Positions 1-33,594 of a DNA stretch of 33,594 bases are shown piece by piece. The notes under the pieces were generated by a model that worked only from the letters and a program-made list of their open reading frames with translations, did not search any database and had not been told where the DNA came from. The position numbers were made by a program, and so were the translations under genes. Position 1 is the first letter of the stretch. The number at the start of each line of letters is the position of its first letter. Source of the DNA: Pseudomonadota bacterium (GTDB lineage: Bacteria; Pseudomonadota; Gammaproteobacteria; Xanthomonadales; Rhodanobacteraceae); the NCBI GenBank assembly GCA_021795435.1, contig JAJYPJ010000002.1:1-33594 (forward strand), written 5' to 3'.

Positions 1-138
1 GGAGGTTGTCTGAATTGCTACGCGAAGTCCTGCCGCCTTGCAGCGGCCCCCCAGTGCATGGCGCGTATCGTCCCTGACTGCGTCGGCCGCATGCTGCTGG
101 ATGGCTTTCAGGATACGAGCGACGTGGTCGTCTTCTAA
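1..138 (+). CDS. possible C-terminal end of an unidentified Cys-rich protein (partial)
   Basis: An open frame enters from the left edge and stops with TAA at 136-138, giving 45 residues beginning GGCLNCYAKSC. Five cysteines in 45 residues (positions 3, 6, 11, 19, 27) hint at metal or Fe-S binding, but I do not recognise the family. A hand count of GC by codon position gives roughly 64/49/76 percent, which is the usual coding pattern for a GC-rich genome and favours this frame. An antisense frame (ATG at 162, reading off the edge) is equally open but fits that pattern less well. The stop lies 40 bp before the FNR-like box of ubiT, so this would be the end of an upstream transcription unit. Confidence 0.3.
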   Translation, partial: GGCLNCYAKSCRLAAAPQCMARIVPDCVGRMLLDGFQDTSDVVVF

Positions 139-177
139 ATGCGGGTTGCCTCGATCGGACATCGATCGCTTGCATTC

Positions 178-191
178 TTGACCTGGGACAA
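178..191 (+). promoter_or_regulatory. FNR/DNR-like box upstream of ubiT
   Basis: TTGACCTGGGACAA resembles the FNR-family consensus TTGAT-N4-ATCAA. The left half TTGAC is a common CRP/FNR-family variant, and the right half GACAA has one change from GTCAA. The centre is at 184.5. A class II promoter would then start near 226, with its -10 at 214-219, where TATCAA is found. This predicts activation of ubiT at low oxygen or during nitrogen-oxide respiration. The regulator is inferred. Confidence 0.6.
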
Positions 192-213
192 GGTGCAACG
201 GCCAGCCTGCGGT

Positions 214-219
214 TATCAA
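214..219 (+). promoter_or_regulatory. predicted -10 element of ubiT promoter
   Basis: TATCAA sits where the -10 hexamer of a class II FNR promoter is expected relative to the box at 178-191. The predicted transcript start is near 226. A strong ribosome binding site, GGGAGGAG at 225-232, follows 7 nt before the ATG at 240. Confidence 0.45.
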
Positions 220-239
220 GCGCAGGGAGGAGACGGGAA

Positions 240-1103
240 ATGCAGAGAATTCGACCCTTTTTCATGCGGGCCCATCGCGTGGCCATCGATGTCATCGACG
301 ATGCAATGATTGATGGTCTGGCGCTTCGGCAGAACGTCGTCGCATCGCTTGCGCAGCGGAAGCGCCGCAACGGCTTGCCCCTCAGGGACGACGAGCGCGA
401 ACGCCAGGTCCTTGAGCGGGCCCGGCAAAGGGCTGGACGTTGGCAGTTGGATCCCCTTGATGCCGAGCGGCTCATGCGCGCGACCATCGAATGCGCCGTG
501 GACAAGCAGGTGCGCGGCGAAGTCGAGCGGACCGGGAGGACGGTCGCGTTTTCAAGCCTTCGAGATCGCCTTCTGGCCTTGCTGCCGCCGCCGCGTGTGC
601 TCGCGGTTCCGTTGCGCCTCGTTCCCGACCCATGGCAGCAACGATTCGTCGAGATGGTCGTCGAGCGCGTCCTTCAGGCGCCACTTGCTGCGGGCAAGCT
701 CGATTTCCTTGTCGACCGGCGATTGGCCATTCAGATCAACGATCTTGGAATTCGGTGGGTCCTCACCGTACGCGATGGCCGCATCCACCATTGCGGTTGC
801 AAGGCGGAGGCCGAAGCGGCCGTCCAAGGCAATGCCCTGGAATTCATGCTCCTCGCGGGTCGCCTGGAAGATGCCGACACGCTGTTCTTCCAGCGACGGC
901 TGGCGCTGACCGGTGATACGGAACTGGGACTGACCGCTCGGAACCTGCTGGACCAGTTGCCCTGGGAGTCCGTTCCGCTCGCGCTTCGCATCGGTCTGCA
1001 TCGACTCGCGACCCTGGCGTCCGACGCACGCGAAGCGCATGGTCGGATCCGTGGCAAGCCAGCGCCACGGGCGCTGGCCCAATTGCCGCCCGCCAAGGCG
1101 TGA
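240..1103 (+). CDS. ubiT: chorismate-mutase-like domain fused to UbiT (SCP2 lipid carrier of O2-independent ubiquinone synthesis)
   Basis: The protein has 287 residues, while stand-alone UbiT (YhbT) has about 174. Residues 105-265 match UbiT: an SCP2-type fold with the signature DTLFFQRRL (213-221) followed by GDTELG (225-230). UbiT is the lipid-binding accessory factor that works with UbiU and UbiV in oxygen-independent hydroxylation of the ubiquinone ring. Residues 10-92 are extra. They align without gaps to the AroQ chorismate mutase domain of E. coli PheA as I recall it. Its active-site residues correspond to R13, R30, K41, D50, R53, E54 and Q90 here, and only the Ser84 equivalent differs (A86). 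The domain may therefore be a working chorismate mutase or a related lyase (PchB shares the fold). The start has a strong SD (GGGAGGAG). The gene converges on ubiV, and its promoter carries an FNR-like box. UbiT identity is secure; the domain's activity is inferred. Confidence 0.88.
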   Translation: MQRIRPFFMRAHRVAIDVIDDAMIDGLALRQNVVASLAQRKRRNGLPLRDDERERQVLERARQRAGRWQLDPLDAERLMRATIECAVDKQVRGEVERTGRTVAFSSLRDRLLALLPPPRVLAVPLRLVPDPWQQRFVEMVVERVLQAPLAAGKLDFLVDRRLAIQINDLGIRWVLTVRDGRIHHCGCKAEAEAAVQGNALEFMLLAGRLEDADTLFFQRRLALTGDTELGLTARNLLDQLPWESVPLALRIGLHRLATLASDAREAHGRIRGKPAPRALAQLPPAKA

Positions 1104-1197
1104 CGCCGGGGAGGATCTCCGTGCCGTCGGTTGCGGTCGCATTCGACTCGCGCGATGGCGATAGGGCCAGATCGTCGCGACGATGCGCCGGCGACCC

Positions 1198-2076
1198 TCA
1201 GGTGACGGCCATGGCGGGTAGTTGTGCCATTCCGGCCCGTCCATGCCAGTATCCATTGCACTCGCCGCGCCGCGTTCGGGGCGGCTCTTGCATGGCAGCA
1301 CGGAAATACGCGATGACGGAGGGCATGTCCTGTGACTGCGGGTACAGGCGCAAAAGATCTACGCCCGCGGCGCGAACTTCGTTGATTTCAGGGGCGAGAT
1401 CGCAGATCGACTCACTTTGGACCTGAATGCCATTGATGCGCAGGAACGGGTCGCCTTCGCGCGTCGAGAGCGGCAGGCCGCCCGAGTCCTCGATGCAGCG
1501 AAACCCACAATCATCCTTGGCGAGATCGTGTGCCCTCGCCGTAAAGCAGCGAGCTGAATAAGCCAATGGCAGGCGGCCCCAGGCGATCAGCTCGATTTCG
1601 GGCCAGAACGCGGGATCCGCCACCTCCCGGGTCTCGAGCAGTTGGTCACGGCCCTGCTCCACGCCGGGCACCCAGCGCTTCATTCCCGCGCGGCGCATCA
1701 ATTCCATCGCGCGATGGTTGTAAAGATTGATGCCGGGCCCCGCGACAAATGGCAATCCGCGCTCACGCAGCATTTGCACAGCGGACATGTCGTTCGCCTC
1801 GACCAGAAAACTCCCGTTCTCGACCAGACGCCGCAGGCGCGCAAGCTCAGATTCGGCTTCGATCAGGGTCAGTGTCGACAGGACGACCTCGCGCCCAGCA
1901 GCGACCAAGTCGCGGGCAAGGGTTAACCAGTCGTCTTCGCGAAGCTCCCGGCGCTTGCTGCATACCGTTTCGCCAAGATAGAAGACATCGATGGGCTGTT
2001 CCGCCATCGCCGAGTAAAAATCGAGTACTTGGCGACGAGGCCAGAAATATTGCAGGGGGCCGAGGGTCAATCGCAT
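1198..2076 (-). CDS. ubiV: UbiV, Fe-S subunit of O2-independent ubiquinone hydroxylation (peptidase U32 family)
   Basis: This 292-residue protein has the same length as E. coli UbiV (YhbV). UbiV pairs with UbiU as a 4Fe-4S heterodimer that hydroxylates the ubiquinone ring using prephenate rather than O2 as the oxygen donor. The four expected cluster cysteines are visible as C39, C177, C190 and C194, with the family's spacing between the last three. I chose the ATG at 2076 (MRLTLGPLQYFW), because the open frame extends further upstream only through ubiU in another frame. The gene begins 8 nt after the ubiU stop codon with no clear SD, so its translation is probably coupled to ubiU. It is the last gene of ubiD-ubiU-ubiV and converges on ubiT. 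Confidence 0.95.
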   Translation of the reverse strand: MRLTLGPLQYFWPRRQVLDFYSAMAEQPIDVFYLGETVCSKRRELREDDWLTLARDLVAAGREVVLSTLTLIEAESELARLRRLVENGSFLVEANDMSAVQMLRERGLPFVAGPGINLYNHRAMELMRRAGMKRWVPGVEQGRDQLLETREVADPAFWPEIELIAWGRLPLAYSARCFTARAHDLAKDDCGFRCIEDSGGLPLSTREGDPFLRINGIQVQSESICDLAPEINEVRAAGVDLLRLYPQSQDMPSVIAYFRAAMQEPPRTRRGECNGYWHGRAGMAQLPAMAVT

Positions 2077-2084
2077 GCGTCGAC

Positions 2085-3080
2085 TCAGTGCCAGGATCGA
2101 TGATAGGGACCCAGCGTCGTTCGTACGCCCTCTGCGACGCGACCGAGCGTGGCCTGCCAATCCGAGTCGACTCGAAAGTTCGGAGCATCCTCGCGCAAGC
2201 GGTCGATGGCGCGACGCCACACCGCCGCGACTGCGCCCACGTAGGCCGGGCTCCGTTGGCGCCCCTCGATCTTCACCGCGGCGATCCCGCAGGCTGCAAG
2301 GCGTGGAAGCAATTCCAGCGTGTCGAGACTTGTCGGCTCTTCCAGCGCGTGAAAGACCTCGGTGCCCACCTTGTAACGCCCCTTACAGACCGTCGGATAG
2401 CCCGCGGCCTCGCCATCGGCGAACCGGTCGATCAGCACGCCGTTGAGGCGCACGGTGCGTCCTTCGCCAGTTTCGTCCCAACGGACGAATTTGGCGGGGG
2501 AGCAAACGCCATGGCGATTGGGCGAAGCCCCCGTTACATAGCTTGAAAGCTGGCACCGGCCTTCGACCATGATGCACAAGCTTCCAAAAGCGAAAGTCTC
2601 CAGCGGCACGGGGGATTTTTCCGCGAGTCGCTCGACTTGCTGCAACGCAAGGACTCGGGGCAGGACGGCGCGACTGATACCGAACTCCGACGCGTAGTAG
2701 CGAAGCGCAGCGTGACTTGTGGCCGAACCCTGGACCGACAGGTGCCGCGGCAAGGCCGGATAATGGCGGGCGGCGTAATCCAGGACCGCCATTTCCGCGA
2801 TGATCAGGGCATCGACGCCCGATGCGGCGGCCTGGTCTACAACGTTCTCCCAATGGACAAGCCTTTGGGTCGTTGGATAGGTATTGAGCGCTAGGTAGAC
2901 CTTGCGGTGACGTGCATGGGCATAGGCGATTCCGCGGCGAAGATCCGCCTCGTCGAAGTTCAGACCCGGGAATGCGCGTGCGTTCGTCTCATCGCGAAGG
3001 CCCACGTAGACCGCATCGGCACCGTTGTCTACGGCCGCCTGCAAGGAGGGCAGGCTGCCAGCCGGGCAGACCAACTGCAT
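2085..3080 (-). CDS. ubiU: UbiU, Fe-S subunit of O2-independent ubiquinone hydroxylation (peptidase U32 family)
   Basis: This 331-residue protein is identical in length to E. coli UbiU (YhbU) and begins MQLVCPAGSLPSLQ. It is the partner of UbiV in anaerobic hydroxylation of the ubiquinone ring. The cluster ligands C169, C176, C193 and C232 fall at the same residue numbers as in E. coli UbiU from memory. The U32 features FGSLCIMVEGRC and EGRQRSPAYV are intact. The frame is open for 114 codons upstream, but that part overlaps the end of ubiD and has no UbiU homology, so I place the start at 3080, where GGAG precedes the ATG by about 8 nt. It lies 55 nt after ubiD in the same operon. Confidence 0.96.
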   Translation of the reverse strand: MQLVCPAGSLPSLQAAVDNGADAVYVGLRDETNARAFPGLNFDEADLRRGIAYAHARHRKVYLALNTYPTTQRLVHWENVVDQAAASGVDALIIAEMAVLDYAARHYPALPRHLSVQGSATSHAALRYYASEFGISRAVLPRVLALQQVERLAEKSPVPLETFAFGSLCIMVEGRCQLSSYVTGASPNRHGVCSPAKFVRWDETGEGRTVRLNGVLIDRFADGEAAGYPTVCKGRYKVGTEVFHALEEPTSLDTLELLPRLAACGIAAVKIEGRQRSPAYVGAVAAVWRRAIDRLREDAPNFRVDSDWQATLGRVAEGVRTTLGPYHRSWH

Positions 3081-3135
3081 GGAAGGGTCTCCGCTTTGGG
3101 CAATATGCGGAGCATCGGCGGTCCTGGTCGCGACG

Positions 3136-4623
3136 TTACTGATCCAGGTCAAGACCCGCACCAAAAGTCTGCGCCCACAGCGCGTCGACCCGCGCCTCGA
3201 CCAAGGGGTCCGGCCGGATGGGCCGGCCCCATGCCCGATGGGTCTCGCCCGCGACCTTGGTGGTGGCATCAATGCCCAGCTTGCCACCAAGGTTGGGATC
3301 GGGACTTGCGAAATCCAGATAATCGACTGGCGTGCGATCGACCACCAGACAATCGCGCGCGGGGTCGACCCGCGTCGAAATGGCCCACAAGACGGCATCC
3401 CAATTGCGCACATCGATGTCATCGTCGGTGACGATCACGAATTTCGTGTACGTGAACTGCCGCAAGTACGACCACACGCCGAACATCACGCGACGTGCAT
3501 GGCCTGGGTAACGCTTACGGATGCTGACGACCGCTACGCGATAAGAGCAGGCCGCGGGCGGCAGGTAAAAGTCAACGACCTCGGGAAAAATGCGACGCAG
3601 GATCGGAACGAACAGATCGTTCAACGCCATCGCCAGGACGGAAGGCTCGTCGTGCGGCGAGCGACCCATCCAGCTGCCTTGGTAAATGGCACCGTCGCGG
3701 CGGCACATACGGTCGACCGTGAAGACCGGAAAGCGGTCGACCGCGTTGTAATAGCCGGTATGGTCGCCGAATGGCCCTTCGAGGGCGGTGTCACCCGGCT
3801 GAATATGGCCCTCCAGGACGATTTCCGCGCTTGCGGGAAGGTCCAGTCCGGTCAGGTCGCTCCGCAGCACTTCTCCACGTGCTCCGCGGAGCAGTCCGGC
3901 AAATTCGAATTCCGACAGCGTGTCGGGCAGGGGCGCCACAGCCGCCAGCGTGGTTGCGGGGTCGGCCCCAATCGCCACGGCGACCGGAAATGGATCCGCC
4001 GGATGCTGCTCGCACCATTCAGCATGGTCTTGTGCGCCACCGCGATGGGCGAGCCAGCGCATCACCACGCGATTTCGACCGAGCAGTTGCATGCGGTAGA
4101 TGCCAATGTTCTGACGCTGCAGGCGGTGACTCCGGGTAATGACCAGGCCGAGGGTAATCAGGGGCGCGGCATCCTCCGGCCAGCACGTTTGAATGGGCAG
4201 CTCCGCGAGGTCCACGTCGGGGCCTTCGCGACGGTCGAATTGAAACGGAGCGCTGCGGGCGGGTTTCGGTGCCACGAGCGCGAGCTGGCCATAGATGGGC
4301 AAGGCGGCGGCGGCAGCGCGGAGCGACCCCGGCCAGCGGGGCTCTTTGAGCTCCGCCAAGAGTTCGCCCAGTTCGCGCAGCGAAGCGACGGGCCGACGGC
4401 CAAGTGCCATCTCGATGCGACGCACGCTACCGAAGACATTGCCCAGGAAGCGGTGGCGGCTAGGTCCCGCGTGCTCGAACAGCAACGCCGGGCCATCGCA
4501 TCGTTGCGCGCGCTGGCAGAAGGCTGTGATTTCGAGGTTCGAATCGACTGCCGCCGTGACGCGCCGAAGTTCGCGGGAACTTTCCAGCGCCGCAATGAAG
4601 GCGCGCAAGTCGTGGTAGCTCAT
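3136..4623 (-). CDS. ubiD: UbiD, 3-polyprenyl-4-hydroxybenzoate decarboxylase
   Basis: This 495-residue protein (E. coli UbiD is about 497) is a prenylated-FMN-dependent decarboxylase. It removes the carboxyl group of 3-polyprenyl-4-hydroxybenzoate after UbiA, a step that needs no oxygen. The family's R-E-D/E active-site set appears as R177 (IYRMQL) with E282 and D287 in EGPFGDHTGYY. The C-terminal segment LGIDATTK is typical. The start at 4623 is supported by GAGGG 8 nt upstream. ubiD is the first gene of a minus-strand operon with ubiU and ubiV, so a decarboxylase and both anaerobic hydroxylation subunits are made together. No ubiX, the prFMN supplier, is in the window. Confidence 0.95.
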   Translation of the reverse strand: MSYHDLRAFIAALESSRELRRVTAAVDSNLEITAFCQRAQRCDGPALLFEHAGPSRHRFLGNVFGSVRRIEMALGRRPVASLRELGELLAELKEPRWPGSLRAAAAALPIYGQLALVAPKPARSAPFQFDRREGPDVDLAELPIQTCWPEDAAPLITLGLVITRSHRLQRQNIGIYRMQLLGRNRVVMRWLAHRGGAQDHAEWCEQHPADPFPVAVAIGADPATTLAAVAPLPDTLSEFEFAGLLRGARGEVLRSDLTGLDLPASAEIVLEGHIQPGDTALEGPFGDHTGYYNAVDRFPVFTVDRMCRRDGAIYQGSWMGRSPHDEPSVLAMALNDLFVPILRRIFPEVVDFYLPPAACSYRVAVVSIRKRYPGHARRVMFGVWSYLRQFTYTKFVIVTDDDIDVRNWDAVLWAISTRVDPARDCLVVDRTPVDYLDFASPDPNLGGKLGIDATTKVAGETHRAWGRPIRPDPLVEARVDALWAQTFGAGLDLDQ

Positions 4624-4786
4624 TGGGCGGCCCTCGCTGCAAACGGACGACGGACACGCACAACGCGTTCATCGGTTTTCGCAACGCATCTCGGATGGTT
4701 TGACGACAGCGACACGGGACGAACCGCCTTTCTTGGGGGGAATGCCCGGCGCATTGCACGTCGGCGGCAACCGCGGGCCGGCGCGC

Positions 4787-4792
4787 AGTTTG
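4787..4792 (-). promoter_or_regulatory. possible -10 element of ubiDUV promoter
   Basis: On the minus strand this reads CAAACT. It sits where a class II FNR promoter would place its -10, given the box at 4815-4828. The transcript would start near 4780 and leave a leader of about 157 nt before ubiD. The match to TATAAT is weak (3 of 6), so this is a positional prediction only. The stretch 4624-4814 otherwise holds no gene I can support. Confidence 0.25.
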
Positions 4793-4814
4793 CGCTGGTC
4801 TCGCGCGCCATCCC

Positions 4815-4828
4815 TTGACCTGGGTCAG
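4815..4828 (-). promoter_or_regulatory. FNR/DNR-like box upstream of ubiDUV
   Basis: The plus strand reads TTGACCTGGGTCAG (minus strand CTGACCCAGGTCAA). This is an FNR-family inverted repeat with one mismatch in the right half-site. Its first ten bases are identical to those of the box ahead of ubiT, which supports common control of the two converging units. It lies only a few bases outside the inferred right end of the IS200/IS605 remnant, so the native promoter appears to have survived the insertion. Confidence 0.5.
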
Positions 4829-4845
4829 ATCAATGAACTCTCCCG

Positions 4846-4874
4846 CCGCTAAACCGCTTGCGCGGTTGTAGCGG
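4846..4874 (-). repeat. IS200/IS605-type right-end imperfect hairpin
   Basis: The plus strand forms a 12-bp stem: CCGCTA (4846-4851) pairs with TAGCGG (4869-4874), and AACCGC (4852-4857) pairs with GCGGTT (4862-4867). G4868 is bulged and the loop is TTGC. A subterminal hairpin with a bulged base just beyond tnpB is the hallmark of IS200/IS605 right ends. In intact elements it also forms the scaffold part of the TnpB guide RNA. Confidence 0.6.
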
Positions 4875-5440
4875 GGGGTTTCGCGGGTCACAGACTTCGA
4901 CCTGCCACGTTGCCGTGGCCGAGGTTTCGGTCTCGCCGCCACGCCCGTTCCAGGCGTGTGCGCGTCGATGAGTACCACCAACGCGCTGTTCTGGTCGCGC
5001 TGCATGATGTGCCCGCAGTGCGGGCAGAGATGCATGCGGTCGGCGAGCGTCTTGGGAACGACTTCCCAACACGCGGAGCACCGCTGCGACGGTTTGAGTT
5101 GGCGCGTGTTGCTCAGGTGCAGGCGCGTACCAGCTTCTTCCGCTTTGTACGCGAGCATCTGATGCGCCATGCCGAACGCCGCCGAGAGAATTTCCCGGTT
5201 GAGTCCGGCTTTTCGCCGCACGCGCCGCCCCGGCTCCTGCTCGGTGCCTCGGGCGCTGCGGCTCATGTTCTTCGGTGCGAGTTCTTCGGTCGCCAGCACC
5301 GCGCACTGCTGCACCATGCGCGACGTTTGCTTGTGCCGGAAGTCACGGTGCAGGTTGCCGATGCGCTCATGCAGCCGGGCCAAGCGGAGGCTCAGCCGCT
5401 GGTGCCGAACGGAACCCCGGCGCTTGCGTTCGCGCAAGTC
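4850..5440 (-). pseudogene. truncated TnpB (IS200/IS605-family OrfB) remnant
   Basis: The frame encodes the C-terminal half of a TnpB RNA-guided nuclease. It runs from RLARLHERIGNLHRDFRHK through the RuvC-II glutamate (LATEELAPKNM) and a zinc finger (CSAC ... CPHCGH) to the RuvC-III aspartate in RDQNSA. The N-terminal half, including the RuvC-I aspartate, is missing, and nothing recognisable as TnpB lies upstream of about 5440. The frame lacks its own stop and runs through the right-end hairpin into ubiD. With one catalytic acid lost it cannot be a working nuclease. No TnpA transposase is present. It sits between fabB and ubiD, and its ends are approximate. Confidence 0.8.
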
Positions 5441-5500
5441 CCAGGCGGAAAGGCGAAAACCGCCCGCTTGACCCCTCCTGCCCGGACGGCTTCGCCGGCG

Positions 5501-5515
5501 TGACGCTGCGCGTCA
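5501..5515. repeat. short perfect hairpin upstream of the TnpB remnant
   Basis: TGACGC-TGC-GCGTCA is a 6-bp perfect stem with a 3-nt loop. It lies about 60 bp beyond the point where TnpB homology ends. It may be the left-end hairpin of the deleted element, but its sequence does not resemble the right-end hairpin, so this is a suggestion only. A second small inverted repeat (CCGGC-CAAC-GCCGG, 5554-5567) follows. The rest of 5441-5639 shows no gene. Confidence 0.3.
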
Positions 5516-5639
5516 GGCCGAGCTAGGAAGGGGAATGCGTGGGCATGGGTTCACCGGCCAACGCCGGCTGGCTCAGGGCAGGTCGGGTTGGCTACACCAC
5601 GCGGGCGAGGGCACTCCGGCGCCCTTGCGGGCCGAAAGG

Positions 5640-6869
5640 TCAGCCCCCGTCGCGATGGCGCCGCAAGATCAAGGTGGCGTTGGTACCGCCGAATCCGAAA
5701 CTGTTGGAGAGGACGGTGTCCAGTTGCGCGGTCCGCGACTCCCTGACGATCGGCATGTCGGCGGCTTGCGCATCCAGCGCATCGATGTGCGCCGAACCCG
5801 CGATGAAGCCGTCTCGCATCATCAACAGGCAATAGATCGCCTCGTGCACGCTGGCGGCTCCGAGCGGATGGCCCGTCAGGGCCTTGGTCGACGATAGCGG
5901 AGGGCATGCATCGCCGAACACTTCGCGAAGCCCCTGCAGTTCCACGAGATCGCCCAGCGGGGTAGACGTACCATGGGTGTTGATGTAATCCACGCGCGGT
6001 TCGCCGGCAGCGGCGATCGCCATGCGCATACAGCGCACGGCACCTTCACCGCTCGGCGCAACCATGTCGGCCCCGTCGGAACTGATGCCGTAGCCGATCA
6101 ATTCGGCATGGATGCGGGCACCACGCCGGAGCGCATGTTCGCGCTCCTCAAGGACGAGCATGCCGCCGCCACCCGCGATCACGAAGCCGTCGCGACCCGC
6201 ATCGTAGGGCCGGGAGGCTTGCTCCGGCGTGTCGTTGAAGTGCGTTGACAGCGCGCCCATCGCATCAAACTGGGCGCTCATTCCCCAGTGTTCTTCCTCT
6301 CCGCCACCGGCAAAAGCCATGTCGAGCGCGCCGCTCGCTATCTCGCGGGCAGCCACGCCAATGCAGTGCGCCGACGTGGCGCAGGCCGCGGATATCGAGT
6401 AGCTCAGACCTCGGATGCCGTAGGCCGTCGCCAACGCCGCTGAAACCGTCGATCCCATCGTCCTCGGAACCATGTAGGGGCCGATGCGACGAACCCCTCG
6501 GCTGCGAAGCAAGTCGGCGGTCTCGATCTGGTTCGCCGGCGAGCCCCCACCCGATCCTGCGATCAGCCCGCTGCGCTCGCTGGTGACCAGGTCCGGCGTC
6601 AGTCCTGCATCGTCCAGCGCCGAGCGCATCGCCACGCAGGCATAGGCGGCCGCGTCACCCATGAAGCGTTTCATCTTGCGATCGATGGCTGCCTCGAGAT
6701 CGATCGTGGGGACGCCAGCCACGTGGCTGCGCAAGCCCATTTCCACATAGCCAGGCATGTGCCGGATGCCCGAACGGCCATCCCGGAGTGCACGGCTCAC
6801 GGTGTCCACGTCATTGCCGAGACACGAGACAATGCCCATGCCGGTAATCACGACCCGACGCATCGCCAC
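5640..6869 (-). CDS. fabB: FabB, beta-ketoacyl-ACP synthase I
   Basis: This 409-residue condensing enzyme elongates acyl-ACP with malonyl-ACP. FabB is the isozyme needed for unsaturated fatty acids, extending the cis-3-decenoyl-ACP made by FabA. The thiolase-fold triad is intact: C163 in [12 protein letters not shown]299 in [11 protein letters not shown] and H334 in [11 protein letters not shown]. The N-terminus [15 protein letters not shown] is typical. The start is either the GTG at 6869, directly after the fabA stop with GAAGG about 7 nt upstream, or the ATG at 6863. I kept the GTG because of its SD spacing. It forms an operon with fabA. Confidence 0.95.
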
Positions 6870-7382
6870 TCAAAACCCTTCCGTGCTGGTGAACAACCCA
6901 ACCCGCAAGTCCTTGGCCTCGTAGATCGGTCGACCGTCCACAAGAACCCGTCCGTCGCCAATGGACATGGCGAGCTTGTGCCTCATGACGCGACGAATGT
7001 CGATCTGATACGTCACCTTCTTCGCCGTCGGCAGCACCTGACCGGAAAACTTGACTTCTCCGACCCCCAGCGCACGCCCCCGGCCTGGCTGGCCCAGCCA
7101 GGCCAGAAAGAAGCCGACGAGCTGCCATAGGGCATCCAATCCCAAGCAGCCCGGCATAACGGGATCGTCTTCGAAATGGCAGGCAAAGAACCAGAGATCC
7201 GGGTGGATGTCGAGTTCGGCCTCAATCACGCCGCGACCGTATGCGCCACCCTCGGTCGAGATGTTGACGATGCGATCGAACATGAGCATGTTCGGCAACG
7301 GCAACCGGGCATTGCCGGGGCCGAATAGCTGGCCATGGCCACATGCAAGCAGGTCGCTGCGGGAGAATTGTGCGGACGGCAT
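6870..7382 (-). CDS. fabA: FabA, 3-hydroxydecanoyl-ACP dehydratase/isomerase
   Basis: This 170-residue hotdog-fold enzyme dehydrates 3-hydroxydecanoyl-ACP and isomerises trans-2- to cis-3-decenoyl-ACP, the entry to unsaturated fatty acids. The catalytic pair is H69 (FFACHF) and D83 ([11 protein letters not shown]). Length and the start [15 protein letters not shown] match the family. Its TGA directly abuts the fabB GTG, so the two genes are co-translated. No convincing SD precedes the ATG at 7382. An inverted repeat at 7411-7429 lies in the short upstream region. Confidence 0.96.
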
Positions 7383-7410
7383 GATTGACTCGGGTACGCC
7401 CCGTTGAGGA

Positions 7411-7429
7411 ACGGTGGACCGTACACCGT
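7411..7429. promoter_or_regulatory. inverted repeat upstream of fabA (candidate operator)
   Basis: ACGGTG-N7-CACCGT is a perfect 6-bp inverted repeat centred 38 bp upstream of the fabA start. It sits where a repressor or activator of the fabAB promoter could bind. I do not recognise it as a known FabR or DesT site. It could also be chance in GC-rich DNA. Confidence 0.3.
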
Positions 7430-7448
7430 CCGCCCCGTGCTGGCAAAG

Positions 7449-7477
7449 GGGCCCGCCGTCATTGCGACGGCGGGCCC
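7449..7477 (-). terminator. strong hairpin downstream of the HiPIP gene
   Basis: GGGCCCGCCGTC (7449-7460) pairs perfectly with GACGGCGGGCCC (7466-7477) around the loop ATTGC, a 12-bp GC-rich stem. On the minus strand it is followed by CCTTTGCC, a poor T-tract. It most likely ends the HiPIP transcript, about 90 nt after its stop codon, and insulates fabAB from it. Confidence 0.65.
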
Positions 7478-7569
7478 GCCCCGGCCCGCAGCGCTTCGGA
7501 ACCGTCGCCGGGCATACGTTTCGCGCGTGGCGTTCGTTGCCCAGGTTCCTGCGGCCGCTGCCGGCCCGG

Positions 7570-7911
7570 TTACGCCTTCATCTTGTGAGCCGAGCACCAG
7601 CCATTCGTGTTGACGTCATTGCCGGGGAACAACTGGCACGGCGCCCAGCTCGAGCCGGCCTTGGCCTGGCAGAACGCGCAGTTGGCGCAACGCTGGGCGT
7701 CCGTATGGTTGGGGAACTTGGACTGGTTGACTTGCTTGGTGTTGTCGACGTAACCCAAGGCCTGGGCCGCCGGGTTATCCGGCGTCAGGTGCGGCAAGCC
7801 ACCAGCGCGCGCGGCGCGCGGCAGCATGGCGACGACTACGGCTGCCGTCGCGGTGCCGGCGGCAAGCTTCAGGAATTGGCGACGCGATTCGGTATTCGCG
7901 ATCTCGGACAT
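7570..7911 (-). CDS. high-potential iron-sulfur protein (HiPIP) with Tat signal
   Basis: This 113-residue precursor has a twin-arginine signal (SRRQFLKLA, residues 9-17, then a hydrophobic stretch ending about ARA at 34-36), so the folded protein reaches the periplasm with its cluster. The mature part carries the HiPIP 4Fe-4S ligands C75, C78, C92 and C106 in CANCAF, PCQLFPG and NGWCSAH. HiPIPs are soluble one-electron carriers, usually to terminal oxidases, photosynthetic reaction centres or nitrogen-oxide reductases. A fifth cysteine, C81, sits where F, Y or L is common. I placed the start at 7911, preceded by AGAGGTG, and not at the longer frame start at 8082. A perfect FNR box lies 77 bp upstream, pointing to expression at low oxygen. 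The gene is monocistronic, with its own terminator. Confidence 0.95.
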
Positions 7912-7936
7912 GACACACCTCTTGTTCAACTTTGGA

Positions 7937-7954
7937 CACGGCGACAGTGCCGTG
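7937..7954 (-). promoter_or_regulatory. stem-loop at the predicted 5' end of the HiPIP mRNA
   Basis: CACGGC-N6-GCCGTG is a perfect 6-bp inverted repeat. The FNR box geometry puts the transcript start at about 7953, so this hairpin would form the very 5' end of the message. 5'-terminal hairpins often protect mRNAs from decay. It could alternatively be a protein-binding site. Confidence 0.35.
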
Positions 7955-7960
7955 GCATCG

Positions 7961-7966
7961 AGACTA
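7961..7966 (-). promoter_or_regulatory. predicted -10 element of the HiPIP promoter
   Basis: The minus strand reads TAGTCT. It is within 1 bp of the -10 position expected for a class II FNR promoter with its box centred at 7994.5. The predicted start is near 7953, giving a leader of about 42 nt. Confidence 0.4.
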
Positions 7967-7987
7967 GGAATGCCCTTGCTGCCCGGC

Positions 7988-8001
7988 TTGATCTGGATCA
8001 A
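7988..8001 (-). promoter_or_regulatory. perfect FNR/ANR box upstream of the HiPIP gene
   Basis: TTGATCTGGATCAA matches the FNR/ANR consensus TTGAT-N4-ATCAA exactly in both half-sites. It is the only regulatory site in the 348-bp space between the HiPIP gene and tatD. The remainder, 8002-8259, shows no gene or further structure that I can support. The direction towards the HiPIP gene is inferred from spacing, because tatD on the other side ends here. Confidence 0.85.
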
Positions 8002-8259
8002 GCGTGCGCGATCACCGCCTTTTGCACGGCGGCGTTGGCACATGGAACGCGCGCCAACCGGCCGAGTCCGTCTGGCCAGCACACTGATTCAAAAGGATTT
8101 TTTGGTGCGCTGCGGCAACCTGACGCAACCGGGTCAAACTGCTCCCCGCGACGATTTGCCCGACCCGTCGTGCGCGTCGGACAGATGCCATTTTCCTTTC
8201 GAAGCAATTACGGACCAGTCCTCCCGCCCGAGCGGCCTGCGGCCCCGCCCCGATCCCAC

Positions 8260-9060
8260 TCAAAGCGATGGTTGCGGCAGACCAAAGACGGCGCGCGCGT
8301 TCTGGCTGGTCGCCGCTGCCAAATCCACGGGGTCCTCACCGCGCGCACGCGCCAGTTCCCGCAACACTTCCATCAAGTACATCGGCTCGTTGCGACGGTG
8401 CGCCGGCCGGGGACGGAGGCTTCGCGGCAACAGGTAAGGGGCATCGGTCTCGATGAGCAGGCGCCCGCGGGGAATCGACCGGACCAATTCACGCAAATGG
8501 GTCCCGCGGCGCTCATCGCACAGCCACCCCGTGATGCCGATATGGCAGTCCAGGTCAAGATAGTCGTGGAGGGCCTTCCGCCCGTCGGTGAAACAGTGCA
8601 CGACGGCTGCCGGCACGGCATCGCGCACCGAGCGCAGGAGCGGGAGAAAATCGGCATGCGCCTCGCGTTGGTGGAGGAACAGCGGCATTCGGAGCTCCGC
8701 TGCCAACGCCAGTTGCCGCTCGAATGCCGTGCGCTGTGCAGCGCGCGGGGCAAAGTCCCTGAAATAGTCCAGCCCCATTTCGCCCGCAGCACGGACACAA
8801 GGGTCTTTCAGCAGCGTGCGCAAGACATCTTCCGCGCCAGCATCAACTTCTCCTGCATGGTGTGGATGCACGCCGGCGGTCGCGAACAGCACGCCGCGGT
8901 GTCGCTGGGCCAAGGCCAGCGCGTCCCGGCTCCCGTCGAGCGAGGCCCCGGTGACCAGCATCTGCTCCACGCCGGCCGCACGCGCGCGCGCGAGAACGGC
9001 TTCGAAATCCTGCCGGAATGACTCGTGAGTCAAATTGGCGCCAATGTCGACTAATTGCAT
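8260..9060 (-). CDS. tatD: TatD-family metal-dependent deoxyribonuclease
   Basis: This 266-residue TIM-barrel hydrolase (E. coli TatD about 260) is a cytoplasmic Mg-dependent 3'-5' exonuclease of the TatD/YcfH family linked to DNA repair. Metal-site residues are visible: the H65-P-H-H68 segment, E94 (GEMGLDY), H130 (FLHQREA), H155 (VVHCFTD) and D206 (IETDAPYL). The start at 9060 gives MQLVDIGANLTHESF, the normal TatD N-terminus. The longer frame adds an atypical Pro/Thr-rich extension that overlaps the hrpB start. It is not next to tatABC here, as is usual for stand-alone copies. It could be named YcfH- or YjjV-like, but length and N-terminus favour TatD. Confidence 0.9.
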   Translation of the reverse strand: MQLVDIGANLTHESFRQDFEAVLARARAAGVEQMLVTGASLDGSRDALALAQRHRGVLFATAGVHPHHAGEVDAGAEDVLRTLLKDPCVRAAGEMGLDYFRDFAPRAAQRTAFERQLALAAELRMPLFLHQREAHADFLPLLRSVRDAVPAAVVHCFTDGRKALHDYLDLDCHIGITGWLCDERRGTHLRELVRSIPRGRLLIETDAPYLLPRSLRPRPAHRRNEPMYLMEVLRELARARGEDPVDLAAATSQNARAVFGLPQPSL

Positions 9061-9138
9061 GGGCGTTATCGCCATCGTGGGGGTGGGCATTGTCGCAGCG
9101 TCTGGCGACCGCGCATCCGGACGTGGGGGTGTGCCGGT

Positions 9139-9144
9139 TACCAT
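9139..9144 (+). promoter_or_regulatory. -10-like element directly before hrpB (predicted leaderless start)
   Basis: TACCAT ends 6 nt before the hrpB ATG at 9151, so transcription would begin at the A of the start codon. There is no Shine-Dalgarno sequence. The same layout occurs at three other genes in the window. Confidence 0.35.
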
Positions 9145-9150
9145 CCCGCG

Positions 9151-11664
9151 ATGCCGACGCATGACGAGCCACCGATTACGGCACTGCTGCCGCAGATCGT
9201 CGAATCACTGACGCGCAATCCACGACTTGTCCTGGAAGCGCCACCCGGCGCTGGAAAAACCACCCAGGTCCCATTGGCCCTCCTCGGCGCCGAATGGCTG
9301 GCAGGCCGGCGCATCCTCATGCTCGAGCCACGTCGCGTCGCCGCTCGCGCAGCGGCCGAATTCATGGCGACCCAGCTTCGTGAACCCGTGGGCCAGACCG
9401 TGGGCTACCGTGTCCGCTTTGATAGTCGCGTCAGCCCGATGACCCGTATCGAAGTGCTCACCGAAGGCATCCTGACGCGCCTCCTGCTTGACGATCCAGA
9501 GCTCGCCGGTGTCGGCGCCATTCTCTTTGACGAGTTCCATGAGCGTCACCTTCACGGCGACGTTGGTTCGGCACTCGCCTTGGAGGTCCAACGCTCCATC
9601 CGCCCCGACCTGCGTCTCGTCGTGATGTCGGCCACCATGCAGGGGGACCGGATTGCCAGGTGGTTGGATGCACCGCAAATCACCAGCACGGGCCGCTCGC
9701 ATCCGGTGCAGATCATCCACCCCGAGGTCGCACCCACGGCGGGATGGGCGTTTACGCTTCGCTACGCCGTACAGCACGCGCTACGTGAAACGAGTGGCGA
9801 TGTCCTGGTGTTCCTGCCGGGCCGCCGAGAGATCCGCCACGGACTTCGCGTGCTCGCCGACGTATCGCAGGCGGTGCCCCAGCCGATGTCCATTTTGCCG
9901 CTCCATGGCGAGCTTGATCCCGAGGCGCAGCGCGCCGCACTGGCGCCAGCCGAACCCGGCACCCGACGAATCGTCCTGGCGACGAACCTTGCCGAGTCCA
10001 GCCTGACATTGCCGGGAGTCACCGCCGTCGTCGACAGCGGCGAGGCCCGAACACCGCGCTTCGATCCCAGTACGGGCCTGACACGCCTGGTTACCGTGCG
10101 TATTGCCCGGGACTCGGCTGACCAGCGCGCGGGCCGCGCCGGCCGCGTCGCTCCAGGTCTGGTGCTTCGACTGTGGCCGAAAGGCTTGCGCCTGGAGAAG
10201 ACCCGGTTGGCCGAAATCACGCACGCGGACTTGAGTGGCCTGGCGCTCGACCTGGCAGTCTGGGGCACGGACGATCTGCCATGGCTGGATGCGCCACCCA
10301 GTGGCGCGCTAGCGCAAGCCCGCGCCCTGCTCCGCCAGCTGGGCGCACTGGACGAGGCGGGCCACATCACCCCCCGTGGCCGGGCCATGCACCGACTGGG
10401 CGCCGCGCCAAGACTTGCTGCTGCGGCCATCGATGCGGCGAACGCCGAATGGGCACTGTTGGCGGACCTGCTGGCCCTCGTCGAGAGCCCGTCGCCATTG
10501 CGTAGCGCGGAGCAAAGCGACGATCTTCGCGGATCACTGGCCGCGTTGCACGCATGGCGAAAACAGTACGCCTCGCGCTCCCCCAGGTCGCGAAGCGAGG
10601 CCTCCGGTTCATGGACAGCAATCGAGCGACTCAGTACCGGTTGGCGACATCGATTGGGCGGATCGGTGGCGGCCTCGGACGCCCCGCATGAGCACGCGGT
10701 CGGGGATCTGCTGCTGCCTGCCTATCCCGATCGGATCGCTCGTCAGTCTGGCACCGACCCCTTGCATTACAGCCTATCCAGTGGTGGTGGCGCGCGCCTG
10801 CGCGAGACGAGTTCGCTTCGGGGCCAACCGTGGCTGCTCGTGACCGAATTGCGCGCCGAGCGCGGTGACGCACTGATCCTCCAAGCAGCGCCATTCAGCT
10901 TCGAGCGACTCCGGCGTCGCCAACCGCAACGAATCTATCGAACACGCGAACTGCGGTGGAACGCCCGCCGCGGCGCAGCGGAGGCGTTCGAGCTGGAGTG
11001 GTTCGACGCACTGGTGCTGGACGAGCGCATCGTTCCGATGAGCCCGTCAGAAGCGGGTAACGCGTTGCTCGCCGCCATTCGTTCCGAAGGGCTAGCTCTG
11101 CTGCCATGGGACGATACGGCCCAGAACCTGCGCCGCCGTGTCGCCGCCTTGCGCGGCTGGCTTCCCGAACTGGAGCTACCGGACCTCGGTGATGCGGCGC
11201 TTCTCTCGACGCTCGACGACTGGCTGGGGCCGATTCTTGCCAGTGCCCGCAGCCTCGCCGATCTTTCAAGCGAGCATCTACTCGCGGCACTGCGGACCCG
11301 CATCGGCCAGCAACACTGGACCGTGCTGGCGCGGGAGGCGCCGACCCGCCTCCGGGTACCCAGTGGGCGTGAGTTGCCGCTGGATTATACGGACCCGGCG
11401 GCACCCGTCCTGGCCGTCAAACTCCAGGAATTGTTTGGCCTGGCGGAGACACCCCGAATCGCCCGCGGACGCGTGCCCGTGACGCTCCACCTGCTGTCGC
11501 CCAGTGGGCGCCCGATCCAGGTCACCCGGGATCTTCGTGGCTTCTGGGACCGCACCTATGCCGAGGTGCGACGGGAGCTGAAAGGGCGCTATCCCAGGCA
11601 TCCATGGCCGGACGACCCGTGGAACGCCACACCCACCCACCGCGCGAAGCCTCGCGGGACTTAG
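9151..11664 (+). CDS. hrpB: HrpB, DEAH-family ATP-dependent RNA helicase
   Basis: This 837-residue protein is close to the usual 820 for HrpB. The helicase motifs are clear: Walker A APPGAGKTTQ (residues 30-39), DEFHERHLHGD (127-137, the DEFH form of the DEAH box), SATMQGD (160-166) and motif VI QRAGRAGR (325-332). The C-terminal region from about 700 ends in the HrpB-type RDLRGFWDRTYAEVRRELKGRYPRHPWPDDP segment. HrpB homologues are cytoplasmic helicases implicated in mRNA processing or decay and, in some species, in adhesion and biofilm traits. I chose the ATG at 9151, because the frame before it overlaps tatD's control region. It diverges from tatD (90 bp between) and converges on glmU with one base between the stop codons. 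Confidence 0.94.
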   Translation: MPTHDEPPITALLPQIVESLTRNPRLVLEAPPGAGKTTQVPLALLGAEWLAGRRILMLEPRRVAARAAAEFMATQLREPVGQTVGYRVRFDSRVSPMTRIEVLTEGILTRLLLDDPELAGVGAILFDEFHERHLHGDVGSALALEVQRSIRPDLRLVVMSATMQGDRIARWLDAPQITSTGRSHPVQIIHPEVAPTAGWAFTLRYAVQHALRETSGDVLVFLPGRREIRHGLRVLADVSQAVPQPMSILPLHGELDPEAQRAALAPAEPGTRRIVLATNLAESSLTLPGVTAVVDSGEARTPRFDPSTGLTRLVTVRIARDSADQRAGRAGRVAPGLVLRLWPKGLRLEKTRLAEITHADLSGLALDLAVWGTDDLPWLDAPPSGALAQARALLRQLGALDEAGHITPRGRAMHRLGAAPRLAAAAIDAANAEWALLADLLALVESPSPLRSAEQSDDLRGSLAALHAWRKQYASRSPRSRSEASGSWTAIERLSTGWRHRLGGSVAASDAPHEHAVGDLLLPAYPDRIARQSGTDPLHYSLSSGGGARLRETSSLRGQPWLLVTELRAERGDALILQAAPFSFERLRRRQPQRIYRTRELRWNARRGAAEAFELEWFDALVLDERIVPMSPSEAGNALLAAIRSEGLALLPWDDTAQNLRRRVAALRGWLPELELPDLGDAALLSTLDDWLGPILASARSLADLSSEHLLAALRTRIGQQHWTVLAREAPTRLRVPSGRELPLDYTDPAAPVLAVKLQELFGLAETPRIARGRVPVTLHLLSPSGRPIQVTRDLRGFWDRTYAEVRRELKGRYPRHPWPDDPWNATPTHRAKPRGT

Positions 11665-11665
11665 G

Positions 11666-13045
11666 TTAGCGACGCGGCTTCCGGGGTGGACGTCGCCAGT
11701 GTGGCAGGGTGCTCTGGCGCGATCGGGCCACGGTCAGTTCGTTTGCGGGCGCATCCCGAGTGATCACGGACCCCGCGCCAATGGTGGCGCCTTCACCGAT
11801 CACGACGGGTGCAACCAGCGCGCTATTGGACCCAATGAACGCATCGGCACCAATCACGGTGCGGTGCTTCTCGAATCCATCGAAATTGCACGTGATGGTG
11901 CCTGCGCCAAGGTTGGCTCCGGCACCAACTTCCGCGTCACCGAGATAACTCAGATGGGAAGCCTTCGCATGCTCGTTCAGGCGCGTATTCTTCACCTCGA
12001 CAAAATTGCCCACGACGGCGGCTTCACCGAGAACGCTGCCCGGACGCAACCGGGCGAACGGACCAATGCGACAAGGGCCCGTACTCACCACGCCCTCCAT
12101 GTCGCAGTGAGCGCGTACTTCGCTACCAGCGGCCAGCTCGACGTCCCGCAACCGACAGAACGGACCGATCCGCACGCCGTCACCCAAGACGACGCGACCT
12201 TCGAGAATGACGTCGATGTCGATTTCGACATCCATGCCGCAGTCAACGCTTCCACGAACGTCGATGCGCGACGGATCGGCCAGTCGCACACCGGCGTCGA
12301 GCAAGCGCGCGGCTCCGCGATTCCGCAACCGCGCCTCCAGCCGCGCGAGTTGGCGCGCATCATTGGCTCCTTCCGCCTCACTCGCATCCGGGGCGAGCAG
12401 GCAGATGGCGGGCATGCCCTCCTCGGCAGCCTGGGCAAACACATCGGTGAGGTAGTACTCCTGCTGGGCATTGTTGCAGTCAAGGTTGGCGACCCATACT
12501 CGGAGTCGGCGCGCGTCGGCAGCCAGGATGCCCGTGTTGATCACCCTCAGCTGCCGCTGCTCAGAGTCCGCGTCTCGTTCCTCTACGATAGCGCGCACCT
12601 GGCCCAGCCCATCACGCACAACCCGGCCATACCCCTGTGGATCAGGCACCTCGGCAGCAAGGACCGCCAGCGGCGCGCGCGCCTCAACCAACGGACGCAG
12701 TGTTTCAGGCCGGAGCAGCGGCACATCCCCGAACAAGACCAGCACGCGGGCATGCTCCGGCACTTGTTCCAATGCAAGGCGCACCGCATGGCCCGTCCCC
12801 CGCTGCTCGACCTGGTGCACCCAGAGAAGGTCGGGGTTGTCGGCGAACGCTGCACGCAACACCTCGCCGCGGTGGCCGTAGACAGCCACGATTCGCATTG
12901 GATCCAGGGCGCGAGCAGTCTCGAGCACGTGTGCCAGCAGCGGTCTCCCGGCCAATGGCAGCATCACCTTGGGATGCTGCGAACGCATGCGCTTGCCCTC
13001 GCCCGCAGCGAGTACGATGACGTAAAGAGGTTGCATGCTGCTCAT
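11666..13045 (-). CDS. glmU: GlmU, bifunctional GlcNAc-1-P uridyltransferase / GlcN-1-P acetyltransferase
   Basis: This 459-residue cytoplasmic enzyme makes UDP-GlcNAc for peptidoglycan and LPS. The N-terminal uridyltransferase domain begins with LAAGEGKRMRSQHPKVM (12-28) and has FGDVPLL (105-111). From about 255 a left-handed beta-helix of hexapeptide repeats forms the acetyltransferase domain. H364 in KASHLSYLGDAEVG matches the E. coli catalytic His363, and NLGAGTITCNFDG follows. The start at 13045 has GGAGAG 5 nt upstream. The basic C-terminal tail is typical. The gene stands alone, not next to glmS or the atp operon. Confidence 0.97.
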   Translation of the reverse strand: MSSMQPLYVIVLAAGEGKRMRSQHPKVMLPLAGRPLLAHVLETARALDPMRIVAVYGHRGEVLRAAFADNPDLLWVHQVEQRGTGHAVRLALEQVPEHARVLVLFGDVPLLRPETLRPLVEARAPLAVLAAEVPDPQGYGRVVRDGLGQVRAIVEERDADSEQRQLRVINTGILAADARRLRVWVANLDCNNAQQEYYLTDVFAQAAEEGMPAICLLAPDASEAEGANDARQLARLEARLRNRGAARLLDAGVRLADPSRIDVRGSVDCGMDVEIDIDVILEGRVVLGDGVRIGPFCRLRDVELAAGSEVRAHCDMEGVVSTGPCRIGPFARLRPGSVLGEAAVVGNFVEVKNTRLNEHAKASHLSYLGDAEVGAGANLGAGTITCNFDGFEKHRTVIGADAFIGSNSALVAPVVIGEGATIGAGSVITRDAPANELTVARSRQSTLPHWRRPPRKPRR

Positions 13046-13186
13046 TGAGCTCTCCGCGGGATGCCACAGGACAGCCCCGGCCCCGACGCAACGTTAGCCG
13101 AAGCGCGCACGCGCGTCATCGGGGTGGCCCGGCATTGCCAAGCATGGCTGCGGATATACTGATCGCCCGTCAACGGAGTGATGGCC

Positions 13187-13963
13187 ATGCTGCGCAGCCT
13201 AATTCTTTTTTTGGTCGTTCTCTGTCCGGCGATGGCGGTCCGCGCGGATGGCGCTTTGGGCGCGCCCAGCGACCCGGGCCCGCCAGGTCCAAGGGTGCAG
13301 CGCATCATCCTCGCCATGGGCAACTCTTCGACCGTGGGTCACCCCGATCTATTCGGTCGGTTTGCCGGCATGCGCTGCTATGCGAACCACCGCTACGCGT
13401 GCGCGCTCAAGTACTTCAAGTTCGGGGCCTTCTACGCAGACAAGTTCTCGCAGCTCGCCCTTGGACTGATGTACGCCAATGGCACGGGGGTCCGAAAGAA
13501 CCCGATCAAGGCCTGGGCCTGGCTGGCCCTTGCCTCATCGCGCGGCTATCCCGAATTCGTGGCAACCCGCAAACGCATCGGTGCGCAGCTCTCCGCGAGC
13601 GAGCGAGCGCAAGCGGCAACCGATCTCCAGAAGCTCCGGAAAACCTATGGGGACAGGATCGCGGAACGACGCATGCTCTCCGACATGCGCCTGGCGCTCG
13701 CGCAAATGACGGGCTCGAGGACGGGCTATGACTCCGGGGTAAGCTCCATCGCCGGTCCATCCTATACCGTGGGCGCGCCGTCGCTGACGCCTCTGGGATT
13801 TGGTAATCCACTCAGAGACAAGTGGTATTGGACCCCGAGCAGGGCCTATTTTGCGCAGCGGGACGCTCAATGGGGCGGGGCCGGAACCGTGCGCGTTGGT
13901 CCGTTGCAGCAGACGACGATTCCCGTCAACAAACCTTCCGCGAAAGAGCACGGGCGCCGCTGA
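13187..13963 (+). CDS. secreted Sel1-repeat protein of unknown function
   Basis: The protein has 258 residues from the ATG at 13187, which has GGAG 8 nt upstream; a GTG at 13178 would add three residues. MLRSLILFLVVLCPAMAVRADG is a clear Sec signal peptide with likely cleavage after VRA. At about residues 75-115 there is one good Sel1-type repeat (LGLMYANGTGVRKNPIKAWAWLALASSRGYPE), a helical-hairpin scaffold for protein contacts. Two nearby cysteines in MRCYANHRYACALKY could form a disulfide in the periplasm. The C-terminal third, rich in Gly, Pro and Tyr, looks disordered. TATACT at 13155-13160 may be its -10. It diverges from glmU and lies 62 bp before lptM. I infer no function beyond an envelope adaptor. 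Confidence 0.75.
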   Translation: MLRSLILFLVVLCPAMAVRADGALGAPSDPGPPGPRVQRIILAMGNSSTVGHPDLFGRFAGMRCYANHRYACALKYFKFGAFYADKFSQLALGLMYANGTGVRKNPIKAWAWLALASSRGYPEFVATRKRIGAQLSASERAQAATDLQKLRKTYGDRIAERRMLSDMRLALAQMTGSRTGYDSGVSSIAGPSYTVGAPSLTPLGFGNPLRDKWYWTPSRAYFAQRDAQWGGAGTVRVGPLQQTTIPVNKPSAKEHGRR

Positions 13964-14012
13964 ATCGGCCCGAGCGATACCGAACTCGCATGCGTGCCGC
14001 GCATGCTCACCC

Positions 14013-14018
14013 TATACT
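14013..14018 (+). promoter_or_regulatory. -10-like element directly before lptM
   Basis: TATACT ends 7 nt before the lptM ATG at 14026, with no SD between. This predicts a leaderless or near-leaderless transcript covering lptM-dapF-DUF484-xerC. I see no good -35. Confidence 0.4.
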
Positions 14019-14025
14019 TGCCGGC

Positions 14026-14211
14026 ATGACGAAGCGCAACACCATGCTGGCGTGCTTGGCAGCCTTGGCACTCGCCGGCTGCGGAAACAAGGGTTCGCTG
14101 GTGCGGCCCGAGTCGAAGCCTCGCGCGCCAGCCAGCCAGCCGGCACCGCCCGGGACATCCGCTGGATCGGGCCTGCCCATGGCCTCGGATCAGCCACCTC
14201 GCAAACCGTGA
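14026..14211 (+). CDS. lptM: LptM (YifL)-like small outer-membrane lipoprotein
   Basis: This 61-residue lipoprotein precursor has a short signal peptide, the lipobox LAGC with lipidated C19, then GNKGSL and a Pro/Ser-rich tail. In E. coli the small lipoprotein LptM (YifL) is encoded directly before dapF-yigA-xerC, and it helps LptD, the LPS translocon, to fold with correct disulfides. The same order here and the CGNKGSL start of the mature protein support the assignment. Its TGA overlaps the dapF GTG. Such small genes are often missed in annotation. Confidence 0.8.
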   Translation: MTKRNTMLACLAALALAGCGNKGSLVRPESKPRAPASQPAPPGTSAGSGLPMASDQPPRKP

Positions 14212-15053
14212 GCCTGCATTTCACCAAGATGCATGGCCTTGGCAATGATTTCGTCGTCATCGACGCGCGGAGTCGGCCGTTCGTGACAGACCCGGTGCAA
14301 ATCCGACTCATGGGCGATCGCCATCGCGGCATCGGATTCGACCAGCTCCTGACGATCCATCGCGTGGAAGGCCATGGCTGCCATTGGGGATACGCCATCT
14401 GGAACAGCGACGGCAGCAAGGCCGAACAATGTGGCAACGGAGCCCGCTGCGTTGCGGCTTGGCTGGCGCGCGCGGGATTGATCGACTATCGAATCCCGCA
14501 CCTGCTGCAGGCTCCGCGCGAATGCATCGAGGTTCTGGTTCATGGGCGTGGCGACGTCGAGCTGCAATTGCAGGAACCGACCTTCGGTTCCGCAGGAACG
14601 GACTGCCACCTCGCCGATGAGGGTGGGCGCAGTGCGATCGAGGTTGGTGGCTCGACACTCGTCGCGACGCTGGTCGCCACGGGCAACCCGCATGCCGTCG
14701 TTCTGGTGAATGACGTCGATGCCCCGGATCTTCGCCGCATCGGGCCGTTGCTCACCAACCACAGCGGTTTCGCGCGCGGGATTAACGCGGGTTTCGTCCA
14801 GCTGCGCGATCGCAGCCACGTCGTCCTCCGTGTGCACGAGCGCGGTGCGGGCTGGACGGCGGCCTGCGGTAGTGGCGCGGCGGCGGCGGTGGCGGCGCTG
14901 CGAATCGAAGGCCGAGTGGACGCGGATGTCGAAGTGGCGCTTCCCGGCGGCACGCTCCATGTGTCCTGGCCAGGCCCCGGGCATGCGCTGCGCCAGCGCG
15001 GGCCGGCCGCGTTCGTATTCGAAGGCGATTGGCCAGACCGCGAGACGCCCTGA
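14208..15053 (+). CDS. dapF: DapF, diaminopimelate epimerase
   Basis: This 281-residue cofactor-free racemase converts LL- to meso-diaminopimelate for lysine and peptidoglycan synthesis. The two catalytic cysteines lie in the two half-domains: C75 in SKAEQCGNGARC and C220 in GWTAACGSGAAA. KMHGLGNDFVVID (7-19) is the family signature. The start is GTG at 14208, overlapping the lptM stop (GTGA) without a strong SD, so translation is coupled. The longer upstream frame only shadows lptM and the Sel1 gene. The next gene, DUF484, begins 76 nt later. Confidence 0.97.
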   Translation: MSLHFTKMHGLGNDFVVIDARSRPFVTDPVQIRLMGDRHRGIGFDQLLTIHRVEGHGCHWGYAIWNSDGSKAEQCGNGARCVAAWLARAGLIDYRIPHLLQAPRECIEVLVHGRGDVELQLQEPTFGSAGTDCHLADEGGRSAIEVGGSTLVATLVATGNPHAVVLVNDVDAPDLRRIGPLLTNHSGFARGINAGFVQLRDRSHVVLRVHERGAGWTAACGSGAAAAVAALRIEGRVDADVEVALPGGTLHVSWPGPGHALRQRGPAAFVFEGDWPDRETP

Positions 15054-15129
15054 GCGGGTCCTCAATTTCGCATTGCATGGACCGGGGCCACGCCGCACAC
15101 TTGCCCTGCCTCCCGAGGAGAATGCGCGC

Positions 15130-15807
15130 ATGGCCGAACTGAGTCTCAAATCCGGTCTTGAAGCCATGGATGTGGCGGCTTGGCTGCGCCGCCACCCAAC
15201 GTTCCTGAAGGATTTCCCGGACGTTGCCGAGATGCTCGTGATTCCCCGCGAGCATGGACGCGCGGCGTCGCTGGCTGGGTATCAGCTCGAGCTCCTGCGC
15301 GAGCGGCTACGCGAACTTGAGGCGAGACTCGCGGAGCTGGTGGACATCGCCGGGGAAAATGAACAGCGGGCGGTGCAGGTCCACACATACACCCTGAGCT
15401 TGCTACGCACGATGGACCTTTCCAGCTGCGCGCGGGCCATCGTCGCCGGGCTGCGCGAGGACTTCCACACCGAGCACGTTTGTTTGCTTCTTGGCGGCAA
15501 TTGCACGGGCATTGACGGATTGCCCTGGGTGCGCTGCGTGCCTGGCGGACTCGGGAGCTTGGCCACGTTCGCCGACTTCCTCGCGCGCGGCGAACCTCTG
15601 TGTGGAAGACTGGCACCTGACAAGCTTGATGCCCTATTCGGCGCCGACGCCGGCGCCGTCCAGTCGGCTGCGCTGGTCAAGCTTGGGAACACTGGAATGC
15701 TGGGCATTGGCAGCGAGGATGCAAACCGGTTCCACCCCGGCATTGGGACGTTGTTTCTCAAGCTAATCGCCGAGGCGGCCAGCGTCGCGTTGGGTCGCTA
15801 CCTGTGA
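15130..15807 (+). CDS. DUF484 (YigA-like) protein
   Basis: This 225-residue protein matches the DUF484 family that lies between dapF and xerC in many gammaproteobacteria. Its N-terminal motif, DVAAWLRRHPTFLKDFPDVAEML (about 13-35), is the most conserved part. A coiled-coil-like stretch (about 50-75) and a GAF-like domain (about 80-225) follow. The biochemical function is not established. The fold suggests ligand sensing or a partner role, perhaps with XerC. GAGGAG precedes the ATG by about 10 nt. Its stop overlaps the xerC GTG. Confidence 0.85.
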   Translation: MAELSLKSGLEAMDVAAWLRRHPTFLKDFPDVAEMLVIPREHGRAASLAGYQLELLRERLRELEARLAELVDIAGENEQRAVQVHTYTLSLLRTMDLSSCARAIVAGLREDFHTEHVCLLLGGNCTGIDGLPWVRCVPGGLGSLATFADFLARGEPLCGRLAPDKLDALFGADAGAVQSAALVKLGNTGMLGIGSEDANRFHPGIGTLFLKLIAEAASVALGRYL

Positions 15808-16715
15808 GTGCCGCGGACCTCGCTTCGCTGGAGGTCGCCGTCAACCGCTATCTCGATCATCTGCGCATCGCTCGCCGCTATGCGCCTGGCACCATTACCA
15901 ATTACGCGCGCGAACTCACGCTGCTGGCCCGGCATGCACGCGACCATGGCGTGCACGACTGGTCGGGGCTACCGCCCGTCGTGCTCCAGGGGCTGATGGC
16001 GTCCGAACACCGGCGTGGTCGGGGACCCGGCAGCTTGCGTCACCTGGCGTCGGCTTGCAGGAGCTTCTTTCAGTGGCTGATCCGTGAAGGGACCCTGGTC
16101 GCCAATCCCGCCGCCGGGTTGCGTGCGCCGAAGCTGCGTCGGCGCCTCCCGCACGTCCTGGACGTCGACCAGGCACAACGCTTGGTGGAACTGGACGCAG
16201 AGGACCCGCTTGTTCCCAGGGACCGGGCGGTACTGGAGCTCTTGTACTCCAGCGGTCTGCGCGTAGCCGAACTATGCAATGTTCGCTGGCGCGATCTCGA
16301 CCTTGACGAGGGATTGGTGCGGGTGACCGGCAAGGGCAACAAGACGCGCGTGGTTCCGGTGGGCCGTCGAGCACTCGCCGCCTTGCGCGAGCTGCGGCCC
16401 ACGTCGGAGCAAGCCGACGCGCCGGTATTCCCTGGGCGCGGCGGCAAGCCGCTGTCACCATCCGCACTCCGGCTGCGCTTGAAGCAAAGGGCGTCCGAGC
16501 AGGGTATCGCCCAACGCGTGCACCCGCACCTTTTGCGCCACACGTGCGCCAGCCACCTCCTGGAATCCTCCGGCGAGCTGCGCGCCGTCCAGGAGCTTCT
16601 TGGGCATGCGGACATTGCCACGACCGAGATTTACACGCATCTCGACTTCCAGCGCCTCGCGCAGGTCTACGACCGCGCCCACCCGCGTGCCCGGCAGCGC
16701 CGAATGCCGCGCTAA
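15804..16715 (+). CDS. xerC: XerC, tyrosine recombinase for dif-site chromosome dimer resolution
   Basis: This 303-residue recombinase acts with XerD at dif. It has an N-terminal core-binding SAM-like domain (about 8-105) and a catalytic domain with the full set R153 (SSGLRVAEL), K177 (TGKGNK), H242 and R245 (HPHLLRHTCAS), H268 (LLGHADI) and nucleophile Y277 (TTEIYTHLDF). I assign XerC over XerD from the lptM-dapF-DUF484-xerC order. The start is GTG in a GTGA overlap with DUF484. No mobile-element context, so this is the housekeeping enzyme. Confidence 0.95.
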   Translation: MSAADLASLEVAVNRYLDHLRIARRYAPGTITNYARELTLLARHARDHGVHDWSGLPPVVLQGLMASEHRRGRGPGSLRHLASACRSFFQWLIREGTLVANPAAGLRAPKLRRRLPHVLDVDQAQRLVELDAEDPLVPRDRAVLELLYSSGLRVAELCNVRWRDLDLDEGLVRVTGKGNKTRVVPVGRRALAALRELRPTSEQADAPVFPGRGGKPLSPSALRLRLKQRASEQGIAQRVHPHLLRHTCASHLLESSGELRAVQELLGHADIATTEIYTHLDFQRLAQVYDRAHPRARQRRMPR

Positions 16716-16795
16716 ACTCACGTGGGTGAATCAATCGTGATCTGCCGGCGTGGCGTCGTCGGCGCGCCCCCTGCGGGCCTTAAGGAATCCACTGC

Positions 16796-17593
16796 ATGCG
16801 CGAGAAGCACGAGATCGTCAGCAACTGGCTGCCCCGTTACACCGGTACGCCACTCAACGAGTTTGGCCAACACATCCTGCTCACCAACTTTGGCAATTAC
16901 GTAGAACAGTTTGCGAAGTGGCACAACGTCGATGTGCGGGGTCGCGACCGACCCATGCCGAATGCCACCAGCGACGGCATCACCATCATCAATTTTGGAA
17001 TGGGTAGCCCCAATGCAGCAACGGTGATGGACTTGCTCAGCGCCGTCGCACCCAAGGCCTGCGTGTTCCTGGGCAAGTGCGGAGGCCTCAAGAGGAAAAA
17101 CCACATCGGCGATTTGATCCTGCCGATCGCCGCCATTCGTGGGGAAGGCACGAGCAATGACTACTTGCCGCCGGAGGTCCCTTCGCTTCCCGCATTCCAA
17201 CTGCAGCGCGCCGTTTCGACCATGATTCGCGACCTCGGCCATGACTACTGGACCGGCACCGTCTACACGACCAACCGCCGCGTTTGGGAGCATGACGATC
17301 GATTCAAGGAGGTACTGCGCAGGACGCGCTGCATGGCCATCGACATGGAGACGGCGACGATTTTCGCGGCCGGCTTCGCCAACCATATCCCGTGCGGAGC
17401 GCTCTTGCTGGTTTCCGACCAGCCCATGATTCCCGAGGGAGTCAAGACGGAAGCCAGCGACCGCGCCGTGACGACCCATTTCGTCGATGCGCATATCCGG
17501 ATTGGCATCGAGGCGCTGAAGCTCGTGCGGCGCAACGGCCGAAGCGTCAAGCACCTCCGCTTCGAGGAGGATCCGGAACAGGAAACGGACTGA
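16796..17593 (+). CDS. amn: AMP nucleosidase, short form
   Basis: This 265-residue enzyme is predicted to hydrolyse AMP to adenine and ribose 5-phosphate. It matches the catalytic domain of AMP nucleosidase (PNP-like fold): INFGMGSPNAATVMDLL (65-81), LGKCGGL (92-98), the AIDMETATIFAAG segment (181-193) and the likely catalytic D208 in LLVSDQPM. E. coli Amn has about 484 residues, with an extra N-terminal regulatory domain that is absent here; the short form is known from other bacteria. AAGGA lies 9 nt before the ATG. A TAAACT hexamer overlapping the xerC stop (16713-16718) may be its -10. It converges on rpoD. Confidence 0.88.
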   Translation: MREKHEIVSNWLPRYTGTPLNEFGQHILLTNFGNYVEQFAKWHNVDVRGRDRPMPNATSDGITIINFGMGSPNAATVMDLLSAVAPKACVFLGKCGGLKRKNHIGDLILPIAAIRGEGTSNDYLPPEVPSLPAFQLQRAVSTMIRDLGHDYWTGTVYTTNRRVWEHDDRFKEVLRRTRCMAIDMETATIFAAGFANHIPCGALLLVSDQPMIPEGVKTEASDRAVTTHFVDAHIRIGIEALKLVRRNGRSVKHLRFEEDPEQETD

Positions 17594-17599
17594 TCGCGC

Positions 17600-17640
17600 G
17601 CGGCGCGGCAATGCCCTTCCCATGGGCACTGCTGCGCCGC
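17600..17640. terminator. interrupted hairpin between amn and rpoD
   Basis: GCGGCGC (17600-17606) pairs with GCGCCGC (17634-17640), and TGCCC (17612-17616) pairs with GGGCA (17624-17628), with a small internal loop between. It lies between two converging stop codons, where a bidirectional terminator is expected. No T-tract is present, so Rho-independent termination is uncertain. Confidence 0.45.
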
Positions 17641-17656
17641 CGCAGGCAACGATCCG

Positions 17657-19510
<1,854 letters not shown>

Positions 19511-19540
19511 GCGGGGCACCGTGGAGAGATTGAACCTTAC

Positions 19541-19569
19541 AGTTTAGCGAACTGGCGATGGTCTGACCA
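19541..19569 (-). promoter_or_regulatory. predicted sigma-70 promoter of rpoD
   Basis: On the minus strand TGGTCA (19564-19569, 4 of 6 to TTGACA) is followed after 17 bp by TAAACT (19541-19546, 4 of 6 to TATAAT). Transcription would start near 19534, giving a 5' leader of about 24 nt that contains no SD. Confidence 0.45.
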
Positions 19570-19607
19570 GCATTCAAGTCCGAGGTTCCCTGATGGCCGG
19601 AACCTGT

Positions 19608-20048
19608 TCACCGCGCCTCCAGCCAGAATGTGACGGGGCCGTCGTTGACGAGATGGACCTGCATGTTCGCGCCGAAGCGTCCACTTGCGACCGGCACACC
19701 GCTGGCGCGTGCCAGTTCGAGCAGGTAAAGATAGAGGCGCTCGGCATGCGCCGGTGAAGCGGCTGTAGCCAAGCTGGCACGCATCCCCTTGCGGGTGTCC
19801 GCGGCCAACGTGAACTGGCTCACCAGGAGCAGGGCACCACCCGTTTCGCTCAAGCTCAGGTTCATCCGACCCACTTCGTCGGGAAACACACGATAGCCGA
19901 GTACCCGCGCAAGCAGCCGCTTGGCCTGGGCTTCACCATCCGCGGCCTGGATGGCGATCATGGCCAGCAGCCCCGTGTCGATGCGGCCAACCACCGCGCC
20001 GTCCACCTCCACGTGCGCACGGCACACACGCTGGATCAGGGCGATCAT
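19608..20048 (-). CDS. dtd: Dtd, D-aminoacyl-tRNA deacylase
   Basis: This 146-residue dimeric enzyme removes D-amino acids (and glycine from tRNA-Ala) mischarged on tRNAs. Diagnostic motifs are SQFTLAADTRKGMRASL (about 77-93), which holds the catalytic region, and NDGPVTFWLE near the C-terminus with the cis Gly-Pro that enforces chiral selection. GGAG lies 7 nt before the ATG. It sits 97 bp upstream of rpoD on the same strand and diverges from the acyltransferase gene. Confidence 0.96.
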   Translation of the reverse strand: MIALIQRVCRAHVEVDGAVVGRIDTGLLAMIAIQAADGEAQAKRLLARVLGYRVFPDEVGRMNLSLSETGGALLLVSQFTLAADTRKGMRASLATAASPAHAERLYLYLLELARASGVPVASGRFGANMQVHLVNDGPVTFWLEAR

Positions 20049-20177
20049 CTAAAGTCTCCACTCGTGGCTGCAGGCTATTCTGCGCGCCAGACTTGGGCCT
20101 GCGTGAAGTCTGCGCCGGCGACCACGAAACCGCCATGATCGACGATCGTTCAAAACCACCCTCTCCGACGCTTTGCC

Positions 20178-20183
20178 GACAAT
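20178..20183 (+). promoter_or_regulatory. -10-like element directly before the acyltransferase gene
   Basis: GACAAT ends 6 nt before the ATG at 20190, so transcription could start on the A of the start codon. There is no SD. I found no good -35 at the right spacing. Confidence 0.3.
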
Positions 20184-20189
20184 CGCCCG

Positions 20190-21119
20190 ATGACTGCCAC
20201 GCCTGCAGCGCGAATGCGCTGGACTGTCTCCCTCATCTACCTTGGCCTGCGATGGGCCGGTTTGCTTCCCCTGCGCGTGCTTCACGCGTGGGGCGCCGCC
20301 GGGGGTACGTTGCTGTGGCGATTTAATTCCCGCGAGCGGCGCATCGTCGAGGCCAATTTGGCGATTGCCAGACCCGATCTGGATGCGCACGAGCGCAGGG
20401 CGCTCGCTCGCGAATGCCTTCGTGAAACCGGTCGCGGCATCGCCGAATTGGGGAAGGTCTGGGGTGGCGGTGCCCGGCGCGCGTTGAAGCTCGTGCGCGA
20501 AGTTCGTGGGCAGGAGTGGTTCGATGCTGCGCTTGCCCGAAGCAAGGGCCTGATCGTTGCCGCACCGCACCTGGGCTGTTGGGAGTTGCTGAATCATTGG
20601 ATCGGCGCGCGCACCTCCCTCGCCATTCTCTATCGACCGCCGCGCGATCCCCGCTGGGAACCATTGCTCCTGCGCGCGCGTGGCAGTTATGCACCGGAGC
20701 AGGTGCGTGCGGAGGGCGGCGGAATGCGCAACCTGTACCGACGACTGGCTGCCGGTGGCGTCGTCGGAATCCTGCCGGATCAGCAACCACGCGCTGGCGA
20801 GGGCGTTTTCGTGCCCTTCTTCGGACATCCGGCCGCAACGATGGTGCTGTTGCCACGGCTGGCGCATCGAACCCAGGCAACGGTCCTGTTTGCTTTCATG
20901 GAACGATTGCCCCGCGGAGCCGGATTCCGCCTGCATTGGCGCCCGGCGCCTCTGGCCATCGCCAACGAGGACACCGACATCGCCTGCGCAGCATTGAATG
21001 CGGCGGTCGAGGACTGCGTACGCGGGGCCTTTACGCAGTACCAGTGGACCTACAAACGCTGGTCGTTGCGTCCGAAGGCGGATGAGCCCAATCCCTACGC
21101 AGCCAAACCACGCGACTAG
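20190..21119 (+). CDS. LpxL/HtrB-family lipid A acyltransferase-like protein
   Basis: This 309-residue inner-membrane-associated acyltransferase belongs to the lipid A biosynthesis acyltransferase family, which transfers acyl chains from acyl-ACP to Kdo-lipid A precursors. One hydrophobic N-terminal segment (about 11-45) anchors it. The catalytic HX4E motif is H127-LGCW-E132. The segments ILYRPPRDPRWEPLL and GILPDQQPRAGEGVFVPFFG (about 145-160 and 192-211) are typical of the family. The specific acyl chain and position cannot be told from sequence. It is followed on the same strand by a diguanylate cyclase and a GT9 glycosyltransferase, which suggests an envelope-related unit. It could also act on another lipid, so I leave the symbol blank. 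Confidence 0.85.
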   Translation: MTATPAARMRWTVSLIYLGLRWAGLLPLRVLHAWGAAGGTLLWRFNSRERRIVEANLAIARPDLDAHERRALARECLRETGRGIAELGKVWGGGARRALKLVREVRGQEWFDAALARSKGLIVAAPHLGCWELLNHWIGARTSLAILYRPPRDPRWEPLLLRARGSYAPEQVRAEGGGMRNLYRRLAAGGVVGILPDQQPRAGEGVFVPFFGHPAATMVLLPRLAHRTQATVLFAFMERLPRGAGFRLHWRPAPLAIANEDTDIACAALNAAVEDCVRGAFTQYQWTYKRWSLRPKADEPNPYAAKPRD

Positions 21120-21173
21120 CGCTTCCCCGGACCTGCGCCTGACGCGGGCTTGGGGCCTTCCCGCCTTGCTTGC

Positions 21174-21179
21174 TACGCT
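21174..21179 (+). promoter_or_regulatory. -10-like element directly before the diguanylate cyclase gene
   Basis: TACGCT ends 6 nt before the ATG at 21186. A TTGGGG hexamer (21150-21155) lies 18 bp upstream as a possible -35. No SD is present, so a leaderless transcript is predicted from this internal promoter. Confidence 0.4.
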
Positions 21180-21185
21180 TCGCAA

Positions 21186-22907
21186 ATGCCCCATCGTCGC
21201 CGAGCATCTCTGGCCCGCCGAGCCTCGCAGGTGCTCCTCGCGTTTGCCCTTCTGCCGGCCCTCATCCTGGGGCTGGCGCTCAGCGCATGGTACGAGCATA
21301 TCGATCGGTGGCAGGCACAGACCAACCTTGTCAACATGACGGATGGCGCCGAACTGGCGCTTCGCGGCTATCTGGCACGGCACCGTCGCGCGGTGGCGAC
21401 ACTCGCCGCGAGCCCCGTTCTGCGCGTGCAGTTCGACTCGGGGACGCTGCAGCCCAGGCTGCGTCTCCTCCGGCAGATGTATCCCGACTTCCTGACGACC
21501 TTTGGAGCTTCGCCCGATGGCGAAGTGCTGATCGCAGAACCACCGCTGGATGCTTCGGGCAAGCCGAACTACTGGCGAGGCACCAGCGTCGCTGATCGCC
21601 CTTACTTCCAGCACGCAGTGTCCGCAGGGCGTGCCTACGTCTCGGGCGTCTTCAAAAGCCGTGGTTACGGTCAAGGCATGCTTGTCGGCGTCGCTGCACC
21701 CGTTTTTGCCACCGACGGCCACTTGCTGGGCGTCGTAGGGGCCGCACTCGATCTTGGCAAGCTGGAGGCCTACCTGAGTCAGCTGGCGCGCGCCGGTGAC
21801 GCGCTGGCCTTGATCGACCCGGCAGGAAATGTCGTGGCCGCAACCGCGGCGCTAGGCATGCCGCGTGGCCAAGCAGCGCGCGCCAGCCGAATCCTGCGCG
21901 CGATCATGATGCAACCAGCCAACGTGGTGGCCGACGCTGACGACAGTTTCTGGTGGCAACAGGATGGGTTGCGGATAGTCCTGCCGGACGGGTGGCAGGT
22001 ACTGTCCCTCGCGCCCCGTCAATTGGTTGCCCAGACCTGGCTTCTCGCGCTTGGCGCGCTGGTGGTCGTACTCGTGTTCGTAGCCCTGGCGGTGCGGCTG
22101 GTGTTGCCGCGCGCCAGCCGGCGACTGATGCAGCCGGTGCAGGCGCTGGCCGATGAGCTCTCGCATTTCGATCCCGGCAGCCAAGCCGAATTTCCCGAGT
22201 CGTTGCGCTATTCCGTGCGCGAATTGCAGCCCATCGTGGACGCACTGCGGACGCATGCCACCCTGATCCGGACGTTGCTGGTGCAGCGCGAACAGACGCT
22301 CGCGGAGCGCGAGCACGAGATCGAGCAGCGCACGCGCGAACTCCGTCGCGCCGTTGAGGCGTTGGGCGAAACGGCGCGCACCGACGGTCTGACTGGACTG
22401 ACCAACTACCGTGGCTGGCGTGAGCGGGCGGAGGCGATCTGGCAAGAAGCGCGTGAAAGCGGAGGCGAGATCGCGGCGATCTGCTGCGATATCGACTTTT
22501 TCAAGTCCTACAACGACACCTATGGCCACGCCGCCGGTGACCAGGCCCTGCGCCAAGTAGCCAGCGCCCTGCAGGCCGTCCTCGGAAGCCGCGCGCGCGT
22601 GCTGGCGCGGACCGGAGGCGAAGAGTTCGTGGCGCTGATGCTCCCGGCGCAGCGGCGTCGCGCCGAAATACTCGCCGAGTCGGCGCGCTTGGCGGTCACG
22701 GATCTCGCCATCGACCATCGTTCCAGCCCCTGCGGGCACATGACCGTCAGCGTCGGTTTCAGCGTCATGGTGGCTGACACCAGCGCGCGGCTCGACACGC
22801 TTCTGCGCGCTGCTGATCTGGCCCTCTACCAAGCCAAGCGCAATGGTCGCAACCAAGTCTGCGAGCTCTCCGTGAGCGCGCTGCAAAAGCTGCGCGCCGA
22901 AGAATGA
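21186..22907 (+). CDS. membrane-bound diguanylate cyclase (dCache-GGDEF)
   Basis: This 573-residue protein is predicted to make c-di-GMP. TM1 spans about 15-34. A periplasmic dCache-like sensor domain runs to about 280, with RGTSVADRPYFQHAVSAGRAYVSGVFKSR typical of the first PAS-like lobe. TM2 is at about 284-303. A HAMP-like linker and a coiled coil (about 358-395, EQTLAEREHEIEQRTRELRRA) lead into the GGDEF domain, which starts at DGLTGLTNYRGW. The active-site loop is GGEEF (477-481), so catalysis should be intact. No RxxD inhibitory site is seen at the normal position. I chose the ATG at 21186, not a TTG 36 nt earlier. The gene starts 66 nt after the acyltransferase and overlaps the GT9 gene (ATGA). 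Confidence 0.92.
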   Translation: MPHRRRASLARRASQVLLAFALLPALILGLALSAWYEHIDRWQAQTNLVNMTDGAELALRGYLARHRRAVATLAASPVLRVQFDSGTLQPRLRLLRQMYPDFLTTFGASPDGEVLIAEPPLDASGKPNYWRGTSVADRPYFQHAVSAGRAYVSGVFKSRGYGQGMLVGVAAPVFATDGHLLGVVGAALDLGKLEAYLSQLARAGDALALIDPAGNVVAATAALGMPRGQAARASRILRAIMMQPANVVADADDSFWWQQDGLRIVLPDGWQVLSLAPRQLVAQTWLLALGALVVVLVFVALAVRLVLPRASRRLMQPVQALADELSHFDPGSQAEFPESLRYSVRELQPIVDALRTHATLIRTLLVQREQTLAEREHEIEQRTRELRRAVEALGETARTDGLTGLTNYRGWRERAEAIWQEARESGGEIAAICCDIDFFKSYNDTYGHAAGDQALRQVASALQAVLGSRARVLARTGGEEFVALMLPAQRRRAEILAESARLAVTDLAIDHRSSPCGHMTVSVGFSVMVADTSARLDTLLRAADLALYQAKRNGRNQVCELSVSALQKLRAEE

Positions 22908-23953
22908 ACCGGACCACTCCGCGTCCGCTGGTTGTCCGGTGCGGTGCGCTGGGCGACATGGTGCTGCTGACACCGCTGCTTGCGCTCCTGCACAGACGGT
23001 ATGGCCTGCCTCCGGATGTGTTGACCAGCGGTGGCTGGTCGGCACCGCTCTACGCCGGCCACGCCGATGTCCACCAGGTCCTGCTGACGGGCAGCCGCCG
23101 GCGACCCTACTGGCTTCATCCGCGCCAATGGCAATTGGTGCGCACGCTTGCAACCGCAGGTCGTCGGCCCGTGTACATCTGCGATGAGCTGGCCACCGGC
23201 CCGTTGGCGCGGCTGCTGCATCGTGCCGGATTCCGAGACCAGGACTTGCTTTGGGTTGGAGAGCATCCGGAATGTGCACGGACGCATTGGGTCGATCGCT
23301 GGCTGGCATTCGGTGCCCTTGATGCACCGGGCTGGCACGGCGTGGCGAACGCCCGCGTTGCGCCGACGCCGACGCTATTTATCCGCGAGTCGGCTCAGGG
23401 CGACTGCGCGCGCTGGCTTGCCCGGCGGCACTGGTCGCATCGCCCTCTGCTTTTGTTGCATGCGGGGAACAAGCGCACGTTCAAGCGAGGCGGCGGCCGC
23501 GGACGGTTCCGTGACAGCAAGGCCTGGCCGGATGGGCGCTGGATCGCGATGCTACGGGCGATGCATGCGCGGGTTCCCGAAGCCGTCATTCTGCTGACCG
23601 GCACGCCACCCGAACAGCCATGGCTGGCCGATCTGGCGCAGGGCAGCCGCTTGAATTGCGTGCACGCGATTGGCAATGACTTGCCGCTGGCACGACTGCT
23701 CGCTTTGCAGTCTCGCGCCCTGGGGATGGTCAGCGTCGATACCGGACCCGCGCATAGCGCTGCCGCGCTTGGTTGTCCCATCCTCGTGCTTTATGGTGGC
23801 GCCAGCGCTGAAGCCTGGCTGCCTCGGACCCCGAACCCGGGGACCGTGCAGTGGCTCGGCGGCTTGGATGCGGGCCGGACACGCCTTCTGGATACGGGTG
23901 TGGACGAAGCCATCGCCGCGTGGAACACGCTGCCGCTCCGCATGCCGACTTGA
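22904..23953 (+). CDS. GT9-family glycosyltransferase (heptosyltransferase-like)
   Basis: This 349-residue protein fits glycosyltransferase family 9, which includes the LPS core heptosyltransferases WaaC, WaaF and WaaQ. The N-terminal acceptor-side motif is LVVRCGALGDMVLLTPLL (9-26). The donor-side motif SVDTGPAHSAAALGCPILVLYG (277-298) contains the diagnostic DTGPAH. The sugar donor and acceptor cannot be decided from sequence. Its ATG overlaps the diguanylate cyclase stop (ATGA), so the two are translationally coupled. Tandem hairpins ahead of topA probably terminate this unit. Confidence 0.85.
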   Translation: MNRTTPRPLVVRCGALGDMVLLTPLLALLHRRYGLPPDVLTSGGWSAPLYAGHADVHQVLLTGSRRRPYWLHPRQWQLVRTLATAGRRPVYICDELATGPLARLLHRAGFRDQDLLWVGEHPECARTHWVDRWLAFGALDAPGWHGVANARVAPTPTLFIRESAQGDCARWLARRHWSHRPLLLLHAGNKRTFKRGGGRGRFRDSKAWPDGRWIAMLRAMHARVPEAVILLTGTPPEQPWLADLAQGSRLNCVHAIGNDLPLARLLALQSRALGMVSVDTGPAHSAAALGCPILVLYGGASAEAWLPRTPNPGTVQWLGGLDAGRTRLLDTGVDEAIAAWNTLPLRMPT

Positions 23954-23990
23954 CAGCAGGGCGGCGCTGCCCGCCAGACTAGATAAGGAA

Positions 23991-24029
23991 GGCCCGTGCC
24001 GGGCCACGCCGCGTACGCGGCTTCTTCTT
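23991..24029 (+). terminator. tandem hairpins with T-rich tail after the GT9 gene
   Basis: GGCCCG-TGC-CGGGCC (23991-24005) is followed two bases later by the perfect palindrome GCCGCGTACGCGGC (24008-24021) and then TTCTTCTT (24022-24029). This is a good Rho-independent terminator candidate for the acyltransferase-cyclase-GT9 unit. It ends only 13 nt before the topA ATG, so topA must be transcribed either from a promoter embedded here or by read-through. Confidence 0.55.
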
Positions 24030-24042
24030 ACCGAGCCCGTCC

Positions 24043-26547
24043 ATGGCCAAGAACCTTCTCATCGTCGAATCGCCGGCCAAGGCCAAGACGATCAATAAAT
24101 ACCTTGGCAAGGATTTCGAGGTTTTGGCCTCGTATGGCCATGTGCGCGACCTCGTGCCCAAGGAAGGGGCCGTGGATCCCGGCCATGACTTCGCCATGCG
24201 CTATGCGTTGATTGAAAAAAACGAAAAGCATGTCGAGGCGATAGCCCGCGCCGCCAGCAAGGCGGAAGCGATCTACCTAGCCACCGACTTGGACCGCGAG
24301 GGTGAAGCGATCAGTTGGCACATCAGCGAGATCCTGCGCGAGCGCGGGCTGCTGGAGGGCCGCGACGTGCACCGGGTGGTTTTCAGCGAAATTACGCCGC
24401 GCGCCATCCAGGAAGCCGTAGCCCACCCACGCAAGCTGTCGCACCCCTTGGTGGATGCCCAACAGGCACGCCGGGCTCTGGACTACCTGGTGGGCTTCAA
24501 TCTCTCTCCGGTGCTTTGGCGCAAGGTCCAACGCGGTTTGTCCGCCGGACGCGTGCAGTCACCCGCCCTCCGGATGATCGTCGAGCGAGAGGCGGAAATC
24601 GAAGCATTCATCGCTCGCGAGTATTGGAGCATCGAGGCGCAGCTGGCACATGCGGGTACGCCATTCGTCGCCAGGCTCAGTCGGCTTGCCGGCCGGAAGG
24701 TTGAGCAGTTCGACCTGCCGGATGCCGCGAGCGCCCAAGCCGCGCGGGAGACGCTGCTGAACGCAGCCGGTGGCAGGCTGGTGGTCAGCGAGGTCCAATC
24801 GAAGGAACGCAAGCGCCGCGCGGCACCGCCCTTCACCACATCAACGCTTCAGCAGGAGGCCGCCCGCAAGCTGGGCTTCTCCACCAGCCGTACGATGCGT
24901 GTTGCTCAGGGTCTGTACGAGGGCGTGGCCCTGGGTTCCGAGGGCAATGTGGGTCTGATCACCTACATGCGCACCGATTCGGTGAGCCTGTCCACCGAAG
25001 CGTTGTCCGAGCTGCGCGACGTGGTTGCCCGGGAATATGGAACGCACGCGCTCCCCGAGAAGGCCAACTTCTACCAGACCAAATCCAAGAACGCCCAGGA
25101 AGCCCATGAAGCCATTCGGCCCACGTCCGCCCTGCGAACGCCTGGCTCGGTTGCCACGTTTTTGAGCGAGGACCAACGCAAGCTCTACGAGCTTGTCTGG
25201 AAGCGGGCGATTGCCAGCCAGATGATTCCGGCCGTCCTCAACACCGTCAGCGTCGACCTCGCCTGCGGTGAGGGTCACAGCTTCCGAGCCAGTGGTACCA
25301 CGGTGATCGATCCAGGATTCCTCGCCGTTTACGAAGAGGGCCGCGACCAGAAGACGGATGATGACGAAAATCGCAAACTGCCTGCGCTGGTGGTTGGCGA
25401 AGAGGTGCCCTTGGCGGACATCGCAGCGGACCAGCACTTCACCGAGCCACCGCCACGCTATAGCGAGGCGTCGCTGGTGAAGGCACTCGAGGAGTACGGC
25501 ATTGGTCGGCCATCCACCTATGCAAGCATCATCCAGGTGCTGCTGGCACGCGAATACGTCGTGCTCGAGAATCGTCGGTTTAAGCCCACGGACGTCGGCC
25601 GCGCCGTGGGGCGTTTCCTCGGCCAGCACTTCACCCAATATGTCGATTACGACTTCACGGCCAAGCTGGAGGATGACCTCGATGCCGTGGCGCGAGGCGA
25701 GGAACAGTGGGTGCCGTTGCTACGCCGGTTCTGGGCACCATTCAAGCAACAGGTCGAGGACAAGACCGAAAGCGTCGAACGCAGCGAAGCGACGGGTGCG
25801 CGCGAGATCGGCATTGACCCTGCCAGTGGAAAGCCCGTGAGCGTCCGACTGGGGCGCTACGGCGCTTTCGCACAGATCGGCCTGAAGGAGGCGGGGGATA
25901 CACCGCGATACGCGTCGCTGCGTCCGGGGCAGAGCATGCACACCATCACCCTGCCGGAGGCCTTGGAGCTATTCAAGTTGCCTCGGCTGCTCGGCAACGC
26001 CCCCACAGGGGAACCGGTCAGCGTGGGCATCGGTCGATTTGGCCCCTTCGTCAAACAGGGCGATACATATGCCTCCCTGGGCAAGGAGGATGACCCTTAT
26101 ACCGTCGACCTGCAACGCGCATTGGCGCTGGTGCAGGCCAAGCGCGAAGCAGCGGCAAACCGCATCATCAGCGATTTCGGCAGTGGCGTTCAGGTTCTGA
26201 ACGGCCGATATGGCCCTTACATCACCGACGGCGCGAAAAACGCGCGCATTCCCAAGGATCGGGACCCTGCCAGCATCACGTTGGAAGAGTGCCGGGCGTT
26301 GCTTGATGCGGCTCCGGCCAAGTCGAAGCGTGGCGCTCGCCGCACGGCCGATGCCAAGTCGGTCGCGCCCCGCCGCAAGCAGGCATCAGCTGCCGCGTCG
26401 ACGACGCGTCCTGTCGCGGATGGCACGGAACCTGGCGCGAAGAAAAAGAAGACCCCAGTCAAGAAATCCAAGGCGAGCACATCCGCCGGTGCACGGTCGA
26501 GTCCGGAAGGCGCGACACGTGTCGTTCGCCGCAAGCCCAAGACATGA
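24043..26547 (+). CDS. topA: TopA, type IA DNA topoisomerase I (zinc-finger-less form)
   Basis: This 834-residue enzyme relaxes negative supercoils. The TOPRIM domain opens IVESPAKAKT (7-16) with E9, and holds DLDREGEA (82-89). The nucleophile Y308 lies in GLITYMRTDS. Residue R310 and the HEAIRPT segment are conserved. E. coli TopA ends in Cys4 zinc ribbons; this protein has a single cysteine in all. Instead it carries at least three Topo_C-type repeats (GRYGAFAQIG, GRFGPFVKQG, GRYGPYITDG, roughly 605-735) and a long disordered Lys/Ala/Ser-rich tail. This C-terminal type is known in other lineages. No SD precedes the ATG. Confidence 0.97.
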   Translation: MAKNLLIVESPAKAKTINKYLGKDFEVLASYGHVRDLVPKEGAVDPGHDFAMRYALIEKNEKHVEAIARAASKAEAIYLATDLDREGEAISWHISEILRERGLLEGRDVHRVVFSEITPRAIQEAVAHPRKLSHPLVDAQQARRALDYLVGFNLSPVLWRKVQRGLSAGRVQSPALRMIVEREAEIEAFIAREYWSIEAQLAHAGTPFVARLSRLAGRKVEQFDLPDAASAQAARETLLNAAGGRLVVSEVQSKERKRRAAPPFTTSTLQQEAARKLGFSTSRTMRVAQGLYEGVALGSEGNVGLITYMRTDSVSLSTEALSELRDVVAREYGTHALPEKANFYQTKSKNAQEAHEAIRPTSALRTPGSVATFLSEDQRKLYELVWKRAIASQMIPAVLNTVSVDLACGEGHSFRASGTTVIDPGFLAVYEEGRDQKTDDDENRKLPALVVGEEVPLADIAADQHFTEPPPRYSEASLVKALEEYGIGRPSTYASIIQVLLAREYVVLENRRFKPTDVGRAVGRFLGQHFTQYVDYDFTAKLEDDLDAVARGEEQWVPLLRRFWAPFKQQVEDKTESVERSEATGAREIGIDPASGKPVSVRLGRYGAFAQIGLKEAGDTPRYASLRPGQSMHTITLPEALELFKLPRLLGNAPTGEPVSVGIGRFGPFVKQGDTYASLGKEDDPYTVDLQRALALVQAKREAAANRIISDFGSGVQVLNGRYGPYITDGAKNARIPKDRDPASITLEECRALLDAAPAKSKRGARRTADAKSVAPRRKQASAAASTTRPVADGTEPGAKKKKTPVKKSKASTSAGARSSPEGATRVVRRKPKT

Positions 26548-26652
26548 GTTTCGGCTTAATCCATCGGCGCGGATGGCACAGTGCGGGAATGACGCGTGGG
26601 CACTGCAACCTTGCGCGGTCGTTCTCGGCCCGAACGGCGTCAGCGAATTCGG

Positions 26653-26666
26653 GGTTTGGCCAAACC
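26653..26666. promoter_or_regulatory. perfect 14-bp palindrome upstream of the AMP-forming ligase
   Basis: GGTTTGGCCAAACC is a perfect palindrome lying in the 280-bp space between topA and the ligase gene. Its size and symmetry suit a dimeric repressor site. I do not recognise the regulator. Confidence 0.4.
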
Positions 26667-26674
26667 ATGGAATG

Positions 26675-26688
26675 TTCCCGCGAGGGAA
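26675..26688. promoter_or_regulatory. second inverted repeat upstream of the AMP-forming ligase
   Basis: TTCCC-GCGA-GGGAA starts 8 bp after the 14-bp palindrome. It may be a second operator or a small hairpin. The rest of 26548-26827 shows no gene that I can support. Confidence 0.3.
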
Positions 26689-26827
26689 TCGTGGACAATC
26701 GCGTGATCGACTTCAGCCCGCGGTCGAGCTCATGGGTCGGGACCCGCCTTCCGCAGAGGCCGGCGACGTCACTGCATTGGCGTACCGCAACGTGCAGCGG
26801 TGCCAACACCCAGTGCAACGCGTGAAC

Positions 26828-28192
26828 ATGCAAGCCGGCACTCCAACGGGCACAAGCGTAGCCGCAAGGCCTTGGCTCGGCGGCGAGGCAGCGCGGACGG
26901 TCATTTGGCGGGATGGACAGCTGATCAGTGCTGCGGAATTTGCCGCACAGGCCGAGTGCGTCGCACGCGCGCTGCCGGCGGGCGCTGAGGCCATCATCAA
27001 CCTTTGCCAGCAGCGGAGCGCCTTCTTGCTCGGTTTCGCCGCCGCATTGCGCGCGGGATTGCCGACGCTGCTGTTGCCCGCGCGTACCGCTGCTGCGCTT
27101 CAGGCGGTCCGCCAACGATGGCCCCATGCCGTGGCGATCGGCGAGCCCGGTGGGACTGATGCACTGCCCAGCGCGGTGCTGAACGAGCTTGCCATCGGCG
27201 AGGCGTTCGCTGCTCCCGAGGGGGACGAATCGTGGCCACTGCTCGATGGCTCGCGACCCGCCTTGGTCGGGCACACCTCCGGATCAACCGGGCAGCCACA
27301 GGCACACGTCAAGACGCTCCGGGCCCTTTGGGCCAGCAATGCCGCCAACCAAGCACGCCTGGCTGGTGAGGTCGGTGCACGATGCAACATCCTTGCCACA
27401 GTACCCTCGCAGCACATGTATGGCGTCGAGATGAGCGTTCTCCTGCCCTTGCTGGGAGAGGCCGCCATCGCCGATCACCAGCCGCTGCTGCCTGCTGACG
27501 TCGCCGCCGTCTTGCAGCGACTACCGCAGCCGCGACTTCTCGTGAGCACGCCTCTGCATCTGCGTGCGCTGCTTGAATCGGGCCTCGCGTTGACCTGTGA
27601 GGCGATCGTCTCCGCCACGGCACCCATGGATGCCGAGCTTGCGCGTGCGCTCGAGCGGCATACGGGTGCGCCGCTCATCGAAGTCTATGGCTCCACGGAA
27701 ACCTGTGTGGTGGCAACACGGCGCACGGCGTGGGAAGCCTCATGGTCCCCGTACCCGGGAGTGACGCTGCATCCAGAGCCCGGCGGCGTGCGCATCGATG
27801 CGCCGCAGCTCGACGCCCCGGTCTTGCTCGGTGACTTGGTGGAACGGCAGCCAGATGGCCGCTTTCGCCTCGTGGGCCGGGTCGAGGACCTCATCGAGAT
27901 TGCCGGCAAGCGCGCGTCCCTCGCCGATCTCACGCGCCTCCTGCTGGAGGTCCCGGGCGTGGAGGATGCCGTGCTCCTGCAGCACGATGGCATCGAGGGT
28001 CCGGGTGTTCGACGGCTGGCGGCCGTGGTCGTGGCACCGACGCGCAGCGAATCCGAGTTGCTTTCCGAACTGCGGCAGCGCTTCGACCCGGCCTTCCTGC
28101 CTCGCCCGCTCAAGCGGGTGGATCGCCTTCCGAGAAATGCGATGGGCAAGTTGCCACGGGAGTCGCTTCTCGCGCTGCTCCGAGCGCGTTGA
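26828..28192 (+). CDS. AMP-forming acyl/aryl-CoA or -ACP ligase
   Basis: This 454-residue protein is a short ANL-superfamily adenylating enzyme. The P-loop is HTSGSTGQPQAH (149-160). The A5-type motif is YGSTET (287-292), the ribose-binding GD is at 335-336, and RVEDLIEIAGKR (351-362) forms the hinge. K441 in RNAMGKL is the expected adenylation lysine. It activates a carboxylic acid as acyl-AMP, then transfers it to CoA or ACP. Its size and the T-S-G-S-T-G-x-P-x-x-H-x-K pattern recall ligases of aryl polyene and xanthomonadin clusters, but none of those partner genes is here, so the substrate is open. The start is uncertain: ATG at 26828 or GTG at 26822, without an SD. It ends 25 bp from the converging c-di-GMP gene. 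Confidence 0.8.
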   Translation: MQAGTPTGTSVAARPWLGGEAARTVIWRDGQLISAAEFAAQAECVARALPAGAEAIINLCQQRSAFLLGFAAALRAGLPTLLLPARTAAALQAVRQRWPHAVAIGEPGGTDALPSAVLNELAIGEAFAAPEGDESWPLLDGSRPALVGHTSGSTGQPQAHVKTLRALWASNAANQARLAGEVGARCNILATVPSQHMYGVEMSVLLPLLGEAAIADHQPLLPADVAAVLQRLPQPRLLVSTPLHLRALLESGLALTCEAIVSATAPMDAELARALERHTGAPLIEVYGSTETCVVATRRTAWEASWSPYPGVTLHPEPGGVRIDAPQLDAPVLLGDLVERQPDGRFRLVGRVEDLIEIAGKRASLADLTRLLLEVPGVEDAVLLQHDGIEGPGVRRLAAVVVAPTRSESELLSELRQRFDPAFLPRPLKRVDRLPRNAMGKLPRESLLALLRAR

Positions 28193-28217
28193 CCCGCTGG
28201 GCCCGGCGAACCAACGT

Positions 28218-31200
28218 TCAGCGGATTGCAGCTTCTTCCGCACGAACACACCTCACAAGCGATTCCTCAAACTCCGCGCGCGCAGCCTCATAGTCCCCGC
28301 TGCGCGGACCTCGGCGTGCCGCACGGTGCATCCTTGCATGAGGGCCATCAAGCAGATCGCGATACTCCGGTCGTGCGTCGAGAAACGCATGGACCAGACA
28401 AGGCACCGTCGCCAAGTGGGTCCACAGCTCCGGATGGTCGCCGCCGGCCTGCAAGGCCTCATCCCAAAGCAGGCTTCCTGCCAGCGCGCCCAGCGCGGTA
28501 CGAGGCGCACGCGAGCTGAATCGCCACGTGAAGTGCTCAAGCCATTTGGCTAGGGAATCGGCTGGCATCGGCCGGGCGATCGCATATCCCTGGCCGAGGT
28601 CTGCCCCGAGGATCAGGGCTGCTTCGATTAGACCCTGGGTCTCCAAGCCTTCGACCACCACCTCGATGCCCAGGCCACGCCCAAGCGAACACAACTGGTG
28701 CATGAAACGCAATGTGCGCAGTGGGTCCTGAGCCACATCGCGGACCAGCGTCTGGTCGATCTTCACGCGATCGAAAGGCCACCGACGCAGGCGCGCCAGT
28801 GAACTGTGGCCGGCACCCAGATCGTCCTCGACCACCCGAACACCCAAAACCTTGAATGCCTCGATTCCAGCCAGCGCCGACTCGAGCGCCTGCTCGGCCT
28901 CGCTTGCGCCCTCCAGCACCTCGAGAAGCAGCGCGCTGGGGGGGACACCGCTATCTCCCAGGCTCTGGCGCGCGACCTCGACGTACCGGCCGTCGTGCAA
29001 CGCCGCCGGCGGCAAGTTCACCGTCACGTCAAGACTGTGCCCCGCGGCGGCCAACGCGTTGTACTGGGCCAGGGCCTGCTTGAGGGCGCGTTGGAAAAGC
29101 AGCAGCAGATCGTCGCGGCCCAACGCGGCAAGGAAGAGGTTCGGCGGAAGCAGGCTGCCATCCGCCTCGCGAAGACGGGCCAGCGCCTCGACCTCGACCG
29201 GCCTTCCGGTACGGAGTGCCAATACGGGCTGGTAGTGCAGCTCCAGACCTTCAGGCGCCGCAAGCAGCGAGCGCCAGTGCGTGCGAACGGTGTAGGGCAG
29301 GATCGTTCCTGCCGTTGTCGAACCCGGTGCAATCCTCACCAGCGCGAGATCAAGCAGCGTCTTCAACTGCGCCACGAACGCCTGCTGTGCATCGCTGGCA
29401 AACCCTCCCGGGTAAGAGCTGTACAAGACCAGGACCGCGGCCGGAACGCCGTCCTGGGTGCACAGCGGCAATGCCACGCTGGAGCGAATGCCGAGGCGAA
29501 CGACGAGATCGCGCCAGGGCCGCATCAATGGATCGGTCCTGTAGTGCGCGCAGCGTTCGATGACGCCACTGCGCCACGCGCGTCCACTGGGTCCGCGGCC
29601 ATGCGGATCCGTCGCGACACTGCTAATCACAGCGGCTTTTCCCTGGGCCAGTGCATCCAGGTAGGCACGGAAGGCATTCCCTGCCACGGCTTCGTAGGTG
29701 AAGACTCCCCGATCATCGGGCCTTCCCACCGTCGCAGAAATGATTTCGTCATGTGCGACGAGTAAATCCACGACGCCCTGCATCAAAGCCAGATAACTCT
29801 CAGCCGACCACGCCAATGCGCTGATTCGCGCGATCACGCCGTCGCGTTCCCGTTGCACGGCACGCAGTCCCTCAAGCTGCCATTGTCGATCTTGCGCCAG
29901 CCTGCGGCGCACCACGAGGAGAGCCCGGCGATCGCGATGCAGGTGCTTCGCGAGTGCTGTTTCGACACCTTCCCGAAGCCGCTCGACACCGTCAGAGAGC
30001 CAGACCGCCTCGATACCGCACGCAGCATGAACTCGCCCTGCGCGATCGGCCAGCGCTCGATGCGTCGCTGCATCCAGTTCGGGCTGGACCAGCAAGCGAA
30101 TATGTTCGCGTTGCTTGGCGTAGAGCGCGGCCAGCTCGTCCTGCGGCAGGCAGGCCAAGACCTGCCTCGGCTCCGGCATCTGCGTCACCTCGGCATAAAA
30201 TGGGTCGACGATCGCATCCAGGGCCTCCCGAGCCGTTGGGGTCAGTGCACCCAGCAGGCGGGCAGCCGGCGCGCCGTAGGCGGGCAAGTCGCCGGCCTCG
30301 GCTTCGCTCGGCGTGGATTCACCACTCTCCGAGTGGGGTGGGAGGCTCCACCAACTGCCGCCTTGATGCTTGCGTGCCTTGACCTGGTACATCGCCTGGT
30401 CGGCGCGTCGCAGCAATTGCTCGCCCCCGCTTTCCGCATGGAGTGGAAAAAGCGCAATGCCCAGGCACGCGTTCAGCGCGAGCGTATTGCCATCGATCTC
30501 GAATGGTCGCTGCAAAGCAGCATGCAGGCGATCGACCAGGGGACCTAGATCCTCGGTGCGCGCGATGTCCTCGAACACCAGCACGAATTCGTCGCCGCCC
30601 AAGCGAGCCACGTAATCTTCGGCACGCACGGCGCCGCGCAGTCGGTCGGCGACTTCCATGAGCAGGCGATCGCCCGCGGCATGGCCAAGCCGATCGTTGA
30701 TCGGCTTGAAATCATCAAGATCCAGCATGCCGATCCCGACGAGCAGATGGTGCCTCCGCGCGCGCGCGAGCGAACCTTCCATCTGATGCTCCAGCGCTCG
30801 CCGATTGGGCAGGCCCGTGAGCACATCGTGCAGCGCGAGATGGCGTTGGCGTTCACGTTCACTTGCCAGTAGCTCGCGCTGGGCATGCTGGCGCAGCGCC
30901 AATCCGGTCGCATCGGCGATCTCGTCCAGAAGCGCACGCAGTTCGTCGTCGAAGCTGTCGGGTTCACGCGTGGTCAAGGCAAATACCCCGCTCGGCTTGG
31001 CAGCCGTACCGAGCTCGCCTTGCAGTGTTCCGAAAATCGGCCACGCGGCGACCGCCCCCATGTGCACGAGCGGCGGCCGCCGCCAGCCTTCCGGTATGCC
31101 TGGATCTAGCGCAGGTTGCACCCGCACGATCGGTCGCGCCTCTGCAAAAGCTCGCGTGGGTGTGGGCACAATAGCGCCCTGCGGCCGCGCCGGTGGCCGA

Positions 31201-31970
31201 GGAAGCGCATGGATGGCATCCGCCATCGGGCCGGCCAGCGCCATGCGCCGGAGCAAGGGCGCTCCCTCGTCGATCAGGACATCCACCACCGCTGCGCCGG
31301 CGACCTCGACGAGGGCATGTGCCAGCGTCTCGTAGACTGCTTCCGGGTCGGGCTGCTTGAGTAGTGCCCGCTGCAGCACGCGTTGGGCATCCCGAAAGCG
31401 ACGCAAGCGCTGTTCGCGAACAGCCAGCGCGCAGTGGTCGACGTAACGGGCGATTTCGGCGACCAATCGCTCGGCCCATTCCACCAGCGCCGCGTCCAGC
31501 CACTCGGCTGTGCGCACGTACACCGACAGGCTTAACCTGCCGCCATCCGCGAGAGGAGCAACCACCACCATGCTGGCAGCCAGACCGAACGTCTGCGCAC
31601 GTTCGCGCCAACGTTCGAACAGGGGCTCGTCAACATGGCTGATTTGCGCATGTCCGCTCCGCAAGGCCTGCCCAAGCGGGCCCTGTCCCCCGGGCAGCTC
31701 CGGATCGTCGCTGAAGCTGAGTCCCTCGATATAGGCTTGCGCAGGTCCTGCCGCGGCCAGCCGCCGCACGCTGTGTCCACCCGCGGGCAGCTCGCCCAGC
31801 CAAACGAGTGGCAAATCCATGGCGTCGGCGAGGGTCCGCGCGACGTCGCCAAGGACGTCCTGCGACAGTCGGGTGCCTGCGGCATGCAGCACGGCGAGCG
31901 TGGCCGCCACGCTCCGATAGAATCGCTCTCGCGGCGCGACGAGAGCTTCCATCTGCACCGAAGTCTGCAT
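28218..31970 (-). CDS. GAF-GAF-GGDEF-globin-GAF-EAL c-di-GMP enzyme
   Basis: This 1250-residue cytoplasmic protein has no signal or TM segment. Order: GAF-like (about 20-185), GAF (200-360), GGDEF (372-535), globin sensor (575-715), GAF (720-880), EAL (890-1140) and an unassigned helical tail (1150-1250). The cyclase loop GGDEF is at 458-462, with an inhibitory I-site R449-A-E-D452 exactly five residues before it. In the EAL domain E928-A-L, N985, E1017, D1049-D1050, K1070, E1107, E1110 and Q1127 are in place, so both activities may be real. The globin domain has a candidate proximal heme ligand, H648 in GRVHAACGIEAVWL, as in globin-coupled sensors, so O2 or NO may set the output. An in-frame stop nine codons upstream bounds the start; GAGGG precedes the ATG. 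Confidence 0.92.
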   Translation of the reverse strand: MQTSVQMEALVAPRERFYRSVAATLAVLHAAGTRLSQDVLGDVARTLADAMDLPLVWLGELPAGGHSVRRLAAAGPAQAYIEGLSFSDDPELPGGQGPLGQALRSGHAQISHVDEPLFERWRERAQTFGLAASMVVVAPLADGGRLSLSVYVRTAEWLDAALVEWAERLVAEIARYVDHCALAVREQRLRRFRDAQRVLQRALLKQPDPEAVYETLAHALVEVAGAAVVDVLIDEGAPLLRRMALAGPMADAIHALPRPPARPQGAIVPTPTRAFAEARPIVRVQPALDPGIPEGWRRPPLVHMGAVAAWPIFGTLQGELGTAAKPSGVFALTTREPDSFDDELRALLDEIADATGLALRQHAQRELLASERERQRHLALHDVLTGLPNRRALEHQMEGSLARARRHHLLVGIGMLDLDDFKPINDRLGHAAGDRLLMEVADRLRGAVRAEDYVARLGGDEFVLVFEDIARTEDLGPLVDRLHAALQRPFEIDGNTLALNACLGIALFPLHAESGGEQLLRRADQAMYQVKARKHQGGSWWSLPPHSESGESTPSEAEAGDLPAYGAPAARLLGALTPTAREALDAIVDPFYAEVTQMPEPRQVLACLPQDELAALYAKQREHIRLLVQPELDAATHRALADRAGRVHAACGIEAVWLSDGVERLREGVETALAKHLHRDRRALLVVRRRLAQDRQWQLEGLRAVQRERDGVIARISALAWSAESYLALMQGVVDLLVAHDEIISATVGRPDDRGVFTYEAVAGNAFRAYLDALAQGKAAVISSVATDPHGRGPSGRAWRSGVIERCAHYRTDPLMRPWRDLVVRLGIRSSVALPLCTQDGVPAAVLVLYSSYPGGFASDAQQAFVAQLKTLLDLALVRIAPGSTTAGTILPYTVRTHWRSLLAAPEGLELHYQPVLALRTGRPVEVEALARLREADGSLLPPNLFLAALGRDDLLLLFQRALKQALAQYNALAAAGHSLDVTVNLPPAALHDGRYVEVARQSLGDSGVPPSALLLEVLEGASEAEQALESALAGIEAFKVLGVRVVEDDLGAGHSSLARLRRWPFDRVKIDQTLVRDVAQDPLRTLRFMHQLCSLGRGLGIEVVVEGLETQGLIEAALILGADLGQGYAIARPMPADSLAKWLEHFTWRFSSRAPRTALGALAGSLLWDEALQAGGDHPELWTHLATVPCLVHAFLDARPEYRDLLDGPHARMHRAARRGPRSGDYEAARAEFEESLVRCVRAEEAAIR

Positions 31971-32000
31971 TGGCCGGGCCCTCGTGGACAGACTTCAGTC

Positions 32001-32023
32001 CCGCAGGGACCGTTCCCCTGCGG
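32001..32023. repeat. hairpin in the divergent region before the c-di-GMP gene
   Basis: CCGCAGGG (32001-32008) pairs with CCCTGCGG (32016-32023) around a 7-nt loop. It lies 31 bp upstream of the minus-strand c-di-GMP gene, probably within its 5' leader. I checked it by eye against the GEMM c-di-GMP riboswitch consensus and saw no match. Confidence 0.4.
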
Positions 32024-32124
32024 CTCACGAAAAACTTGCGACTGGGTCTCGGCACTAGCCTGCCTCTTGATATCTGCTAACGCAAGATCCAGCCTAATCA
32101 GCAACCCGTGTCCAGGCCGACGTC

Positions 32125-32778
32125 ATGCCCGACCCTCTGCAAAACCCTAACCGCGAACGCTTCGACATGATTGCCTCCGGATGGGATGCTTCTCCTCGAC
32201 GTCAGGAGCTCGCCGCGGCAGTCGCCGAAGCGATTGCGGTCTCGGTTCCGCTCCAGCCGCACTGGCAGGCGCTGGAGTACGGGTGTGGCACGGGGTTGGT
32301 TGGCGCGCGTCTTGCGCCGCTGCTGCACCGCCTTCTCGCCACGGACATTTCGCCGGGCATGCTGTCTGTCCTGGCGGAAAAGGCGCGCGATGCGGGATTA
32401 AGGAACGTAGAGACCAGGCCGCTCGACCTCACACGAGATCCACCGCCCGCAGACCGCTTTGATCTCGTCTTCAGCAGCATGACGTTGCATCACATCCCTG
32501 ATGTGCCGGCCCTCTTCAGGGTGTTTAACGGGATGATTCAACCGGGTGGGTGGATTGCCGTCGCTGATCTGGATGCGGAGGATGGCACTTTCCACGATGC
32601 TGGCGTGCAAGGCGTTGCGCATCATGGCTTTGACAGGGCGGTGGTGGCGGAATGGCTCCGTGATGCCGGCTTCGCCGACATTGCGGTGCGAGCCGCGCAC
32701 ACGGTTGAGAAGACCCGAGGCAACGGCTTGAAGCGGCGCTATCCGGTTTTCTTGGCGACGGCACGACGTGACGCATGA
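32125..32778 (+). CDS. class I SAM-dependent methyltransferase
   Basis: This 217-residue protein has a Rossmann-type methyltransferase fold. Motif I is LEYGCGTGLVGARLAPL (50-66), the acidic residue at the end of beta-2 is ATDISPGMLSV (72-82), and the post-motif is FDLVFSSMTLHHIPDV (112-127). The acceptor is unknown; UbiE/BioC-like small-molecule methyltransferases look similar, but nothing here proves a ubiquinone role. No SD is visible before the ATG. Its stop overlaps the start of the SDR gene (ATGA), so the two products probably work together. Confidence 0.85.
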   Translation: MPDPLQNPNRERFDMIASGWDASPRRQELAAAVAEAIAVSVPLQPHWQALEYGCGTGLVGARLAPLLHRLLATDISPGMLSVLAEKARDAGLRNVETRPLDLTRDPPPADRFDLVFSSMTLHHIPDVPALFRVFNGMIQPGGWIAVADLDAEDGTFHDAGVQGVAHHGFDRAVVAEWLRDAGFADIAVRAAHTVEKTRGNGLKRRYPVFLATARRDA

Positions 32779-33446
32779 GTGCATCAGGGAATTTATGGGT
32801 TGTCGGCTACGGCGCGGGTCTGGGTGAGTCATTGGTGTCGCGCTTCGCGCGAGAGGGTTTCGACGTAACCGCGCTCTCCAGGCACACGCCTGATTCGGCA
32901 CTGACCGCAGCCAGACACGACCGGTTGGACGTACTTGCTCCAGATGTATCCGAGCGCCTGTCCCGGCTCATGGCCGACCATGGCGTACCGGACGTGCTTG
33001 TGTACAACGTCGGCATGTTCCTCCGCGGTGCCTGGTCGGAGCTTTCGGAAGCGGACTTCCGTGCTTGCTGGGAGCGAATGGTCCTGGGCGCATTTCGAAT
33101 CGCCAAGGACGTCCTGCCTGCCATGGCGACCCGCGGCTCCGGGTCGGCAATTTTCTCTGGCGCAACGGCAAGTTTGCGGGGGGGAGCGGAATTTGCCGCT
33201 TTTGCAAGCGCCAAATTCGCGCTGCGCGGCCTAGTCCAGGCACTGGCTCGAAGCTACCAGCCGGCAGGGGTCCACGTTGCGCATGTCATCCTCGATGGTG
33301 TGATTGCCGGAAGCGCACGGGGCACCCAATTCATCGCGCGACTCGACCCCGATGCCATCGCGGAATGCTATTGGACCCTCTCGCAGCAGCCTTCCGGGGC
33401 ATGGACGCACGAACTCGATTTGCGAGGCGCCAACGAACCGTTTTGA
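32775..33446 (+). CDS. short-chain dehydrogenase/reductase-like protein with Phe in place of the catalytic Tyr
   Basis: This 223-residue Rossmann protein is of the SDR superfamily. The nucleotide motif is VVGYGAGLGESLV (9-21), the NNAG-like segment is VYNVGMFLRGAW, and IFSGATASLRGG holds the active-site Ser region. The YxxxK pair is replaced by F-ASA-K (FASAKFALRGL), so the usual proton-donating tyrosine is missing. I believe related SDRs with the same FASAKFALR pattern exist, so this may be a subfamily trait rather than decay. Redox activity is uncertain. It is translationally coupled to the methyltransferase. The remaining 148 bp, 33447-33594, hold no gene I can support; a TAAGCT hexamer at 33575-33580 could be the -10 of a gene beginning beyond the edge. 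Confidence 0.8.
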   Translation: MSASGNLWVVGYGAGLGESLVSRFAREGFDVTALSRHTPDSALTAARHDRLDVLAPDVSERLSRLMADHGVPDVLVYNVGMFLRGAWSELSEADFRACWERMVLGAFRIAKDVLPAMATRGSGSAIFSGATASLRGGAEFAAFASAKFALRGLVQALARSYQPAGVHVAHVILDGVIAGSARGTQFIARLDPDAIAECYWTLSQQPSGAWTHELDLRGANEPF

Positions 33447-33594
33447 GGGCGAATGCCGTGATTGTCGGGAAGCGTGTTCAGGTGCCGCCTCCACTGGATG
33501 GACCGTGAAAGCCGATGCTTGGAGTACCCGGTCCGCTTTCTGCGCTTCTGGATGGCCGAGCCCAGACCATCGGCTAAGCTCCCGGCATCCATTC

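Follow-up and report, generated by a model that had tools for sequence, protein, structure and literature searches.

The window, by which we mean the whole 33,594-nucleotide stretch of DNA analyzed here, carries a gene in which an AroQ-type chorismate mutase (CM) domain is joined in a single reading frame to UbiT. We consider it likely that the product is a bifunctional UbiT, with an active CM that makes prephenate where and when (at low O2, under FNR control) UbiU and UbiV (UbiUV) need it. The features of the locus are summarized in Table 1. The ubiV and ubiU genes are convergent to cm-ubiT within the window, and ubiD lies further along their strand.

Table 1. Features of the cm-ubiT locus in the window
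Feature	Coordinates	Strand	Remarks
FNR-type box TTGACCTGGGACAA	178..191	+	62 nt 5' of the ATG; differs from TTGAYNNNNRTCAR at one position
Ribosome-binding site GGGAGGAG	225..232	+	seven bases 5' of the ATG; read from the sequence
cm-ubiT fusion gene	240..1103	+	287 aa; ATG start; stop-free single ORF (P0001)
AroQ-type CM domain	276..509	+	residues 13-90
Linker	516..572	+	residues 93-111; fast-evolving
UbiT part with SCP2 lipid-binding domain	573..1022	+	Pfam and NCBIfam matches
ubiV (peptidase U32 family)	1198..2220	-	relatives match 1201-2076
ubiU (peptidase U32 family)	2085..3080	-	probable start MQLVCPAG
ubiD decarboxylase	3136..4623	-	upstream of ubiU, same strand

An earlier, sequence-only reading of this DNA had described an uninterrupted frame with a Shine-Dalgarno sequence ahead of it, and both are present. 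It had also placed about 90 extra residues before UbiT. The extension exists, but it is longer, at about 110 residues made up of the CM domain and a linker of about 19. Profile searches place both expected domains in the protein above their cut-offs and confirm the proposed AroQ similarity, matching CM_2 and the E. coli CM. Pfam CM_2 (PF01817) matches residues 13-90 with 51.7 bits (cut-off 27, E = 1.1e-13) over model positions 2-79 of 80, and thus the whole domain. SCP2 matches residues 146-238 with 48.2 bits (cut-off 21.3), and the NCBIfam UbiT model NF047962 matches residues 125-243 with 126.8 bits (cut-off 46.9, E = 5.6e-37) over positions 1-119 of 120, which is the whole UbiT domain. The same pair, CM_2 and SCP2, was found in all 60 fusions collected from relatives. 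Weighing against an active CM, the domain in the window does not reach the curated cut-off of any listed NCBIfam CM model, the best being TIGR01791 with 41.5 bits against 66.95.

The N-terminal domain aligns without gaps to the CM domain of E. coli PheA (EcCM, 1ECM), as had been proposed, with E = 0.0067 for the single sequence and 1.3e-12 for a 60-row profile. In this register R13, R30, K41 and D50 correspond to R11, R28, K39 and D48 of the E. coli enzyme, and R53, E54, A86 and Q90 to R51, E52, S84 and Q88. The full set of R11, R28, K39, D48, R51, E52 and Q88 is therefore matched in the window, and the active-site residues named earlier, including the change of Ser84 to Ala86, are right. The active-site set of E. 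coli CM is named in passages of PMC5526877 and of PMC4281200. Among the 60 fusions R13, R30, K41, R53 and E54 are invariant, while Q90 is present in 59 and D50 in 57. Of the eight catalytic columns, seven rank in the top 12 of 81 for conservation (P = 1.7e-6, a guide only, given that the 60 rows are related). The CM domain is under purifying selection, like UbiT: in four close pairs dN/dS is 0.10-0.26 in CM and 0.12-0.20 in UbiT. Linker values, obtained from three of these pairs, run from 0.71 to 1.25. An AlphaFold2 model of the fusion (pLDDT 87.9, pTM 0.70) has helices at 5-43, 51-67 and 72-96, followed by the SCP2 part. We take the three helices to be the AroQ layout of EcCM.

The exception in the active site is the position of Ser84, which is Ala in 55 fusions, Gly in four and Ser in one. 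Its replacement in 59 of the 60 argues against an active CM, and could be explained if the domain were a non-catalytic module that dimerizes UbiT, or that senses or binds chorismate or prephenate without turnover. AroQ domains dimerize by intertwining and have a regulatory function in some DAHP synthases, and the stand-alone CMs found beside ubiT in other families (see below) lack Gln88, both of which are in keeping with such a role. Yet there is no variation at the five charged core residues and hardly any at Q90, and a regulatory module would have no use for the complete catalytic set. Ser84 of E. coli CM is described as important in orienting the substrate in a passage of PMC4281200, but according to part of PMC5526877 the AroQ domain of B. 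subtilis DAHPS has Gly at this position, so that Ser84 is not strictly defining for an AroQ CM. Moreover, the M. tuberculosis CM (MtCM) has neither Ser84 nor Gln88 and is still active with its partner, as a section of PMC4281200 describes. We regard a non-catalytic role as unlikely.

The sequence-only reading had offered three guesses for the domain: a source of prephenate on the spot for UbiUV, a lyase, or a binding site for the ring of the lipid intermediate. The last of these may apply. The lyase would resemble PchB and make an aromatic acid (e.g. 4-hydroxybenzoate or salicylate) from chorismate or isochorismate. PchB shares the fold, and the isochorismate-lyase model PRK07075 does match weakly, but its 19.6 bits (cut-off 126) are far below the scores of the CM models, such as the 41.5 bits for TIGR01791. 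At E = 0.001 the lyase model matches nine of the 60 fusions whereas several CM models match 59, and in a PDB profile search E. coli CM (1.3e-12) is far above PchB (~7e-5). A lyase was rejected on these profile scores, and we consider it very improbable. Of the three guesses the supply of prephenate is the best supported, by the retained catalytic set, by the CM genes beside ubiT elsewhere with their FNR-type boxes, and by what is stated in part of PMC11574389; catalysis and channeling are presumed.

A join of two separate genes, by chance or by sequencing error, could also generate such a frame. CM and UbiT are in a single ORF in 60 of the 62 distinct pairs from relatives, with linkers of 45-159 nt (measured between the ends of the HMM domains) that differ in sequence as well as length. 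That these lengths are multiples of three follows from the single frame and adds no further evidence. The loci were gathered by likeness to the fusion, one set being the best 80 of 566, and this favors finding it; pairs were sought on one strand only with CM less than 400 nt ahead of UbiT, and close relatives were counted separately. Nevertheless, so many in-frame linkers of different length exclude a chance join, and a join made by sequencing or assembly is ruled out by the same frame test. In the two exceptions, L062 (Luteimonas granuli) and L067 (Arenimonas daejeonensis), CM and UbiT are in different frames, through either a break of the fusion or a sequencing error. These two loci are what a pair of separate genes would predict, as are the internal methionines and FNR-type boxes that occur in linkers; the linker of the window gene contains no internal Met. 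Two genes run together in this way are hardly credible.

Among 99 relatives searched, the fusion turned up within the genus, the family and the order. In a sample of 250 genomes of the order (which as grouped here takes in Wenzhouxiangella) 61 have a UbiT match at E <= 1e-30, of which 32 have the full fusion, one has a remnant (G042) and 28 have UbiT alone. The full fusion is present in 32 of the 33 UbiT genomes of families f1-f4, and in none of the 28 of families f8, f9, f10 and f12. The exceptions in f1 among the 99 relatives are the remnant and two genomes (G019 and G047, loci L019 and L030) with UbiT and no CM. A third such locus is L069, again in a family that otherwise carries the fusion, and L028 retains just one end of the CM part. 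Among 80 loci with NCBI names (the best 80 of 566, some from the same genomes as in the other samples) 46 are fused: 24 of 27 in Lysobacteraceae, 11 of 12 in Rhodanobacteraceae, one of three in other Lysobacterales, 10 of 12 unclassified and none of 26 others. A class-wide search of 369 genomes gave no full-length fusion match outside the order among the matches listed. These loci, the 28 of 61 UbiT genomes of the order that have no CM on UbiT, and E. coli, which is likewise without one, weigh against the bifunctional reading.

In a tree of CMs the 60 fusions, L062, L067 and a relic (L302) form a single clade (support 98/95). This clade falls in a larger and less firm group (89/88), together with CMs encoded in frames of 376-496 aa that are mostly of the same order and probably PheA. 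The positions of the stand-alone CMs in the tree are unsure because there are few columns and long branches, and in an AU test a single clade of fusions and stand-alone neighbors was not rejected (p = 0.40), so that a separate origin of the latter does not follow from the tree. A recent duplication of the other CM of the window genome was ruled out as the origin of the fused domain, as that CM is of the CM-TyrA type and far away in the tree. The relic L302, on the minus strand of genome G026, is a fused-clade CM without ubiT ahead of a FabA-like frame (judged by eye). It has the catalytic Lys changed to Arg, UbiT was not detected in G026, and it is probably what remains of a fused-clade CM.

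The window genome (G000) has one UbiT match, two CM matches and three matches to O2-dependent Ubi hydroxylases. Its second CM is fused to prephenate dehydrogenase, and prephenate dehydratase was not found in the assembly, which is 89.9% complete. Both observations would suit a CM that serves general phenylalanine and tyrosine synthesis, tied to ubiT only by regulation or history, as would the grouping of the fused CMs with probable PheA. However, the partner in the fusion is UbiT and not an enzyme of amino-acid synthesis, five other families again show a CM gene beside ubiT, and in G026 the CM has lost its catalytic Lys where UbiT was not detected. A general role in amino-acid synthesis is thus improbable. 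The CRP/FNR regulator of the window genome has N-terminal cysteines (judged by eye) and a hemN-like neighbor, so that it is presumably a true FNR.

Three other frames of the window may be mentioned. An ORF at 4460-5437 (minus strand) directly adjoining ubiD is the TnpB-like C-terminal part of an IS605-type element; it matches the Cas12f1-like TNB family, and its match to OrfB_IS605 is weaker and under the cut-off. The end of a frame at the contig edge (1-138, plus strand) contains several cysteines (CLNCYAKSC...) and has no Pfam match at E = 0.01. A high-potential iron-sulfur protein with a Tat-like signal is encoded at 7570-8082 (minus strand), near fabA/fabB and the anaerobic ubiquinone genes.

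Outside the order, a small stand-alone CM gene adjoins ubiT in five of 80 ubiT regions (L146, L148, L149, L200 and L221), at gaps of 166-333 bp and in five different families of the class. Four are divergent from ubiT; the fifth follows it in the same orientation. All five score above the Pfam CM_2 cut-off. Only 0.14-0.29 CMs would be expected this near ubiT (P = 4e-7 to 1e-5) at assumed rates of 1-2 CMs per Mb, for CM rows that were noticed in the class-wide search before the regions were picked by UbiT match. No CM was found farther off in the 80 regions (about 735 of their 877 kb), using a search profile built from the fusions that could miss very different CMs. The sample comprises 80 of the 87 UbiT rows outside the order (E <= 5.2e-21), the seven omitted being among the weakest; G330, of a strength like those omitted and with a CM already seen, was kept. 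Forty ubiT regions taken from other classes of the phylum contained no CM near ubiT, nor was there one within the flanks of about 1.5 kb in 30 further regions of the class (one of these, G259, is also among the 80). R11, R28, K39, R51 and E52 are kept in all five stand-alone CMs, while, as judged by eye, Gln88 is absent from all and Asp48 from three. Their activity may therefore be low, or may need a partner. In its lack of Gln88 the DAHP synthase-activated MtCM (described in part of PMC4281200) is like them, although partner, lineage and context differ and this is a resemblance only.

An FNR-type box accompanies all five loci: four match TTGAYNNNNRTCAA exactly, and that of L221 deviates from it at one position. 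The box is located between CM and ubiT in the four divergent loci, and in L146 between ubiT and ubiU, just upstream of ubiT. For the fusions we used TTGAYNNNNRTCAR, which we take to be the FNR-type consensus. An exact match is present within 250 nt ahead of the CM domain in 15 of the 60 (0.08 expected; the upstream slice of L101 was wrongly cut in this count, and no exact box came from it). The position of the box in the window gene is shared by the relatives L004, L006, L007 and L012, at 61-62 nt. Exact boxes also occur inside the linker, in 15 of the 60 fusions where 0.02 are expected, and a further 18 have a linker box with one mismatch, making 33 in all. In L011, L017 and L020 the linker palindrome is 83-92 nt before the UbiT part and is read as D-x-D-Q-G, the same bases serving as a regulatory site and as coding sequence. 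In L011, L013, L015, L017 and L020 there is an internal Met downstream of the linker box, and these genes may therefore yield a long CM-UbiT as well as a short UbiT. Such an arrangement tells against the CM-UbiT reading, since UbiT alone could be the induced product. With no Met between its CM domain and UbiT part, the window gene likely gives only the long form. Control of ubiTUV by FNR in E. coli is described in part of PMC10470549, and is predicted widely according to part of PMC11707229.

How might a bifunctional UbiT work? The N-terminal AroQ domain would convert chorismate to prephenate, and the C-terminal SCP2 domain would hold the ubiquinone intermediate and dock UbiUV. Prephenate would then be the oxygen donor for the O2-independent ring hydroxylations by UbiUV, made at low O2 under FNR control at the site of its use. 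The CMs of amino-acid synthesis deliver prephenate for tyrosine or phenylalanine and are often subject to feedback control. A dedicated CM would keep the supply apart from these, and the gain could be either local concentration or freedom from their feedback control, between which the data do not separate. CM catalysis, contact with UbiUV, and channeling or insulation as the benefit are what we infer; a single molecule may combine the supply and the use of prephenate. Part of a 2024 review (PMC11574389, citing Ferizhendi et al., PNAS 2024) names prephenate as the origin of the hydroxyl in anaerobic ubiquinone, and it also states that direct evidence for catalysis of prephenate-donor chemistry by U32 enzymes is still to be shown. 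Prephenate is required for the sister U32 enzyme TrhP and, by citation, RlhA (a passage of PMC6599085). Because prephenate is the reported source of the hydroxyl and TrhP and RlhA require it, the CM on UbiT most likely supplies prephenate to UbiUV.

UbiT, AroQ domains and the requirement for prephenate are already known. UbiT (YhbT) of E. coli likewise has an SCP2 domain and a ubiTUV locus under FNR control (part of PMC10470549), but it is a protein of 174 aa that is mostly SCP2 domain with no CM domain, as described in part of PMC6747719. EcCM shares the gapless alignment, the catalytic set and presumably the three-helix layout with the domain in the window; it differs in retaining Ser84, and in being fused to prephenate dehydratase rather than to a lipid-binding Ubi factor. 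Bifunctional CM-TyrA and CM-PheA proteins also join CM to a user of prephenate, but there it goes to amino acids, whereas in CM-UbiT it would go to ubiquinone hydroxylation. The ubiT-ubiU fusion of Zymomonas mobilis is another fusion within an anaerobic ubiquinone locus, for which no CM is mentioned in the sections of PMC6747719 consulted. In the literature searched we found no mention of a CM joined to UbiT, of CM genes linked to ubiT or of linkers that contain FNR-type boxes (Ferizhendi et al. 2024 being the likeliest place for one), and the word chorismate had only unrelated uses in the ubiquinone papers examined.

A broader proposal, to which we give about even chances, is that the anaerobic ubiquinone pathway of several gammaproteobacterial lineages has a fourth component, a dedicated CM induced by lack of oxygen. 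This CM would be fused to UbiT in Lysobacterales and placed beside ubiT elsewhere, perhaps recruited more than once. It would pass prephenate through UbiT straight to UbiUV, and the organic oxygen donor would arise within the hydroxylating complex itself. The fusion leads one to expect the five stand-alone CM genes in the same pathway as CM-UbiT. As a tool, a single protein that may both make the donor and hold the acceptor could be combined with purified UbiUV to reconstitute the reaction. The reported use of prephenate as an oxygen donor is recent and chemically unexplained, and a CM-UbiT fusion that occurs in nature provides evolutionary evidence for this link. The fusion further suggests that UbiT is the docking point for the supply of the donor.
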